Positions 1-64,000 of a stretch of DNA of 64,000 nt are shown piece after piece (within the stretch, counting starts at the first letter, position 1; the number at the start of each line of letters is the position of its first letter). The notes under the pieces are model-generated. The model saw nothing but the letters and a program-made list of their open reading frames with translations. It had not been told where the DNA came from and searched no databases. The DNA is from Fodinibius saliphilus (GTDB taxonomy: Bacteria > Bacteroidota > Rhodothermia > Balneolales > Balneolaceae): assembly GCF_005869845.1 (NCBI RefSeq), contig NZ_VAWF01000001.1, positions 682,001-746,000 of the forward strand. Direction: 5' to 3'. Made by a program: the position numbers and the translations under genes.

Positions 1-952
1 AAGTAGAATATAAAAAGTTCGCGAGCATTTTTTTCAAATCCCCGATATCACTTTGTAATTCTACAAGAGCACGATAAATCAATTTTTGATCATCATTACC
101 AAAAGCTCCGTTTTTATTACTATCATTTTGTTCTGCTAAAACAGGTAGGTTATCTGCAGAGCCGGTATGTTGTCGTCCCTTAAGGTATTTCTGAAGTTTT
201 TCAGTATCAATGAATTGGGATTTTTCGAGAACGACCAGCTGCTCAGCTACATTTCGAAGTTCACGCACATTGCCCGGCCAACGGTATGATACCAACAGTT
301 CTTTGGCTTCGTCAGAAAATCCTTTGAAAACGGAGTCATACTTTGCGGAAAATTCAGTAACAAATTTTCTAAATATTGGGATAATATCATCCGGACGGTC
401 TCGAAGAGGAGGTAGTTTTACTTTGACGGTATCTAAGCGATAAAATAGGTCTTCCCGGAAAGTTTCTTCCTGTACCAGCTGCCAAAGATCCTTATTCGTG
501 GCTGCAATAACACGGACATCAGTAGTACGAACTTTACTGGTTCCTACACGAAAATATTCACCGGATTCTAGTACTCGCAAGAGTTTTACCTGCACATTGG
601 CAGGGGTATCTCCAATCTCATCAAGAAAGATGGTGCCGCCGTCGGCCTTTTCAAAATATCCTTTACGTGCTTCATGTGCGCCTGTAAAAGCTCCTTTTTC
701 GTGACCAAAAAGCTCACTTTCAATAATTCCTTCGGGAATGGCTCCACAGTTAACAATGACCATGTTATTGTGTTTCCGATTGCTTATTTCGTGAATTGCC
801 TTGGCAGTTACATCTTTACCTACACCACTCTCACCCTGCAGTAGTACCGTAATATCTGTATCGGCTACCTGTACAACTTTGTCTATAACCTGCTTTAGAG
901 CAGCCGATTCTCCAATAAGTCCAAACCTTTCCTGAAATGCTTCCCGATCCAT
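1..952 (-). CDS. Sigma-54-dependent transcriptional activator (AAA+), 3' end outside window
   Basis: The minus strand is open from an ATG at 952 to the window edge (317 codons). It reads as the AAA+ domain of a sigma-54 (RpoN) activator: a Walker A-like GESGVGKD at residues 40-47, the sigma-54 contact loop GAFTGA at 87-92, and a Walker B region FLDEIGD. The AAA+ domain starts almost at the first methionine, so there is no receiver or sensor domain upstream in this frame. Such short activators either act constitutively or are controlled by separate proteins. The C-terminal DNA-binding helix-turn-helix is cut off by the window edge, so targets cannot be guessed. The family is certain; the role is not. 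Confidence 0.93.
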   Translation of the reverse strand, partial: MDREAFQERFGLIGESAALKQVIDKVVQVADTDITVLLQGESGVGKDVTAKAIHEISNRKHNNMVIVNCGAIPEGIIESELFGHEKGAFTGAHEARKGYFEKADGGTIFLDEIGDTPANVQVKLLRVLESGEYFRVGTSKVRTTDVRVIAATNKDLWQLVQEETFREDLFYRLDTVKVKLPPLRDRPDDIIPIFRKFVTEFSAKYDSVFKGFSDEAKELLVSYRWPGNVRELRNVAEQLVVLEKSQFIDTEKLQKYLKGRQHTGSADNLPVLAEQNDSNKNGAFGNDDQKLIYRALVELQSDIGDLKKMLANFLYST

Positions 953-1242
953 AAAGAGATGCTACATCTGTCTTAAATCATTCAATGTTTATTGACTCTA
1001 AAGGTAAGAATTCCACTCCTAGATACATAAAGAGATTCTGATATTATTATAACCAGCTGAGATATTGATATATTTTATTATTTAAAATACTGTCATCAGT
1101 AAATGCTATTTTATTAGAAAATTTTAAAGTTAAGTAACTATTTTAGGTTTTAATCGTCATACATTCAGAAGATGAACTTTAAACTTAAATGCATCTATTT
1201 ATTTAGGTTCCTTCTGATGGTTCTATCAGACAACAGGGTAGC

Positions 1243-1800
1243 ATGAAGCAGCAAAAGGAACGACAGTTAATTGAACAAATACAAAATGGACAAAGCGGTG
1301 AGTATAGAACGCTTGTTGATCGGTATGCACCTATGGTATTTAGTATCGTGAACAACTTTGTTGATGCTGAAGCAGATAGAGAAGAGTTGGCACAAGCTAT
1401 TTTTGTGAAAGCTTATGAACGTCTGGGTTCGTTTAAAGGAGATTCAAAATTTTCTTCATGGCTCTATTCACTGGCAAAAAATCATTGTAGGGACTATGCT
1501 AAAAATATTCGCAGGAATAACAGCAATTTTAGTGAGATGGATGAACAGGATCTTAATTCCCGCCTGCGAGATGATGGGTTGCCGGATAAAGAAGTTGAAC
1601 GTCAACAATGGATAGCACTCTTGCAAGAAGGACTTGATAATATAAATACTGAGTATGCTGAGGCCTTTATGATGAAGTATAATGAGGATATGAGCTATAA
1701 AGCGATGTCAAACAGGCTAGATGCATCTGTTAGTGCACTTAAAGTCCGTGTTTACCGAGCTAAAAAAGAACTTAAGAACTATATTGAAAAACGGGGTTAA
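1243..1800 (+). CDS. RNA polymerase sigma factor, ECF (sigma-70) family
   Basis: This 185-residue protein has the two-domain ECF layout. Region 2 lies at about residues 20-90, with the -10 recognition helix around FKGDSKFSSWLYSLAKNHCRDYAK; region 4 is a C-terminal helix-turn-helix (MSYKAMSNRLDASVSALKVR). The ATG follows a GGG-containing Shine-Dalgarno-like stretch. The next gene starts six bases after the stop and encodes a single-span membrane protein with an N-terminal cytoplasmic part, the usual arrangement for a sigma/anti-sigma pair. It would direct transcription in response to an envelope signal. The promoter and signal are unknown. Confidence 0.92.
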   Translation: MKQQKERQLIEQIQNGQSGEYRTLVDRYAPMVFSIVNNFVDAEADREELAQAIFVKAYERLGSFKGDSKFSSWLYSLAKNHCRDYAKNIRRNNSNFSEMDEQDLNSRLRDDGLPDKEVERQQWIALLQEGLDNINTEYAEAFMMKYNEDMSYKAMSNRLDASVSALKVRVYRAKKELKNYIEKRG

Positions 1801-1805
1801 TTATT

Positions 1806-2528
1806 ATGGATAAAGATACTTTACTCCGAAAATACTTAAATGGAGAACTCTCTGATGACAAAGAGAGAGAGGCATTGCATATGATTGCAGATGACCCTGA
1901 TATGCGATCTATGTTACGTTTCGAACAAATGCTTTCCAGTAATTTTTCTGCCGGTGTTTTTGATAAGAAAGAAGCTACAGTCCCCAAAGGGTTTACTGAT
2001 AATGTAATGAATCAGATTAATGAAGAATCTGAAAGCTTTCAACGGACAGGGGTAATCGAAAGAATAAAGAACTGGACAGAACAACTTTGGGAACCACGCC
2101 CAATACAATGGCGACCTGCATACAGTTTCGTATTTGGACTTCTAGTTCTCATCTCTTTGTCATATCCGTTACTATTTTTGCAAGAGAAACGTTCAATGTT
2201 ATCTGATGAAATTGAGAATACACAAAAAATAGATTCCTCAATACAGCAAGTTTCCTCGGGGACAAACGATGTGATGTTACGTTTTATGTACCTTGATGAT
2301 GAGGCGCAATCTATGGCTGTGGCTGGCGATTTCAGCAATTGGGAACCGGTAGAACTATCAAAAAAAGTTATTAATGGTAAAACCGTTTGGACAGGGCTTG
2401 TATCAATGGGACGTGGCGAACATAATTATATGTTTATAAAAGATGGAGAAGAATGGGTTACTGATCCACTTGCGCCCGTACACCGCGATGATGGCTTCGG
2501 GAATAAAAATGCAGTTATATACATATGA
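1806..2528 (+). CDS. Putative anti-sigma factor with extracytoplasmic glycogen-binding-like (AMPK/CBM48) E-set domain
   Basis: The protein has 240 residues: a cytoplasmic N-terminus of about 100 residues beginning MDKDTLLRKYLNGELSD, as in zinc-less anti-sigma proteins; one membrane span at about 104-125; and a C-terminal domain at about 153-240 with the pattern VAGDFSNWEP ... DPLAP, characteristic of the AMPK glycogen-binding/isoamylase N-terminal E-set family. It sits directly behind the ECF sigma gene and overlaps the next gene by four bases (ATGA). The anti-sigma role is inferred from position and topology; the E-set assignment rests on recognisable motifs. A carbohydrate-sensing regulator is a reasonable hypothesis. 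Confidence 0.7.
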   Translation: MDKDTLLRKYLNGELSDDKEREALHMIADDPDMRSMLRFEQMLSSNFSAGVFDKKEATVPKGFTDNVMNQINEESESFQRTGVIERIKNWTEQLWEPRPIQWRPAYSFVFGLLVLISLSYPLLFLQEKRSMLSDEIENTQKIDSSIQQVSSGTNDVMLRFMYLDDEAQSMAVAGDFSNWEPVELSKKVINGKTVWTGLVSMGRGEHNYMFIKDGEEWVTDPLAPVHRDDGFGNKNAVIYI

Positions 2529-3793
2529 GATCATTCATAATTATTATGAGTATTTCACTAGCAATAACAACGTTGGGTAAAAGTCAGCAGTGGCAAAATA
2601 CTGTGTCTGTTGATTCACGCTTTGGCTATTCGACCAATAGCTATCTTAACCCATTTTTAGCTGAGTGGGATAGTTCAGTAGAATCGGGATATAATTTTAC
2701 ATCTGTATTATGGCAATCTTATTGGCATAAGAATAAAAACTCTATCTCCATTACGGCAGGGGGGCTTTATGAGCCGATATTTAATTCTGGTGAAAACTGG
2801 AAAGGAGGTATGGGCACTGTTAATTATAGCCATCGGTTTAATAGCGTAAGTGCAGGAGTTGAAGTGGGAGGTAGCTACTTTAGTTCTACCTACAGTAGAA
2901 GTATAGGATGGATTCAACCTAAAATAACCTGGCTTATTTCACCTTTTACCTCTGTTCGTATTAAGGCGGGTTCGAATTTCAGGAATTACCAGGATGCTCA
3001 AAATCGGCCAACAGGCAGTAGTCGATTTGATATATACGGCATGGAATTGGAAACATGGCCAAGTTATGAATGGAGTATTACTGCTGGTTTATATGGTTCT
3101 CTTAATACTTTTCCCAGATTGCAAGAAGGTTTTAATGCGAATACCACAGTAAGTTATCACTTTAGCAATGGTGCCAATATCGGGTTAAATATTGGTCTTC
3201 AACAATATATAACAGAGTTTTCTGAGGAGACTAATACAGGGGGAGGTCCCCCTGGAGGAGGGCCTCCGGGTTCAGGTCCCGGTGGTGGACAAACTACTAC
3301 GACTGTACAAAACACTGATCGCATAGCTCAATTAGGGAGTAGCGGTTCACTGCCTGTTAACGAATATTTTACTCTCTTTGCTTCTTTTCAATTTCTACAG
3401 CTTCATTCTGAGAGCTCAAATATCACAACCAGTGATTATAAGGTCTCTGGCGGAGTGCGTTTCAGCTTTACACCTGAGTTTGGAAAAAACGCCGATCACG
3501 TTCGTCCAAAATGGACGATCAAAGAAAGCAGTCAGCATCTACACCTTAATTACAATACTGAGGGACGGTTATATCTGGTAGGCGAATTTAATAATTGGAA
3601 TAAGGCGGGAATACCGCTTCGAAAGCAAGACAATAATAACTACGCAGCCCAGCTTGATTTATCGCCAGGCAGTTATGAATATAAAATTCTTCAGCGGCAA
3701 GGGGATTCAGAGAAATGGCTACCGTTTGCTAAGGAAATCTATACGGTAGATGATGGATATGGAAGTGAGAACGCAATTTTATTGGTTGAATAA
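2525..3793 (+). CDS. Predicted outer-membrane beta-barrel-like protein with C-terminal glycogen-binding-like E-set domain
   Basis: The protein has 422 residues, a signal peptide (MRSFIIIMSISLAITTLGKSQ), then about 300 residues of alternating aromatic/polar strands typical of an outer-membrane barrel, interrupted by a low-complexity Gly-Pro loop (residues about 240-260). The last 85 residues repeat the fold seen at the end of the preceding protein (LVGEFNNWNKAG ... DDGYGSENA), again an AMPK/CBM48-like E-set. It is translationally coupled to the putative anti-sigma gene (ATGA overlap). The function is unknown. The shared end domain suggests both products handle the same ligand or each other. 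Confidence 0.65.
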   Translation: MRSFIIIMSISLAITTLGKSQQWQNTVSVDSRFGYSTNSYLNPFLAEWDSSVESGYNFTSVLWQSYWHKNKNSISITAGGLYEPIFNSGENWKGGMGTVNYSHRFNSVSAGVEVGGSYFSSTYSRSIGWIQPKITWLISPFTSVRIKAGSNFRNYQDAQNRPTGSSRFDIYGMELETWPSYEWSITAGLYGSLNTFPRLQEGFNANTTVSYHFSNGANIGLNIGLQQYITEFSEETNTGGGPPGGGPPGSGPGGGQTTTTVQNTDRIAQLGSSGSLPVNEYFTLFASFQFLQLHSESSNITTSDYKVSGGVRFSFTPEFGKNADHVRPKWTIKESSQHLHLNYNTEGRLYLVGEFNNWNKAGIPLRKQDNNNYAAQLDLSPGSYEYKILQRQGDSEKWLPFAKEIYTVDDGYGSENAILLVE

Positions 3794-3807
3794 AACAGAG
3801 AAGCATT

Positions 3808-4710
3808 ATGACTTTAGTTAAAAAGATAAATACATTATTACTAGTAGTGGCCATGATTTTTATGGCTTCAGCTAACATATTCGCCCAGCAAGCTGATATG
3901 CAAGAATGGATTGAAAAAGCTAAGCAGGCAGGAATCAGCGAGACGGTGTTGACTGAATTACAAAATAGAGTTGTAAATAAAGGATTGAGCCTGGAGCAGG
4001 CAAAAGGAGTAATGAAACCCGCTATTTCCATGGCGAACCAAAACCTACCATCTGAAGTTATTATTCAGAAAGCTTTAGAAGGGTTTTCAAAAGGGATACC
4101 GGGACCAAGGGTGCTCACGGTAGTTGAAAAAATGCAGGGAAGTATTCAGCAATCGGCACAAATTGTTGATCCGTGGATGAAAAAGCCCCAAGTGCAGGAG
4201 ATGGTAAACAGGCAAAAAACAATGACAAAAGAAGAATTTAGAGACGAGCTTACAACAACAGCCTCTAAATCCATTATGCAGAATATGTCTGTTGAAGCTG
4301 TAACTGAAGTATTGAACGAAATTGCTAACCGGTCTGTACTAGCAAAGTCTAGTCCGCCCCAAGTTATTGCAGCAATGGGGATATTACCTGATCTCCCTTC
4401 GTCTGCTGATAACTCAAATGCTTCTTCTAAACTTATTGTACGTGCCGTAAAAGGTGGTTTTAAAGCCTCTGACCTTCAAAAATTACCATCAGCCATGAAG
4501 ATGGCACAACAGCAAAGTGAACTACCTGCAGCGTCTGTAGTGAAAGGGGTAGCAGGACAAATGAAAGGCGGCATTCCCGCAAAGCAGATACTACAAAACT
4601 TATTTAATGGTAAGGTTGGAGGCGGTCCTCCGGGTGATATCCCTCCTGGTTTAAAGAACAAACCAGACACAGGGAATAAGGGTAACAATCAAGGACGAAA
4701 CGGCGAATAA
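3808..4710 (+). CDS. Secreted helical protein of unknown function
   Basis: The protein has 300 residues with a clear signal peptide ending ANIFAQQ. The mature part is predicted helical and contains repeated short units of the type LSLEQAKGVMKPA / LPSEVIIQKALEGFSKGIP / GIPAKQILQNLFNGK, suggesting an internal tandem alpha repeat. The tail is rich in Gly, Pro and Asn (GGGPPGDIPPGLKNKP). It is the last gene of the ECF operon and is followed by a hairpin terminator. No family was recognised. Its operon position points to an envelope role with the two E-set proteins. Confidence 0.6.
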   Translation: MTLVKKINTLLLVVAMIFMASANIFAQQADMQEWIEKAKQAGISETVLTELQNRVVNKGLSLEQAKGVMKPAISMANQNLPSEVIIQKALEGFSKGIPGPRVLTVVEKMQGSIQQSAQIVDPWMKKPQVQEMVNRQKTMTKEEFRDELTTTASKSIMQNMSVEAVTEVLNEIANRSVLAKSSPPQVIAAMGILPDLPSSADNSNASSKLIVRAVKGGFKASDLQKLPSAMKMAQQQSELPAASVVKGVAGQMKGGIPAKQILQNLFNGKVGGGPPGDIPPGLKNKPDTGNKGNNQGRNGE

Positions 4711-4737
4711 AGCTCATTACAATTTATATGTACGTAA

Positions 4738-4771
4738 AAGGCTGCTTGTAAAATAGCAGCCTTATCTTTTT
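4738..4771 (+). terminator. Rho-independent terminator of the ECF operon
   Basis: An eight-base-pair stem AAGGCTGC/GCAGCCTT with a ten-base loop is followed by ATCTTTTT, 28 bases after the last stop codon of the operon. Confidence 0.85.
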
Positions 4772-4877
4772 AAAAAAAATGAAAATACCTTGTAACCATT
4801 AGTTATTCCACTCGTCATAAGGACAGAATAAAGTAGAAATGGTCTAAGAATTAAATCTTAATAAAGGGTATAATATT

Positions 4878-5681
4878 ATGATAACTAAAAAGATACTTTC
4901 ATTCCCCATTGCTCTTCTGATTATAATTTCAATGGTTTTTGTTAGCTGTAACACCAGCTCTGATGGTGATACTGGTACGATGACTGTAGAGATGACTGAT
5001 GCCCCTATCGATTCAGCCGATGCAGTAAATGTATTCATAGAAAGAGTAGAGGTGGAATCCCAAGACGGCTCGGGGTGGATTACCCTTAATGAGCCTCAAC
5101 AAGAATACAATCTGTTGGACCTTGTAAACGGTGCTACTTCGGTAATAGGAACAAGTGAACTGGAGGCGGGGACCTACAATCAAATTCGTTTGATTTTAAG
5201 TGGTACCGGACATAGTGTTGTAGTAGACGGAAAACCATACTCAATGAAAGCTCCGGGTGGTCAACAGACAGGGGTAAAACTTAATATCAATGCAGAAATT
5301 GAACCAGATATTGAGTACGTGCTATTGCTGGACTTCGAAGCAAGCAGATCAGTTACTAAAGCAGGTGAAAGTGGAAAATATGTACTCAAACCTGTAATTG
5401 ATGCCAAAGAAAAAGCTATTACAGGTAATATAGCAGGTACCGTTGACCCTATTGAAGCTGAACCAGTCGTTTATGCTATCGCAAATTCAGATACATTGGC
5501 ATCTACCATTGCCGATACTGCGGATGGCGAGTTCAAGCTAATTGGATTAGAAGAGGGTGCATATGATGTTTCTGTTAATCCTAGAAACGATAGTTACAGC
5601 GAAACTATTGAAGAGGGAGTAAACGTCACTGTTGAATCAACCAATGATATCGGTACTGTAACAGTACCCTCATCCAACTAA
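4878..5681 (+). CDS. DUF4382 domain lipoprotein
   Basis: The protein has 267 residues and a lipoprotein signal: hydrophobic stretch FPIALLIIISMVFVSC with the lipobox cysteine at residue 24. The mature N-terminal half matches the DUF4382 pattern (GTMTVEMTDAPID ... VNVFIERVEV ... YNLLDLVNG ... AGTYNQIRLIL), a beta-sandwich found in cell-surface proteins. The C-terminal 75 residues resemble a carboxypeptidase-regulatory-like domain (GNIAGTVDPIEAEP ... GAYDVSVNP). It is a monocistronic gene with its own terminator. Expected location is the outer membrane or periplasm; the ligand is unknown. Confidence 0.8.
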   Translation: MITKKILSFPIALLIIISMVFVSCNTSSDGDTGTMTVEMTDAPIDSADAVNVFIERVEVESQDGSGWITLNEPQQEYNLLDLVNGATSVIGTSELEAGTYNQIRLILSGTGHSVVVDGKPYSMKAPGGQQTGVKLNINAEIEPDIEYVLLLDFEASRSVTKAGESGKYVLKPVIDAKEKAITGNIAGTVDPIEAEPVVYAIANSDTLASTIADTADGEFKLIGLEEGAYDVSVNPRNDSYSETIEEGVNVTVESTNDIGTVTVPSSN

Positions 5682-5704
5682 TTAAGTACTATTCCCCGAA
5701 GCCC

Positions 5705-5743
5705 AAGGCTCGCACCCATCTGTTGGGTGTGGGCCTTTTTTAT
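5705..5743 (+). terminator. Rho-independent terminator after the DUF4382 gene
   Basis: A long stem (AAGGCTCGCACCCA paired with TGGGTGTGGGCCTT, one G-T pair) is followed by a T tract, 24 bases after the stop. Confidence 0.9.
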
Positions 5744-5909
5744 ATCAAGTACATTGAGTAGTTATGTTGAACCAAATTTAGTTAATATGTAAGGTTTCCC
5801 CTTTCCAGAGGTCCTACTATTGTATAATAATACAATCATCTTAAGAGCCCTCATATTCTTTGGGGATTACTACCATTTCTAATGACAAAAATAACCAAGA
5901 GAGTATACT

Positions 5910-7775
5910 ATGAGTTATATTTTTGAAGGTAAACTATATGGACGTCTTTGTGACGGTTGTAATGAAAAAATACCAAATGTTAAAATACGATTATATAGGT
6001 TAAGAGAATCCCAAGATGAAACGCTTTTAGCAACTGATGAACCCAAGAATAATTTCCGGATATTAACAAAGAAAGAGTTAGAGGCAAAGCAAGATTATCT
6101 TCTTGCCGAAACCGAGACTAATATCAATGGCGGATTCGATTTTAATCTGGATAAAATAAAAGGATATAATGGGGAGTCATTTGAAATTGATGTGTACGTA
6201 GAATCAGTTCCCGGCCAAGAAAAACGCCCACAAAATCTTGATCCTGTTCAATTTACAGCTGATGTGTATAAACCGCATCCCAGGGGTGAAGAAGATAAAA
6301 GGAAAGCTGGTTGGGAGTATTATGTTCCTTACCGTTATTGGTGCCGTATACGGGAAAAATTGGGGGGCTATGTTATATGTGGCCAAATATTGGATTGCAA
6401 AACCGAAATCCCTATACCGAATGTTGAAGTTTTTGCTCATGACCGTGATTGGTTACAAGATGATGATCTTGGGTCGGGATATACGGACGCTAATGGATAT
6501 TTTAGAATTTACTACTCCGCCAGCGACTTCAAAAAAGGTACTGTTTTAGATGTTGAACTGGTAGGCGGACCTGACTTATACTTTTCCATAAAAACCCCAA
6601 TGGGCACTCCCCTTTTAGCTGAGGATCCTTCAAGAGGTAGACAACCTGACCGGGAAAATGCAGGTGCCTGTTTTTGCGTAAATCTGTGTGTGTCGCATGA
6701 TAAAATACCGCCACCACCAGAACCTAAGCCAGCTTTTACGAACATCGGTGGCTATGACTATGAAAATGACATTGACAGCATACCTCCAGGTACCGGGCTA
6801 ACTAATGGACAAGGTAGGGCCTTTTTTCGTACCCTCCGATTAAACGGCACATTGTCAAAAAAGTACAATGGCAAACAGTTAGAGTACCGTTTTGAAACAC
6901 GAGAGGTTGATTCAAATGGAAATCCAACAGGAAGTTGGAAACAAGTCAAGAAAAGCCAACTTGGTAAGCAAAAAATGGGAGTACTACAAAAATCGAATCC
7001 TGCCTTTCCGGCATCAAGTCCAAATCCCATTAAAAATGTGGATTACGTCATAAAGCCGAATCAACCTGATGAAATACCGGTATCCATTATTACTGATAGC
7101 AGTGGTAAAGATTGGATACAGGTGCCACAGGAAGATGATCATCCACTCGATTCTTCAGGGGGAGGCTACTTTACACCAAATCATAATCTAGTAGCTCTAA
7201 ATACCCGAACTCTGGCTCCATTCAACGATGTAGACCTATCGGGGCTGGTTACGGGCGATAGTTCGACTTCAACAGGAAAACCCCTTGTAGAAAACAAACA
7301 CTTTGCTATCCGGATGATTGTTCGAGAGAAGGGAAATTCTGCTACTGAAATGGTTACAGGTATCTGTGAGCATATTGCTGTCAATAACACTCTATATGAT
7401 GGTATTGATAGTCATCCATCGTGGTATTCTAATGTTAGAAATGACCAGCTGGCTGTAACAATGGTTAACATTGATCAACTACAAGGCAATGGGTGTTCTG
7501 GTATTGCTGATCAGTTGGACATATTGTTCACGGCAGCTCATCCCAATTTGGGAGCGGTTAATATTAATATGACAGGTCCGGGCGGTCCGTATGGTTTTAA
7601 TATTCCTGCAGCTCCAACATCAGGTGATCATTACGGAACAGCAACACCTAACTTTAGCGTTGCTGACTTAAATCCTTGTGCATATATTGTGAGTATGAGT
7701 GTACAAGTGTTACTTACTGACGGGGACCATACACCTCATAATCGGTATGATAAGATTGCTTTCTGTAAAAAGTAA
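5910..7775 (+). CDS. Large cytosolic-looking protein with carboxypeptidase-regulatory-like beta domains, function unknown
   Basis: The protein has 621 residues and no recognisable signal peptide (starts MSYIFEGKLYGRLCDGCNEK). It contains at least two segments typical of transthyretin/CarboxypepD_reg-like beta-sandwiches: residues about 5-90 (GKLYGRLCDGCNEKIPNVKI) and 150-215 (GGYVICGQILDCKTEIPIPN ... TDANGYFRIYY). Several Cys residues cluster near the start of each. A proline-rich linker (PPPPEPKP) leads into a long C-terminal half without a recognised family. It is flanked by terminators on both sides and so is a single transcription unit. It could be a structural component of an export or contractile apparatus, but nothing nearby supports that. 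Confidence 0.6.
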   Translation: MSYIFEGKLYGRLCDGCNEKIPNVKIRLYRLRESQDETLLATDEPKNNFRILTKKELEAKQDYLLAETETNINGGFDFNLDKIKGYNGESFEIDVYVESVPGQEKRPQNLDPVQFTADVYKPHPRGEEDKRKAGWEYYVPYRYWCRIREKLGGYVICGQILDCKTEIPIPNVEVFAHDRDWLQDDDLGSGYTDANGYFRIYYSASDFKKGTVLDVELVGGPDLYFSIKTPMGTPLLAEDPSRGRQPDRENAGACFCVNLCVSHDKIPPPPEPKPAFTNIGGYDYENDIDSIPPGTGLTNGQGRAFFRTLRLNGTLSKKYNGKQLEYRFETREVDSNGNPTGSWKQVKKSQLGKQKMGVLQKSNPAFPASSPNPIKNVDYVIKPNQPDEIPVSIITDSSGKDWIQVPQEDDHPLDSSGGGYFTPNHNLVALNTRTLAPFNDVDLSGLVTGDSSTSTGKPLVENKHFAIRMIVREKGNSATEMVTGICEHIAVNNTLYDGIDSHPSWYSNVRNDQLAVTMVNIDQLQGNGCSGIADQLDILFTAAHPNLGAVNINMTGPGGPYGFNIPAAPTSGDHYGTATPNFSVADLNPCAYIVSMSVQVLLTDGDHTPHNRYDKIAFCKK

Positions 7776-7812
7776 TTCTTTTAGTAGTAATAAACCTTAG
7801 TAAAGGCCAAAC

Positions 7813-7848
7813 AAAAAACGGAGTGCAAACAAGCACTCCGTTTTTTTA
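7813..7848. terminator. Bidirectional terminator between two convergent genes
   Basis: The perfect hairpin ACGGAGTGC/GCACTCCGT is flanked by an A tract on the left and a T tract on the right, so it can serve the plus-strand gene ending at 7775 and the minus-strand miaB ending at 7883. Confidence 0.92.
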
Positions 7849-7882
7849 TAAAGAGGAAACAGAATATAGGCAAGAAAAACTA

Positions 7883-9247
7883 TTATACGGCCACTTTTTC
7901 TTGGTCAAATTCTTCTATGCTACTTTTCTTGACAAAATCTCCCATCAGGGTAGCAGAAGTACAATCTTTAATCATTACTTCTACATAATCACCTTTTTCA
8001 ATATGGCCAGGTCGATCAAAAACGACCATTTTATTCGTATCTGTTCGTCCACACAGTTGTTCATCAGAGCGCTTACTGGTGCCTTCGACCAAGACTAAAT
8101 GACGGCGCCCAATTTCTTTTTCATTCAGTTCTCCCTGTATATCCATCTGTTGTTCAATAATTTCTGAGAGTCGTCGCTTTTTAACATCTTCTGGCACGTT
8201 ATCCTCATATTTGCGTTCTGCCAGCGTGCGACCACGTTCAGAATAGGAGAACATATAGGCCAGATCATATTTAACCTTAGCCATTAAGGACAGAGTATCT
8301 TTATGCTCCTCTTCAGTTTCATCACAAAAACCAGAAATAATATCTGTAGAAAGCGTTACCCCTGGTATAATTTCGCGCATTTTATCTACAAGATCGAGAT
8401 ATTGTTTGCGTGTATATGGGCGACGCATCCTTTCTAATACCGCATTGTTACCTGATTGGGCCGGAATATGAATGTAGTTGCAAAGGTTTGGTTGCTCGCT
8501 AATTATTTGTAAAAGTTCCTCTGGAAAGTCTTTGGGGTGAGGAGAAGAGAAGCGAATCCGCATTTCAGGATCAACTTGACTTGCCTTATACATCAGGTCG
8601 GCAAATGAATGTTCTCCATCATCATAAGAGTTTACATTTTGCCCCAATAATGTGACTTCACGGTATCCCTGTTCACTAAGCTGTTCAAGTTCCTCGATAA
8701 TACTTTCAGCATCCCGGCTTCGTTCACGGCCACGGGTAAAGGGGACTACACAAAAAGCACACATGTTGTCACACCCTCGCATAATGGTGACAAATGCACT
8801 TACACCATTATCATTACGACGGACCGGTTTAATATCAGCATAGGTTTCTTCAAGTGAAAGAAGCACGTTCACAGCCTTGCGGCCATCGTCCACATCAGCA
8901 AGAAGTTTAGGAAGGTCTCGATATGCATCAGGCCCCACAACTAAGTCAACCAACTCTTCTTTTTCCATGATTTTATCACGGATTCGTTCGGCCATACAGC
9001 CAAGAACCCCAACGGTTAGGTCACCGTCTTTTTCCCTTTTTAGTGCTTTGAACTCTTTTAACCTATTCCAAACCCGTTCTTCAGCGTTATCACGAATAGA
9101 GCAGGTATTTACGAAAATAACTTCTGCATCTTCGGGCTCATTTACTGGTTCCATACCGTCTTCCATAAGAATGGAATTAACTATTTCGGTATCTGAGACG
9201 TTCATTTGGCAGCCGTATGTCTCAATATAAAAGTTGCGTTGATCCAA
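7883..9247 (-). CDS. miaB: tRNA-2-methylthio-N6-dimethylallyladenosine synthase MiaB
   Basis: This radical-SAM methylthiotransferase adds a methylthio group to i6A37 of tRNAs reading U-starting codons. The 454-residue protein has the three expected parts: an N-terminal UPF0004 domain with conserved cysteines ([28 protein letters not shown]), the radical-SAM cluster motif [12 protein letters not shown] at about residues 159-170, followed by TRGRERSR, and a C-terminal TRAM domain ([12 protein letters not shown] ... GDYVEVMI). Length and motif order are those of MiaB rather than MtaB or RimO. It is convergent with the upstream gene and shares its terminator. Confidence 0.96.
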
Positions 9248-9603
9248 TGTATACGGGGTTTAATTGCTGATTGATTAAGCTATGAAATATAAGAAGAGAT
9301 AGACTTTTTATGAAAGCTAAATAGATTAGTAAAAATAGAGTAACCAGAACCTAAAATAAACTCCCTCTTTTAAAAATTATCTCCGTTCATTTCTGTTACC
9401 GGGTTACCGTCCTAGAAAGAGATAAGCTTATGCTCAAAGAGGGAAAGGAAAATTCTTTAACCTCGCTCTGAGATACTGCGATTGCCGTTTCATATGTTTA
9501 TTTGGAGTGCAATTTCTTCGGGCCTTATGGTTGATAGGTTTTAAAACTTCTGGCACCTATTTAAGGACCCGGATCTGGATTTCGGATTTGATTCCAGCAG
9601 TAA
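9248..9603. other. Gene-free interval with a nested stem structure
   Basis: No credible ORF is present between miaB and pyrE. Bases 9362-9370 pair with 9436-9444 (nine pairs), and inside this 9377-9383 pairs with 9419-9425 (seven pairs); the apical part holds a GTTACC direct repeat. The arrangement could be a small structured RNA or a leader on either strand, but no known RNA family was recognised. Confidence 0.3.
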
Positions 9604-10245
9604 TTAGTTAGGCCATGTTTCAGGATTTAACCGCCACTCTCCCAGAGTTTTTAAATCACTTGCATCTACATAGTTATTTTTACTCGCTACTTGGATAAGG
9701 GTAGGGTAGTCGGTTAAACTATATACTGATATATCAGCTTCATCAAAGCGTTGGATTGCTTTGTCAAAGCCATAGGTAAAGATACTAAGTACAGCCTCAA
9801 TATTAACTCCTACGAAGCGTAAGGCTTCGACTACAGACATGGCAGAGCCGCCTGTAGAGATTAGATCTTCAATCACGACTGTGGATTCCCCTTTCTGTAT
9901 GCCACCTTCAATCTGATTTCCGAGCCCATATGCTTTTGCTTTGGCTCGAACATAAGACATAGGTTTATCCATATTTTCGCTAACCCAAGCCGCGTGCGGA
10001 ATACCTGCAGTTGCAGTTCCGGTTATTACATCAATATCGGGGTATTCCTTTTTAATAAAAGCAACAAGTTTTTGAGCGATTTTCTTACGTATTTTGGGAT
10101 ACCGCATGGTCAGTCGGTTATCACAATATATTGGTGAGTTCCAGCCTGAAGACCAGGTAAAAGGGTCATTAGGTCGTAAAATGACTGCATTTATATCTAA
10201 TAAATCTAATGCTATTTCTTCTGCGAACTGTTGATCAATTATCAT
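9604..10245 (-). CDS. pyrE: Orotate phosphoribosyltransferase
   Basis: This enzyme converts orotate and PRPP to orotidine 5'-phosphate in de novo pyrimidine synthesis. The 213-residue protein carries the PRPP-binding motif VVIEDLISTGGSAMSVVEAL near residues 123-142 and the PyrE-type N-terminus with FTWSSGWNSPIYCDNR, binding orotate and phosphate. Conserved catalytic Lys/Arg residues occur in YVRAKAKAYGLG. Its minus-strand neighbours pgpA-pgsA lie about 70 bases upstream and may be co-transcribed. Length is normal for the family. Confidence 0.95.
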   Translation of the reverse strand: MIIDQQFAEEIALDLLDINAVILRPNDPFTWSSGWNSPIYCDNRLTMRYPKIRKKIAQKLVAFIKKEYPDIDVITGTATAGIPHAAWVSENMDKPMSYVRAKAKAYGLGNQIEGGIQKGESTVVIEDLISTGGSAMSVVEALRFVGVNIEAVLSIFTYGFDKAIQRFDEADISVYSLTDYPTLIQVASKNNYVDASDLKTLGEWRLNPETWPN

Positions 10246-10312
10246 AAATCTAATTGTTAATGCTGTTACTGATGATAGTCTTTTCAGATTATCAATGTAT
10301 TAAAATAATGTA

Positions 10313-10786
10313 TTATATAATTTGCAAGGCCCACACAACGCCCTTTAAGCATAAAAAGGCGTAAAAACCGGCCAGCAGATCATCTACTAAGATACCCCAA
10401 CCACCAGGCAGTTTCTGAAGTTTATCAACCCCAAGTGGTTTTTGAATGTCGAAAAATCGGAAAAATATAAAACCCAAAAATAACAGAAGTAGATCATAAT
10501 TAATAACTCCTGTAAAAGATATAGCAATAAACCCCATTCCTTGGCCGGCAAGCTCATCCATAACTAAGGGAGAAGGGTCGCCACCCCAAACCCGTTCACA
10601 CTCTTCGGAAACCCAAACTGTTAAATAGGAAGTGAATATTGTAAATAGTACAATACCATACCAAGGGGTATAAACACCGATAAAATATATTGGAACTAAG
10701 GCAAATAGACTGCCCCACGTTCCGGGTGCATTAGGTAAAAAGCCTGCGTAAAAAAAGCTACCGAGGATCGGTTTCAGTTTCTGCAT
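10313..10786 (-). CDS. pgpA: Phosphatidylglycerophosphatase A
   Basis: This 157-residue integral membrane phosphatase removes the terminal phosphate from phosphatidylglycerophosphate, the second step to phosphatidylglycerol. Family motifs are visible: GFLPNAPGTWGSL near the N-terminus, VMDELAGQGM (catalytic Asp/Glu) in the middle, and FRFFDIQKPLGVDKLQKLPGGWGILVDD (metal/phosphate site) towards the end, between several membrane spans. The start overlaps the end of pgsA by 29 bases, so the two consecutive steps of phosphatidylglycerol synthesis are translationally coupled. Confidence 0.94.
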   Translation of the reverse strand: MQKLKPILGSFFYAGFLPNAPGTWGSLFALVPIYFIGVYTPWYGIVLFTIFTSYLTVWVSEECERVWGGDPSPLVMDELAGQGMGFIAISFTGVINYDLLLLFLGFIFFRFFDIQKPLGVDKLQKLPGGWGILVDDLLAGFYAFLCLKGVVWALQII

Positions 10787-11369
10787 TATTTGGATACGAA
10801 AAAAGGTTTTTGTTAATGTAAATATACTCGAAGCCGGAATAGACGGTTAGCATAACGATAGCAATCATCATCCAGGATAATATCCCCGATTGCATTAGTT
10901 CTATACAGTAGGTGCTCAACCAAACGTCGGTTTCTACAAAAACCCCGACGAGAAGTACCATGTAAAGGAAAAACATTTGCCCCATCGTTTTTACTTTGGC
11001 TGTAAACCGTGTTTCCATGCTGATATTTCGATAGTCGGCCAGAATGCGCATACCTGTTATAAGGATATCGCGAAAAACAATAACACCAATGGCCCACCAT
11101 GGAAATTGGTTCGCATCAATAAAGGGTAAACAGATAAAACCTGCAAAGGTTAAGAACTTGTCTGCCAGGGGATCAAGGAAAACACCATAATCGGTTTGTG
11201 CGCCATAGAGTCGGGCAATGTAGCCATCAAAAAAGTCGGTAACAACGGCAACAGCGAAAATGCCTACACTGAGGGCACGCCATACGGCTTCTTCTTGCAC
11301 GTATAGCATGAGAAAAATGGGAGCCAGAATAATCCGGATCGTACTTAATATGTTGGGTAATTGACGCAC
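10758..11369 (-). CDS. pgsA: CDP-diacylglycerol-glycerol-3-phosphate 3-phosphatidyltransferase
   Basis: This 203-residue multi-spanning membrane enzyme condenses CDP-diacylglycerol with glycerol 3-phosphate to give phosphatidylglycerophosphate. The CDP-alcohol phosphotransferase signature DG-x2-AR-x8-G-x3-D-x3-D is complete (DGYIARLYGAQTDYGVFLDP). The start MRQLPNILSTIRI is typical of PgsA. It is the first gene of a pgsA-pgpA pair, divergent from cinA. Confidence 0.95.
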   Translation of the reverse strand: MRQLPNILSTIRIILAPIFLMLYVQEEAVWRALSVGIFAVAVVTDFFDGYIARLYGAQTDYGVFLDPLADKFLTFAGFICLPFIDANQFPWWAIGVIVFRDILITGMRILADYRNISMETRFTAKVKTMGQMFFLYMVLLVGVFVETDVWLSTYCIELMQSGILSWMMIAIVMLTVYSGFEYIYINKNLFSYPNNAETETDPR

Positions 11370-11499
11370 GCGTCAAAGATACTAATTGTTATATAGAATT
11401 AAATCTTTTTTCAAAAGAATAAAAGAGCTTCGAAAAGCTGCCAGAGTTTAATATTTTGCTTTCCGATTTTATCACCATAAAAATAATAATTTTTTGTGT

Positions 11500-12786
11500 A
11501 TGCAGTGCCATATTATAAGTATTGGTAATGAACTTCTTATAGGAGATACGATCAATACCAATGCCAGCTGGCTGGGTGATGTACTTACTAAAATTGGTAT
11601 TGATGTGACACATGTTCACACTATTGGTGATGATTATGCAATCATGAAAGCAACGTTAAATACGGCACTCGATGAAGCTGACCTTATAATAACAACAGGA
11701 GGTCTTGGCCCTACACATGATGATATCACTAAGAAAGTGGTTACAGAACTTTTTGAGTGTGAATTGAAAGTGGACAAGGAAATTCTAGAATTTATAAAAA
11801 AAGTATTTAGAGAGCGGAATATTCCCTTTAGTAAATCAAATTATCATCAGGCAGAAGTGCCAGATTGTTGCGAAGCCCTGTTCAATAGCCAGGGTACTGC
11901 TCCGGGCATGTGGTTTGACAGACAGGGGACCAAACTTGCTGTATTACCAGGCGTACCTTACGAGATGAAGCACCTGATGAATGAAAAGGTATTGCCAAAA
12001 ATTCAAAGCAGTTATAGGGAATCAGTCTTTCGGTATTCGCATTATATAACCACTGCAGGAGTAGGAGAAAGTACACTGAGTGATAGAATTATTGGCGATC
12101 TTACGGCTACACTTCCCAAGGAGGTGAGTGTGGCTTATCTTCCGAGTCCGCAGGGGACTCGCATACGTGTGAGCGCATATGGTAGTTCCAGAGAAGAGGT
12201 GGATGAAAAGATCAAACCGGTCATTGAGCATATTAAAAGAAAAGCCGGATATCTAATTATTGGAGAGGGTAAAGATCTGACACTGGCTGAAGCTGTTGGA
12301 CAAACACTTGCAGAACATAAGTTGTTGCTGGCAACGGCTGAAAGTTGTACCGGAGGATATGTTGCGAATGCAATTACTAATATTCCAGGCAGCAGCCGTT
12401 ATTTCAAAGGGGGTATTAGTGCCTATTCTAATGAAGTGAAGATGAATCAATTGGGCGTCAATGGTGAAAGTATCGAGCAGTATGGCGCTGTAAGTAAAGC
12501 AGTAGCTCTTGAAATGGCAGAAGGAGCTGCCAAACAACTGGGTACAGATATGGCCATCTCTACTACCGGTGTTGCCGGACCTGGGGGAGGGACAGAAGAA
12601 AAACCGGTGGGTACTGTTTGGATAGGTTTTTACAGTAACAAACAGCATTTTGCCCTTGATGCTCGTTTTACTAATGATCGCTTGATCAATAAAGAAAGAT
12701 CTGCAGCCGTTGCATTAGAAATGGTTCGACGCTGTATTCTGGATATCGATGAAATGCCATACGGACTCAAAAAGAATCAGGCTTGA
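11500..12786 (+). CDS. cinA: CinA family protein (nicotinamide-nucleotide amidase / competence-damage-inducible protein A)
   Basis: The protein has an N-terminal molybdopterin-binding-like COG1058 domain (IISIGNELLIGDTINTNASW, TTGGLGPTHDDITK) and a C-terminal CinA amidase domain (ATAESCTGGYVANAITNIPG, STTGVAGPGGG). It participates in pyridine-nucleotide recycling (NMN deamidation, ADP-ribose hydrolysis). The ATG at 11500 is preferred because the family starts within two residues of it; an in-frame TTG lies six bases upstream. No strong Shine-Dalgarno is seen. The stop overlaps the next gene by four bases. Confidence 0.93.
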   Translation: MQCHIISIGNELLIGDTINTNASWLGDVLTKIGIDVTHVHTIGDDYAIMKATLNTALDEADLIITTGGLGPTHDDITKKVVTELFECELKVDKEILEFIKKVFRERNIPFSKSNYHQAEVPDCCEALFNSQGTAPGMWFDRQGTKLAVLPGVPYEMKHLMNEKVLPKIQSSYRESVFRYSHYITTAGVGESTLSDRIIGDLTATLPKEVSVAYLPSPQGTRIRVSAYGSSREEVDEKIKPVIEHIKRKAGYLIIGEGKDLTLAEAVGQTLAEHKLLLATAESCTGGYVANAITNIPGSSRYFKGGISAYSNEVKMNQLGVNGESIEQYGAVSKAVALEMAEGAAKQLGTDMAISTTGVAGPGGGTEEKPVGTVWIGFYSNKQHFALDARFTNDRLINKERSAAVALEMVRRCILDIDEMPYGLKKNQA

Positions 12787-14780
12787 GAATACTGCGCTTT
12801 ACATATTGCACACTCTTTATTTTTGCAGCATTTTATAGCGCTGCAACAGCCCAGGTAGATACATTGGCTACTGAGGTAGTAGGCATCGATTCTGTGATTG
12901 CTGATAGTTCTCTCTTGCAAACGGTGTCTATTGATGAGTTTTCGGATTCTTCGTCATCGAAAAGTGGCTCAGCTTTTACCGTACAGCCCTGGGAATTTCG
13001 TGCTCCCCTTGGTGCAGAAGTAAGTGCTACTGACAGTACCCTTCGCTGGCAGATATGGCCTGACTGGACCTATAAATTGAATCGAGATCCGGGAGTGATT
13101 AGTTATCGGATGGGAACAAGTATGCGTTCCAATGCCGTACAGTACAATGCGCATGAACCTCGTCACCAGCAGTTATATTGGGAAGGAGTTTTGTTAAATG
13201 ATCCCGTTTCGGGAGCCCTTCATTGGTCATTGATTCCACAGCATAAAATCGGTACTGTCTACCAGCAGGATTTAGGTACGCAAAACCGGCAGACCTATTT
13301 TTTACGGCAAAACTATTTAAGCAAGCCATTATCACGACTCATTTATAGTGAAAGTAAGTTTTCTAAACGGGACCTTGAATTTGAGGTCAGCCATAATTTA
13401 TCTCGTCGCATGAATATCGAACTCAGTTATTGGGATCGAAGGGCAGGTGGAGAATATCCAAACTCAGAAATCACTGGGCGCCAAATTTTTGGAAAGGTGA
13501 GCTATCATTTATCTAGGAATCAGTATTTGAAGCTCAATTATATCAATAATAATTATGATATCGGACGTCCATTTGGATATGGTATTCCCGATCTGCGTCT
13601 ATATAACTTTGACCGATTTAGAGCTACAGCCAATCAAAATTCCGGTAACTCTCAAAGAACCTCGAGCTTACTCGCACTGAATTATTATAAACGGAAGTCC
13701 GATTCCCTGGTGACAAAGGATAACTTTCGTGCCGGTATTAATTACCGTGGCAATGAGCGATCTCTTACCCAGAACAGTGATACCACAAGTTATAAAGTTA
13801 GTTCTGTTGGGGCCACAGCAAAAAAGTGGTGGTCTGTCGGGGATATCACTATCGAAACGTCGGCTGAAGGCAAGCAATTTTTTAACAAAACAGCTGCTGA
13901 TGGAAGTTTGCCCACCTCAAACTGGGCACTGCTAAATGGGGAAGGACGTATTTCATTAGATTTTACTCCAATAATAGACTTTACCGGGGGGGCGGCTGTC
14001 AAATTGCGGAGTGATGGGTTTCAGTCTTACCGACTCAATGTAAGCTCTGATTTACACTTAGGAGGCTTTACGTTGACTTCTGGAGCCTCATCTGGTACCC
14101 TGATGCCTACTCAGCAACAGCTGTATTGGAATTCTACACGTTATAAAGGCAATTCAGAACTCAGCAATGAAAATATTCAGGAAGTACGGGGTACCTTAAG
14201 CTATCATTTTAATCCTGAAACCGAGATAGGATTGCGAGGGCAATATAAGGATATTACCGATGGTATCATGGCTACAGATTCCAGTTTTACCAATGTGAAT
14301 GGATATTCTTCGCAGTCTGCTACCTTCTTTTTTAATTGGGATTTAACTCATTTTGAATTCAAGGGATCGGCTACTGTACATCGTTTTGCAGATAGTTATT
14401 TGAAGCCGGATAACCAGATTCCAATGAACCCGTCTGAACGTATATGGCTTAAGGGAAGCGCCTATTGGAAGGGTTATCTTTTTGATCGTGCGACCTATGT
14501 TAAAGCAGGAGTCTCCGGGATGCTTGCTCCATTTCAATACCAGGCCGACCATTACAATCCAGAACTAGATACCTGGCAACCAGTAAGCCAGGATCAGCTT
14601 TTGCCTGTTTATAACCGCATGGATGTGGATATTACAGCCCGTGTTCGCTCTATTATTTTTCTTTTGCGTTGGCAAAATGTGCTTGATGATGTTAGTCAAC
14701 TCGGCTACTTTGAGACAGCTCAATACCCCATGTCGCAACGTCGCTTCATTTTTGGTGTACGTGCATTATTTAGAAATTAA
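12783..14780 (+). CDS. Outer-membrane beta-barrel protein (putative porin / TonB-receptor-like, no plug recognised)
   Basis: The protein has 665 residues with a signal peptide (LRFTYCTLFIFAAFYSAATAQ) and a body of amphipathic strands rich in Tyr, Trp, Asn and Arg, ending in a barrel-type C-terminal strand (RRFIFGVRALFRN). The only in-frame start that keeps the signal peptide is TTG at 12783, overlapping the cinA stop, so translation is likely coupled. The short N-terminal region (residues about 55-120) is not a normal TonB plug. A large outer-membrane barrel for uptake of an unknown substrate is likely. Confidence 0.7.
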   Translation: MRILRFTYCTLFIFAAFYSAATAQVDTLATEVVGIDSVIADSSLLQTVSIDEFSDSSSSKSGSAFTVQPWEFRAPLGAEVSATDSTLRWQIWPDWTYKLNRDPGVISYRMGTSMRSNAVQYNAHEPRHQQLYWEGVLLNDPVSGALHWSLIPQHKIGTVYQQDLGTQNRQTYFLRQNYLSKPLSRLIYSESKFSKRDLEFEVSHNLSRRMNIELSYWDRRAGGEYPNSEITGRQIFGKVSYHLSRNQYLKLNYINNNYDIGRPFGYGIPDLRLYNFDRFRATANQNSGNSQRTSSLLALNYYKRKSDSLVTKDNFRAGINYRGNERSLTQNSDTTSYKVSSVGATAKKWWSVGDITIETSAEGKQFFNKTAADGSLPTSNWALLNGEGRISLDFTPIIDFTGGAAVKLRSDGFQSYRLNVSSDLHLGGFTLTSGASSGTLMPTQQQLYWNSTRYKGNSELSNENIQEVRGTLSYHFNPETEIGLRGQYKDITDGIMATDSSFTNVNGYSSQSATFFFNWDLTHFEFKGSATVHRFADSYLKPDNQIPMNPSERIWLKGSAYWKGYLFDRATYVKAGVSGMLAPFQYQADHYNPELDTWQPVSQDQLLPVYNRMDVDITARVRSIIFLLRWQNVLDDVSQLGYFETAQYPMSQRRFIFGVRALFRN

Positions 14781-14795
14781 AATGAGATACTGATA

Positions 14796-15680
14796 ATGAG
14801 TCTAGGATATATAATTAAAGAAGGGATGGCTGGTTTGAACCGTGCCCGTCTAGCTGCATTCACCTCTATATTTTCACTCTTCATTGCCGTTTTATTACTT
14901 GGGGTACTAACAAGGGTTTCTTATAACGCTTATGAAGTAGGCCAATCCCTTAAAAGGTCTATTGATGTAGAAGTATTTTTGATGGATTTAGATGAGCGCA
15001 CTACCCGTGAGCTTTCCAACAAGATAGACCGGAGTAACTTAGTTCAGACGGTGAATTATATTTCTAAGGACAGTGCAGCAACTATTTTTAAGCAAGAATT
15101 TGGGGCAGGTGGGGGATCATTGGCAAAGCTCGATTTTTTACCGGCATCATTTCGAGTGGAAATAAAACCGGAAACAGAAATTACTAAAGTTGATTCCTTG
15201 GTACAAGCGATTAAGAACTACCGCGGTGTCGAGGAAGTGAAGTTCAACCAACAGCTGTTGCAAATGATTGAAGATCGCTTTAGGACATTTGCCACTGCTG
15301 GGGTAGGACTGGGGCTGTTAATCCTTTTAGCAGCTGTTGTACTCGTTTTCAATACGATCAGGCTTACTATATATGCCAAACGCGGACTTATTAAAGCGAT
15401 GAAACTTGTAGGGGCTACTAATACCTTTATTCGTCGCCCATTTGTGGTAGAAGGAATTATGCAGGGAATAATAGCCGGTTTGCTTTCTATAGGGGTAATG
15501 TATATCTCTTTCCAATATGTTTTGCCCCACTATGTGCCCCAATTCGGAATATTGGAATGGCCCTTTGGACGATGGTACTATCTGTGTGGTGCTATGTTAT
15601 TGTTGTCGATGTTTATGGGTTTTCTGGGAAGTCAATGGGCGGCAAGAAGGTTTATTAAGAAAACTTCCATTTCTGAGTAG
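14796..15680 (+). CDS. ftsX: Cell division protein FtsX (permease)
   Basis: This 294-residue membrane protein has the FtsX order: a first span (RLAAFTSIFSLFIAVLLLGVL), a periplasmic loop of about 110 residues (DVEVFLMDLDERTTREL ... SFRVEIKPE), then three C-terminal spans with the FtsX-type motif LVGATNTFIRRPFVVEG. With the ATPase FtsE it regulates septal peptidoglycan hydrolases. ftsE is not adjacent, which is common in this group of bacteria. It follows the barrel gene by 15 bases. Confidence 0.93.
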   Translation: MSLGYIIKEGMAGLNRARLAAFTSIFSLFIAVLLLGVLTRVSYNAYEVGQSLKRSIDVEVFLMDLDERTTRELSNKIDRSNLVQTVNYISKDSAATIFKQEFGAGGGSLAKLDFLPASFRVEIKPETEITKVDSLVQAIKNYRGVEEVKFNQQLLQMIEDRFRTFATAGVGLGLLILLAAVVLVFNTIRLTIYAKRGLIKAMKLVGATNTFIRRPFVVEGIMQGIIAGLLSIGVMYISFQYVLPHYVPQFGILEWPFGRWYYLCGAMLLLSMFMGFLGSQWAARRFIKKTSISE

Positions 15681-15701
15681 AAACTCAAATTCTCTTTTTA
15701 T

Positions 15702-16445
15702 CTAATTTCGGCCATCTTTGATATAGATTGCTTTGGATTGTCCCTGTCCGGTAGAGCGTTCTTCAATTTCAAATAGTCTAATTGCTTTCACCAGCTCTCC
15801 CAGTTTTTGGTAGCCATAATTACGGGGATCAAATTCCGGAGATTGTTTGGCGATATAACTGCCAACTTGTCCAAGGTGAGCCCACCCGCTTTCATCTGAT
15901 GAAGCCTCAATAGCATTGCGTGTAAGGTTTACAAGCTTGGTATCTTGCTTTAACTCATTGGTAGACATTTGCTTGAAAGAACGATCAGTCTCTTTCTCTT
16001 CCTCACTACGTAAAACTTCGGTGTAAATAAATTTATCGCAGGCAGCAACAAATGGGTCCGGGGTTTTCTGTTCACCGAATCCATATACCGTTAAACCTGC
16101 TTCACGAATGCGTGCAGCCAGCTTTGTAAAATCACTGTCGCTGGAAACGATACAAAAACCATCAAATTGATCGGTATACAAAAGATCCATGGCATCAATA
16201 ATCATAGCACTGTCGGTCGCATTTTTACCGGTAGTGTAACCAAATTGTTGGATAGGTTGTATGGAGTGATCCAGCAAATGCTCTTTCCAACCGCGTAATT
16301 TAGTAGATGTCCAATCCCCGTATATCCGTTTAACATTGGCAGTACCATATTTGGCAATTTCAGCCAGAAGTCCCTCAACAATAGCAGGTTGCGCATTATC
16401 TGCATCAATAAGTACGGCTAGCTTATCAGAAATATTGGATTCCAT
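15702..16445 (-). CDS. NYN-domain protein with C-terminal OST-HTH/LOTUS domain
   Basis: The protein has 247 residues. Residues about 8-150 form a NYN (PIN-like) ribonuclease fold with the expected acidic residues (AVLIDADNAQ, TDSAMIIDAMDLL, FCIVSSDSDFT). Residues about 170-245 fit an OST-HTH/LOTUS RNA-binding domain (GWAHLGQVGSYIAKQ ... FDPRNYGYQKLGELVKA). This LabA-like architecture is widespread in bacteria and probably acts on RNA, but no substrate is known. It is convergent with ftsX. Confidence 0.88.
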   Translation of the reverse strand: MESNISDKLAVLIDADNAQPAIVEGLLAEIAKYGTANVKRIYGDWTSTKLRGWKEHLLDHSIQPIQQFGYTTGKNATDSAMIIDAMDLLYTDQFDGFCIVSSDSDFTKLAARIREAGLTVYGFGEQKTPDPFVAACDKFIYTEVLRSEEEKETDRSFKQMSTNELKQDTKLVNLTRNAIEASSDESGWAHLGQVGSYIAKQSPEFDPRNYGYQKLGELVKAIRLFEIEERSTGQGQSKAIYIKDGRN

Positions 16446-16634
16446 AAATTTGTAATAAAGCGAATGTTAGTTATTTTCTTATTGCTTTTCAGAATCTTAA
16501 GAGATTAAGGTACAATATTAGAAGCAAAGTCTTTAGGGTATTTTTATTAATGTATTTTTGCGCAGTCGGCGATATCAAAATATATGCAAGCAATGATTGT
16601 ATGCTTCAGGTGTGTCTTTTCTAGAGCTAAATAG

Positions 16635-16690
16635 TTAAATCTTAATATTGAGTTAACACTAGGTTCCAAAATTTAAGATACCTTTGGACT
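16635..16690 (+). promoter_or_regulatory. Candidate Pho-type operator and promoter of the pst operon
   Basis: Upstream of pstS, TTAATA (16642-16647) and TTAACA (16653-16658) are spaced 11 bases apart, with a further TTAAAT at 16635. Eleven-base-spaced TTAACA-like repeats are typical of PhoB/PhoP boxes. TACCTTTG at 16679-16686 matches the Bacteroidota -7 element TAnnTTTG. The assignment is by pattern only. Confidence 0.4.
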
Positions 16691-16744
16691 CCGTAAGATT
16701 AGCATGCCAAACACATCATAACTCAATTCTTAAATTAACTTAAA

Positions 16745-17698
16745 ATGGTTAAAAAGCTTTTAGCACTCGTTATATTCAGCGGATTGTTTATTGTCTCATG
16801 CGGTTCTGGTGGATCGGAAGGCAATAATGAAATTAAAATTGACGGTTCAAGCACAGTTTTCCCTATTACTGAGGCTGCTGCCGAGGAGTTCAGAAAAGAA
16901 GCACCCAATGTTCGGGTAACGGTAGGTGTTTCCGGAACTGGTGGTGGATTCCAAAAGTTCTTACGCGGGGATACAGATATTAATAATGCTTCTCGCGAAA
17001 TAAAGCCGAGTGAAGTTAAAACAGCGAAAGAAAATGGTATTGAGTATTTACGCCTTTCTGTAGCATTTGACGGTCTTGCTGTAGTTGTTAATCCTGAAAA
17101 CGATTGGGTTGACCATTTTACCGTCGAAGAATTAAAAACAATCTGGGAGCCGTCGGCACAGGGCGAAGTCACAAAATGGAGTGATATTCGTGATGAATGG
17201 CCGGATAAAGAACTACACCTCTTTGGTCCTGGTGTTGCTTCAGGAACCTATGACTATTTTACTGAAGCTATTGTAGGGGAGAGTGGTGCCAGTCGCGGTG
17301 ACTTCACAGCCAGTGAGGATGACAATGTGCTTGTACAAGGCGTAAGTACGGATGATTCTGCTCTTGGGTTCTTTGGTCTTGCTTATTATGAAGAAAATAT
17401 GGATAAGCTAAAGCTTGTACCTATTGAAAACGAAAACGGGAAAGTAGTAAAGCCTTCACTTAACACCGTTTCTAATAATACGTATTCACCATTATCCCGA
17501 CCTCTTTTCATCTACGTTCGAAAAGAGGCTGCACAAGAAAAAAATGTTCAGAAATTTATCAACTTCTACTTGGACAAAGCGCCAACACTTTCCAAGCAGA
17601 TTGGATATGTACCTATGCCAGATTCTGCTTACAAAGCACAGAAGGAAAAGTTCAAGAAATTCCATTCACAAGTAGATTCAACATCTTCAGCAAAATAG
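16745..17698 (+). CDS. pstS: Phosphate ABC transporter substrate-binding protein PstS
   Basis: This 317-residue lipoprotein (lipobox LFIVSCG) is a high-affinity phosphate receptor anchored in the periplasm. Phosphate-binding motifs are visible: [15 protein letters not shown] near the mature N-terminus, [23 protein letters not shown], and [17 protein letters not shown]. It heads the order pstS-pstC-pstA-pstB-phoU. A hairpin with a T tract follows it before pstC, which would lower downstream expression relative to the receptor. Confidence 0.95.
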
Positions 17699-17708
17699 AA
17701 TTACATAT

Positions 17709-17745
17709 AAGGCTGCGGTTGTTTTGACGGCAGCCTTATCTTTTT
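17709..17745 (+). terminator. Hairpin between pstS and pstC (probable attenuating terminator)
   Basis: The stem AAGGCTGC/GCAGCCTT with a 13-base loop is followed by ATCTTTTT. Since pstC begins 18 bases later without an obvious promoter, partial read-through is likely, giving more PstS than transporter. Confidence 0.75.
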
Positions 17746-17762
17746 AGCTCTAGCAGATAAAT

Positions 17763-18638
17763 ATGAGGTTAAAAGAAAAAATTATTGAAAAGATACTGGC
17801 GGCTTGTGCGCTGGTAACGGTGCTTACAACAGTGGGCATCATACTTATCTTAGCCATAGAGGCTTTTAGCTTTTTTGGAGAAGTATCCATTGTAGAATTT
17901 GCAACATCTACCCAGTGGACTCCACTATTCACACAAAAGAACTACGGTATACTTCCTTTATTGAGTGGTACAGCCTTAACAGCTTTTATTGCTATTGCAG
18001 TAGCATTACCCACGGGTATTATTATTGCAGTATATTTGAATGAGTATGCTCCCAAAAAGGTCAAGAAAGTTCTAAAACCGATGCTGGAAATCTTGGCTGT
18101 AGTGCCTACAGTAGTATATGGTTTCTTTGCGCTTATGATTGTTACTCCTATTCTACAATCATTTATTCCGGGACTTTCTGGGTTCAACGCCTTATCACCC
18201 GGTATAGTAATGGGGATAATGATTATTCCTTTTGTTTCTTCCTTAAGTGAAGACGCATTGAGTGCGGTTCCTGATTCTTTGCGGCAGGCCTCTTTTGGAA
18301 TGGGATCTACGAAATTCCAGACTGCTTTTAAAGTGATGGTACCCGCAGCATCTTCCGGAATTATTGTTTCGGCTATATTAGCAATCTCTCGTGCTATAGG
18401 AGAGACCATGATTGTAGCTATTGCCGCAGGTAGTCAGCCCAGGTTCACATTTGATCCAATGGTTCCCATCCAAACTATTACCTCTTATATTGTTCAGATA
18501 AGTATGGGGGATGTACCTCACGGATCAATAGCCTACCAGACTATCTTTGCAGCAGGTATTACCCTCTTTGTGTTCACTTTTATACTCAATAATATTAGTT
18601 ACTGGATTAAAGCCAGATACCAACAGAAATATGAATAG
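17763..18638 (+). CDS. pstC: Phosphate ABC transporter permease PstC
   Basis: The 291-residue protein has six predicted spans and the ABC-permease EAA loop (DALSAVPDSLRQASFGMGSTKFQT). The order of conserved segments (ATPTGIIIAVYLNEYAP, LEILAVVPTVVYGFFAL) is that of PstC. It forms the inner-membrane channel with PstA. Its stop overlaps the pstA start by eight bases. Confidence 0.94.
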   Translation: MRLKEKIIEKILAACALVTVLTTVGIILILAIEAFSFFGEVSIVEFATSTQWTPLFTQKNYGILPLLSGTALTAFIAIAVALPTGIIIAVYLNEYAPKKVKKVLKPMLEILAVVPTVVYGFFALMIVTPILQSFIPGLSGFNALSPGIVMGIMIIPFVSSLSEDALSAVPDSLRQASFGMGSTKFQTAFKVMVPAASSGIIVSAILAISRAIGETMIVAIAAGSQPRFTFDPMVPIQTITSYIVQISMGDVPHGSIAYQTIFAAGITLFVFTFILNNISYWIKARYQQKYE

Positions 18639-19488
18639 TACGGATACAAGTAAATTTAAAGATAAAGCATTCCGCATACTTGGCATTAGTACAACCGTTG
18701 CTTGTGTACTAATACTCGCTGTTTTTATCGGTTTTATTATCTACCAGGGAATAGATCGGTTAAGCTGGGAGTTTATGTCAAGTTTACCTTCTCGTTTTGC
18801 TGAGCAGTCGGGTATTTATACCGCATGGATTGGTACACTTTGGGTACTGATACTTACGACCATTATATCATTTCCGTTAGGTGTTGGTGCCGGTATCTAC
18901 CTGGAAGAGTATGGTAAGAAAAATAAGCTGGCAAAAATTTTAGAGATCAATATTGCAAATCTGGCAGGGGTTCCTTCCGTAATTTATGGTTTGCTTGGTC
19001 TTGAAGCCTTTGTGCGTATTATGCGAATGGGAAATAGTATATTAGCTGGCTCACTGACGTTAGCTCTATTAATATTACCCATTATTATTGTTTCAACTCG
19101 GGAAGCTATTAGTGCTGTACCTAGTTCTATTCGCGATGCATCTAATGCATTGGGAGCTTCGAAGTGGCAAACTATCTGGAATCAAATATTACCGGCATCT
19201 TTTGGAGGCATCTTGACAGGAGTTATATTAGCCCTTTCTCGGGCGGTAGGCGAGACAGCGCCCCTTATCGTTGTGGGGGCCTTGGCCTATGTGCCTTTTG
19301 CTCCACAGGGACCGATGGATGAGTTTACAGTACTTCCCATACAGATCTTTAACTGGGTGTCGCGTCCACAACATGAATTTGTCATAAATGCTGCAGCAGC
19401 TATTATCGTCCTCTTATTGATAACTTTTATAATGAATGGTATTGCGGTATATCTGAGAAACCGCTGGCAAAACAAAATGAACTGGTAA
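18631..19488 (+). CDS. pstA: Phosphate ABC transporter permease PstA
   Basis: The ATG at 18631 (MNSTDTSKFKDKAFRI) is chosen because it gives the usual PstA N-terminus and an eight-base overlap with pstC; the open frame extends further upstream inside pstC but has no family similarity there. The 285-residue product has six spans, the EAA loop AISAVPSSIRDASNALGASKWQT, and the PstA segment NLAGVPSVIYGLLGLEAF. Confidence 0.94.
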   Translation: MNSTDTSKFKDKAFRILGISTTVACVLILAVFIGFIIYQGIDRLSWEFMSSLPSRFAEQSGIYTAWIGTLWVLILTTIISFPLGVGAGIYLEEYGKKNKLAKILEINIANLAGVPSVIYGLLGLEAFVRIMRMGNSILAGSLTLALLILPIIIVSTREAISAVPSSIRDASNALGASKWQTIWNQILPASFGGILTGVILALSRAVGETAPLIVVGALAYVPFAPQGPMDEFTVLPIQIFNWVSRPQHEFVINAAAAIIVLLLITFIMNGIAVYLRNRWQNKMNW

Positions 19489-19516
19489 ACATTATATATT
19501 TTCAATTTAGTGAAAA

Positions 19517-20347
19517 ATGATCATGGAATCGGAAACAAAAAATCCAAAGGCAACGCAAGAAAAGACGAAGCCTAAAATGGATTCCAAGACCCAAAATTAT
19601 AAACTGCATGCCAAAAATGTAGATGTTTTTTATGACGATTTTAAGGCTATTAATAATATTAGCCTTGGGATTCTCGAAAAATCAATTACTGCTTTTATTG
19701 GTCCCTCGGGATGTGGTAAATCCACTTTTTTGCGGTTGTTCAATCGTATGAACGATTATATAGATGGATTTAGCATGAACGGGAATATTTTACTGGATGA
19801 TAAAAACATCTATGATCCCGATGTGAAGGTAGAAGAACTTAGAAAGACGGTAGGTATGGTGTTCCAGAAACCGAACCCATTTCCAAAGTCAATTTATGAA
19901 AATGTAGCCTATGGCCTGCGAATACAGGGTATTAAGGATGAGGATTTCATTGAAGAACGTGTTATTACTTCACTAAAACAGGCAACTCTATTCAGTGAAA
20001 TTGAGGATAATTTAGACAAATCTGCTTTATCTCTTTCTGGAGGACAGCAACAGCGCCTATGTATTGCCCGGGCCCTGGCCGTAAAACCTTCTGTACTGTT
20101 GATGGATGAACCCACTTCGGCATTAGATCCCATTTCATCCGGGAAGATTGAAGATCTGGTTCACGAGCTAAAAAAGAATTATACTATTGTAATTGTTACG
20201 CATAATATGCAACAAGCGGGTCGAGTTAGTGATAATACGGCATTTTTGTATATGGGATCGCTTATTGAGTATGGTGATACTCAAAAGATATTTACCAATC
20301 CCGAAAAAGACCGAACCCAAAACTACATCACTGGTCGATTTGGATAA
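19517..20347 (+). CDS. pstB: Phosphate ABC transporter ATP-binding protein PstB
   Basis: The 276-residue ATPase has Walker [10 protein letters not shown], signature [19 protein letters not shown] and Walker [14 protein letters not shown], with the PstB-specific run [13 protein letters not shown]. The first ~27 residues ([20 protein letters not shown]...) are a hydrophilic extension; a second ATG six bases in is equally possible as the start. It powers the PstCA channel and lies 28 bases after pstA. Confidence 0.95.
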
Positions 20348-20380
20348 TTGCAAGCCAAAATATTATAAAAGGATCATCAT

Positions 20381-21067
20381 ATGTCACAGCACATCGATAC
20401 TGAAATAAAGTTATTAAAAGATAACGTACTGGAGTTGATGTTTTTGGTTAAGAATCAACTCGAGAAAGGACAAAAGGCGCTCGATAGTTTTGATGAGGAA
20501 CTGGCCCATGAAATTATGGCCAATGAAAAACGAGTTGACAGTCTGGAACTTACGATCGATCGAGATTGTGAGGAACTGTTGGCCTTACATAATCCGGTAG
20601 CCGTAGACCTTAGGTTTGTAATGGCTGCTTTCAAAATTAACTCTGATCTTGAAAGGGTGGGAGACCATGCCAATAGTATTGCAAAGTATATTGTAGATTT
20701 TGGAAGGCCTATTGAGGATAAAACTTTTGAGTCTATGCGACTGAAAGTGATGTATGATACCTCCATCAAAATGATGAGTAACGTCTTTAATGCCTTTATT
20801 ACCGAGGATACCGAACTCGCACGTAAGGTTTTTAAACTTGATAAGACCTTAAATAAGATAAATCGCGAGACATCTGAAGTAACGGCCAAATTAATTCAGG
20901 AAGATGTTGAGCAGACTCAAAACTACTTATACCTCTTTTCTATTATTCGAAAATTAGAAAGGGTTGGCGATTTAACTAAGAATATTGCTGAAGAGCTCAT
21001 CTTCTATATGGAAGCTAAAGTTCTTAAGCATAAAAAACGGAACTCAAATAACAATAAAAGTACGTAA
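20381..21067 (+). CDS. phoU: Phosphate-specific transport system accessory protein PhoU
   Basis: This 228-residue all-helical protein is built of two PhoU repeats with the metal-cluster motif E/D-x3-R-V-G-D-HA (LERVGDHANSI in repeat one, LERVGDLTKNIAEE in repeat two). It curbs phosphate uptake and links Pst to the PhoR/PhoB sensor system. It begins 33 bases after pstB behind AAAGGATC. The phoBR genes are not in this window. Confidence 0.94.
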   Translation: MSQHIDTEIKLLKDNVLELMFLVKNQLEKGQKALDSFDEELAHEIMANEKRVDSLELTIDRDCEELLALHNPVAVDLRFVMAAFKINSDLERVGDHANSIAKYIVDFGRPIEDKTFESMRLKVMYDTSIKMMSNVFNAFITEDTELARKVFKLDKTLNKINRETSEVTAKLIQEDVEQTQNYLYLFSIIRKLERVGDLTKNIAEELIFYMEAKVLKHKKRNSNNNKST

Positions 21068-21193
21068 ATAGTACTTGCCAGATTTTATTTTATCGGGTTT
21101 GCAGGTTGCTTGAAACTGTTCAATACCTCATTTAATCCTGCATATTTTTTATAGCACACAAAAAAGATCAGCACTTAAAACTAAATTGATACT

Positions 21194-22231
21194 ATGAAAC
21201 GCATTTTCGCAATATGCATAGGCTTACTATGTACATTACCAATTTTAACTCAGGCTCAGGTTAAAGTTGGTGAAAAGGGTGTACTTAAAGGCAAAATATT
21301 CAGCGACTACTATTGGATGGCTCAAAACAATAATGATGATATTGAAGGTCAGAACGGATTCTGGTTTCGTCGTATCTATCTAACGTATGAGCGTAAATTT
21401 AGTGATTCTTTTTCAAGTCGCTTGCGTTTTTCCATGAGTAATCCTGGAGATTTTTCAAGCAGCGTTAAAATGATTCCGAATGTTAAAGATGCCTATCTGA
21501 AATGGCAAAATGAGCAGCATCAAATTTTGGCCGGTATCTCATCTACTCCCACCTGGGGGCTTGTAGAAGATGTATGGGGATATCGATCGGTAGAGAAGTC
21601 ACCACTTGATCTGTTTGATTTCGGCAGTTCCCGGGATATGGGGCTTTCTTTCAAAGGGGAACTGGCGGATAAGCTTAACTATCACTTCTTTGCAGGAAAT
21701 GGAAATAGCAATAAGGCCGAGGTTAACAAGGGCAAAAAACTTATGCTCTCCTTAGGATATGAGATAACCGAACATTTTGTTGTTGAGGTTTATGGTGACT
21801 GGAATGATTCAGCCGATGATCCCTCAAAAACTGATAGTAAAACGATACAATTTTTTGGTGGCTATCAGTCTGATAACTTTAATTTTGGGGCTTTATATGC
21901 AAATCGACATATAGATGGAACGTTGGGAGTACCGGCAACAAAACTAGACTTGGTCTCAGCATTTACAAATATGGCCTTTAATGAAAATACAAAGGGCTTC
22001 TTACGGGTTGATCACCTATTTGATCCGTATGTAGGTGGGAGTAGTAATTCGTACATCCCATTTGCGGAAAATGCAGAACCTACTTTTATCGTTGGGGGAG
22101 TAGACTTTAAGCTTGAAGACAACATCCGCCTAATGCCCAATATCGAAGCCATTGTGTATGGTGACCCAGTAATTGGCCCACAACCAGATACTGACCTAAT
22201 TCCACGTCTAACACTTTTCTACAAGTTCTAG
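21194..22231 (+). CDS. Outer-membrane porin, probably phosphate-regulated
   Basis: The 345-residue protein has a signal peptide (IFAICIGLLCTLPILTQAQ) and an amphipathic barrel body beginning LKGKIFSDYYWMAQ and ending LIPRLTLFYKF, the C-terminal aromatic residue expected of barrels. The FWFRRIYLTYERKFSD stretch resembles phosphate-selective porins O and P. It sits 126 bases behind phoU and has its own terminator, so uptake across the outer membrane for the Pst system is the likely role. Ligand selectivity is inferred from context. Confidence 0.7.
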   Translation: MKRIFAICIGLLCTLPILTQAQVKVGEKGVLKGKIFSDYYWMAQNNNDDIEGQNGFWFRRIYLTYERKFSDSFSSRLRFSMSNPGDFSSSVKMIPNVKDAYLKWQNEQHQILAGISSTPTWGLVEDVWGYRSVEKSPLDLFDFGSSRDMGLSFKGELADKLNYHFFAGNGNSNKAEVNKGKKLMLSLGYEITEHFVVEVYGDWNDSADDPSKTDSKTIQFFGGYQSDNFNFGALYANRHIDGTLGVPATKLDLVSAFTNMAFNENTKGFLRVDHLFDPYVGGSSNSYIPFAENAEPTFIVGGVDFKLEDNIRLMPNIEAIVYGDPVIGPQPDTDLIPRLTLFYKF

Positions 22232-22251
22232 ACAAAGAAAACGTACTTTTT

Positions 22252-22288
22252 GCCCTGCTTGCTATCTTAGCAAGCAGGGCTTTTTTAT
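22252..22288 (+). terminator. Rho-independent terminator after the porin gene
   Basis: A thirteen-base-pair stem (GCCCTGCTTGCTA/TAGCAAGCAGGGC) with a three-base loop is followed by TTTTTT. Confidence 0.95.
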
Positions 22289-25216
<2,928 letters not shown>

Positions 25217-25286
25217 ATCTATGATCAGTTGATATGGTAATACAGTTAAACTGGTAATCAACTTAACTGATTCCAAACTTTAAATT

Positions 25287-25322
25287 AAAGGGACAGCTCA
25301 TATTGGGTTGTCCCTTTTTTAT
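25287..25322 (+). terminator. Rho-independent terminator after katG
   Basis: A hairpin AAAGGGACA/TGTCCCTTT runs straight into a T tract. Confidence 0.88.
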
Positions 25323-25474
25323 TTTTAATAATAATTATAGCCGGCATAAAAGAAAGGCCTAGTCAAGAGAATGATATTTGAATATTTATAGTTGATATGA
25401 TTACACGGTATTAAAAGGGAGAGTAAAATACTTACCTGTGTAGCATAAATATATTACAGAAGAATGGGGTTGAT

Positions 25475-25690
25475 ATGGAAACGAAAATTAAAAAAATCGG
25501 TAATGACGTAGCAATTGTGATACCTAAAGAGCTTGTAGACAAACTGCATTTAAATATAGGTGACAAATTAAATATAGAAAAAAGGGGGGATGGTTTAATG
25601 CTAAAGCATATGGATTCAGAATTTGAAGAGTGGGCAGAAGTTTACAGACAAGCTAACAGTGAATATAAAAAAGTCTTAAAGGAGCTTTAA
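25475..25690 (+). CDS. Orphan AbrB/MazE-type antitoxin-like protein
   Basis: The 71-residue protein has a swapped-hairpin SpoVT/AbrB DNA-binding N-terminus (METKIKKIGNDVAIVIPKEL ... LNIGDKLNIEKRGDG) and an acidic helical tail (DSEFEEWAEVYRQANSEYKKVL) of the kind that neutralises Doc/Fic or MazF-type toxins. No toxin ORF follows: the next 230 bases hold only an IS relic and a terminator. The unit looks like a surviving antitoxin whose toxin was lost, or a stand-alone regulator. Confidence 0.75.
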   Translation: METKIKKIGNDVAIVIPKELVDKLHLNIGDKLNIEKRGDGLMLKHMDSEFEEWAEVYRQANSEYKKVLKEL

Positions 25691-25736
25691 TTAACAGCTA
25701 AGAACCTGATATTTTTTTTAAATTACATTAGAAATA

Positions 25737-25790
25737 AACACACTGAATGAGTCCGCCGACCGGCGGATTGACATTTTCCTTTTGAAGGGG
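25737..25790 (+). mobile_element. Relic right end of an IS110/IS1111-type element
   Basis: The segment reads AACAC ... GAGTCCGCCGACC ... GATTGACATTTTCC TTTTGAAGGGG and lines up with the right end of the intact element at 50,008-50,050 (TTGACATTTTCC followed by a TTTTTAAAGGGG end). Only the extreme right end remains, without recombinase sequence. It is evidence that the same IS family was once inserted here. Confidence 0.65.
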
Positions 25791-25818
25791 ATAAAACATT
25801 ACAAATAGGAATAAAATC

Positions 25819-25850
25819 TAAAAAAATGCTGGCAGATTCCTGCCAGCATT
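25819..25850 (-). terminator. Rho-independent terminator, minus strand
   Basis: The minus strand reads an eleven-pair stem AATGCTGGCAG/CTGCCAGCATT followed by TTTTT. It would serve the hydrolase pseudogene to its right. Confidence 0.88.
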
Positions 25851-25926
25851 CGAAGGAAATGTATAATATTTATAAATGGATCCTCTAAAGTTGTACTCCA
25901 AAGAAAGATTTCAGTTGGTCAACAGC

Positions 25927-26758
25927 TTAGCTTACATATTCCGGTTGGTCATATAAATCATAATGACTTGCCCCTTGAACAACAAACAAATGCTTATCAT
26001 CTGAAGCTGCGCTATTGAAAAGTTCATATCCATCTCTGTGTGAACCGAATCCTCCGGGGATATCATCGATGATTATTTGTAAAGGCTGGGTAAGCAACTA
26101 CTCGGCCAAATTAAAGGCATCAAAAGCAAGTACACCATCCATACTGGTAAAACGTAACTTATTAGGAGAATTAGGATGCTGACCTCTCGGTGTGCAATAA
26201 TATTTTACAGCTTCTACAATATCGATATCTGTAATTCCGGCTTCTTCTCTTTCTTCCGGGGAATTAGGTATCCAGTTGGTGATATTGGGCTCTTCTCCAT
26301 TGGCTTCTGCTGTACGCTGTTTGGCAATTGTCTCTAATGTTTTGATAGCAGCATTGAGAGAACCGTCGCCTTCACGATATGTTCGGCCTAAGTTAGCTGG
26401 CACAACGGTACCAACGGCTTTTATTCGGCGTTCTGTCATTGCTGCTTTTGGCTGTATACCTGCTGCCTGCACAAACACCTAGTACGCCAATGCGATTATT
26501 ATCAACGTAACCAAGCGTTGTTAGATAGTCTACTGCACAGCGTACATCTTCTACACGAGTGGCGGGATCTTCAATATATCGCGGTTATCCTTCACTTTCT
26601 CCCTGGAAAGAGGCATCAAATACGATGGTTACATATCCGAGTTTTGCAAGTTTCTCTGCGAAGATTCCAGCAGTCTGCTCTTTACAACTGCTGCCTGGAT
26701 GAACACATACGACTGTTGCCGTTATGTAAACAGATTTTATAGAAATCTTTCCGCCCAT
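25927..26758 (-). pseudogene. Alpha/beta hydrolase (dienelactone-hydrolase/YcjY-like), disrupted
   Basis: Translating the minus strand across 26758-25927 gives a recognisable alpha/beta hydrolase: strand and loop VHPGSS, LAKLGYVTIVFDASFQGES, the nucleophile elbow region RIGVLGVCAG, and the C-terminal active-site His segment VVQGASHYDLYD. The frame is broken at three places: a TAA after FQGESEG, a frameshift just after the GVCAG elbow (near 26,465-26,480), and an in-frame TAG after DAFNLAE (26098-26100). The central open frame is only a fragment. The gene is dead unless these are sequencing errors, which is unlikely for three lesions. Confidence 0.85.
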
Positions 26759-26939
26759 AAAAAGGAAGGACTAATGATTGATAATATTACATATTATCAA
26801 TCAGGTGAATTAAGAGGTGAACAATGAGAGTGAGGTAAAGATCTAACGGAGTGGCACTAAAGTATAGGTAAATGAATATGCCGCCTCAATATTGATGTGT
26901 ACTTGACATTGGAGGTCATAGACTAAGTTTTACATGATC

Positions 26940-27719
26940 TTATTTATAATCGTTGCCAAGCTTTTCTCCAACGTATTTGCCTCCTTCTTTAGTTAAATGA
27001 CCAAGTCCATCTATGTAATGTGAACAAGATCCCACCTGTGGGAAATAACCTTTAACGGTAATTTCTTTCATCGGGCTTGCGATTATTTGCTCAATTGCCT
27101 TTCCGATATATGAATGTTGCCAAGAAGCTCGTACTTCTTTAAAAGTTTTTTTGAAAGGTGAATTTTCAAAATTACAGTTGCGAGTGCAAGGACAGGTATC
27201 ACCATTGGGTCCACCTACTACTGGCTGTAAAATAATTATTTCTGCGGTAGGTAATTTATGTTGTATGGTATTTACTGCTTTTTCAATGGCTGTTGACCAC
27301 CCTTTAATGTCCTTACCATATAGTCCACTGATTGAAAAAAGTACACGGTCTGGAGAATCATCATTATTTTTGCAAGGAGATACTATTCTTTGGTCCCAAC
27401 CATCGTATTCAGGATTTGCCCATTGATCAACGCTACCACCGCTTTTCCAAAGCAATTGCCAACGGTTATCGTCTACGGCAGATTCAAAAACTCCTCCTGC
27501 AATATACCAACCGTATCCAGGGCCTGGTTGATCCTTTGATCCGGTTTGTCCAACTTGGCTAAAACCGATTACTTGAGTACATGAATAACTTGGCTTTTCA
27601 GAGTCTTGGGCACGTATTTTCTTAATATCACCTATTAATAAAATGAATAGTGTAGGTAAAATAACTTTGCTCAAGAATGACAAAGAATAATTCAAGGCTT
27701 TCCTGATGCTATAAATCAT
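26940..27719 (-). CDS. Secreted SGNH-hydrolase-like protein
   Basis: The 259-residue protein has an N-terminal hydrophobic signal (SFLSKVILPTLFILLIGDI) with cleavage probably near IRAQDS. The mature part has six or more cysteines, including a CPCTRNC cluster. The end, CSHYIDGLGHLTKEGGKYVGEKL, has the D-x2-H arrangement of the catalytic Asp/His block of SGNH/GDSL esterases, and GFSQVGQTG could be the start of the nucleophile block. The match is suggestive only. No close neighbour explains it. Confidence 0.55.
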   Translation of the reverse strand: MIYSIRKALNYSLSFLSKVILPTLFILLIGDIKKIRAQDSEKPSYSCTQVIGFSQVGQTGSKDQPGPGYGWYIAGGVFESAVDDNRWQLLWKSGGSVDQWANPEYDGWDQRIVSPCKNNDDSPDRVLFSISGLYGKDIKGWSTAIEKAVNTIQHKLPTAEIIILQPVVGGPNGDTCPCTRNCNFENSPFKKTFKEVRASWQHSYIGKAIEQIIASPMKEITVKGYFPQVGSCSHYIDGLGHLTKEGGKYVGEKLGNDYK

Positions 27720-27758
27720 AGCTAAAATAAATTAATCTATTTCACATGGTTATTTAGT

Positions 27759-27870
27759 GTGCTAGCGCATAAGATCGGGCACCAAGGTTTTAAAGAGGTT
27801 TACAAAAGTAAGATTAGCCAAAAAGCGAAAGATTGGCAAGGCTTTGAGAGGATTGTCACCCTAAATGAGT
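27759..27870. repeat. Degenerate attC-like site (fossil)
   Basis: The segment begins GCTAGCGCATAAG, continues with GGCACCAAGG and GATTAGCC, and then TTGGCAAGGC ... GAGGATTGTCACCCTAAATGAG. The order matches the second attC family in the array at 52-61 kb (GCGCATAAG, then TTAACTAA, then GGCAAG, GGCGAGGCCTGTCC, TTAATGCG). Core sites are decayed. An IS110-type left end follows immediately, as at the intact insertion. Confidence 0.45.
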
Positions 27871-28068
27871 GGTATCTTTCCAAAAAGAAGGTCCCGGTTT
27901 AGATTAGTGGGTATAATCCGTAACTAACCCAAGGAAGATATGGACAATGGAGTGAGTAATTGCGACGGAGAGCTGTTAATAAATACATTACTATCCAAAT
28001 TACGAACACTGGAGGAATTTTTCGCCTATAAACGCCTTGCTGGAATAAGTCAATGGGGCAGCAACTGA
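27871..28068 (+). mobile_element. Relic left end of an IS110/IS1111-type element with recombinase remnant
   Basis: Bases 27871-27940 align with the left end of the intact element at 48782-48853 (ATCTTTCCAAAAAG, then TTTAGATTAG, GTAACTAA, CCAAGGA before the ATG). The ATG at 27940 opens a 42-codon frame MDNGVSNCDGELL ... LRTLEEFFAY, which matches the intact recombinase N-terminus (NGNGKVI ... RRSLEDFFGD) with part of it deleted. Everything after is missing. Confidence 0.7.
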
Positions 28069-28106
28069 TAAACTAAAGAGACAGCCCAAGCCGTCCCTTT
28101 AGTTTA
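28069..28106 (-). terminator. Rho-independent terminator, minus strand
   Basis: The minus strand reads AAACTAAAGGGAC and GTCTCTTTAGTTT around a CTTGGG-containing loop, just after the gene ending at 28127. Confidence 0.75.
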
Positions 28107-28126
28107 ATTTGAATTTTAAAATCGGA

Positions 28127-28324
28127 TCAGTTTTTAGTCTTGTTTATACGTTTAGATTCTGCATCATATGAGTTTACGATTCGGGATAATTGTTCCCGTG
28201 CTTCATTCGGTATCTCACCTCCAGCATCGTTGACAACCCATCGGGCTGCAGAAATAAGGGCTGCCAGTTCATAAGTATGAAGCGTTACCCGGTATTTGGT
28301 CGAATCTACAGATTCGAGTCGCAT
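28127..28324 (-). CDS. Small protein of unknown function, coupled to an AhpD-like gene
   Basis: The 65-residue acidic/basic protein (MRLESVDSTKYRVTLHTYEL ... SYDAESKRINKTKN) is predicted mostly helical. Its ATG shares one base with the stop of the upstream AhpD-like gene (TAATG), so the two are translationally coupled, and a terminator follows. No family was recognised. The pair lies between two fossil attC-like sites (27759 and 29092), so it may be an old integron cassette. Confidence 0.6.
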   Translation of the reverse strand: MRLESVDSTKYRVTLHTYELAALISAARWVVNDAGGEIPNEAREQLSRIVNSYDAESKRINKTKN

Positions 28325-28728
28325 TATTCTGCCGGTTCTTTTTCTTTGATATAATCAACAATACGTTCCATCTCTTCCGCGAACATATCGTAGTCTGTTT
28401 GTATACCATTTAGGTAGGCACTCCATCCCAAAGACATTTTTGCATAATGTATTGCTTCCTGTATCTCTTCATCCGTGGCACCAAATAGCTTGGCGGCCTC
28501 GGTATGGAAAAGCGTGCAATACTGGCACTTAGTTTCAGAGTGGAGAGCGATACCCATTAGCTCTTTATACTTGTTGGGAATCAGCGTTTCACCAAGCTCT
28601 AATCGTTTAAAAAGCTCCCATTCATAATCGAAGAACTCGTCTCGAATGCCTTGGAAGAAACTTGGGACAAGACCAAGTGTTTCCTTCATCTCCTTTTCAA
28701 CTTCAGATCGTTTGCGCGAAGTTGCCAT
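28324..28728 (-). CDS. Carboxymuconolactone decarboxylase / AhpD-like protein
   Basis: The protein has 134 residues from the ATG at 28728, chosen because GGAGGT sits five bases upstream; the open frame continues four codons further but that start would use the Shine-Dalgarno itself. The AhpD-type redox motif is present as CQYCTLFH, with the preceding helix LIPNKYKELMGIALHSE. Members act as peroxidase partners or small-molecule lyases. Substrate is unknown. It is coupled to the small downstream gene. Confidence 0.85.
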   Translation of the reverse strand: MATSRKRSEVEKEMKETLGLVPSFFQGIRDEFFDYEWELFKRLELGETLIPNKYKELMGIALHSETKCQYCTLFHTEAAKLFGATDEEIQEAIHYAKMSLGWSAYLNGIQTDYDMFAEEMERIVDYIKEKEPAE

Positions 28729-29091
28729 AATGACCTCCATTTTTTACAATTCAATTTTTTATGTGTAATTACAAATGGAGTGGCCGTCTCAAGCCAACGC
28801 CCAAAGTTAATAGCTAATGCGTAGTAAAAATGTGCAATCTGCCACTTATTTTTTGTGGGGAAATTCTTCACAAAGAATAACATATTATTTATGAGATATG
28901 ATAAGACCTATTATGGTCTCGTTGTGGATCCAGTAAAAGATGAATTGAATAGTATAGCAAAAACGGTGAACCCAAACGCGAAGGCTTTACCACGCAGCCT
29001 AATGTTCTGGCAAAAAAAGTACGCACGAATTTTTGTGAATGTGATTTTAGTTTGGTAGTTGGCACTCAGAAAACAAAATATGCAAGGTGCA

Positions 29092-29126
29092 GGCGAAGTG
29101 CGTCCGAGTTAAAAAGCGGGATTATC
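29092..29126. repeat. Half attC-like site (fossil)
   Basis: GGCGAAGTGCGTCCGAGTT, then AAAAAGCGGGATTATC, matches the right arm of the array attCs (GGCGAGGTGCGTCCGCGTT, then AATGCGCGGGTTAGGC) with about nine differences. The left arm is not recognisable. Confidence 0.5.
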
Positions 29127-29251
29127 TAAAAAGGGAGGGGAAGATACCAGCGACAAAGCGATCACTGGAAGTTTTTGCCTCTTTACCGGCCGGTGAAGGA
29201 GGTGTCCACACATATTGATATAGCATTAAAAGAACTAATGTGAGGGACAAT

Positions 29252-29290
29252 AAAAAAAGCTTGGCAAGTTTGCGACTTACCAAGCTTTTG
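29252..29290 (-). terminator. Terminator of the tRNA gene, minus strand
   Basis: The minus strand reads AAAAGCTTGG, a short loop, then CCAAGCTTTTTTTA immediately after the tRNA 3' end. Confidence 0.85.
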
Positions 29291-29292
29291 AG

Positions 29293-29367
29293 TGGGTGCT
29301 GCAGGATTCGAACCTGCGACCTCTACCGTGTCGGGGTAGCGCTCTAAACCAACTGAGCTAAGCACCC
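29293..29367 (-). tRNA. tRNA-Val (anticodon GAC), with C at position 33
   Basis: The minus strand folds into a full cloverleaf: acceptor GGGTGCT/AGCACCC with discriminator A, D arm GCTC/GAGC, anticodon stem CTACC/GGTAG with seven-base loop CCGACAC, and T arm GCAGG-TTCGAAT-CCTGC. The anticodon is GAC, reading GUC/GUU valine codons. The CCA end is not encoded. The base before the anticodon is C rather than the near-universal T. Otherwise the molecule looks normal and has its own terminator. Confidence 0.9.
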
Positions 29368-29697
29368 AAGAAAGAAACTGATGCGTTTTCCCGAGAGCGC
29401 CTAATATACTCATCTTTAGGACTATATCGCAAAAATCATTTCCAAAAATTCGATATTCTTCATTTTGACAAAAAGAAGTCCATTGGAAAAACAGGATTTT
29501 TGATTAAGATCAATGCTTGATTGAATTTCAAAACGAACGTTATTTCCCAAAAATGAAGATTAAAAAGACACTAAAAACTAATAATGAATCAAAAGGACGG
29601 TTTGGCAAAACTCTTAATAAGTAATCCTTTTTTCTTTCAGCTCTGAGGGAGGTTTTGTATTTTTAAGATTCCCAAGAAGTTAAACAAAGAAGTAGTA
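29368..29697. other. Gene-free interval between tRNA-Val and nusB
   Basis: The interval is AT-rich. I see no ORF, RNA or repeat. It must hold the divergent promoters of the tRNA and of nusB. Confidence 0.5.
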
Positions 29698-30162
29698 ATG
29701 GCCCAACGCAGAGAAGCACGAGAAGCAGTTTTACAAGCATTATATGCCAGCGATGTTGGCAAAGGGCAGTGGACCCAGATTATCAAATCAGTAATAAAAC
29801 CAAAGGTAAGCGGCGACACTGACACCTTTAAATTTGCTGAGCGCCTCTTTTTGAAGATCGTAAATAACCTGGATGAAATTGACGAGATTATTAGCGAGCA
29901 TATCAATAACTGGCGTATTGAGCGACTTACAACAATTGATCGCCTGGTATTGCGCATGGCTATTACTGAATTTCTTTATTTTGAACAGATTCCTACTAAG
30001 GTTTCAATGAACGAGGCTATCGAAGTGGCAAAGAAGTATTCTACAAAGAAGTCCGGTAACTTTGTAAATGGTATCCTCGACTCGGCCCTAAACCAGCTTA
30101 ACAAAGACGGACGCATCGAGAAAAAGGGTCGGGGACTCATAGAAACTTCGCTCAATTCTTAG
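29698..30162 (+). CDS. nusB: Transcription antitermination factor NusB
   Basis: The 154-residue helical protein starts MAQRREAREAVLQALYASD, the typical NusB N-terminus, and carries the C-terminal RNA/NusE contact segments RLTTIDRLVLRMAITEFL and SMNEAIEVAKKYSTKKSGNFVNGILD. With NusE it binds boxA in rRNA leaders to prevent premature termination. The next gene follows 12 bases downstream, so the two are probably co-transcribed. Confidence 0.95.
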   Translation: MAQRREAREAVLQALYASDVGKGQWTQIIKSVIKPKVSGDTDTFKFAERLFLKIVNNLDEIDEIISEHINNWRIERLTTIDRLVLRMAITEFLYFEQIPTKVSMNEAIEVAKKYSTKKSGNFVNGILDSALNQLNKDGRIEKKGRGLIETSLNS

Positions 30163-30174
30163 TCCTGTCCCATA

Positions 30175-30840
30175 GTGAATGAACAGCAATTTATAGCTAT
30201 CGGAGATATACACGGTTGTCTTCGGTCAATGGAAGCTCTGCTTGAAAAGCTGGAGACCTATAAAGATCGTAAATTCGTTTTTGTAGGCGACTATATTGAT
30301 CGTGGCCCTAATTCCAGGGAGGTAGTAGATCGCTTACTGGATCTACGTAATGAAGTAGACACAGTATTTTTACGAGGCAACCATGAACAGATGCTTCTTG
30401 ATGCTGTCCATAAGGATAAGCGTTCTATGTGGATGATGAACGGAGGGCGAACCACATTGCAGTCTTATGGTATTGATAATGAGTTGGCTCACCTGCCGGA
30501 CGAGCATATACAGTTTTATGAGAATACGCAAATGTATTACAACACTGATAACTACTTTTTTGTACATGCGGGCCTTTCACCGGCCAAAACCATTAGCCAA
30601 AGCATCAAAGAAGAGGACGAAGTTAAAGAATTTTTATGGGAGCGTTCTCATTTAAAAACAATTGAAACCGCTTGGGAAAAGATCGTTGTTTTTGGTCACA
30701 CTCCTACTAGAGAACCGGTGCAGCGAGATATGATGATCGGTATTGATACCGGTTGTGTTTATTCTCGCAGTGGGTACGGAAAATTGACGGCAGTAAAATT
30801 GCCTGAGGTGGAGTTTATTCAACAAGACTGCCTGGACTAA
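30175..30840 (+). CDS. PPP-family serine/threonine phosphatase (metallophosphoesterase)
   Basis: The 221-residue protein carries all three PPP metal motifs: GDIHG at residues 8-12, GDYIDRG, and RGNHE, then a later HAGLSP and VFGHTPT for the remaining metal ligands. The start is GTG at 30175, the only in-frame start before the first motif. The family includes bacterial PrpA/B-like protein phosphatases and ApaH-type hydrolases; the missing C-terminal extension argues against ApaH. Substrate is unknown. Confidence 0.9.
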   Translation: MNEQQFIAIGDIHGCLRSMEALLEKLETYKDRKFVFVGDYIDRGPNSREVVDRLLDLRNEVDTVFLRGNHEQMLLDAVHKDKRSMWMMNGGRTTLQSYGIDNELAHLPDEHIQFYENTQMYYNTDNYFFVHAGLSPAKTISQSIKEEDEVKEFLWERSHLKTIETAWEKIVVFGHTPTREPVQRDMMIGIDTGCVYSRSGYGKLTAVKLPEVEFIQQDCLD

Positions 30841-30885
30841 AATTACAAGTAATTTATTTTTAACATTTTTAACCACCTATAACAC

Positions 30886-31980
30886 ATGAGTTTACGTTGT
30901 GGAATTGTAGGACTTCCTAATGTCGGAAAGTCCACTCTTTTTAATGCTTTAAGTGATGCTGGTGCTGATGCCGCGAATTTTCCTTTTTGTACCATCGACC
31001 CTAATATTGGGGTCGTTCCGGTACCCGACCAGCGACTAGATACCCTTTATGATATTGTTGGATCAGATGAAAAAATCCCGACCAGTGTTGAATTTGTTGA
31101 TATTGCCGGTCTTGTTAAGGGTGCCTCCGAGGGAAAAGGGAAAGGGAATGCCTTCTTGTCTCATATTCGCGAGGTAGATCTTATCGTACATGTTGTTCGC
31201 TGTTTTGATGATGAAAATGTGATTCATGTTGAAGGGGATGTCGATCCCACTCGTGATGTCCACATTATCGAGGATGAGCTTATTCTCAAGGACCTTGAGT
31301 CCGTTGAAAAGAAAGTTGAAACGCTTCAAAAAGAGGCCAAGAGTGGTGCAAAGGAAGATCTCAAAAACCTGGAGATCGTTGAGAATCTTAAAGAGCATTT
31401 AGAAAATGGCAATGCTGCCCGCACATTCGAAATTGGTGATGATGCAGCTGAGATCTACCGTGAGCTCTTTTTACTCTCTGACAAACCAGTACTCTATGCA
31501 TGCAACGTTTCTGAAGAAGATCTGGATACCGGTAACGAATGGGTAGAAGAAGTACAGGAAATTGCCGATCGCTTTGATGACGAAGTGGTCACTTTCTGTG
31601 CCAAAATTGAAGAAGAGATTGCCGAACTCGATGAAGAGGAACGTGAGATGTTCCTGGATGAGCTTGGTGTAGAAAGTGCGGGTCTTGAACGGTTAATTAG
31701 AGCCGCCTATAAAGAGCTGGGACTTATTACTTACTTTACTACCGGTCCCAAAGAGACCCGGGCTTGGACTGTTCGCAGAGGTGCAAAAGCTCCCGAAGCT
31801 GCAGGGGTTATTCACAGTGATTTTGAACGCGGATTTATTCGGGCTGAAACCGTAAGCTATGAAACCTATAAAGAGTTGGGATCTGAAAAAGCGGTCAAAG
31901 ATGCCGGTGAAATGCGTCAGGAAGGCAAAGACTATATTGTGCAAGATGGCGATGTAATGCTGTTTCGTTTCAACGTATAG
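30886..31980 (+). CDS. ychF: Redox-regulated ATPase/GTPase YchF (OLA1 family)
   Basis: The 364-residue Obg-related NTPase has G1 GLPNVGKSTLFNAL, G3 DIAGLVKGASEGKGKGN, and the coiled-coil insertion (VEKKVETLQKEAKSGAKEDL) before the C-terminal TGS domain ending DGDVMLFRFNV. YchF binds ATP in preference to GTP and associates with ribosomes. The length is standard, and a terminator follows. Confidence 0.96.
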   Translation: MSLRCGIVGLPNVGKSTLFNALSDAGADAANFPFCTIDPNIGVVPVPDQRLDTLYDIVGSDEKIPTSVEFVDIAGLVKGASEGKGKGNAFLSHIREVDLIVHVVRCFDDENVIHVEGDVDPTRDVHIIEDELILKDLESVEKKVETLQKEAKSGAKEDLKNLEIVENLKEHLENGNAARTFEIGDDAAEIYRELFLLSDKPVLYACNVSEEDLDTGNEWVEEVQEIADRFDDEVVTFCAKIEEEIAELDEEEREMFLDELGVESAGLERLIRAAYKELGLITYFTTGPKETRAWTVRRGAKAPEAAGVIHSDFERGFIRAETVSYETYKELGSEKAVKDAGEMRQEGKDYIVQDGDVMLFRFNV

Positions 31981-31997
31981 CGTAAAAAAAATAAGAG

Positions 31998-32028
31998 AAA
32001 GGTACGGGCAAAAGTTCGTACCTTTTTT
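31998..32028 (+). terminator. Rho-independent terminator after ychF
   Basis: A hairpin AAAGGTACG/CGTACCTTT with a ten-base loop is followed by a T run. Confidence 0.9.
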
Positions 32029-32199
32029 AAAATTATACACTATTGTAAAACAAAGAGCAGCAGAAGCTTACAATGCTAACCTAGTATATTTTTAGGTTAG
32101 AGTTTTGCATAAGATCTGAGGAAAATGCCCTCCAGTTACACCATATAGCAACTGGGAAAGAACCACCGTAAAATGAGGCTTAAGAATTTACAAGCTTCC

Positions 32200-32811
32200 T
32201 CAGTTATTAATAGACAAGGAGTCTTGTTCATTCTTTTTGAAAGAAAATGAAGCGGTGTCGGCCGGCACATCGGATGGATTGATACGATCATGAACAACCC
32301 ATGCACTGGGATAGCGATCTTTAATGAGCTGAGAAAAACTGTTGGCTTTATCGCGATCCTGAAAATCTCCAATATGGACCTTGTAATACGGTTGCCGAAA
32401 CGATTGATAGGCTTTCGCATTATAACCGGCGATAGTAGTATCAGCCCATAATCGAAAGGAGGTCGTAACCGAATCAGCTAATGCGATATCACGAGTTGAA
32501 AGAATTTGCACGCGGTAGCCCTCAAATGGATCTCTGTTAAAAGCCTTATTCGCAGAATCACTTTTAAGAAATTTCGCCGGAATATCGTGTTGTTGGGTGA
32601 TATGAAGATCGCTTAGTTGGCTCCTGTTATCATCGAGTAATTGTTGTAGTGCTACTGCTTCAGTAGCCCCTGCAGTATCTGCTATTATTGTTCGCCCATC
32701 CCTATTTGTAGCTTTTTGAGAGGTAGAGCACCCCCATAGCATGGCTAAAAGAGCAATTAAAAGAAAACAAATGGTATTTCGTGGGTATTGAATCATTTTA
32801 TTAAAGACCAA
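32200..32811 (-). CDS. SPOR-domain lipoprotein
   Basis: The 203-residue protein has a lipoprotein signal (TICFLLIALLAMLWGCS, lipobox Cys) and a C-terminal SPOR domain of about 75 residues (YRVQILSTRDIALADSV ... YYKVHIGDFQDRDKANSF), which binds denuded septal peptidoglycan. The start could also be the ATG 15 bases downstream (MIQYPRN). It overlaps the preceding aldehyde dehydrogenase-like gene by 11 bases. Confidence 0.85.
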   Translation of the reverse strand: MVFNKMIQYPRNTICFLLIALLAMLWGCSTSQKATNRDGRTIIADTAGATEAVALQQLLDDNRSQLSDLHITQQHDIPAKFLKSDSANKAFNRDPFEGYRVQILSTRDIALADSVTTSFRLWADTTIAGYNAKAYQSFRQPYYKVHIGDFQDRDKANSFSQLIKDRYPSAWVVHDRINPSDVPADTASFSFKKNEQDSLSINN

Positions 32812-33670
32812 CAGGATGCCAGGTAGTTTTAATTTCTTGGAAGTCGGTGATGAAATAGGGCGACTGGGAATCTTCAGCCAACCAGTCTTCGACCGGTTTT
32901 CGAATTACTCGCTTAAGATTTAAAGTGGCATTCTCATCAATTTGTTTCCGGGCTTCTTGACTAATATCAGGATCGGTATAGAAAAAGGCATTAACATCCA
33001 TATGGGTCGTCATATGTTCAAGAAGTTCCTCGCGATATCCAGTTAGAATGTTGACTACTCCGCCGGGTACATCCGAGGAGTTAAGAACCTCCGCAAAACT
33101 AACCGCACTTAATGGATACTTCTCAGACGCCAGGATAATACAGCTGTTGCCCCCCACAATAACAGGGGCCATCACCGATACTAATCCCAAAAGGGGGCGT
33201 TCTTCGGGAGCCCAGATATTGACGATTCCCATCGGTTCGGGCAAAGAGAAATTAAAATGAGAACTGGCAACCGGGTTAATACTTCCGAAAACCTGCTGGT
33301 ATTTGTCAGACCAGCCTGCATAATAAATCAATCGGTCGATAGAGGTATTGACCTCTTCTTTGGCCTCATCATTGCTGTAACCAATGGTTTCCAGCTCATC
33401 TATAAATTGTGCTTTTCGTGTTTCTAGCATTTCAGCAATGCGATATAGTATCTGTCCGCGATTATAAGCGGTTCGGTCGTTCCAGCCATCTTGAGCATCT
33501 CTAGCTGCAACTACGGCATCACGAAGATCTTTACGCGAGCATTGACAGGCGTTGGCCAGTACGTTTTCATCTTTATCATAGACTTTATAGTATCGTCCGG
33601 ATTCTGTTCGCGGAAAATTGCCGCCTACATATGTTTTATAGGTTTTTAAAACTTCTATTCTGTCAGACAT
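32801..33670 (-). CDS. Truncated aldehyde-dehydrogenase-family protein lacking the catalytic cysteine domain
   Basis: The 289-residue product aligns with the N-terminal and NAD-binding part of aldehyde dehydrogenases (YVGGNFPRTESGRYYKVYD, PEPMGIVNIWAPEERPLLGL, PGGVVNILTG) and then ends in an unrelated tail. The catalytic-Cys block and most of the second half are absent although the ORF is intact, so this is not a recent deletion. It is adjacent to a complete aldehyde dehydrogenase and deoC, so a non-catalytic partner subunit is a plausible role. Confidence 0.75.
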   Translation of the reverse strand: MSDRIEVLKTYKTYVGGNFPRTESGRYYKVYDKDENVLANACQCSRKDLRDAVVAARDAQDGWNDRTAYNRGQILYRIAEMLETRKAQFIDELETIGYSNDEAKEEVNTSIDRLIYYAGWSDKYQQVFGSINPVASSHFNFSLPEPMGIVNIWAPEERPLLGLVSVMAPVIVGGNSCIILASEKYPLSAVSFAEVLNSSDVPGGVVNILTGYREELLEHMTTHMDVNAFFYTDPDISQEARKQIDENATLNLKRVIRKPVEDWLAEDSQSPYFITDFQEIKTTWHPVGL

Positions 33671-33711
33671 AAAACTAAGATCTAATATTGTAAGTTCTTT
33701 TAAAGAATACT

Positions 33712-35232
33712 TTAAACTAGCTTAACATAGGGATACAGACCGTGAAGCCCGCCTTCACGTCCTTCGCCACTTTCTTTAAAACCACCAAAAGGAGAAGTGG
33801 GGTCGAATTGGTTATAGGTATTGGACCATACCACACCATTTCGGATTTTACTGCCAACTTTAAATATTTTAGACCCTTTGTCGGTCCACACACCACCGGC
33901 AAGCCCGTAAGGGGTATTGTTGGCTTTCTCAATACCTTCTTTGGCAGTCCTAAAGGTCTGTAACGTCAGTACCGGCCCAAAGATCTCTTCCTGTACAATG
34001 CGGTGCGACTGGGCTACCTTGGTAAAGAGGGTAGGCCGACAGAAATATCCCTCTTCAGGGATTTGGCAGGAACTTTGATACATATCAGCACCCTCATTGA
34101 CGCCAAGCTCGAGATATTCGTTAATCTTATTATACTGCTGCTCAGAGTTAATAGCCCCAATATCGGTATTTTTATCAAGTGGATCTCCTACTATAAGGGT
34201 TTCCATACGATCACGCAGCTTCTGAACTACTTCATCAGCAATACCTTCTTGTACAAATAGGCGTGATCCTGCGCAGCACACGTGTCCCTGGTTAAAGAAA
34301 ATCGCATTAATAATTCCTTCTACGGCCTGATCAATGGGAGCATCTTCAAAAATGATGTTAGGACCTTTACCACCCAGTTCCAGAGTATATTTTTTATCGG
34401 TGCCGGCAAGGGACTCTTTTATAATCTTACCAACCTTGGTAGAGCCTGTAAAGGCAATCTTGTCGATGCCTTTATGATTAACAATAGTAGAGCCTGTTTG
34501 TCCTGCTCCGGTCACAATATTAACAACTCCATCCGGTAGTCCCGCATCCCGGCACAGCTCAGCAAACTTCAGGGCTGTCAGGGAGGTGGTTTCTGCCGGT
34601 TTTAGTACAACCGTATTACCGGTTGCAAGGGCAGGGGCAATTTTCCAGGCTAACATCAACAGAGGAAAGTTCCAGGGGATGATCTGTCCCGCTACGCCAA
34701 GAGGTTCTGCTTTTTTCCCGGGGAAAGCATATTCCAGTTTATCAGCCCAACCGGCATAATAGAAAAAATGGGCAGCAGCAAGTGGTATATCAACGTCCCG
34801 GGATTCTCGGATAGGTTTACCACCATCCAGCGATTCAAGAATGGCGAACTCTCGGCCCCGTTCCTGTATCAGACGGGCTAAACGGAATATATATTTGCCG
34901 CGTTCTTTGGCTTCAAGCTCTGACCACTCATTTTCAAAAGCATTACGAGCAGCTTCTACTGCTTTGTCAATATCTTGTTGTGTTGCTTCGGCAAATGAAC
35001 AAAGAACCTCCTCAGTAGCCGGGTTAATAGAATCAAAATATCGACCCTTTGCGGGGGCAACAAATTCTCCTCCTATAAAAAGATTGTACTGCTCCTTCAC
35101 TTCAACATGATCGGTGCCTTGTGGGGCATCATCATATTCCCAGAATCCATCAAAGTTAAGCTTAGAGCTGGGAGAGGAAGGCTTAAATGGCTTTTCCTCA
35201 ATGGGATCGGCAGTTTGTTGATCTTCGGACAT
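33712..35232 (-). CDS. Aldehyde dehydrogenase (NAD-dependent), full length
   Basis: The 506-residue ALDH has a cofactor-binding IIPWNFPLLM block, the general-base Glu motif LELGGKGPN, and the catalytic Cys in FNQGHVCCAGSRLF. The substrate pocket is unresolved. Context with deoC (which makes acetaldehyde and glyceraldehyde 3-phosphate from deoxyribose 5-phosphate) suggests oxidation of acetaldehyde to acetate. A hydrophilic ~45-residue N-terminal extension (MSEDQQTADPIEEKPFKPSS) precedes the core. Confidence 0.92.
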   Translation of the reverse strand: MSEDQQTADPIEEKPFKPSSPSSKLNFDGFWEYDDAPQGTDHVEVKEQYNLFIGGEFVAPAKGRYFDSINPATEEVLCSFAEATQQDIDKAVEAARNAFENEWSELEAKERGKYIFRLARLIQERGREFAILESLDGGKPIRESRDVDIPLAAAHFFYYAGWADKLEYAFPGKKAEPLGVAGQIIPWNFPLLMLAWKIAPALATGNTVVLKPAETTSLTALKFAELCRDAGLPDGVVNIVTGAGQTGSTIVNHKGIDKIAFTGSTKVGKIIKESLAGTDKKYTLELGGKGPNIIFEDAPIDQAVEGIINAIFFNQGHVCCAGSRLFVQEGIADEVVQKLRDRMETLIVGDPLDKNTDIGAINSEQQYNKINEYLELGVNEGADMYQSSCQIPEEGYFCRPTLFTKVAQSHRIVQEEIFGPVLTLQTFRTAKEGIEKANNTPYGLAGGVWTDKGSKIFKVGSKIRNGVVWSNTYNQFDPTSPFGGFKESGEGREGGLHGLYPYVKLV

Positions 35233-35388
35233 AGTATTTGATCAATTGAAAAGTTAATAAGTCTTTGAAAACGGGCAAGAAACCAATGGCCACTTAGCTA
35301 AGGGTAAAATAATGAATCTTATATTCAGATCCTGAAACGAGTTCAAGTTGACAAGTGGAATAAAGCTAGATTCCGTTATAAGGTATAA

Positions 35389-36288
35389 TTAATCATTAGA
35401 AAAATAGTCGGCACTCTGGTACACCCCGGTCTTTTGTTTCACAATCTGCATAAGCAGGTCGTTAGCAAGCGAAGAGGCTCCAAAGCGGAAATACTCAGGG
35501 GTTAACCAGTCTGTGCCCAGTGTTTCTTTTACAATCACAAGGTATTGAATCGCCTGTTTGGCTTTGCGGATGCCTCCGGCCGGCTTCATGCCTACCATGC
35601 GTCCGGTATCATAAAAATAGTCTCTGATAGCTTCTAGCATCACCAAGGTTACCGGCTGTGTTGCGGCTGGCTTTACCTTCCCGGTAGATGTTTTAATAAA
35701 GTCAGCTCCGGCGTGCATTGCCAGGTCACTTGCTTTTCGAACGTTTTCATAGGTTTGCAGTTCTCCGGTTTCCAAAATTACTTTCAAATGAGCGTCACCA
35801 CAGGCTTCTTTAACGGCAGCAATTTCATCATAGACATAACTGTAGTTTCCTTTCAGGAACTCACCGCGTGAGATCACCATATCTACCTCGTCAGCTCCGT
35901 CTTCAACCACTTTACGAGTTTCATCAAGCTTAGCATCGAGTGTAGCCATACCACTGGGAAAAGCAGTAGCAACGCTTGCTAAATTGATATCTGTACCTCG
36001 AAGCGCTTTTTCAGCAACACTCACCATATTAGGATAGACACAAACAGCCGCCACAGAGGGCAGGTCTGGTAAATTTGCATAGGGTTTCTTGGCCTTATGA
36101 CAAAGCTGAGTAACTTTACCCGGAGTATCCATACCGGCAAGAGTCGTAAGATCTACCATACTTAACGCCAGTTTCAAGGCCTGTACTTTCGACTCTTTTT
36201 TGATACTCCTGGAGTTAAGACGTGCTACCCGTTGTTCTATTCCAACTTGGTCGATAGGGACAGTTTGTTTGAAATCTGAAATCTTCAA
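35389..36288 (-). CDS. deoC: Deoxyribose-phosphate aldolase
   Basis: The 299-residue class I aldolase cleaves 2-deoxyribose 5-phosphate into acetaldehyde and glyceraldehyde 3-phosphate. The Schiff-base Lys is in DFIKTSTGK, preceded by HLKVILETGEL and followed by VGMKPAGGIRKA. The N-terminus has a 40-residue extension before the usual start. It is the first gene of the deoC-ALDH-ALDH-like-SPOR series on the minus strand and thus a nucleoside-scavenging operon. Confidence 0.94.
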   Translation of the reverse strand: MKISDFKQTVPIDQVGIEQRVARLNSRSIKKESKVQALKLALSMVDLTTLAGMDTPGKVTQLCHKAKKPYANLPDLPSVAAVCVYPNMVSVAEKALRGTDINLASVATAFPSGMATLDAKLDETRKVVEDGADEVDMVISRGEFLKGNYSYVYDEIAAVKEACGDAHLKVILETGELQTYENVRKASDLAMHAGADFIKTSTGKVKPAATQPVTLVMLEAIRDYFYDTGRMVGMKPAGGIRKAKQAIQYLVIVKETLGTDWLTPEYFRFGASSLANDLLMQIVKQKTGVYQSADYFSND

Positions 36289-36751
36289 AATAAAATCTTA
36301 TTAGTTATAGCGTTGTTGCTTAATACAGATTGCCGTTCGCAATATATGAAAGATGTCGAAGTTAAGTATAAGATAACTTTTACACCAAAGTAATACGGCT
36401 AAACCTGGCTGAATATTTTCCGATAATAACGTATGAGTTATAAAATGCAAGAAATAGTTTATAGCGTTCTGCTATAAATAATTAGGCAGGAATTTTTTTT
36501 TGCTTATTTATTGTTGTAGAACAAATAACGTACCATACTGAATGAAGATGGCTATCACCAGTCTTTAAATAACAACAGCTTTAAAAAGCATTATTTAAAA
36601 TAATTAATTAGTCAATGATAAAGACGAATATAGAAATATAAGATGAGATCATACTACTATATTTTTACGACTTAAATCAACATTTTTATATAGTCATATA
36701 ATGCATTTATTTTTTACTATACATTTAACTATATAGGTGCCAAATAAATAG
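36289..36751. other. Gene-free interval between deoC and a histidine kinase
   Basis: About 460 bases of very AT-rich sequence hold divergent promoters. A short hairpin TATAGC/GCTATA near 36460-36476 is the only structure noticed. I see no gene. Confidence 0.5.
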
Positions 36752-39607
36752 ATGGCTTTATTTAATAGAAAATCTAGGGAGGCTAACGGCCGTATACGGA
36801 TCCTTGCCGTATTTATAATTCTGGCCGCCTTTTTGGTGATTGCATCCTATTATGGTACAAAAACAATGTCTTCTGTGCGGGCTTATGTAACGGGAGAGGG
36901 GCTGTGGTCTAAAGCACAAAAAAGTGCAACCAGGCATATTCTAGAGTATATGCAGTATGAAGAATTGCAAGATTATGAACAGTTTAAAGAAGCCCTCAAC
37001 CTGCACAACCGGTTTTCTGATACCCGAAAAGCGATGATTTCAGATCCTCCTGACTTGAAAACTGCCCGCGAAGGATTTCAGGTAAGCCAGCTCCATTCTA
37101 AGGATATTGAACTTATGGTATGGTTGGGAAGTAATTTCCATGATTTAACCTATGTTGAAAAACCATTCAATATTTGGAAACAAGCTGATAAAAAAATCAG
37201 GGAACTCGAGACTATTGCCCGAAACTTTCACCAACAAGTTACCGAAGGCAATATACTACCACAGCAACGAAGAGAGTATGTTCACAAGGTTGCTCAAATT
37301 GATGAGGAGTTAACAGAATATGAAGATGCTTTTACTGCTGCATTAACGGGAGTAGCCCATGGGTTGCGAGCAATTATTTTTTGGTTTATAGCCGGATTTG
37401 GTTTGTTACTTACTGTTATAGGATATCTTATTACAGCTACAGATTTTAAAAAAATCAATGATTTAAATACAAAACTTGAGCGACTTTCCTTGGTCGCTTC
37501 TAAAACGACCGATGCCGTAATTATTACAGATGATGAGGAACGTATCATTTGGGTCAATACCATGTTTGAAGAACTAACAGGCTATACCCAGGATGAGGTA
37601 GCAGGTAAAGTGCCCGGGGAATTCTTGCAGGGCAATGAAACAGCCCCCGAAACAGTTGCTCAGCTGGCAAAAGCTGTTGGTAACGAAAGATCTATCAGAA
37701 AACGTATTTTAAATTACACTAAAGAGGGAGAGAAAATTTGGTTGGATATTACCATAGACCCCATCTTTGATGATGACGGAAACTGCACCCATTTTATTGC
37801 CATTGAAAGAGATGTAACTAAACAGATTCAAAAAGAAGAAAAAGTACGAGAAAGCCTGGAACGCTACGATATTGTAGCACAAGCAACAAGTGATACCATC
37901 TATGACCTTGACCTTCAAAAGAATGAAATTAGCTATAATAAAGTGATTTATGACATGTTTGGCTATGACAAAACAGAGATCGCAAATTTACAAAAATGGT
38001 GGGAGCGAAAGATACACCCCAACGATCGCCAAGGTGTTATTAATAAACTTGATCAGGTTCTAAAAAATGGGACAGATCGCTTTCAACTTGAGTATCGCTT
38101 TAAATGTAAAGACGGTAGTTACAAACATATTTTTGACAGAGCATCTCTTGTTAGAGATCATAATGGAGAGGCCGTTCGTATTATTGGAGCAATGCAGGAT
38201 ATAACTGAACGTAAGGAAGCCAAGAAAAAAGAAGAGCGACACCGTCGTTTACTTGAATCAATTACAGAAAATGTTGAGACTCCAATCTGGGTTCGCAATA
38301 AAGAGGGCAAAATAATACTTGCAAATTATGAATGGAAACAGCTGTTTGGACTAGAAAATCAAAAGGTGGTAGGACAGAATATATTTGATTTATTAGGTAA
38401 ACCGGTAGCTGAAAAATTTTATGAACATGATCTTGAGATACTCAAAGACAAAGTAACAAAGACCTTTTATGAAAGTGTAACGATTGATGGGGAGGAGCGC
38501 TATTTCGTCACCTCCATGTTTCCGCTTAATGATGTGCCGGGTCTCAAAGATTCAACAGGAGGGTTAGCTATCGATATAACCGCTCGAAGACGAGCTGAGA
38601 ATAAACTCAATGAAGCAGAACAGAAACTTCGTGAAATCGTTGAATACAGTACAAACATGTTTTACCGTCATACCCCCGATCATGTATTAACGTATGTGAG
38701 TCCCCAATCGAAAGAATTTTTAGGTTGTAGCCCGGAAGAAGCTAAAACAAAGTGGACTAAATTTGCTACTGACAATCCTATTAATGAAAAAGGCCTTAAA
38801 AAGACAGAACAAGCGATTGCTACGGGAGAGACACAGAAACCTTTCGAATTGGAGCTGCAAAAAGAAACCGGTGAAATAATTTGGGTAGAAGTAAATGAAG
38901 CTCCCATAGTTAAAGACGGGGAAACGGTTGCCATGGTAGGTTCACTCACAAACATTACAGAACGTAGAAAAGCGGAAGAAGATATCAAGGAGGCACTTAA
39001 AGAGAAAGAGACATTATTGGCAGAGGTTCATCACAGGGTGAAAAATAATATGGCCGTAGTTTCCGGTATGATGCAGCTACAGGCATTTCAGGAAGAAGAT
39101 CCGGAATTGGAGTCCAAGTTACTTGATAATGTAGCGCGTATAGGTACAATGGCTTCCATCCATGAGCATATTTATCAATCGGAGATGTTTTCAAGTGTAG
39201 CATTTTCTCAAAATATCAAGACTATAGCTGATAAACTGGTTAATACAATGAAAGTTGATATCGAAATTGATATTAAAACAGACCTTAAAGAAGTCGATTT
39301 ATCACTAAACCAAGCTATTCCTTCTTCTCTTGTGGCTAGTGAAGTGATAACAAACTCATTAAAACATGCCTTTAAGGGAAGAGAAAGAGGATGCCTAATG
39401 TTGGGGGTGCAAAAAGAAGGGCAACTTGTGAAGGTTCGTATTGAAGATGATGGTGTTGGTCTGCCGGATCACTTTGATATCTCAGACGGATCAGATTCTC
39501 TGGGCACCCATCTTATTGATAAACTAACAAAGCAGCTTGACGGAGAGTATGAATACCAGTCAACAGGTGAGGGGACGGTATTTACACTTTCATTTAAGAA
39601 AAAGTAG
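36752..39607 (+). CDS. Membrane sensor histidine kinase with four PAS domains and a HisKA_2 core
   Basis: The 951-residue protein has a first span at about 17-35, a periplasmic helical sensor region to about 205, a second span near 207-228, and then PAS domains starting near residues 240 (DAVIITDDEERIIWVNTMFEELTGY), 365, 500 and 625. The H-box LLAEVHHRVKNNMAVVSGMMQL near 755 is HisKA_2-type, followed by an HATPase with SEVITNSLKHAF and VRIEDDGVGLPD. Kinases of this type feed HWE-like response circuits. No response regulator is adjacent. The first PAS lacks the LOV cysteine. Confidence 0.93.
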   Translation: MALFNRKSREANGRIRILAVFIILAAFLVIASYYGTKTMSSVRAYVTGEGLWSKAQKSATRHILEYMQYEELQDYEQFKEALNLHNRFSDTRKAMISDPPDLKTAREGFQVSQLHSKDIELMVWLGSNFHDLTYVEKPFNIWKQADKKIRELETIARNFHQQVTEGNILPQQRREYVHKVAQIDEELTEYEDAFTAALTGVAHGLRAIIFWFIAGFGLLLTVIGYLITATDFKKINDLNTKLERLSLVASKTTDAVIITDDEERIIWVNTMFEELTGYTQDEVAGKVPGEFLQGNETAPETVAQLAKAVGNERSIRKRILNYTKEGEKIWLDITIDPIFDDDGNCTHFIAIERDVTKQIQKEEKVRESLERYDIVAQATSDTIYDLDLQKNEISYNKVIYDMFGYDKTEIANLQKWWERKIHPNDRQGVINKLDQVLKNGTDRFQLEYRFKCKDGSYKHIFDRASLVRDHNGEAVRIIGAMQDITERKEAKKKEERHRRLLESITENVETPIWVRNKEGKIILANYEWKQLFGLENQKVVGQNIFDLLGKPVAEKFYEHDLEILKDKVTKTFYESVTIDGEERYFVTSMFPLNDVPGLKDSTGGLAIDITARRRAENKLNEAEQKLREIVEYSTNMFYRHTPDHVLTYVSPQSKEFLGCSPEEAKTKWTKFATDNPINEKGLKKTEQAIATGETQKPFELELQKETGEIIWVEVNEAPIVKDGETVAMVGSLTNITERRKAEEDIKEALKEKETLLAEVHHRVKNNMAVVSGMMQLQAFQEEDPELESKLLDNVARIGTMASIHEHIYQSEMFSSVAFSQNIKTIADKLVNTMKVDIEIDIKTDLKEVDLSLNQAIPSSLVASEVITNSLKHAFKGRERGCLMLGVQKEGQLVKVRIEDDGVGLPDHFDISDGSDSLGTHLIDKLTKQLDGEYEYQSTGEGTVFTLSFKKK

Positions 39608-39958
39608 GTTTCGTAAACAAAAATTTTACAATCTCCTTAAGTGTTGAAGCATCGCATAAGGTTTCCTTATTACCTAAGCGTATTGTTTACTTTTTTTGCA
39701 AAAAATTCGGAGGAGAAGCACTATAAATACAAGAGATTACTAATAATAATGATGGCTCGGATTCTGTCAATGGAGAACAGCTTCATACATTGAAAACCAT
39801 ATATAGAATATAAATTTAGGTAAATTCATGGTATAAAATAACTTACGCATTACATCCAACAATATTTATAACATGTGGTTTCTTGCTAATAGCTTTAACC
39901 GGTACAATTTTTACCTATTGTGACTGAATACAAAAACTCAAATAAGAATGTGTTGTTA
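39608..39958. other. Gene-free interval between convergent genes
   Basis: About 350 bases between the histidine kinase and the RND pump. No ORF or clear terminator hairpin was identified. Confidence 0.45.
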
Positions 39959-42900
39959 TTATGTAGATTTTAATACCGATATTGTATCCTCAAGTATCAT
40001 ATACAGGCATGGCACAATCACCAATATAATAGAGGTGGCAAAGATAATACCGAAACCCAGCGAAATAGCCATTGGTATTAAGTGGTAAGCTTGCCCCGAA
40101 GTTTCCAAAATGATAGGAGTGAGGCCTCCAAAAGTTGTTAAGGTTGTTAACATAATAGGTCGGAAACGGCGCAACCCGGCCTCACTAATTGCTTCAAAGG
40201 CTGATTGGTTTGGCCGTTTTTTATTGGCATAATCTATCATTATCAGGGAATCATTTAATACTACTCCTGATAGTGCAATTACCCCCATTAGACTAACCAG
40301 AGATAAGTTATATCCCAGTAAAATATGTCCTATCACTGCTCCGACAATTCCAAATGGAATGGCGCCCATTACTATTAATGGTTGCCAATAACTGCTAAAA
40401 GCTACCGCTAATATTCCGTATATAACTATCATAGCAAACGCAAATCCCCCCCATAGGGCTTGGGTAGATTCTCTCATTTCGGCCTGGCTTCCTTCAAAAC
40501 TCCATGTGATTCCGGGGAAACTTTGTTTAAGCTGGGGCAGTGTTTCTTTTTGAAGGGATTCCAGAATACGTCCTACAGCATCAGCCGGTTCAGCATCCAT
40601 ACTTACCGAAACTACCCTGCGTCCATCCCTTCGGTTGATAGAAGTAAAAGCTTCTCCTTGCTCAATTTTCACTACATCTTTAAGAGGTACTTCGACCCCA
40701 TCAGGGGTTTGAAGAACAAATTTTTGCAATTCGTGAAGGTCCTTACGTTGCTCATAGGGGAGTTTCACTCGCACTTCAATTTCATTTGTTCCTCGTAGCT
40801 GACGTTTTGCTAAAGCCCCGTAAAAAGCATTTCGCAGCTGTTCTCCGACAATAGAGGGAGTTAATCCCATTTGACGACCTTCGGGCAATAGCTTGAAATC
40901 GTACTGTGTTTTGCCTCTGTTATAATTATCATTAACATCGCGAGTAGCATCAAAAGCTTCAACATTTTCTAAAAATGATTGGCTGGCTTTTTCAAGTACT
41001 TCTATATCAGAATGACTTAAATCTACACTGATATCGGGCAGGTAACCGGCAGGACCCCGTTCTGCTTCAAAACTTATTTGATCGACACCTTTTATATTAC
41101 CTATTTCATTGCGCCAAAGCTCAATAACTTCTCTTGCCGTCATATCCCGTTCATTGGGAGGTTTCATAACAATTTCAACATCTATAAAACTCTGCCCCCG
41201 AACATTTGTCTTGATCCCCTCAGCTACACGATCTAGGTTATGTTCATCAAACATCTTTTGAGTAGAGTTTGAGATCTCTTTCGCCACTTTTTCTGCCTGG
41301 GCCGGTGTAGTGCCTACCGGCAGGGATACCCCTGATTCAATCTCATCAGCAGCCACTTCAGGCATCATAACCATTCCCATATGCCCGCTATACCCATATC
41401 CGCCAATGATAACTAGTAGAGCAATAGCTGTACTTAATGTGACATAGCGGTATTTTAGGCAAGTATTTAAAAATCTTCTGTAGTATGTATTTATAAAATT
41501 GTTAAAACGTTTTGAGAATGCCTGCTGCCAGCGATGTAGGTACTTGCCGGCTATAAAGTTACTTTCTTCTTTGGAACTGTGAGCTAAGTGTGCCGGTAAA
41601 ATAAATAGTGCCTCAAACAGGGAAACTGTTAATACAACAATAACTACTGCTGGAAGAGGCCACCAATATTTACCAGTGGTACCCGGAATAAATAGCAGGG
41701 GAATAAAGGCTATAATATTGGTAAGTATCGCAAAAGCAACCGGCTTGCTCATATCACGCGTTCCGGCAATAGCGGCTTCTATAAAGGTCATACCTTTTTG
41801 TCGATACTCAAAGATATTTTCCCCCACCACAATGGCATCATCAACTACGATACCCAGTACCACCAAAAAACCAAACATTGATATCATATTTATACTGAGC
41901 CCAATAAGAGGGAGGAACAGGAGGCCACCGATAAAAGAGATAGTCATTCCCATCATTACCCAGAAGGCCAGCCTGTATTCAAGAAAAAGCGCTAAGATAA
42001 ATAAGACAATAATGATCGCCCAAAATCCATTTTCGGTTAACAGAGATAAACGATCTCGATAGTCACGGGCACTATTACTATCAATGCGGTAGGTAACGCC
42101 GGGAGGGAAAGAAGATTTAGCATTCTCAAGGATATTGCGCACTGATTCGGCGATATCAAGTGGAGATTGCGTACCTACACGGTAAATTTGCAGATCTACC
42201 GTAGGTTTATGATTAAAAGTTCCGTGAAAACCCGTTTCTTCAAAACCATCAGTAATTGTAGCAATATCACCAAGCATTATGGAAGCCCCGGTGCCCGAAG
42301 AAATTATTTCAATCTGCTCAAATTCTTCGGCCCATTTTTTGCGTTCTTGCAGGCGCAATAAAATTTCACCTGCATTAGTCTCTATTGCACCGGCAGGAAT
42401 ATCTTCACTGGATTCTGCAATTAGATCTGCAACTTCTGCGAGACGAATATTGTACTTTCTGAGATTACTGCTGGGTATTTCAACATGAGTCACATAATCA
42501 GGAACATTGCCAATCTCTACCTGTGTAATTTCATTGCTGTTTAACAGCTGATCACGCATATTTTCCGCTAACTTGCGAAGAGTCCAAATATCTGTATCCC
42601 CATAGATTCCAATAGACATTACTTCTTGCTGATTGGATTGAAGGCGTACCTCAGGCTCTTCAATATCATCAGGAAAAGTGCGAATACGATTAATTGCCTG
42701 ATCAATATCCTGGAACGTTTTCATGCGATTGGTGCCGGATATCAGTTCAATCGATACATCGCCTGAGCCTTCATTAGCTGTAGAAGTGACTTCTTTTATG
42801 CCTTGTACACCTCGTATGGCTTCTTCTACTGGTCGCAAAATACCCTGCTCTACTTCGCTCGGAGCTGCACCTGGATATACGACGCTTACTTCTACGATAT

Positions 42901-43069
42901 CGAGTTGAAATTGTGGAGAAACTTCTTTCTGGATAGTATACATCGACCATATTCCGCCTCCCAATAGAATAAACATCAATAGGTTAGCTGCAATAGGGTT
43001 TTGCACCATATATGCAATAATACCACTGTTGGTAGACTGGGAATTATTCATGTCTGTATTTGTTGCCAT
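39959..43069 (-). CDS. RND-family efflux pump inner-membrane subunit (AcrB/MexF-like)
   Basis: The 1036-residue protein has the RND layout: first span [21 protein letters not shown], a large periplasmic loop, an inner block of spans including [15 protein letters not shown] (proton-relay Asp pair) and a second loop and block with [16 protein letters not shown]. It exports drugs or organic molecules by proton antiport. The adaptor gene lies directly upstream; no TolC-type outer-membrane gene is adjacent. Confidence 0.94.
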
Positions 43070-43105
43070 ATAGAATGAAAGTTAGAACAATTTTATATCG
43101 GAAAG

Positions 43106-44260
43106 CTATTGCAGACGAAGCGGAGCACTTTGGGTGGGGTTTGATAAATTAGTGGTTACTAATTGTTCGTTATTCTCTAACCCATTTGAGATATATGCAT
43201 ACTTTGCATCTTGTAGCAGGATGGAAACCGACCGAATATCTAATTTCCCATTCTTCATTACCCAAACTGTTTCGTCATTCCGAATATAATCTCTGTCGAT
43301 TCTAAAGATGTTTGGCAGTTGTTTGCCTTTTATTATTGTTTGCACGTATGAACCCAGCATTAACTTTGGGCGACTGCTACTTTCATTTTGATAGGTGTGA
43401 GGGTCAGGAACAGTTACGAGTATACGGGCCATCCTTGTCTGTCCCTCAAGTGAACCGAGTACTTTATCGATAACCCCTTTACGTTTTTGTATTGGAGACC
43501 AAGCCGATCGGTTTTTAATTGTTACCACAGTATCAGATGAAGAATTTTCAGGAATAGGAATCCACTTCAATTTTGAGACCGGCACTGTTGCTTCAACCCA
43601 GAAATGATCGGTACCTACCAAGCGGCCCAAGGTGTTGCCCGGAGCTACCTGTGATCCAATATTAACATTTCTGCTTAGAACCTGAGCATTAAATGGTGCA
43701 GTAATTACAGTGCGGGCAAGGTTTTCTTTGGCTTGCAATAGAGCTGCTTCTGCCGATTGTACCTGGGCACGTGCCGATTGCAACTGGGGGTTACGAAGTA
43801 CTAATGCTTTATTTTGTGCAGGAAGCGTATCACCATAGGCTTCATATTCTTTACGGGCAGCTTGTTGACGTCCCATTTCAATTACTAAATCTGATTTTGC
43901 CTGGGTAAGCTGACTTTTTCTCTGTTGTAAGGCATTTTGATAATCTGTGGGGTCTATTTTAAGCAGGGTATCACCTTTTTCGACATAGTTTCCGGGTGTC
44001 ATTTTTGATGTTACCTCCAATATTTGGCCGCTTATACGTGGACTCAGCATGATATCACGGACCGGTATTACTGTCCCCATACCCTCGATACGGGGGTGAT
44101 AAGATCCCTTCTGAACTTCTACTGTTTCAACGAGCATGGCTGTTTTTTGAGTAGCTCCCGTTTTTTGTGCAGAAGGTTCAGTAGAAAAGATGAATAAAAC
44201 CATCAAAGCACTTCCTAAAAGAATGGCGAGACAAAGGATGACTGTTCTTTTCCAACTCAT
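43106..44260 (-). CDS. RND efflux periplasmic adaptor (membrane fusion protein)
   Basis: The 384-residue protein has an N-terminal anchor (TVILCLAILLGSALMVLFIF), a lipoyl/hairpin segment (VTSKMTPGNYVEKGDTLLKIDPTDYQ), a coiled-coil hairpin (RKSQLTQAKSDLVIEMGRQQ) and a beta-barrel with NVNIGSQVAPGNTLG. It links the RND pump gene 36 bases downstream to an outer-membrane channel. Together they form a two-gene operon. Confidence 0.93.
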   Translation of the reverse strand: MSWKRTVILCLAILLGSALMVLFIFSTEPSAQKTGATQKTAMLVETVEVQKGSYHPRIEGMGTVIPVRDIMLSPRISGQILEVTSKMTPGNYVEKGDTLLKIDPTDYQNALQQRKSQLTQAKSDLVIEMGRQQAARKEYEAYGDTLPAQNKALVLRNPQLQSARAQVQSAEAALLQAKENLARTVITAPFNAQVLSRNVNIGSQVAPGNTLGRLVGTDHFWVEATVPVSKLKWIPIPENSSSDTVVTIKNRSAWSPIQKRKGVIDKVLGSLEGQTRMARILVTVPDPHTYQNESSSRPKLMLGSYVQTIIKGKQLPNIFRIDRDYIRNDETVWVMKNGKLDIRSVSILLQDAKYAYISNGLENNEQLVTTNLSNPTQSAPLRLQ

Positions 44261-44986
44261 ACAGGGGATCTCAATTTATTCTGGAATTATAGTGCTACTA
44301 AGTTTCTTGATAATGTTCCAACAAATATTAACTGCTAAACATTTTTTCAGTGCATTATTTTTTAATATATATAAAGAATCTAATTGAAATTTGAATTAAG
44401 TTATTATCCCCCCCACAATCCAGCGGTTATATTTTACTAACTATTGCGCTGAGTATTCTAGGTGAAAATGGTATAACGACAAACATCTCCACAAACAACT
44501 GGTGCGAATCACGGATAGAACAAATATTATGACAAAATCTCTATCTAAGTAGTTCGAAGGGGGGAGGAAGCTCTGACTAGGGGGTAGTTGTTAATTGTAA
44601 GGATTACATAGTCTATGTACAGGAATTTCAACTTAGTCACTTTTACCATCTTACAAAGGTATAAATGATTCCAAATAAAAGGGGCATTGGTTGCCGTTCC
44701 TGCATTTAATAATGAGGCAGCTTCAGTAAAGGCGAGTCTACTGAACACAGCACTAATAAATGCAAGTTATTGAACAGCTTCTGCATAAAATTCCATAAAC
44801 AACTTTTAAGCTAGCATTCATTGAGCAGTATAACGACCTGGGCATAACCTGTTTATGGATCGTTTCTGACTAAGCAAGTGACGAAAAATAAGTTGCAAAA
44901 CTAAATCCGGAACGATGGGGGAGGTGCCTTAGAGTTAATGCTCCAGATATACCATTTGACGTTTCCTAATAAAAATCAATTTAGAT
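44261..44986. other. Gene-poor interval with an attC-like fossil
   Basis: About 725 bases with several interrupted frames but no credible intact gene. The segment 44828-44956 is an attC-like site (listed separately). The rest shows nothing identifiable; it may be decayed cassette sequence. Confidence 0.4.
44828..44956. repeat. Degenerate attC-like site outside the main array
   Basis: It starts GTATAACGACCTGGGCATAACCTG and ends GGGGGAGGTGCCTTAGAGTT then AATGCTCCAGATATAC. This follows the array consensus YAACGACNTTGCGCATAACC ... GGCGAGGTGCGTCCGCGTT-AATGCGCGGGTTAGGC in order and spacing (about 129 bases), with decayed right core. It lies 3' of the minus-strand gene at 44987, which is where an attC of a cassette should be. 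Confidence 0.6.
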
Positions 44987-45262
44987 TTATTCCTCATCTT
45001 TCCAATTCCACCACTTTAACTTTTCCTCTTCTTGTTGCCATTGGGGAGTATTCGCAACATAGACTGCACATCTAAATACGTAAAGAAGGCATCTGTCCTG
45101 TACAACACCAGCCTTCTGATTACTTAAATCATATAATTTTTCAGGTGATCTATCCTTCAAATCTAAAATTGACTTTATATTTATATTCCATAAATCATTG
45201 GCAATTGATTTTCCTACACCGGGAATTGTTGAAAGCTCTTTGATAGCTTCTTCTTTATTCAT
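44987..45262 (-). CDS. Helix-hairpin-helix protein
   Basis: The start is taken as the ATG at 45262 (MNKEEAIKELSTIPGVGKS), the first that places the fold at the N-terminus; the frame extends upstream without similarity. The 91-residue product carries a helix-hairpin-helix core (LSTIPGVGKSIANDLWNINI), then the segment VQDRCLLYVFRCAVYVANTP seen in the Cdd1-like 'pathogenicity locus' family. It is probably DNA- or protein-binding. It starts seven bases after the preceding VOC gene, and an attC-like fossil follows. Confidence 0.75.
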   Translation of the reverse strand: MNKEEAIKELSTIPGVGKSIANDLWNINIKSILDLKDRSPEKLYDLSNQKAGVVQDRCLLYVFRCAVYVANTPQWQQEEEKLKWWNWKDEE

Positions 45263-45269
45263 TGCGATA

Positions 45270-45731
45270 CTAATCTTCTGCTTTGAAATTTGGATTATAA
45301 ATAATGCCAAATACATTACCCCAAGGATCTTCTACGGTGGCTGTTTTTATATTTCCCCCAACACTCTGAGGTTTCTCCACAGGGTCGGCACCTAATTTAA
45401 TTAATCGGTCATAGAATTTTTGAATATTTTCTACCCCCCAATAAGCAACTTCATTACTTGATTTTGTTAATTCCCCTTCAACAGGTTGCAGCCCAAGTTC
45501 AAAGCCTGAAACATTAAATCCAACATAAAAAGATTCAGCAAAATAAGGAGGTTTGTCGAGAATATTGGAATACCACTTTTGGGCTTTTTGTAGATCATCA
45601 ACTTTATAAATTACCGTTCTAAGACCTAAAATTTTGTCCTCTCTCATTTGTTTATTATTAGTTTCTTGCGAGTACGAGTTAAATATGAAGCCAAATAATA
45701 TCAATACTAAAATCAGGTATCTCATTTTCAA
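45270..45731 (-). CDS. Exported VOC (glyoxalase/bleomycin-resistance-like) protein
   Basis: The 153-residue protein begins with a signal peptide (MRYLILVLILFGFIFNSYSQ), then a single VOC module pair (LRTVIYKVDDLQKAQKWYSNIL ... ELGLQPVE ... YWGVENIQKFYDRLIKLGA ... VEDPWGNVFGIIYNP). The likely metal ligands Glu/His are only partly retained. VOC proteins are usually cytoplasmic, so the signal peptide is unusual. It is coupled to the helix-hairpin-helix gene and could be an old cassette with it. Confidence 0.85.
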   Translation of the reverse strand: MKMRYLILVLILFGFIFNSYSQETNNKQMREDKILGLRTVIYKVDDLQKAQKWYSNILDKPPYFAESFYVGFNVSGFELGLQPVEGELTKSSNEVAYWGVENIQKFYDRLIKLGADPVEKPQSVGGNIKTATVEDPWGNVFGIIYNPNFKAED

Positions 45732-45876
45732 CTATATTTCTATGAGTTAAGCGGTATAAAAACATGACACATAAGATGCATGCAAATTGATATTAATTAA
45801 CAACTATCGAAGCACGATACTTTAAAAAAAAGTAGCAAAACTTGGCAAGGTGCCACCTTCAAATGTGCAGTTTATG

Positions 45877-47073
45877 CTAATCAATAGCTGGGAAAATGAG
45901 ATGTACTTTAGTTCCTTTTTCTTTTTGTGATTCAATAGTCATACTTCCACCTAGTTTCTTCATCCGCTCATTTATATTAAATAGACCATACCCTCCATCA
46001 ATTTCAAACTGATTTTTTTCTTTCTCCACGTCGAATCCCTTTCCCTTGTCTTTAACAATGATATGAATTTGATTATGCGTTCGTTCGAGTTTTACAGTCA
46101 GCTCGTCTATGCCCGCATGCTTAATTACATTAAAGCAAAGTTCTCGTACGCTTTCATACAGGACCAAATGATTTTCTTCACTAACACGTTTTGGATTTCC
46201 GTCATCCTCTATAGTCACTTCTAAGTTATAATTGCTCATCTGTTCTGCCAACCATTGCATCAACTCTACAAGGTTATCTTTTTCTAGGATTGGCGGAGGT
46301 TTAAGCATATTGATAAACTCTGAGGTTTTGTCATTTGCTTTCAGCAGGAGCTCTTTTAAATCTTCTATCTTTGCAAGTATTCCCTCTTCCTTTACTTCCC
46401 CTCGCAACTGGTCTGTTTTAATAATACATAAAGCCAGTAGTTGCCCCAAGTGGTCATGAATCAACTTACCGATCTTATGACTTTCTGTGGTTTGTGCTTT
46501 ATTTAATCGATAGATCAGCTCCTGAAGTTGATTTTTATAATCCTTCAAATTTAAAGATTGCTGAGATACATCATTGTTGATCAGTTTATGCAGTTTCGTA
46601 AGTTCGCTTTCCGCTCGAACCCTATCGGTAACATCAATAGCCATTTTAATGATACCCTTAATATCACCTTTGTAATCTCGAATTGGACTGTAAGAGTAAT
46701 CAAACCAGACCGTTTCCTCCTTATCATTTCGATATACCGGGAATTTTACGTTGTTTATCAAAACGGGTTCACCGGTGGTTAGAACCTGGTTAATTTGCCG
46801 CCCGACAATTTCACGAGCTTCGCTGGAAATTTCTTTAAATGATTGTCCCATCACCTTTGGATTTTTGCCCAACAAAGGTCGATACGCATCATTATAAATA
46901 CTGATCAGACTCTCTCCCCAACATATTAGAATAGGTATTTTGATCTCCAAAATCGTTTTAAATAGTCCAGAAAAGGCTTCCGGCCACTCCTCCATTGGCC
47001 CCAGCGGGGATTCCTCCCAATTATGGCCGTGTACTAAATTCTCCACATCTTTCCTCGGCTTCTTACCTGACAT
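45877..47073 (-). CDS. Soluble PAS histidine kinase (HisKA_3-like / HATPase)
   Basis: The 398-residue protein has no membrane span. N-terminal half: a PAS domain (residues about 20-150, with ICWGESLISIYNDAYRPLLG and the C-cap WFDYSYSPIRDYKG). The phospho-acceptor His is probably in KIGKLIHDHLGQLLALCIIK near residue 205, and an HATPase domain follows with ELCFNVIKHAGI and DKGKGFDVEKE. This is a LuxR/NarL-type kinase module. No response regulator is adjacent. Confidence 0.88.
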   Translation of the reverse strand: MSGKKPRKDVENLVHGHNWEESPLGPMEEWPEAFSGLFKTILEIKIPILICWGESLISIYNDAYRPLLGKNPKVMGQSFKEISSEAREIVGRQINQVLTTGEPVLINNVKFPVYRNDKEETVWFDYSYSPIRDYKGDIKGIIKMAIDVTDRVRAESELTKLHKLINNDVSQQSLNLKDYKNQLQELIYRLNKAQTTESHKIGKLIHDHLGQLLALCIIKTDQLRGEVKEEGILAKIEDLKELLLKANDKTSEFINMLKPPPILEKDNLVELMQWLAEQMSNYNLEVTIEDDGNPKRVSEENHLVLYESVRELCFNVIKHAGIDELTVKLERTHNQIHIIVKDKGKGFDVEKEKNQFEIDGGYGLFNINERMKKLGGSMTIESQKEKGTKVHLIFPAID

Positions 47074-47163
47074 ATAACCCTCACTTTTAGCTTAAGCATT
47101 AAAAAATATACTGAGGAATATGCTTTTGTGCTAGCACTTTTCTTAAGAGGAAACTGAATATAA

Positions 47164-47287
47164 TAAAGCCAATAGGGTTTGTAGATACGGGAAAGTCATA
47201 TAATGTTCAGGCGGTTAATATTCGGCCCTCGCGTGGAAAATTGCACTGGAAAGGTGATTTGGAAGACATGAGGACTGACGAGAAGTG
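47164..47287 (+). pseudogene. Truncated vapB-type antitoxin remnant
   Basis: The plus frame ending with TGA at 47285-47287 reads RGKLHWKGDLEDMRTDEK, the C-terminus of the VapB/DUF2191 antitoxin family, but the DNA-binding N-terminus is missing (no start, unrelated sequence upstream). Its end overlaps the GTG start of the toxin remnant, the normal vapBC arrangement. Confidence 0.6.
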
Positions 47288-47679
47288 ATTTTAGTAGATA
47301 CCAGCGTATGGGTTGACTATTTCAATGGCATAGAACACAAGCAAACCGAAAGCCTTGACCGGATCCTTTCTGAGCAGTCAGTTCTTGTTGGAGATATTAT
47401 TCTCACCGAAATTCTACAAGGTTTTGATATCGACAAGAATTTAGGTTGGCCAAACAAGCTCTTAATCCGTTAGACTGTGTTCATTTGGGAGGGAAGACTC
47501 TGGCAATAAAAGCAGCATCTAATTTTCGTTTTCTTCGATCGAAAGGAGTAACAATTAGAAAAACGGTAGATATGCTCATCGGAAGTTGGTGCATTGAACA
47601 TGAAGTGGAGCTACTCCATCATGATAAAGACTTTGACCAAATAGCAACCCAACTGCCACTACAAATTTATGCTGATTAG
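47285..47679 (+). pseudogene. vapC-type PIN-domain toxin, frameshifted
   Basis: Two overlapping frames together give a complete PIN toxin. Residues MILVDTSVWVDYFNG ... GDIILTEILQGFDIDKN are read from GTG 47285, and LAKQALNPLD ... HHDKDFDQIA is in the +1 frame to the stop at 47679. The join needs one extra base near 47440. The first metal Asp (VDTSVWVDYF) and the late Asp (HHDKDFD) are present. The antitoxin upstream is also broken, so the pair is probably dead. It lies beyond the last attC of the array, in plus orientation. Confidence 0.8.
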
Positions 47680-47687
47680 TGTTGTAC

Positions 47688-48043
47688 ACCTAACGACCTT
47701 GCGCATAAGGGGCGCCCTGTACGGGTAGCCTCGCAAACCTGCTGGCCCCAGCCTATAAACCCGAACGCCTAAGAGGGACACCGAGCCCGTGCGCGGGATT
47801 GGGGAATAGGCTGGCTGGCCGGCCGGAGATCTGGGATAGTAGTTCCCAAAGAGCTACAGCTTCTGCCCATTGGCGGAGGATAAGCCCGAAAAGGGGTTTG
47901 GATGCCGGCAGGTAATCCGAACGTGATCAAACGAAACCGGTTGCCAGTAACAGGTTATGGTTATAGGATTTATTGAGTAAAATTAAACGAACACCTAGGT
48001 GAGGACTGTCTGCTTGACATTTTCCTTTTTAAAGGGGTTATAG
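47688..48043. repeat. attC of cassette 12, interrupted by IS-derived sequence
   Basis: The left core ACCTAAC at 47688 and left arm GACCTTGCGCATAAG are intact; the right core is GTTATAG at 48037-48043. Between them lie a GC-rich insert and the right end of an IS110-type element instead of the usual loop and right arm. The cassette boundary GTTATAGGGC (48037) mirrors GCCCTATAAC at 48660-48669. Confidence 0.7.
47842..48036 (+). mobile_element. Right-end fragment of an IS110/IS1111-type element
   Basis: About 190 bases are nearly identical to 49861-50050 of the intact element (both contain GCTTCTGCCCATTGGCGGAG and GAACACCTAGGTGAGGACTG, and end TTTTTAAAGGGG). The fragment holds the last codons of the recombinase and the whole right non-coding end, where IS1111-group members encode their guide (bridge) RNA. 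The left end and most of the gene are missing. It ends at the same place in the attC as the intact copy. Confidence 0.85.
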
Positions 48044-48061
48044 GGCATGTTTACAAAATTG

Positions 48062-48571
48062 TTAAACAGCTTTATCATTCTGAAATAAAGCGTTATAAAT
48101 TTTCGAAGGAATGCAATAATCAACGGTACTGACAAGTATAGCAACAACAAATAATACTCCTCCTAACAAATAGCCCCATAGATATAGTGATTGATAAAAC
48201 AAATAAATTATAACACCTAAGCAAATAGAAGCAATTCCACAGGCAAATTTTGCTTGAGCACTTCTCGGTGGGAGTTTAGGTCTGTTAAGCCAATGCCGCA
48301 AACTGTGATTATAGAGATAATCAAATGGATGGTAAGGCAAAAAAACTGTCAAAGCAGCAATTAGCATGGCCACTGCTAAGATGGGAATATTTGTTAAAAT
48401 AAGACCAGTAGTGAATAATAGTGTACACATTTGATAGGCAAACCGATTGCCGACTGCATGTTGACAAATTTCATCTTTGCTATATCCCAAAGCATAACCT
48501 TGCTCTTTAATTCGTGAAATTCGAGCTTCGGAAAGGTTAGAAACATCTCCTATATTTTTATTTGTTTCCAT
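48062..48571 (-). CDS. Cassette 12: DUF4395-like membrane protein
   Basis: The 169-residue protein has four predicted spans and the segment FLPYHPFDYLYNHSLRHWLN then RPKLPPRSAQAKFACGIAS, which resembles the DUF4395 integral membrane family. The hydrophilic N-terminus (about 45 residues) contains KEQGYALGYSKDEICQHA. It is the most distal cassette gene on the minus strand, delimited by GTTATAG on its 3' side and CTATAAC on its 5' side. Function is unknown. Confidence 0.7.
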   Translation of the reverse strand: METNKNIGDVSNLSEARISRIKEQGYALGYSKDEICQHAVGNRFAYQMCTLLFTTGLILTNIPILAVAMLIAALTVFLPYHPFDYLYNHSLRHWLNRPKLPPRSAQAKFACGIASICLGVIIYLFYQSLYLWGYLLGGVLFVVAILVSTVDYCIPSKIYNALFQNDKAV

Positions 48572-48852
48572 AGCATATCACATATAACTACAAAATCTCT
48601 TTTTATAAAATAATCTATTTAGTAGTAATTCGGGCAACTAAAATATTGTGAATGGTTAAGCCCTATAACGACCTTGCGCATAACCTGCGCACGGATTGAT
48701 ATTGAATTAGCAACTAACGAAAGAAGAGACTCAAAACCAAGAGGGGCAAAGAATGGGCGAGGCGTGTCCCCCTTAATGCGCAGGATCTTTCCAAAAAGGA
48801 AGTCCTCACTTAGATTAGAAGTATCAACTGTAACTAATCCAAGGAGGACTCC

Positions 48853-49929
48853 ATGACCTATGTAGGAATAGATCTTCACGCTAATAATATGGTAAATGTA
48901 GCACTTAACGGCAATGGGAAGGTGATAAGGGAGGCAAAGCTGCCGACGTCCCGGCGATCACTGGAAGATTTTTTCGGCGACTTCGAGGGGCCCGTTAGGG
49001 CAGTGGTCGAATGTACGAGCAACTGGTACTGGCTCAGTGACTGGTGTCGGGCGAACGGCGTCGAGTTGACGCTGGTTCACGCGAAAATGGTTAAAGCCAT
49101 CAGTTATGCTAAGGTTAAAACCGATACCGTGGATGCGAAGACGCTGGCCGAACTGCTCCGGGCGGACCTTATCCCGGAAGCCTACCAGGTACAACACGAC
49201 CGGCGGGAGCTGCGGGAGTTGACCCGCGGACGCCTGCGGCTGATCCAGTGGCGCGGAAAGCTGCAGTCTGCGTTGTGGGGTCAGGCTATCAAGTATAACG
49301 TGCAGATCGGCGGCACGCAGTGGCGCTATCTGGATAAGCTGGGCGACTGGCTGGGGCCACAGCTGCCCCCTGCTGCGAACCTGCAAGCGCAATTATTAAT
49401 TGAACAAATCAGCCAGGTGCAGAGCCATATCCATCGCATCGAAGAAGAGATTGAGAAGCAGGTACCCTTTGAGGCCTCCGCCGAGCGGCTGATGGCGGTG
49501 CCGGGGTTGGGCAAGGTCGGTGCTTGGACCATCTTGGCCGAGATTGGCGACATCACCCGCTTTCCGAGTGCTAAGCAGTTTGTCAGCTACTGTCGACTAG
49601 TACCGGGTAGTAAAAACAGCGGAGGGAAGAGCAGACATAAATCAGGAAACAAGGATGGCAACAAGTACCTGCGGGCAGCTTTCGGCCAAGCGGCCGTCTC
49701 TGCCTACACTCATTATAAAGTGGTAAAGAAATTCTACCACAAGATTAAACGCCGAAGCGGCCGCCCGGTAGCCCGAGCCGTGGTCGCCAAGGAACTGGCC
49801 AAAGGCGTGTGGTATATGTTAACAAGAAACGAAGAGTATAAAGGATTTAAGGGGCAGCCCGTAAGAGCTGCAGCTTCTGCCCATTGGCGGAGGATAAGCC
49901 CGAAAAGGGGTTTGGATGCCGGCAGGTAA
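48853..49929 (+). CDS. IS110-family transposase/recombinase (DEDD, IS1111 group)
   Basis: The 358-residue protein has a RuvC-like DEDD N-terminus: TYVGIDLHANNMV (first Asp), AVVECTSNWYW (Glu), YAKVKTDTVDAKTLAELL (Asp pair). The C-terminal Transposase_20 domain has LMAVPGLGKVGAWTILAEIG and the serine-containing SYCRLVPGSKNSGGK. It inserts the element at attC by a mechanism guided, in this family, by an element-encoded RNA. The ATG follows AAGGAGG. The ORF is intact, so the element may be active. Confidence 0.95.
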   Translation: MTYVGIDLHANNMVNVALNGNGKVIREAKLPTSRRSLEDFFGDFEGPVRAVVECTSNWYWLSDWCRANGVELTLVHAKMVKAISYAKVKTDTVDAKTLAELLRADLIPEAYQVQHDRRELRELTRGRLRLIQWRGKLQSALWGQAIKYNVQIGGTQWRYLDKLGDWLGPQLPPAANLQAQLLIEQISQVQSHIHRIEEEIEKQVPFEASAERLMAVPGLGKVGAWTILAEIGDITRFPSAKQFVSYCRLVPGSKNSGGKSRHKSGNKDGNKYLRAAFGQAAVSAYTHYKVVKKFYHKIKRRSGRPVARAVVAKELAKGVWYMLTRNEEYKGFKGQPVRAAASAHWRRISPKRGLDAGR

Positions 49930-50048
49930 TCCGAACGTGATCAAACGAAACCGGTTGCCAGTAACAGGTTATGGTTATAGGATTTATTGAGTAAAATTAA
50001 ACGAACACCTAGGTGAGGACTGTCTGCTTGACATTTTCCTTTTTAAAG
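49930..50048 (+). ncRNA. Candidate bridge-RNA region in the IS right end
   Basis: These ~120 non-coding bases follow the recombinase and are conserved almost base for base in the fragment at 47842-48036. In the IS1111 group the guide RNA that pairs with donor and target is encoded in this right-hand region. I cannot fold it here, so the call is by position and conservation only. Confidence 0.4.
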
Positions 50049-50058
50049 GGGTTAGGCA

Positions 50059-50505
50059 TTAACTATCTATTTGTGTATTGACTTTTAGTCCCTTTACATA
50101 ATAGATATTCGATGCAAAGAAGAGAGAAAAAACAAATAAAAAAGCAAAATAACCTTTTAGCCCTTCTGGTGTATTTATTATTAAAAGACCTAAAGTTGTT
50201 AAAAAGAAGGCGAAAAAATATAACGCGCAACTCCAGTAACTTAATTTTTCTGACCACTTTAGAAATTTTAATGTCAAGGGGCTCGGTTCGAATGGATGTC
50301 TATTAGCTGCTAAAAACCATTTGCCAATTTTTATAGCTATTCCTTTGCAGGCCTTTATTGCTCTCTTGCTTGACTCAAGTTGAAGGGTTTTTGTAATAAA
50401 TGATAAGACCTTGACTAATATAGCTACAGATAAAATTAATTGGATAAAAGATGAATATTCTCCTTGTAGAAGGATATAAGCAATACTCTCAAGTAATTTA
50501 TTCAT
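50059..50505 (-). CDS. Cassette 11: small membrane protein
   Basis: The 148-residue protein has hydrophobic segments at about 20-38 (SFIQLILSVAILVKVLSFI), 85-107 (LSYWSCALYFFAFFLTTLGLLII) and 115-133 (GYFAFLFVFSLFFASNIYY). No family is recognised. Its stop lies two bases from the attC core GTTAGGC at 50051, so gene and attC form a normal cassette apart from the IS. Confidence 0.6.
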   Translation of the reverse strand: MNKLLESIAYILLQGEYSSFIQLILSVAILVKVLSFITKTLQLESSKRAIKACKGIAIKIGKWFLAANRHPFEPSPLTLKFLKWSEKLSYWSCALYFFAFFLTTLGLLIINTPEGLKGYFAFLFVFSLFFASNIYYVKGLKVNTQIDS

Positions 50506-50529
50506 AATCTATTTTTGTTTGGGGTTAAT

Positions 50530-50656
50530 GCCTAACGATTGGCGCATAACCGGCGCAACAGGATCTTGATGAATTGCACGTTCTGAAAATGTTTCCCCAA
50601 AAGCAAAGGACGCAACCCTGGTATGAGTTGCGTCCGCGTTTATGCGCGGGTTAGCC
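50530..50656. repeat. attC of cassette 10
   Basis: GCCTAAC at 50530, arm GATTGGCGCATAACCGGCGC, right arm GTTGCGTCCGCGTTTATGCGC, ending GTTAGCC. The 127-base site has a loop unlike those of the two main families. Confidence 0.88.
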
Positions 50657-50661
50657 AAACT

Positions 50662-51402
50662 TTATTTGATTGTGATGGGCACTCTTTTGTTGTAAAAATA
50701 ATTTTCCCCGTCTTCACTTACGATATAACCAACCCTTAAGTTGAACTTACCTTTATTTAAATCAAATCTGACAGGTATTTTATTTAGTCTTTCATTGAGT
50801 TCGTAAAAATTATTTTTTACTAGAATTCTATTATCATCTTCATCTCTTTTTATGATAGAAAGATAAATTACATCAATTTTATTCAAATCTACTTCTTCAT
50901 GAATTATTAAGTTTATATCAAATTTAGAATTCGGCTTAATTTGCTGAGGAATGGTATTAGTGGTAAATAATCCTTCTGATGAATATTCATAGTGTGATTC
51001 CAATGAATATTGAGTCCTACTATTTGCAGGCATTGATTCAAGTAGTTTCTCTTGTAGCTCCTTACTTTTATCAATTGTACTCTCCAAATTTTTAATCGTT
51101 TGGTCATATTCTCTTTCTTTTTCCCTTAATCTCGAGTTCAAAGAGTCAATTTTACTTTGATCTATTGAGGAAAGTAGAGAGTCAGTTATCTGTAACCTTT
51201 CATCAACTTGTTGATAGATAGTATTTTCAATCGATTCTATCTTTGAGTATCCAAAAAAAGCTAATATGAATAGTATGACTGAAATAGATGTCGCTATTAT
51301 TTTTAAACTTCTTAACCAAGATTTATAGTCAACTCTTACCTCGAATAATTCATCTCTTAATTTTTCATAATCTGAGTTTTGTTCACTCGAATCCATTATC
51401 AA
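50662..51402 (-). CDS. Cassette 10: membrane-anchored coiled-coil protein
   Basis: The 246-residue protein has a cytoplasmic N-terminus, one span (IIATSISVILFILAFFGY, about residues 35-53), a long coiled coil (IDSLNSRLREKEREYDQTIK ... TIDKSKELQEKLLE, about 85-125), and an all-beta C-terminal domain ending NYFYNKRVPITIK. No family is recognised. The form is that of a surface sensor or an envelope anchor. Two in-frame ATGs (codons 1 and 3) are possible starts. Confidence 0.6.
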   Translation of the reverse strand: MIMDSSEQNSDYEKLRDELFEVRVDYKSWLRSLKIIATSISVILFILAFFGYSKIESIENTIYQQVDERLQITDSLLSSIDQSKIDSLNSRLREKEREYDQTIKNLESTIDKSKELQEKLLESMPANSRTQYSLESHYEYSSEGLFTTNTIPQQIKPNSKFDINLIIHEEVDLNKIDVIYLSIIKRDEDDNRILVKNNFYELNERLNKIPVRFDLNKGKFNLRVGYIVSEDGENYFYNKRVPITIK

Positions 51403-51423
51403 ATTTTAGATTAAGTTAAGTTT

Positions 51424-51558
51424 GGCTAACGGTTTGGCAAATAAGCGGCTTGTACTTACCGCTTAGGAGTTAGTAAATATGTATGATTTTTACTACAACC
51501 AAAATAATTTACCTACGAGCAAACAGTGTACAAGTCCGCTTAATTTGCTTTGTTAGCC
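51424..51558. repeat. attC of cassette 9 (divergent type)
   Basis: GGCTAAC at 51424, arm GGTTTGGCAAATAAGCGGCTTG, right arm CAAGTCCGCTTAATTTGCTT, ending GTTAGCC. It is a 135-base site, unrelated in sequence to the main families but with the same symmetrical arms. Confidence 0.82.
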
Positions 51559-51562
51559 ACAT

Positions 51563-52177
51563 TTAATTGCCACAAGATAAAATATCAGGAATAATACTTT
51601 CACCACCGCCAATATTAAAAACTGCTGTAATTGGACTTGAATTATAAGGTGTTATTTGGGCAACAAACCTATCATGATTTTGCATTTCTTTTAGGAAGTC
51701 GGTTACACCCCTAGGAAAGAAGGTGGCTTGTGAATCGGTGGAAAGACTCCATCGGCTAGTTTGAGACTCATCATCTCCTAACCTATATGTAACTCGGGCA
51801 TTATCTCCTAAATATTGACCCCAGTTTATATAAAAATTTATTTCAAAACTTTGACACCTAGCAACTAAAACAGGACTTCTGCCATATTCATTTGTTCCTT
51901 GGCTTGCTTCAATAACACCGACTACAGTTTTTGTATCATCAAGTGGGTTCGTTTTAGTTTGAACTTGCCAATCTCCTGCACTTTCAGATTGATTTAATCT
52001 ATCTAATAATAAACGAGCTTCTTCAGCGAGCAAGTCGTACTCACTAAGTCTTTCATCGTTTGATTCAATTTGTGAAATCTGAATAAGCTTTTGAACGTAA
52101 CTTTCAAAACTTTCGGATTGTGCTTGTACATTTGATGTAAACAAAACAATTAGTGTAGCAAGTAGAAGTTTTTTCAT
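51563..52177 (-). CDS. Cassette 9: exported VasI/TagO-like protein
   Basis: The start is set at the ATG at 52177 (MKKLLLATLIVLFTSNVQAQ) because AGGGAGG lies six bases upstream and it begins the signal peptide; the frame continues 14 codons upstream into the attC. The C-terminal half (VLVARCQSFEINFYINWGQY ... VTYRLGDDESQTSRWSLSTD) resembles the VasI/TagO proteins associated with type VI secretion. No T6SS gene is nearby, so it is a stand-alone cassette protein, periplasmic by its signal peptide. Confidence 0.68.
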   Translation of the reverse strand: MKKLLLATLIVLFTSNVQAQSESFESYVQKLIQISQIESNDERLSEYDLLAEEARLLLDRLNQSESAGDWQVQTKTNPLDDTKTVVGVIEASQGTNEYGRSPVLVARCQSFEINFYINWGQYLGDNARVTYRLGDDESQTSRWSLSTDSQATFFPRGVTDFLKEMQNHDRFVAQITPYNSSPITAVFNIGGGESIIPDILSCGN

Positions 52178-52200
52178 TTGTACCTCCCTAGGTTTAATGT

Positions 52201-52329
52201 GGCTAACGACATTGCGCATAAGCTGCAGGCGCCGGAGTGTCGAATTAATTACAAAATGAAAGGTTAACTAATAAACGGGAGCGTGGCAAGTGAGGGCGAG
52301 GCCTGTCCGAGTTAATGCGCTGGTTAGCT
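52201..52329. repeat. attC of cassette 8 (second attC family)
   Basis: GGCTAAC at 52201, then GACATTGCGCATAAGCTGCAG, a middle with TTAACTAATAAA, right arm GGCGAGGCCTGTCC ... TTAATGCGC, ending GTTAGCT. It is 129 bases. The TAA stop of its gene lies inside the right core. Confidence 0.93.
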
Positions 52330-53205
52330 GGTTGGCTTATCAATATTCTCAAATTCAAAACCTAGATCTAACAAGGGACCAAATGGAAACTTGGTTAAAG
52401 TTGCTTCCATTTTCCCATTATCATCTTCGATTTTTACTAATCCAACAGCAAAATTTATAGCCTTCTCAATTTCATTATCGAACAGGTTCATTAGTTTCAT
52501 CGCATCATCTCTTAGAATCGCCTTTTCTTTAGAACTAACCTTCTCATCAATGCCCTTTATGTAGTTTACTGCAGACTCAAAAAGTTTTAAAGGGTCAATT
52601 TCTTTAGGCTGTTCTTTTAGTTTTTTCTTTTCTATTTCCTTCCATCCGTCAAACTTATTTAATAAAACATCTCTGTCAAGATGCCAACTTATTTCTGAGT
52701 TATAAGTTTGTTCTGACTTATCTTGTAAATTTGCGGTTGCTGTCGCGGTAATCGGTTTTCCAACATGTAGAACAAAATTCCTGAGTTGATAGATAATTGA
52801 ATAATCATCTGTTTCATCATAAAAATGAGATGTTGTTTCATCAAAGTGTTCAAACATCTCTGAATTTTCTCCATAGCTTCGTTTTAACCTTGTTTCGGTA
52901 TGATCAAGAAATAATCTGAATGCCATGAGTACGTTTGCAGCATGTCTGTTTACATTAAACAAAGCATTTAATTTCTTTTCTCTGTCAAAATGTTGAGGAT
53001 TGAATTCTTTGGGCAATTCTGAAAAAGAATGTTCGAATTGGATAAAGTTAGCTTCTAAAATTGATACTAAATCAAAATCCCTGTAATAGTAATTCAATTT
53101 TGAGTGAATCCTATCAAATTCATTGAAAGTATCTCTGGAGATTTCTCTGATCAGGGTATAATCACCACCATGAATTGCAAAAGTGTAAGGTTTCCTGTTT
53201 TCCAT
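52324..53205 (-). CDS. Cassette 8: helical protein with HEPN-like RNxxxH motif
   Basis: The 293-residue protein is predicted all-helical. A helix-rich middle region (residues about 75-150) ends in LRNFVLHVGK, giving R142-N-x3-H147, the RX4-6H signature of HEPN ribonucleases. The preceding helix with NVNRHAANVLMAFRLFLDHTE is consistent with the HEPN four-helix fold. No other domain is recognised. The stop codon is inside the attC. HEPN RNases are common effectors of phage defence and toxin systems; this role is inferred from motif and context only. Confidence 0.55.
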   Translation of the reverse strand: MENRKPYTFAIHGGDYTLIREISRDTFNEFDRIHSKLNYYYRDFDLVSILEANFIQFEHSFSELPKEFNPQHFDREKKLNALFNVNRHAANVLMAFRLFLDHTETRLKRSYGENSEMFEHFDETTSHFYDETDDYSIIYQLRNFVLHVGKPITATATANLQDKSEQTYNSEISWHLDRDVLLNKFDGWKEIEKKKLKEQPKEIDPLKLFESAVNYIKGIDEKVSSKEKAILRDDAMKLMNLFDNEIEKAINFAVGLVKIEDDNGKMEATLTKFPFGPLLDLGFEFENIDKPTS

Positions 53206-53227
53206 GAATTGAATTACTTGTTAAGCC

Positions 53228-53355
53228 AGCTAACGACATTGCGCATAAGCTGCAGGCGCTAACGTGTTGAAATTATTTACAAATGAAAGGTTAACTATAA
53301 AAAGTGAGGCTGGCAAGAATAGGCGAGGCCTGTCCGCTTAATGCGCGGGTTAGGT
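53228..53355. repeat. attC of cassette 7 (second attC family)
   Basis: AGCTAAC at 53228, GACATTGCGCATAAGCTGCAG, TTAACTATAAA in the middle, GGCGAGGCCTGTCCGCTTAA, ending GTTAGGT. 128 bases. The stop of the cassette gene overlaps the core. Confidence 0.94.
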
Positions 53356-54294
53356 TCCACCGACCAGTATTTCATGAATTTGAAGATAAATATTTCCTTT
53401 TTGGGCTGCTGCTCTTCTTTTTCTTAGCAATAGTTTGATTAGGTCAATTCTTCCTTCTAAAACTGCCATTAAATCACTACCGTCCATCAAAATCATTAGG
53501 CTTCGTCCAGAAGAATGGACTTCAACTGCATCCTGTGAAAAGCCATTAATTGAGAGAAAAAGTCCTAAGGTGTTTTCAAGTTTTCGCGATAGTTTACCTG
53601 CTAAGCTATCTAAATCTTGGGCATTAACTGGATTATTTTGCCACTTACATTCAAATAGATAATCAGTGTTTTCAAATGTAAAAGCACCATCAATCTGTTC
53701 AGCTTTGATTTTAAAAGAAGCTTTGGGATCGAGATCAAAAAGCTCAAATAAATCCTTCAGGATCGTTTCTAACTGATAACCTCTTTGCTGTGGATCATCA
53801 GAAGAAAGCAATTCATAATAAACTTTTTTAAGCTCTTTAAGCTTTTCTTTGACAGCAGTGGTCTCCATCATTTTTTGATGGGCTTCTTCACGTCTTCTTT
53901 CAATTTCTTTTTCTTCCTCCAAAATATCTTCAAGACCTTTTATTTGTTCCTGGAGGGCTTTTACTGAATCTTCAGCTCTTTCAATTTTTTCTTCACCATC
54001 TTCGATACGTGCCAAATGACTAAAGTCTTTAACTTTGGCTACATCAGTCATCAACTTCAAAAGCTTTCTTTGATATACATCTTCGTTTCGAGCAAGAAAG
54101 TCAACAAGGTTACCTACCACATTTCTTTTATAATCATCCCAATTAAGTTTAGCAATTAATTGAGAATCTTGGAGGCTGTGAGATAAGAAACTTCTTAAAT
54201 CAGACTTAAACCAGTAAATGTAAGTTAACGCCTCTTTTAAAGCATGAAGAGCAGCAGGTGAAATTTGTTTTGTATGATCTCTATTCTTGGTCAT
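53350..54294 (-). CDS. Cassette 7: coiled-coil Mrr-like restriction endonuclease (PD-(D/E)xK)
   Basis: The 314-residue protein starts with a helical N-terminal region (residues 12-95, PAALHALKEALTYIYWFKSDL), then a coiled coil at about 100-165 (EKIERAEDSVKALQEQIKGL), then a nuclease core: E176 in GYQLETILKDLF, D202 in EQIDGAF, and E215-x-K217 in YLFECKW. That is the PD-(D/E)xK order of Mrr-type enzymes. It likely cleaves DNA under control of the N-terminal region. No methyltransferase is in the cassette, so self-protection must work otherwise. Confidence 0.82.
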   Translation of the reverse strand: MTKNRDHTKQISPAALHALKEALTYIYWFKSDLRSFLSHSLQDSQLIAKLNWDDYKRNVVGNLVDFLARNEDVYQRKLLKLMTDVAKVKDFSHLARIEDGEEKIERAEDSVKALQEQIKGLEDILEEEKEIERRREEAHQKMMETTAVKEKLKELKKVYYELLSSDDPQQRGYQLETILKDLFELFDLDPKASFKIKAEQIDGAFTFENTDYLFECKWQNNPVNAQDLDSLAGKLSRKLENTLGLFLSINGFSQDAVEVHSSGRSLMILMDGSDLMAVLEGRIDLIKLLLRKRRAAAQKGNIYLQIHEILVGGT

Positions 54295-54317
54295 AAATTG
54301 ATGAAGTTTTTAGGTGG

Positions 54318-54478
54318 ACCTAACGACATTGCGCATAACCTGCGCACGGATTGATGTTGAATTAGCAACTAACGAAAGAAGAGTCTTAAAACCAAGAGCG
54401 GCAGGGGCATGCTCACCAAAGCTTTGGGTTTGAAGCGTAGGAGAGCGAGGTGCGTCCGCGTTAATGCGCGGGTTAGGC
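54318..54478. repeat. attC of cassette 6 (first attC family, with a 33-base loop expansion)
   Basis: ACCTAAC at 54318, GACATTGCGCATAACCTGCGC, ACGGATTGATGTTGAATTAG, right arm GCGAGGTGCGTCCGCGTTAA, ending GTTAGGC. It is 161 bases, about 33 longer than the sister site at 58677 because of extra sequence in the apical loop. Confidence 0.93.
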
Positions 54479-54510
54479 AAACTGCAACAATAGAATTAGG
54501 GCAGCGAATT

Positions 54511-54537
54511 AAAAAGGCTCCCCAAAAAGAGAAGCCT
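54511..54537 (-). terminator. Rho-independent terminator, minus strand, within cassette 6
   Basis: The minus strand reads AAGGCTTCTC, a TTTTT loop, GGGGAGCCTT and then a T tract. Internal terminators are unusual in cassettes, where transcription normally proceeds through attC. Confidence 0.7.
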
Positions 54538-54565
54538 TGAATTGAAATAATTTTGAGGAGGATGG

Positions 54566-54778
54566 TTAATCCTTTTTAAACTCAATACCCGAATTTGGGT
54601 ATTTCTTTTTTAGTTGATCAGCTACTTGTTGTCTAATTTTATTCACTTCACTCTGGCTTGGACCATTTATTGTCGGATTAGTTTGGAAAATACGATCTAA
54701 AATACTTTCCAAAACCCCGATTCGAAATTCATTCTCAAGTATCTGGTTTGAGTCTACTTCTCCAAATTTTACTCCCAT
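54566..54778 (-). CDS. Cassette 6, second gene: small helical protein
   Basis: The 70-residue protein is MGVKFGEVDSNQILENEFRI ... VADQLKKKYPNSGIEFKKD. Predicted as two or three helices with a charged C-terminus; no family is known. It follows the zinc-ribbon gene by 79 bases and has its own terminator and probably its own ribosome site (the sequence upstream has AAGATTACATTATGGG). It may work with the zinc-ribbon protein. Confidence 0.5.
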   Translation of the reverse strand: MGVKFGEVDSNQILENEFRIGVLESILDRIFQTNPTINGPSQSEVNKIRQQVADQLKKKYPNSGIEFKKD

Positions 54779-54857
54779 AATGTAATCTTCTTGATTTGTT
54801 AAAATTAATAAAGGCTATTTAAATAGTCCGTAATAGTTAAAAAGTCAACATTTTATT

Positions 54858-55091
54858 TTAATACATACTTAAAAAATTATACTCACTGCAATGGGGACAA
54901 GGAATCCGAACTATAAAGCCAAGTTTTTCTGTCTTTTCTGCATCAATCTGGTCTATGAATTCCTGATCAAAACTTGGATTATTATTTTGCTTTGATTGCG
55001 ACTCTTCTGAGTTATCATCTGATGCAATTTTTAAAATATCTCTTCCAATTTTCTCTCGACATTTTTTACAATAAATAGTCTTTTCAAACAT
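54858..55091 (-). CDS. Cassette 6, first gene: small zinc-ribbon protein
   Basis: The 77-residue protein has two CxxC pairs, CKKCREK near the start and CPHCSEY near the end, separated by an acidic/Ser/Gln-rich stretch (SDDNSEESQSKQNNNPS). This is a zinc ribbon with an inserted flexible loop. It could bind nucleic acid or a partner protein. No further function can be read. It is the 5' gene of a two-gene cassette. Confidence 0.6.
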   Translation of the reverse strand: MFEKTIYCKKCREKIGRDILKIASDDNSEESQSKQNNNPSFDQEFIDQIDAEKTEKLGFIVRIPCPHCSEYNFLSMY

Positions 55092-55117
55092 AAATTAGGG
55101 TATTTGGTTTTAAGTTT

Positions 55118-55247
55118 GCCTAACGACATTGCGCATAACCGGCAGGCGCTAAGATGTCGAATTGGTTTTAAAACAAAAGATTAACTAATAAATGGAAGGG
55201 AGGCAAGGAGATGGCGAGGCCTGTCCGCGTTAATGCGCGGGTTAGTT
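55118..55247. repeat. attC of cassette 5 (second attC family)
   Basis: GCCTAAC at 55118, GACATTGCGCATAACCGGCAG, middle with TTAACTAATAAA, right arm GGCGAGGCCTGTCCGCGTTAA, ending GTTAGTT. 130 bases. Confidence 0.93.
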
Positions 55248-55269
55248 GCACGGGTATTTATTTATAATT

Positions 55270-56589
55270 CTAATAAACTTTGACCATTAATTCTTCTAAC
55301 CATTTCAAAATAGAATCCTTTGATGATGCAAAACTCTCTAAATCTTGACGAGTTATTAATGCGATATGGTAGTCTTCTTTTGAAGACCGTTTTAATTCAG
55401 TTACCACTTCCCTTGAAAAGCCATTGAAACCAACAAAAATCCCAATTTTAACCAGTTTTGAATGATTTCGTAATTTACCTTCAAAATCTCTTAATTCCGC
55501 TGTACCAACTTTTTCCTTCCAGTTTTTACATTCTATAAAAATTAAGGGACTAGAAAATGCATTCCAGAAGGGTTTGTTAAGGTCATTTTTCACTAATAAA
55601 TCTATTTCTTCATCACCATTCGAATATTTTTTATCAATTACATCTAGGCCCGAAATATTCGAGAAAATTATGTCAGTTATATCTTCTAATGCTTTACCTT
55701 TTAAATAATTTGAACCTGAAGGAATGTTGTCAATTCTATCCAGTTCTTCAGTGATCTTATTCTTTAAAACTAACTTTTTTAGATTTTCTTCTTCATTAAT
55801 TATCGACTCAAAAAACTTATTGAAGATATTGACCTTTTTTATCAAGTGATTTGCTGATTTTTCTTGGAAATTCTTTATCTCTTCTGGTTCTTCATATAAA
55901 TCAGCAAGGTCTAAAATGACTGGCTCTTCCTTTGGATGAGATTCAAGAAGAAATCGAAAATATATTATTGATATAATTTCTTGGTAATCCCTTTCTATAT
56001 CATATTCAAACAAGTTTGAAATTATGAAAATCCAAGGAGGGTATTTTAAAGTTCTACCAAAAAGAAATTGATGAAGATCATGTTGGACATAAATAGAACC
56101 ACTATTTGTACTGCTTGGTTGGATTGAATAACTGTTCCCGTCTTTACTTTGAACCGTAGATTCTTCTCCATGTTTTGAAGCCTTCAATAAAGGAAGTATA
56201 AAATTAATGTAATCCTGAAGTTCCTCCGAACGTGATAATCTTGGGAATTTTTCTAAGTGATCTGAAATTTTTTTCTCAACATCTCCATTTTCGCGGTGAT
56301 CTTCTAAATCATATTTCAATGAAAACAAATAGTCTTCCCTTAGTTCTTCATAAATACTTTTGTAGAAGGTTTCAATTAATTCCCAATCAAAGCCCCATTG
56401 ATCTAACTTATTTAAAGCTTGCTCACATGTAGTTTTATATCCAAAGTATAGTAACTCTTCTTCCTCATCTATCACTTCCGAATCTTCAAAATAATCGTCT
56501 TTGCCAAACAAAAATGAAACATGCGGTGGGAGATAATATTTCCAGGATAGTTCTTCATCTCCTATATGTAGGTTTGAATAATGACCCAT
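55270..56589 (-). CDS. Cassette 5: HEPN/Toprim-associated N-terminal domain fused to Mrr-like nuclease
   Basis: The 439-residue protein starts MGHYSNLHIGDEELSWKYYL, the pattern of the 'HEPN/Toprim N-terminal domain' found in predicted defence proteins. The C-terminal nuclease has E302 in KGKALEDIT, D330 in GDEEIDLLV and E353-C-K355 in FIECKNW, a PD-(D/E)xK restriction endonuclease core. The central ~190 residues are helical and unassigned. The architecture suggests an antiviral DNA nuclease. The cassette carries only this gene. The family call is by motif; no database search was run. Confidence 0.78.
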   Translation of the reverse strand: MGHYSNLHIGDEELSWKYYLPPHVSFLFGKDDYFEDSEVIDEEEELLYFGYKTTCEQALNKLDQWGFDWELIETFYKSIYEELREDYLFSLKYDLEDHRENGDVEKKISDHLEKFPRLSRSEELQDYINFILPLLKASKHGEESTVQSKDGNSYSIQPSSTNSGSIYVQHDLHQFLFGRTLKYPPWIFIISNLFEYDIERDYQEIISIIYFRFLLESHPKEEPVILDLADLYEEPEEIKNFQEKSANHLIKKVNIFNKFFESIINEEENLKKLVLKNKITEELDRIDNIPSGSNYLKGKALEDITDIIFSNISGLDVIDKKYSNGDEEIDLLVKNDLNKPFWNAFSSPLIFIECKNWKEKVGTAELRDFEGKLRNHSKLVKIGIFVGFNGFSREVVTELKRSSKEDYHIALITRQDLESFASSKDSILKWLEELMVKVY

Positions 56590-56634
56590 TCTTTTTTTTA
56601 AACTGTTTTGAATTTAGAGTGAATTTGGGAGTGC

Positions 56635-56724
56635 AACTAACGACCCTGCGTTTAAGCGGCGAGCCGAGTTGTTAAAATTAAGATTCCGAACCCTAAACGA
56701 GTCCGCTTGAAACGCTTGTTAGCC
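56635..56724. repeat. attC of cassette 4 (short, divergent type)
   Basis: AACTAAC at 56635, arm GACCCTGCGTTTAAGCGGCG, right arm GAGTCCGCTTGAAACGCTT, ending GTTAGCC. At 90 bases it is the shortest in the array. Confidence 0.85.
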
Positions 56725-56734
56725 ATTTGATAGT

Positions 56735-57763
56735 TTAGTAATCACCAACTAAAGGTGGTAATTTGTGAAACCAAACTGCATTAAATACATGAACACAATT
56801 CTTTTGTAGCCATGTATCCCATTCGTCAGGATTACGAGTTATTATTCTGTTATTTGACTCGTTTTCACAAAGTTTAAGTAGAATTTTATCTAATACATCG
56901 ATTATTATTTCAAGGTCATCGGCAAATATTTCAGCAAAATCCCACCATTTTGTATGACTTGGATGTGCGCCAAAATGATTTCTAAGGGTTTCAAGGTCTT
57001 CTAAATAAGCAATTAAATCTGGGCTTATACTTAGCGATTCTATTTTGCTTAATCTATTTCCAGATACTTGATCTAATCTATTTTGACAATACTCACTGAT
57101 CACACTTATACAAGCAACAAATGCAGTTACTGACTCTTCAAAATCATCTTGCTCAAATAGTTTTATACCTTTCCAATAATTATAAATGGTCCTATGGATT
57201 AGCGGGTCTAAGCAATTAAGTATTGATATCCAATTTTTGAATTCTTCTTTGAGTTCAAAGTTAGGATCAATATTCACTTTCTTGTATTCAGGAAGTTTTA
57301 TGTCGTCAATGTTAAAATATTCTAGGTGTGAGGCATAAATTCCTTTGAAACGAAAATCACAAGCCCTTTTATAGGTTAAGGCAATAGCGCCTGTTATGTT
57401 TAAAGCTCTTGATCTTGCAATAAATTGTTCTGCGAAATGAAGAAAAAATTTAACTATGTCCTGAACATCTTCATCTTTTATAAACCTCCAGCCTCTTTTC
57501 CAGGATGGGGTAATAGTCCCAACAATTAATTCTTCATTAGTATTTTGATAAAGTATTTCACCTGAAGAACTGTATTCTAAACTTAAATATTCAGAATTAC
57601 TGAGTGGTCTTAATACAATATACTTTTCAGTATTTCTTGTTCGAAGCTCTTCCCAAAATTTATTGTCAATTACATCTTTTAGTTTGTCAACTTTACCCTT
57701 TGGAAGATGGTAATCCTCAATTGCCCATCTTATAAAATCATTTTTAAATTGTTTTATACTCAA
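56735..57763 (-). CDS. Cassette 4, second gene: HEPN-like protein with RNHFGAH motif
   Basis: The 342-residue protein has an N-terminal half of mixed alpha/beta (to about 165), then a helical C-terminal domain ending with LEDLETLRNHFGAHP, in which R261-N-x4-H267 is the HEPN RNase signature and the preceding helices (DDFEESVTAFVACISVISEY) fit the fold. It starts 24 bases after the cyclase-like gene and shares its cassette. A nucleotide-activated RNase partner of a cyclase is one reading; that link is inference. Confidence 0.6.
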   Translation of the reverse strand: MSIKQFKNDFIRWAIEDYHLPKGKVDKLKDVIDNKFWEELRTRNTEKYIVLRPLSNSEYLSLEYSSSGEILYQNTNEELIVGTITPSWKRGWRFIKDEDVQDIVKFFLHFAEQFIARSRALNITGAIALTYKRACDFRFKGIYASHLEYFNIDDIKLPEYKKVNIDPNFELKEEFKNWISILNCLDPLIHRTIYNYWKGIKLFEQDDFEESVTAFVACISVISEYCQNRLDQVSGNRLSKIESLSISPDLIAYLEDLETLRNHFGAHPSHTKWWDFAEIFADDLEIIIDVLDKILLKLCENESNNRIITRNPDEWDTWLQKNCVHVFNAVWFHKLPPLVGDY

Positions 57764-57787
57764 TTTGTAATGGGATTTATAGACTAT

Positions 57788-58654
57788 TTAAATTTCACAA
57801 ATTAGATCTTCGTTATCGGACCACTGTTTTGCAATTTTATTATGATAAGTTGATAGCCATCGGTATTTATTTTTTACTTTTTCTGATTTAGCATTTTTGA
57901 AAGCTAATTCTATTTGTGAAGAATGGACTTCTAAACAGTGCTCGGTATTTTTTTGATAACCTTGGTTTCTAATTGTATCTCTTTCTTCCGCAGTTTCTGC
58001 CGCATCAAACTTTTTACGTTGCTCTGCATCAGTTTGCCAGTTAATATTTTGTAAGACAATTTCTAGATAGTTGATAAAGTGAAAGGTGTTATCTCCAGAA
58101 TCATATAATTCAAACATGCTTTCCAATACACCGGAATTATCACCATAAAATTCTTTTTTATCGGGATGATTCTCAAACTTGTCATAAAGATCCTTAGATA
58201 GTGCAATAACAGGAACATCAGCACTTCCCTCAACTTTATATGCTTGTGTCAGACTTTGACTTATGACTATATGATCAGTGTTATACCACCATCCTGAATC
58301 AATACCTCCCCTTAAAAAAATTGATTGTTGAATGCATCTTATTTGGGCCAGAGCAATTCGTACAAATTCAAACATATACCCATCAAAAGTACCTGTATAT
58401 ACAGTTGATTCTGATTCAAGGGGAATGTTAATTACAACACAATCAGAAAAAGCTAAAACCGTTTTTGTGGGTAGATCCGAATCCATTGCATCTCTCTCTG
58501 GATCATTGTATTCAAACTCTTCTTGAACTTTCTTAATCTCATTTGCAACATTGTTTATATCCTCAAGTGTATTTGAATTCAGTACTTTATTTCCGAAGCC
58601 TAGGATATCAATAAATCCAGTAATACCAGCTGATATTTCGTCTTCTTGAATCAT
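57788..58654 (-). CDS. Cassette 4, first gene: class III nucleotidyl cyclase-like protein
   Basis: The 288-residue protein follows the order of class III cyclase elements: TGFIDILGFGNKV (first metal Asp at residue 16), VLAFSDCVVINIP (D71), IFLRGGIDSGWWYNTDHIVI (residues about 112-131) and SQSLTQAYKVEGSADVPVIALS (132-153), like the VN-x-AARLE ... I-x-S part. The C-terminal ~100 residues are unassigned and charged. The catalytic Asp pair spacing is atypical, so activity is not certain. A stand-alone cyclase beside a HEPN-like gene resembles nucleotide-signalling defence systems. Confidence 0.55.
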   Translation of the reverse strand: MIQEDEISAGITGFIDILGFGNKVLNSNTLEDINNVANEIKKVQEEFEYNDPERDAMDSDLPTKTVLAFSDCVVINIPLESESTVYTGTFDGYMFEFVRIALAQIRCIQQSIFLRGGIDSGWWYNTDHIVISQSLTQAYKVEGSADVPVIALSKDLYDKFENHPDKKEFYGDNSGVLESMFELYDSGDNTFHFINYLEIVLQNINWQTDAEQRKKFDAAETAEERDTIRNQGYQKNTEHCLEVHSSQIELAFKNAKSEKVKNKYRWLSTYHNKIAKQWSDNEDLICEI

Positions 58655-58676
58655 ACTTATAGCTTTGAGTAAAAAT

Positions 58677-58804
58677 GGCTAACGACATTGCGCATAACCG
58701 GCGCACGGATTGATGTTGAATTAGCAACTAACGAAAGTAGACTCTTAAAACCAAGAGCGGCAAAGAATTGGCGAGGTGCGTCCGCGTTAATGCGCGGGTT
58801 AGGG
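58677..58804. repeat. attC of cassette 3 (first attC family)
   Basis: GGCTAAC at 58677, GACATTGCGCATAACCGGCGC, ACGGATTGATGTTGAATTAG, right arm GGCGAGGTGCGTCCGCGTTAA, ending GTTAGGG. 128 bases; nearly the same as the IS-split site at 48663. Confidence 0.94.
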
Positions 58805-58810
58805 GTTAAG

Positions 58811-59605
58811 CTAATTTCTAGCATTATATTCGAGTAGGGCTTTCATTGAATTTAAACCTTGGGCTTTAAAAACCTTGGCTATATCCCAACTTGAACCTTT
58901 TGTCTTGAGTGAATCAGATTTTGAAAGTAATTGTTTAGGAGAATCAGTTAGATTTTCTAAATTTGAAATTGCTTCTTTTTGTTCTTGTGCTGTGATATTT
59001 TTTTGAGGAATTGCAAGCATAAAGTAGTATGAATTAAAAGCTACCGTTGGCATATCAATCTTTTCAATATCTGCAGATAAAGTAGTAACACGAGTAAATT
59101 CAGGAGGTAACTTTCCAGTTTTTTTAAACTCTGGAGGTGCTTTTATTAATTCACCAAACTTCAGTTTGTAAGGTGTAATTAATTTTAAATAAAGTTTTAT
59201 ATGGGTAGGCCTATTTTCACCATGTAATATATATTTTTTTAGTTTCTGTAAACTTTTGAATCTAGTTTTATTTACTCTAGAAGAGTTATATAGTATTTTG
59301 AGAAGGCTTCGCAACAGTAGATCGTAATCATACTTGAAAATAATTTGTTCATCAGTTTCAACATAACTTGAGAAATATTTGTCATGTAAATCACAGATAT
59401 ATTGATCAAGCGTTGAGAGGTAGTCATTATTGCATTTTTCGCAAACATCTTTGATAGTTAAATCACTTCCAAAAATCTTATTTTTTCTACTAAAGTAACT
59501 TATCTCTTGGTCTGGATTTCGTTTGTTAATGCAATCAGGAATGACATGTTCCTTCGTTAGGTTTTCTTTGCTTCCGCAGTAAGCACATTCTCTAGTTGAA
59601 CTCAT
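58811..59605 (-). CDS. Cassette 3: HNH-like zinc protein
   Basis: The 264-residue protein has CAYCG then LTKEHVIPDC and, after about 40 residues, CEKCNN: the treble-clef HNH arrangement (first zinc pair, catalytic His in EHVIP, second zinc pair). The rest is helical and basic without an assigned domain. A DNA or RNA endonuclease is the likely activity. It resembles cassette 1 in architecture but not closely in sequence. Confidence 0.72.
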   Translation of the reverse strand: MSSTRECAYCGSKENLTKEHVIPDCINKRNPDQEISYFSRKNKIFGSDLTIKDVCEKCNNDYLSTLDQYICDLHDKYFSSYVETDEQIIFKYDYDLLLRSLLKILYNSSRVNKTRFKSLQKLKKYILHGENRPTHIKLYLKLITPYKLKFGELIKAPPEFKKTGKLPPEFTRVTTLSADIEKIDMPTVAFNSYYFMLAIPQKNITAQEQKEAISNLENLTDSPKQLLSKSDSLKTKGSSWDIAKVFKAQGLNSMKALLEYNARN

Positions 59606-59626
59606 ATTTATGTTTTTAGCTTATAC

Positions 59627-59757
59627 CCCTAACGACCTGGCGCATAAGGGGCGTGAAAAATGACGCTGATTATGTTTTAAAATGTACTATGGAACTGAAC
59701 AAATCGAAACCGGCAGTCGATGGGCGAGGCACGTCCCACTTAATGCGCGGGTTAGGC
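59627..59757. repeat. attC of cassette 2
   Basis: CCCTAAC at 59627, GACCTGGCGCATAAGGGGCG, right arm GGGCGAGGCACGTCCCACTTAA, ending GTTAGGC. 131 bases, with a loop unlike the two main families. Confidence 0.9.
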
Positions 59758-59767
59758 ATACTTTTAT

Positions 59768-60751
59768 TTAGTTTTGATAAGTTGTTAACTCTCCATTTTC
59801 GAAGTAGAGATAAGTTCTTTCAGTTCCATCTCCATAAACCCATTGCTCATCTCTATTTTCAGCTGTAACAGTGCTATTTATATCATCTGGTTGTCCCCAT
59901 GATAGACGAGCTTGTTTTTCTGACATGCCGATCACAATTTCTTGGTTTTTAATTGCATATTTGATCTCTGATGGCCAAGATTGATTAATGGGATTTTCAG
60001 AAAAAAAGAACTCTTTATTATAGGGTAGAGTTGTAGTTTCATTTTTGAAATTTTTAACCATCAAAATAACTGAAGAAACCGTTTCACTTTGCATATACTC
60101 ATTTTCTCTGTTGAAACTTACGGGTTCAATTCCGACAATTTTTACATTTTCTAAATGAGTTAAATCAGAGCCTGAATAGATACCAAAATCAGCCCTTTTA
60201 TCGACCCATACAGAATCTCCAACCAGTTTTTTTGCTTCATCATAGGTTTCTTTTGAAGTATACTGCATTTGTCCAACTCCAGTATTAGTGTATGCAATAC
60301 TACAGTCTGAAAGGACAATTTTGTAATAGTAATTAGTAAATTGGACATTACTTAAAACGCCTTGCTTTTCAGCAGCGCTATTATATTCTGCCTCAACTTT
60401 CTCAATAATTTTTCCTTCCATTTCTGAATACTTTTTAAAGGAAAGGTTACCAGCAGTAAGTGAAGGCTTTACCTTTACTAATGGAAACCCATTGGAAATC
60501 ATACTATTAGCCATCTCTTTTTGGGACGCACTGTATTGAGAATAACCAGTAGTACTTTTAGGATTTTTAGATAAAATTATCTCTTCACCATCAAGAGAAT
60601 TATAATTACAAGGTTCCATTTTTTCAGGTTCTTCAACAGAAGGCCGGTAGGGATTGCCAGCGTTTGTACTCATTCCAGGATTTGTATAAGGGGAACTAAA
60701 GCACCCTGTTAAGAATGGAACGAGAAAAATTAAACCAAGTAGTTTTTTCAT
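59768..60751 (-). CDS. Cassette 2: lipoprotein with C-terminal SmpA/OmlA-like segment
   Basis: The 327-residue protein has a lipoprotein signal (LGLIFLVPFLTGCFSS, lipobox Cys at residue 17). The last 60 residues (IGMSEKQARLSWGQPDDINS ... WVYGDGTERTYLYFENG) look like the BamE/SmpA-OmlA fold. The middle is not assigned. It is expected in the outer membrane, facing the periplasm. A secreted product from a cassette is not unusual in chromosomal integrons. Confidence 0.65.
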   Translation of the reverse strand: MKKLLGLIFLVPFLTGCFSSPYTNPGMSTNAGNPYRPSVEEPEKMEPCNYNSLDGEEIILSKNPKSTTGYSQYSASQKEMANSMISNGFPLVKVKPSLTAGNLSFKKYSEMEGKIIEKVEAEYNSAAEKQGVLSNVQFTNYYYKIVLSDCSIAYTNTGVGQMQYTSKETYDEAKKLVGDSVWVDKRADFGIYSGSDLTHLENVKIVGIEPVSFNRENEYMQSETVSSVILMVKNFKNETTTLPYNKEFFFSENPINQSWPSEIKYAIKNQEIVIGMSEKQARLSWGQPDDINSTVTAENRDEQWVYGDGTERTYLYFENGELTTYQN

Positions 60752-60802
60752 AAGAAAAATTTGAAAATGTCTTTGAATTAAAAATTCAATTTATGGAAGT
60801 AT

Positions 60803-60930
60803 GCCTAACGACATTGCGCATAAGCTGCAGGCACCAACGTGTTGGAATTGGTTACAAATGAAAGGGTAACTAATAAATGGCAGGTTGGCAAGAATAGGCG
60901 AGGCCTGTCCCCTTAATGCGTGGGTTAGGC
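60803..60930. repeat. attC of cassette 1 (second attC family)
   Basis: GCCTAAC at 60803, GACATTGCGCATAAGCTGCAG, middle GTAACTAATAAA, right arm GGCGAGGCCTGTCCCCTTAA, ending GTTAGGC. 128 bases. It belongs to the cassette nearest attI. Confidence 0.94.
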
Positions 60931-60935
60931 CAAAA

Positions 60936-61853
60936 TTACTCTTCCTCAAGAAATGCTCGATCTCCAAACATTTGTAGGTCTTGCTGAAAAGCTTTGAACA
61001 TTTCTGTGTTGGTAACCTTTTCGGGATTATCTTTAATAAATTGATTTATTTTTTCTCTTTGCGTTTCTGAATAGGAAGAAGATATATCTTGTACTTTTTG
61101 CGATCTTTCTATTAAGTAATTACCAAACCCACCTGGCAACTCATATTTTGTTTTTGGCTTAATTTTACCTTTACCTAATGTGACTTTTGTTCCTTTCCAG
61201 TCTTGATCACCTCTTGATATGAAGCCAAACAACATAAATTTAGCTAATTTTGTATAGATAAAACCTGCCTTACTACTGTAGACTATGTCAGTACCAAAGC
61301 CTCGAGCCATATAACGATTGAAATTTGAAGGGAGGTCATGAAATGTATGAGATTCTAGCAAATCTACTGGTAATAGGTGAAGTTCAAAACCATCTGGACT
61401 TGTTATTTCACCAACAATAAAATCGTGCCATTTACTTAATGCTTTCGGTATTAAAATTCGAAGGCCTCTCGGATAGTTATTTAATGCACCGGCTAATTGA
61501 TAACACTTCAAAATTCTCCAATTGATTGATGCTATAAATTTTGGGAGCCAGATATCATACTCTAAAACTTGGTCAGCAGATTTATGGTAGGGTCTAAATA
61601 TTTTCTCCATAAACTTCTTTTCGTACACCCCAAACCTCTGTTCACACTCATCACATAATAATTTTGTCTTCCATACATCTTGTCTTCTAAGATTTGGATT
61701 TTCTGCATTGCGTAAAAAGCCGGTAGCTGAGGTCTTCTTTACCCATTTTCCAAAAGATTTAGGAATTATATGACTCTCTCTAAGTTCTCTGTCTAACTTA
61801 CAAAAAGCGCATTTATCTAATTCAAAATCTGAATTAAATGGATTGTTGCTCAT
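60936..61853 (-). CDS. Cassette 1: HNH-like zinc protein, first cassette next to attI
   Basis: The 305-residue protein has CAFCK, then RESHIIPKSFGKW, and CDECEQRF about 45 residues later: the same C-x2-C / HIIP / C-x2-C treble-clef layout as HNH-type endonucleases. A helical middle and a Lys/Gly-rich segment (GTKVTLGKGKIKPKTKYE) follow. As the first cassette it should be the most recently captured or best expressed. Activity is inferred from the motif. Confidence 0.7.
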   Translation of the reverse strand: MSNNPFNSDFELDKCAFCKLDRELRESHIIPKSFGKWVKKTSATGFLRNAENPNLRRQDVWKTKLLCDECEQRFGVYEKKFMEKIFRPYHKSADQVLEYDIWLPKFIASINWRILKCYQLAGALNNYPRGLRILIPKALSKWHDFIVGEITSPDGFELHLLPVDLLESHTFHDLPSNFNRYMARGFGTDIVYSSKAGFIYTKLAKFMLFGFISRGDQDWKGTKVTLGKGKIKPKTKYELPGGFGNYLIERSQKVQDISSSYSETQREKINQFIKDNPEKVTNTEMFKAFQQDLQMFGDRAFLEEE

Positions 61854-61867
61854 AGTTGATGATTTTG

Positions 61868-62092
61868 GCCTAACATAGTCTTATTTGTATGAGATCTATA
61901 GTACCTATCATACACATAACATGCAAAAGTGTCCTCAATAAGGTTTAAGGCCTGATTTTACTCATGTTATGTGTCTCAATTTATTGGTACTAGTACACAT
62001 AATGTCTATGCATAATATCATATTATGTGTAAGGATTTGCATGGGGGTTGGTCTTACTATTAAATCATAAGATCAAGAAAGAGTGGGCAAAT
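61868..62092. promoter_or_regulatory. attI / intI promoter region with four ACACATAA motifs
   Basis: GCCTAAC at 61868-61874 is the junction core beside the first cassette. The region then holds ACACATAACATG (61912-61923) and its exact reverse complement CATGTTATGTGT (61963-61974), and TACACATAAT (61994-62003) with its exact reverse complement ATTATGTGTA (62022-62031). Such repeats fit binding sites for the integrase or for a regulator of divergent intI and cassette promoters. Neither promoter could be placed with certainty. Confidence 0.75.
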
Positions 62093-63049
62093 ATGGCCAG
62101 CCAATTACTTCAAAGAGTAAGAGAGGAAATTAGAAGACGAAATTACAGTTATCGTACGGAGAAAGCCTACATCCGTTGGATAACGCGATTTGTGAAATTT
62201 CATAAGTTAACACACCCTGAAAAGATGGGCAAAGAAGAGGTTATGGAGTATCTAAATTGGTTAGCTAATGAAAGGAATGTGGCTGCTTCTACACAAAATC
62301 AAGCGTTATGTGCTATTGTTTTTTTGTATAAACAGGTGATGGAAAAGAAACTGGGGCAATTTGATAATCTTACCAGGGCTAAAGAATCAAACCACCTTCC
62401 GGTAGTACTGTCACGTTATGAGGCCCGAAAAATAATTGGGTTGATGAATGGTGATGCACAACTAATGGTAGAACTCCTCTATGGAAGTGGTCTTCGGCAG
62501 TCTGAGTGCCTGAGATTACGAGTTAAAGATATAGATTTTGAATTCAATCAGCTTTGGATACGCAATGGCAAAGGAAATAAAGATCGGACTACCGTTTTAC
62601 CTCAGAAAAGTAAACAAAAACTTAAAGAGCAGATTGAAAAAGTGAAGGTGCTCCATAAGAAAGATTTAAATAATGGCTATGGGAGTATAATACTGCCGAA
62701 AGCTTTATCTAAAAAATATCCCAAACTGAATAAAGCACTGGGATGGCAATATCTATTTCCAACAAATAAAATCAGTACGGATCCACGGTCGGGATTAAAA
62801 CAGCGGTATCACAGGTCGTCATCTTATCTACACAAAGCAATTAAAGAAGCAGTACAAAAAACAGATATTCTTAAAAAGGTTAGCAGCCACACATTTCGGC
62901 ACTCTTTTGCTACACACCTTCTAAATGATGGTTATGATATCCGAACGGTACAGGAACTGCTAGGGCACAAAGATGTTAAAACAACCATGGTTTATACCCA
63001 CGTCATTAAAAATAAAGGGAGTGTGGTACAGTCACCTATTGATTCTTAG
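62093..63049 (+). CDS. intI: Integron integrase IntI (tyrosine recombinase)
   Basis: The 318-residue recombinase starts at the ATG at 62093 (MASQLLQRVREEIRRRNYSY); an upstream TTG in frame is less likely. Catalytic residues are R135 (GLRQSECLRL), H266 and R269 (SSHTFRHSFATH), H292 (LLGHKDVKTT) and Y301. The IntI-specific insertion between about 203 and 232 (KALSKKYPKLNKALGWQYLF) distinguishes it from XerC/D. It catalyses capture of cassettes at attI and shuffling through single-stranded attC. It is divergent from the cassettes and appears intact. Confidence 0.96.
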   Translation: MASQLLQRVREEIRRRNYSYRTEKAYIRWITRFVKFHKLTHPEKMGKEEVMEYLNWLANERNVAASTQNQALCAIVFLYKQVMEKKLGQFDNLTRAKESNHLPVVLSRYEARKIIGLMNGDAQLMVELLYGSGLRQSECLRLRVKDIDFEFNQLWIRNGKGNKDRTTVLPQKSKQKLKEQIEKVKVLHKKDLNNGYGSIILPKALSKKYPKLNKALGWQYLFPTNKISTDPRSGLKQRYHRSSSYLHKAIKEAVQKTDILKKVSSHTFRHSFATHLLNDGYDIRTVQELLGHKDVKTTMVYTHVIKNKGSVVQSPIDS

Positions 63050-63172
63050 GGTGCGTCTCCGCTAATCCAACAATCCTTTAAAAGAATGTGATACCCTTTT
63101 AAAACCCCTAACCAGTATATTTATTGTAAGGATTGGCCCTCTGGGGGATCATACTTATTAAAAAGAGAGATT

Positions 63173-63472
63173 ATGGCACAGTCATCTTTACTTAGTAAAA
63201 TGCGCACCGAAATACGCCGCCGGCAGTACAGCTATTTTACCGAGCAGGCCTACATTAAATGGGTAATTCAATTTTTGAAATATCATAACATGCAGCATCC
63301 CGCTGAACTGGACGAAGAAGATGTACTGCGGTTCCTGATCTACTTGGCCGAAACCAAACAATATTCACTGGCAATACAAAAACAGGCACTTTCAGCATTA
63401 CTGTTTTTATATGACCGTATATTAGGATCGCCGCTTGAGACGCTTAATAGACCTCAAGTATACGAATGGTAG
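63173..63472 (+). pseudogene. Truncated second intI-like integrase (N-terminal SAM-like domain only)
   Basis: The 99-residue product aligns with residues 1-95 of the IntI at 62093 (EIRRRQYSYFTEQAYIKWVI against EIRRRNYSYRTEKAYIRWIT) and then stops. The catalytic domain is missing. The sequence before its ATG (TATTGTAAGGATTGG) resembles that before intI. It is a fossil paralogue of the same integrase, either a decayed older platform or a duplication. Confidence 0.88.
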
Positions 63473-63839
63473 CATACCCGGTATCGTCGTAACATTCTAA
63501 AATCGCCTCTAAATCACTTTCGAGTGCTATCACAATGGTATGCTCATGGAATCGCTGGTTGCAATTGCCTTTTAGGGTGAGTTCTTCTCTTGCTCCTTTA
63601 ATGTTAAGAGTCCGGCTGTGGTGCACTTCAATATGCAAAAGCATATTAATGAATCGGTTTCCATTATATGCTAATAAACGTTGATGCGGATCTTCAGGGG
63701 AGAGGTGAAAGACTTCGATTTGTGATTGAGCAATCAGTGCTTCAGTCGTTTTAATTGGTTGCCGTTGACCATTTACCTTATGCTTGTCCTTAGTATGTTC
63801 CATGGTGATAAGTGCGAGAGCCATTGTGTTGCTGTTCAA
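63444..63839 (-). CDS. Hypothetical protein, possibly truncating the second integrase
   Basis: A 131-codon frame with Ala/Leu/Glu-rich content (NRFINMLLHIEVHHSRTL ... TIVIALESDLEAILECYDDTG) overlaps the end of the integrase fragment by 29 bases. The true start may be one of several ATGs (codons 1, 6, 13), since no clear Shine-Dalgarno is seen. No family is recognised. A lone R'-like GTTAGGG lies just beyond its 5' end at 63844. Confidence 0.4.
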   Translation of the reverse strand: MNSNTMALALITMEHTKDKHKVNGQRQPIKTTEALIAQSQIEVFHLSPEDPHQRLLAYNGNRFINMLLHIEVHHSRTLNIKGAREELTLKGNCNQRFHEHTIVIALESDLEAILECYDDTGYATIRILEVY

Positions 63840-63894
63840 GAGGTTAGGGGACCATTTGTGTTCTTAGTACTATGGTACAAGAGACAGCATTGAA

Positions 63895-64000
63895 ATGAAC
63901 TACATGGCTATGCGGAATCACTGGCACATTACATTGAATGTGGAGACTGAGGCTTTTAAAAAAGCAAAATGTTCAATATCGTATGTTATTCATTTAATTA
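63895..64000 (+). CDS. Possible partial gene at the right edge
   Basis: The frame from ATG 63895 (MNYMAMRNHWHITLNVETEA) is open to the window end (35 codons). The length is too short to judge and no family is visible. Confidence 0.2.
   Translation, partial: MNYMAMRNHWHITLNVETEAFKKAKCSISYVIHLI

Follow-up and report, generated by a model that had tools for sequence, protein, structure and literature searches.

A two-gene integron cassette of Fodinibius saliphilus encoding a class III cyclase-like protein and a HEPN-like protein

Introduction

Among described bacterial immune systems, those closest to the locus reported here are Pycsar, in which the cyclase PycC is partnered by PycTIR or PycTM, and Panoptes, which is built around mCpol. 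Class III cyclases use an Asn-Arg pair as their transition-state catalytic residues, and mCpol has a polymerase palm. According to passages of PMC12657218, the mCpol nucleotide synthase is coupled to HEPN RNases in some loci, and HEPN, nucleotide cyclase and Pycsar occur together in that paper and in PMC10952713. A literature search for a class III adenylate cyclase joined with HEPN in defence found none. Excerpts of PMC12409362 report integrons as stores of antiphage cassettes and cite Darracq 2025 and Kieffer 2025 for antiphage cassettes of chromosomal integrons.

Here, we describe a pair of genes from F. saliphilus, located in a stretch of 64,000 nucleotides (the window, whose numbering is used throughout) of contig NZ_VAWF01000001.1. 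A sequence-only reading had proposed that one gene encodes a cyclase-like and the other a HEPN-like protein, following the logic of Pycsar/CBASS-like systems. Our analysis leaves that logic plausible for the pair, with qualifications concerning both proteins.

Results

Both open reading frames are intact within positions 56735-58654. Gene 1 (57788..58654, minus strand), the class III cyclase-like gene, encodes 288 amino acids from an ATG start and lies upstream of gene 2 (56735..57763, minus strand), the HEPN-like gene, which encodes 342 amino acids from a TTG start backed by a colinear start in a homologue from Aliarcobacter. The stop of gene 1 and the start of gene 2 are separated by 24 bases (57764..57787) on the same strand. 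That the two genes share one cassette, as first proposed, is borne out by an integron integrase and attC-like sites: gene 1 and gene 2 jointly occupy a single cassette in a chromosomal integron.

The integrase, IntI (62048..63049, plus strand), scores 433.5 bits with the model TIGR02249 (cut-off 265). Beside it lies a truncated fragment of a second integron integrase (63173-63472, plus strand), covering positions 1-87 of 315 of the same model. From the integrase down to about 50 kb, all open reading frames of at least 90 amino acids are on the minus strand. One 24-mer from the attC-like repeats between the cassette genes occurs six times in the window with at most three mismatches and in none of 100 shuffles. 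Two attC-like sites with bounds set by eye flank the pair, one at 58677..58804 (plus strand), which belongs to the preceding cassette and marks the start of this one, and one at 56634..56722 (plus strand), which has CTAAC...GTTAG ends and marks its downstream end; the latter is absent from the 24-mer matches and was recognized solely by its ends and fold. With the cassette genes on the minus strand, folding of an attC site is expected of the plus strand; the ends of each site are complementary, and each folds better on that strand. The fold energy is −23.0 versus −16.5 on the other strand for the site at 58677-58804 (2 of 200 shuffles fold equally well) and −11.7 versus −10.1 for that at 56634-56722 (6 of 200).

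Genes at 60936, 59768 and 58811 stand between IntI and the pair, which is therefore counted as cassette four of the array. A single open reading frame of at least 90 amino acids is present in each neighbouring cassette, namely the one at 55270-56589 and those between 58811 and 61853, three in number. Only 22 bases separate the first attC-like site, as bounded by eye, from the start codon of gene 1, leaving scant space for a dedicated promoter.

Two nearby cassette genes encode Mrr-type nuclease domains. The protein at 55270-56589 (minus strand) matches HEPN_Toprim_N (1.5e-7) and Mrr_cat (2.6e-9), both above the Pfam cut-off; an N-terminal domain of HEPN/Toprim type is here joined to a nuclease domain. 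The protein at 53350-54294 (minus strand) matches Mrr_cat (2.3e-7) and, below threshold, the effector-associated domain EAD8; two further nearby cassette genes have HNH matches below the cut-off. A 293-residue cassette protein at 52324-53205 (minus strand) carries an RNFVLH motif and appears HEPN-like by eye, with no Pfam or PADLOC match.

Gene 1 displays the motifs IDILGF (with Asp16), FSD (Asp71), RGGIDSG (Arg115) and SQSLTQAY in the order claimed for it from the sequence. Its layout is a core of approximately residues 1-199 followed by a helical hairpin (residues 222-280). Searches of Pfam, NCBIfam and PADLOC gave no convincing match to gene 1 or to 16 of its relatives; weak Pfam matches to MACPF_1 and Peptidase_M9_N (E values of about 0.05) fell far short of the cut-off and were rejected. 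The class III cyclase model PF00211 gave no match to gene 1 at an E value of 5.

Two alignments of the gene 1 family were used. A4 has 17 rows, taken from gene 1 and 24 plasmid or genome loci with a relative, and leaves out L009, which is a longer fusion, the short L010, two near copies of L032 (L033 and L034), two loci whose frame contains a stop (L040 and L041), and two whose start is weak or odd (L042 and L046). A6 has 25 rows, gene 1 and 24 of 31 viral loci, and leaves out the repeats L091, L101, L103 and L129 as well as L064, L082 and L119. With gene 1 present in both, they amount to 41 distinct rows. None of the 17 A4 rows matched PF00211 at 0.1.

A structure of gene 1 predicted from A6, i.e. 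from gene 1 and 24 viral-contig relatives, has a mean pLDDT of 83.5 and a pTM of 0.83. The order of strands and helices in the model is that of class III cyclases, with Asp71 in the turn of the first hairpin. A Foldseek search of the PDB with the model gave 611 matches at E values of at most 10, 74 of them at 0.001 or below. Each of the best 50 of the 611 is an adenylyl, guanylyl or uridylate cyclase (lowest E value 1.3e-5; the uridylate cyclase 8jsz ranks 46th). VIA-align gave Z scores of up to 14.1 (165 residues, r.m.s.d. 3.3), and the 50 rows listed are again all cyclases; its matches fall mostly within residues 1-199 and barely cover the C-terminal helices. In a viral structure library two matches were found at E values of 0.001 or below, neither of them labelled as phage. 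The PDB searched by sequence gave one weak cyclase match in register (5d0g, E = 0.46), which was lost when a wider gene 1 profile was used.

Profile comparison points in the same direction as the model. The canonical set comprised eight PF00211 cyclases drawn from the same genome and from related ones (eight of 20 loci passed a motif filter), and two different alignments of the gene 1 family, each compared with it in a single pairwise comparison, gave E values of 1.2e-5 and 1.9e-5 with probabilities of 81 and 78. As controls, reversed profiles gave 0.49 and 0.54; when columns were shuffled 20 times, the best values were 0.14 and 0.31. In both alignments Asp16 and Asp71 fall at the positions of the metal aspartates, and RGGIDSG coincides with the R-x-GI-x-x-G strand. 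The predicted fold and these comparisons support the assignment of gene 1 as a distant homologue of the class III nucleotide cyclases.

The metal aspartates Asp16 and Asp71 are invariant in all 17 A4 rows and all 25 A6 rows, and the R-G strand (RGG at residues 115-117 in gene 1) is near-invariant over very divergent relatives. At the positions of the class III Asn and Arg, in the register given by the profile alignment, gene 1 has Thr136 and Lys140. Asn and Arg occur together in none of the 17 A4 rows and none of the 25 A6 rows, and hence in 0/41 distinct rows; singly, Asn is found at 136 in one A6 row and no A4 row, and Arg at 140 in one row of each alignment. Glu142 is conserved (24/25 in A6, 15/17 in A4). 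Given the absence of the pair from all 41 rows, gene 1 may not cyclize anything. Gene 1 is class III cyclase-like, and its chemistry cannot be read off from relatives. The cyclase-like assignment of the sequence-only reading thus stands as regards fold and distant homology, but needs the caveat, absent there, that the catalytic pair is replaced. An aromatic residue two positions before the first aspartate (Phe14), common to PycC proteins (Phe60, Tyr50 and Phe100 at the equivalent position, according to a passage of PMC11224242), was dropped as a marker because the canonical cyclases compared here have it too.

Relatives of gene 1 are found in 22 of 72,556 plasmid records, all with less than 60% identity, and by profile in 16 of 296 genomes of its own phylum, its own genome included; gene 1 alone as query finds them in ten of the 296. 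Among viral contigs, 31 of 85 loci fetched by motif have a relative at an E value below 1e-4, some of these being repeat sequences. Phage records gave no match to gene 1 or gene 2. A scan of genome contigs with gene 1 gave 19 candidate stretches, none of them confirmed by tblastn, and no candidate from scans of viral contigs by protein or alignment was confirmed. The phage protein family PHROG 23933, to which the library gives neither name nor function, matches residues 13-199 of gene 1 (E = 1.2e-17). A literature search found no paper on this family, and papers containing the letters DILGF were unrelated, judging from their titles.

The family occurs on plasmids, prophage-type contigs and chromosomes; its neighbours vary and many members stand alone. 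The nearest relatives (35-36%) are on plasmids of Phaeobacter (L003) and Labrenzia (L004), from two bacterial orders, where they directly follow a TrlF-type gene with a gap of less than 60 bases. The L003 gene, annotated as TrlF, matches 29 PADLOC models sharing an ATPase part, the best being Ppl (E = 2.6e-31), whose best stretch is in the C-terminal ATPase part. The L004 gene is a near copy split over two open reading frames. A literature search for TrlF with PHP and ATPase in a phage context found nothing. Other relatives adjoin restriction enzymes of HaeII type (L119) and of DpnII-MboI type (L039). The defence link of the family is an impression gained from such neighbours, not a statistic.

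Some further neighbourhoods deserve mention in their own right. Type I restriction genes were recognized, by eye only, near the relatives in L044 and L111. In three prophage-type viral contigs (L047, L104 and L116) the cyclase-like gene follows a ParA/AAA_31 ATPase with a gap of 0 or an overlap of four bases, forming a recurring two-gene unit. In another viral contig (L124:7436-8960) a protein with the HEPN-related domain DUF4145 is encoded 82 bases upstream of the cyclase-like gene and adjoins a gene reading as a terminase by eye.

Gene 2 contains the Rx4-6H motif RNHFGAH (Arg261-His267). The sequence-only reading had correctly spotted the motif but placed it at the end of the protein, whereas it occupies residues 261-267 of 342. 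An RNx2-4H pattern arises by chance in 7.5% of 20,000 shuffles of gene 2, and the motif is therefore weak by itself. It gains weight from being retained in the only homologue found, a plasmid protein of Aliarcobacter cryaerophilus that is 31% identical over 98% of the query: Arg261, Asn262, Phe264, Gly265, His267, Pro268 and Ser269 are all identical, and the block RNxFGxHPS..KWWDFAE is among the most conserved parts of the two proteins. The plasmid locus of the homologue is a defence setting, with bSEFIR (E = 1.4e-83) and PDC-S21 (E = 4.9e-118) genes upstream; no paper joining bSEFIR with HEPN was found in the literature.

Searches of Pfam and PADLOC gave no match to gene 2, and no nucleotide-binding, TIR or other domain was recognized. 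The best hhalign comparison, with Abi_C (E = 0.045), covers residues 251-316, the region of the motif, but is not significant against reversed controls of 0.11-0.49; DUF4145 (0.29) and HEPN (0.35) aligned away from the motif. Membership of gene 2 in a named HEPN family was therefore rejected, as no profile match was significant, and PHROG 17607 (E = 0.085) was likewise not significant. Structure prediction for both proteins followed by Foldseek had been suggested as a check, and it yielded class III cyclase matches for gene 1, but the single-sequence model of gene 2 has a pLDDT of only 35.3. From the motif and its conservation, gene 2 is possibly a HEPN protein.

Relatives of gene 2 are rare. 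One was found in 72,556 plasmid records; when plasmids were searched by tblastn with gene 2 and with its homologue, at an E value of 10, the other matches were only short pieces with E values of at least 0.3. The gene 2 alignment yielded 127 candidate stretches in a scan of genome contigs, 0 of which were confirmed by tblastn. Across 395 genomes a two-row gene 2 profile found only the match in its own genome, and the gene 2 protein found this match and one in G288 (E = 6.2e-5). The G288 match was rejected, being unsupported by the two-row profile and overlapping an open reading frame (L012, 778-1758) which, on inspection by eye, resembles a reverse transcriptase.

Recurrence of the pair in other genomes was a check set beforehand, and within the loci searched its outcome went against the proposal: a gene 2 relative was detected in 0 of 54 loci of the gene 1 family, with flanking DNA searched and some viral loci being short. 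The 54 comprise 23 plasmid or genome loci (L010 being left out) and 31 viral loci, sequence repeats included. Conversely, none of nine annotated genes within about 4 kb of the Aliarcobacter relative is labelled a cyclase, going by annotation only. The pairing can hardly be sampled because gene 2 relatives are so rare (1/72,556 plasmid records; 0/127 stretches confirmed), and it is possibly rare or recent.

Discussion

The single most likely reading, at somewhat less than an even chance and with its rivals together outweighing it, is that the pair is a two-gene antiphage cassette working like Pycsar. Upon infection, gene 1 would make a nucleotide product; this could be a cyclic mononucleotide or, as gene 1 lacks the class III Asn-Arg pair, something else. 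The N-terminal part of gene 2 would sense this product, and the HEPN-like part at its C terminus, judging from the motif, would cut RNA, which in turn may stop growth of the infected cell. Matches of gene 1 to cyclases in fold and profile, the shared cassette with its 24-base gap and the defence-type neighbours all speak for this reading, as do the reported antiphage cassettes of integrons and the reported coupling of mCpol to HEPN RNases. Against it stand the absence of Asn-Arg from 41/41 rows, the finding of the gene pair in 0 of 54 loci, the varied neighbours or solitary position of gene 1 relatives, the lack of a significant HEPN profile match for gene 2, the lack of a PADLOC match for either protein and the lack of a recognized nucleotide-binding domain in gene 2.

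Some of these observations would fit a toxin-antitoxin pair, with gene 2 as a HEPN RNase toxin that gene 1 restrains by contact or by nucleotide addition, on the model of the nucleotidyltransferase MntA, which modifies HepT. Toxin-antitoxin cassettes are frequent in chromosomal integrons, the putative inhibitor gene comes first, 24 bases before its partner in one cassette, and two metal aspartates without the cyclizing Asn-Arg are compatible with nucleotidyl transfer to a protein. However, the predicted fold of gene 1 matches class III cyclases, and no gene 1 relative examined has a detectable gene 2 relative; we consider this explanation unlikely. The same lack of recurrence (54 other gene 1-family loci), together with 0/9 annotated genes labelled cyclase around the relative of gene 2, would be expected of two unrelated genes that happen to share a cassette and act alone, perhaps each in defence. 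Set against this is the single open reading frame of at least 90 amino acids in each neighbouring cassette; two frames only 24 bases apart therefore suggest joint use, and independence of the two genes seems rather improbable.

The active site invites two other interpretations. Loss of Asn-Arg in 41/41 rows, with the metal site retained and Glu142 conserved instead, could mean that gene 1 is a pseudo-enzyme: it would bind nucleotides, serve as sensor for an NTP or a phage product and have gene 2 as its effector, with no second messenger. Strict metal aspartates and a near-invariant R-G strand across divergent relatives are, however, expected of an enzyme, and we are inclined to doubt the pseudo-enzyme. 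Alternatively, and in our estimation with only a small probability, gene 1 may represent a branch of the class III cyclases, large, as yet unnamed and linked to defence, which has dispensed with Asn-Arg chemistry, makes a different nucleotide signal and has interchangeable partners (Ppl-like TrlF, HEPN-like, ParA-like), the present cassette being its smallest HEPN-coupled form.

Should the gene 1 family produce a nucleotide signal despite lacking the usual catalytic residues, this would represent new chemistry in bacterial immune signalling. Annotation and defence surveys based on Pfam, NCBIfam or PADLOC, none of which has a model matching the gene 1 family, would pass over it. At about 2 kb, the two-gene cassette is small enough for direct testing.

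Comparison with known systems

The pair resembles Pycsar (PycC with PycTIR or PycTM) in being a two-gene unit and in the class III-like cyclase fold with two metal aspartates. It differs in that no TIR or other domain was found in gene 2 with Pfam or PADLOC, and in that the PADLOC library, which presumably contains Pycsar models, gave no match for gene 1, gene 2 or the 17 A4 rows. Gene 1 also lacks the Asn-Arg pair, as defined from class III enzymes rather than from PycC. In excerpts of PMC11224242, Pycsar clades B-E likewise have a single cyclase domain, and the spacing of the aspartates is 44 in AnPycC (Asp62/Asp106) and EaPycC (Asp102/Asp146), compared with 55 in gene 1.

With the class III cyclases of PF00211, gene 1 shares the core fold, the two metal aspartates and the R-x-GI-x-x-G strand in register; it differs in having no PF00211 match, in Thr136/Lys140 in place of Asn/Arg, and in a helical hairpin added at the C terminus, which carries a motif of KYxWxxxYHN type. 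The pair is filed neither as Pycsar nor as a canonical class III cyclase, since for each of them a defining feature was looked for and not found; these negative results lower the case that it is one, not that it works like one.

Panoptes/mCpol with a HEPN effector is alike in coupling a nucleotide synthase to a HEPN RNase, in some loci, according to the portion of PMC12657218 available. It differs in that mCpol is of Cas10 type, according to the title of PMC12657230, and gene 1 matches class III cyclases, mCpol being set apart by description only. Finally, the pair is like the antiphage cassettes of Darracq 2025 and Kieffer 2025, as these are cited in excerpts of PMC12409362, in forming a short cassette in an integron array.
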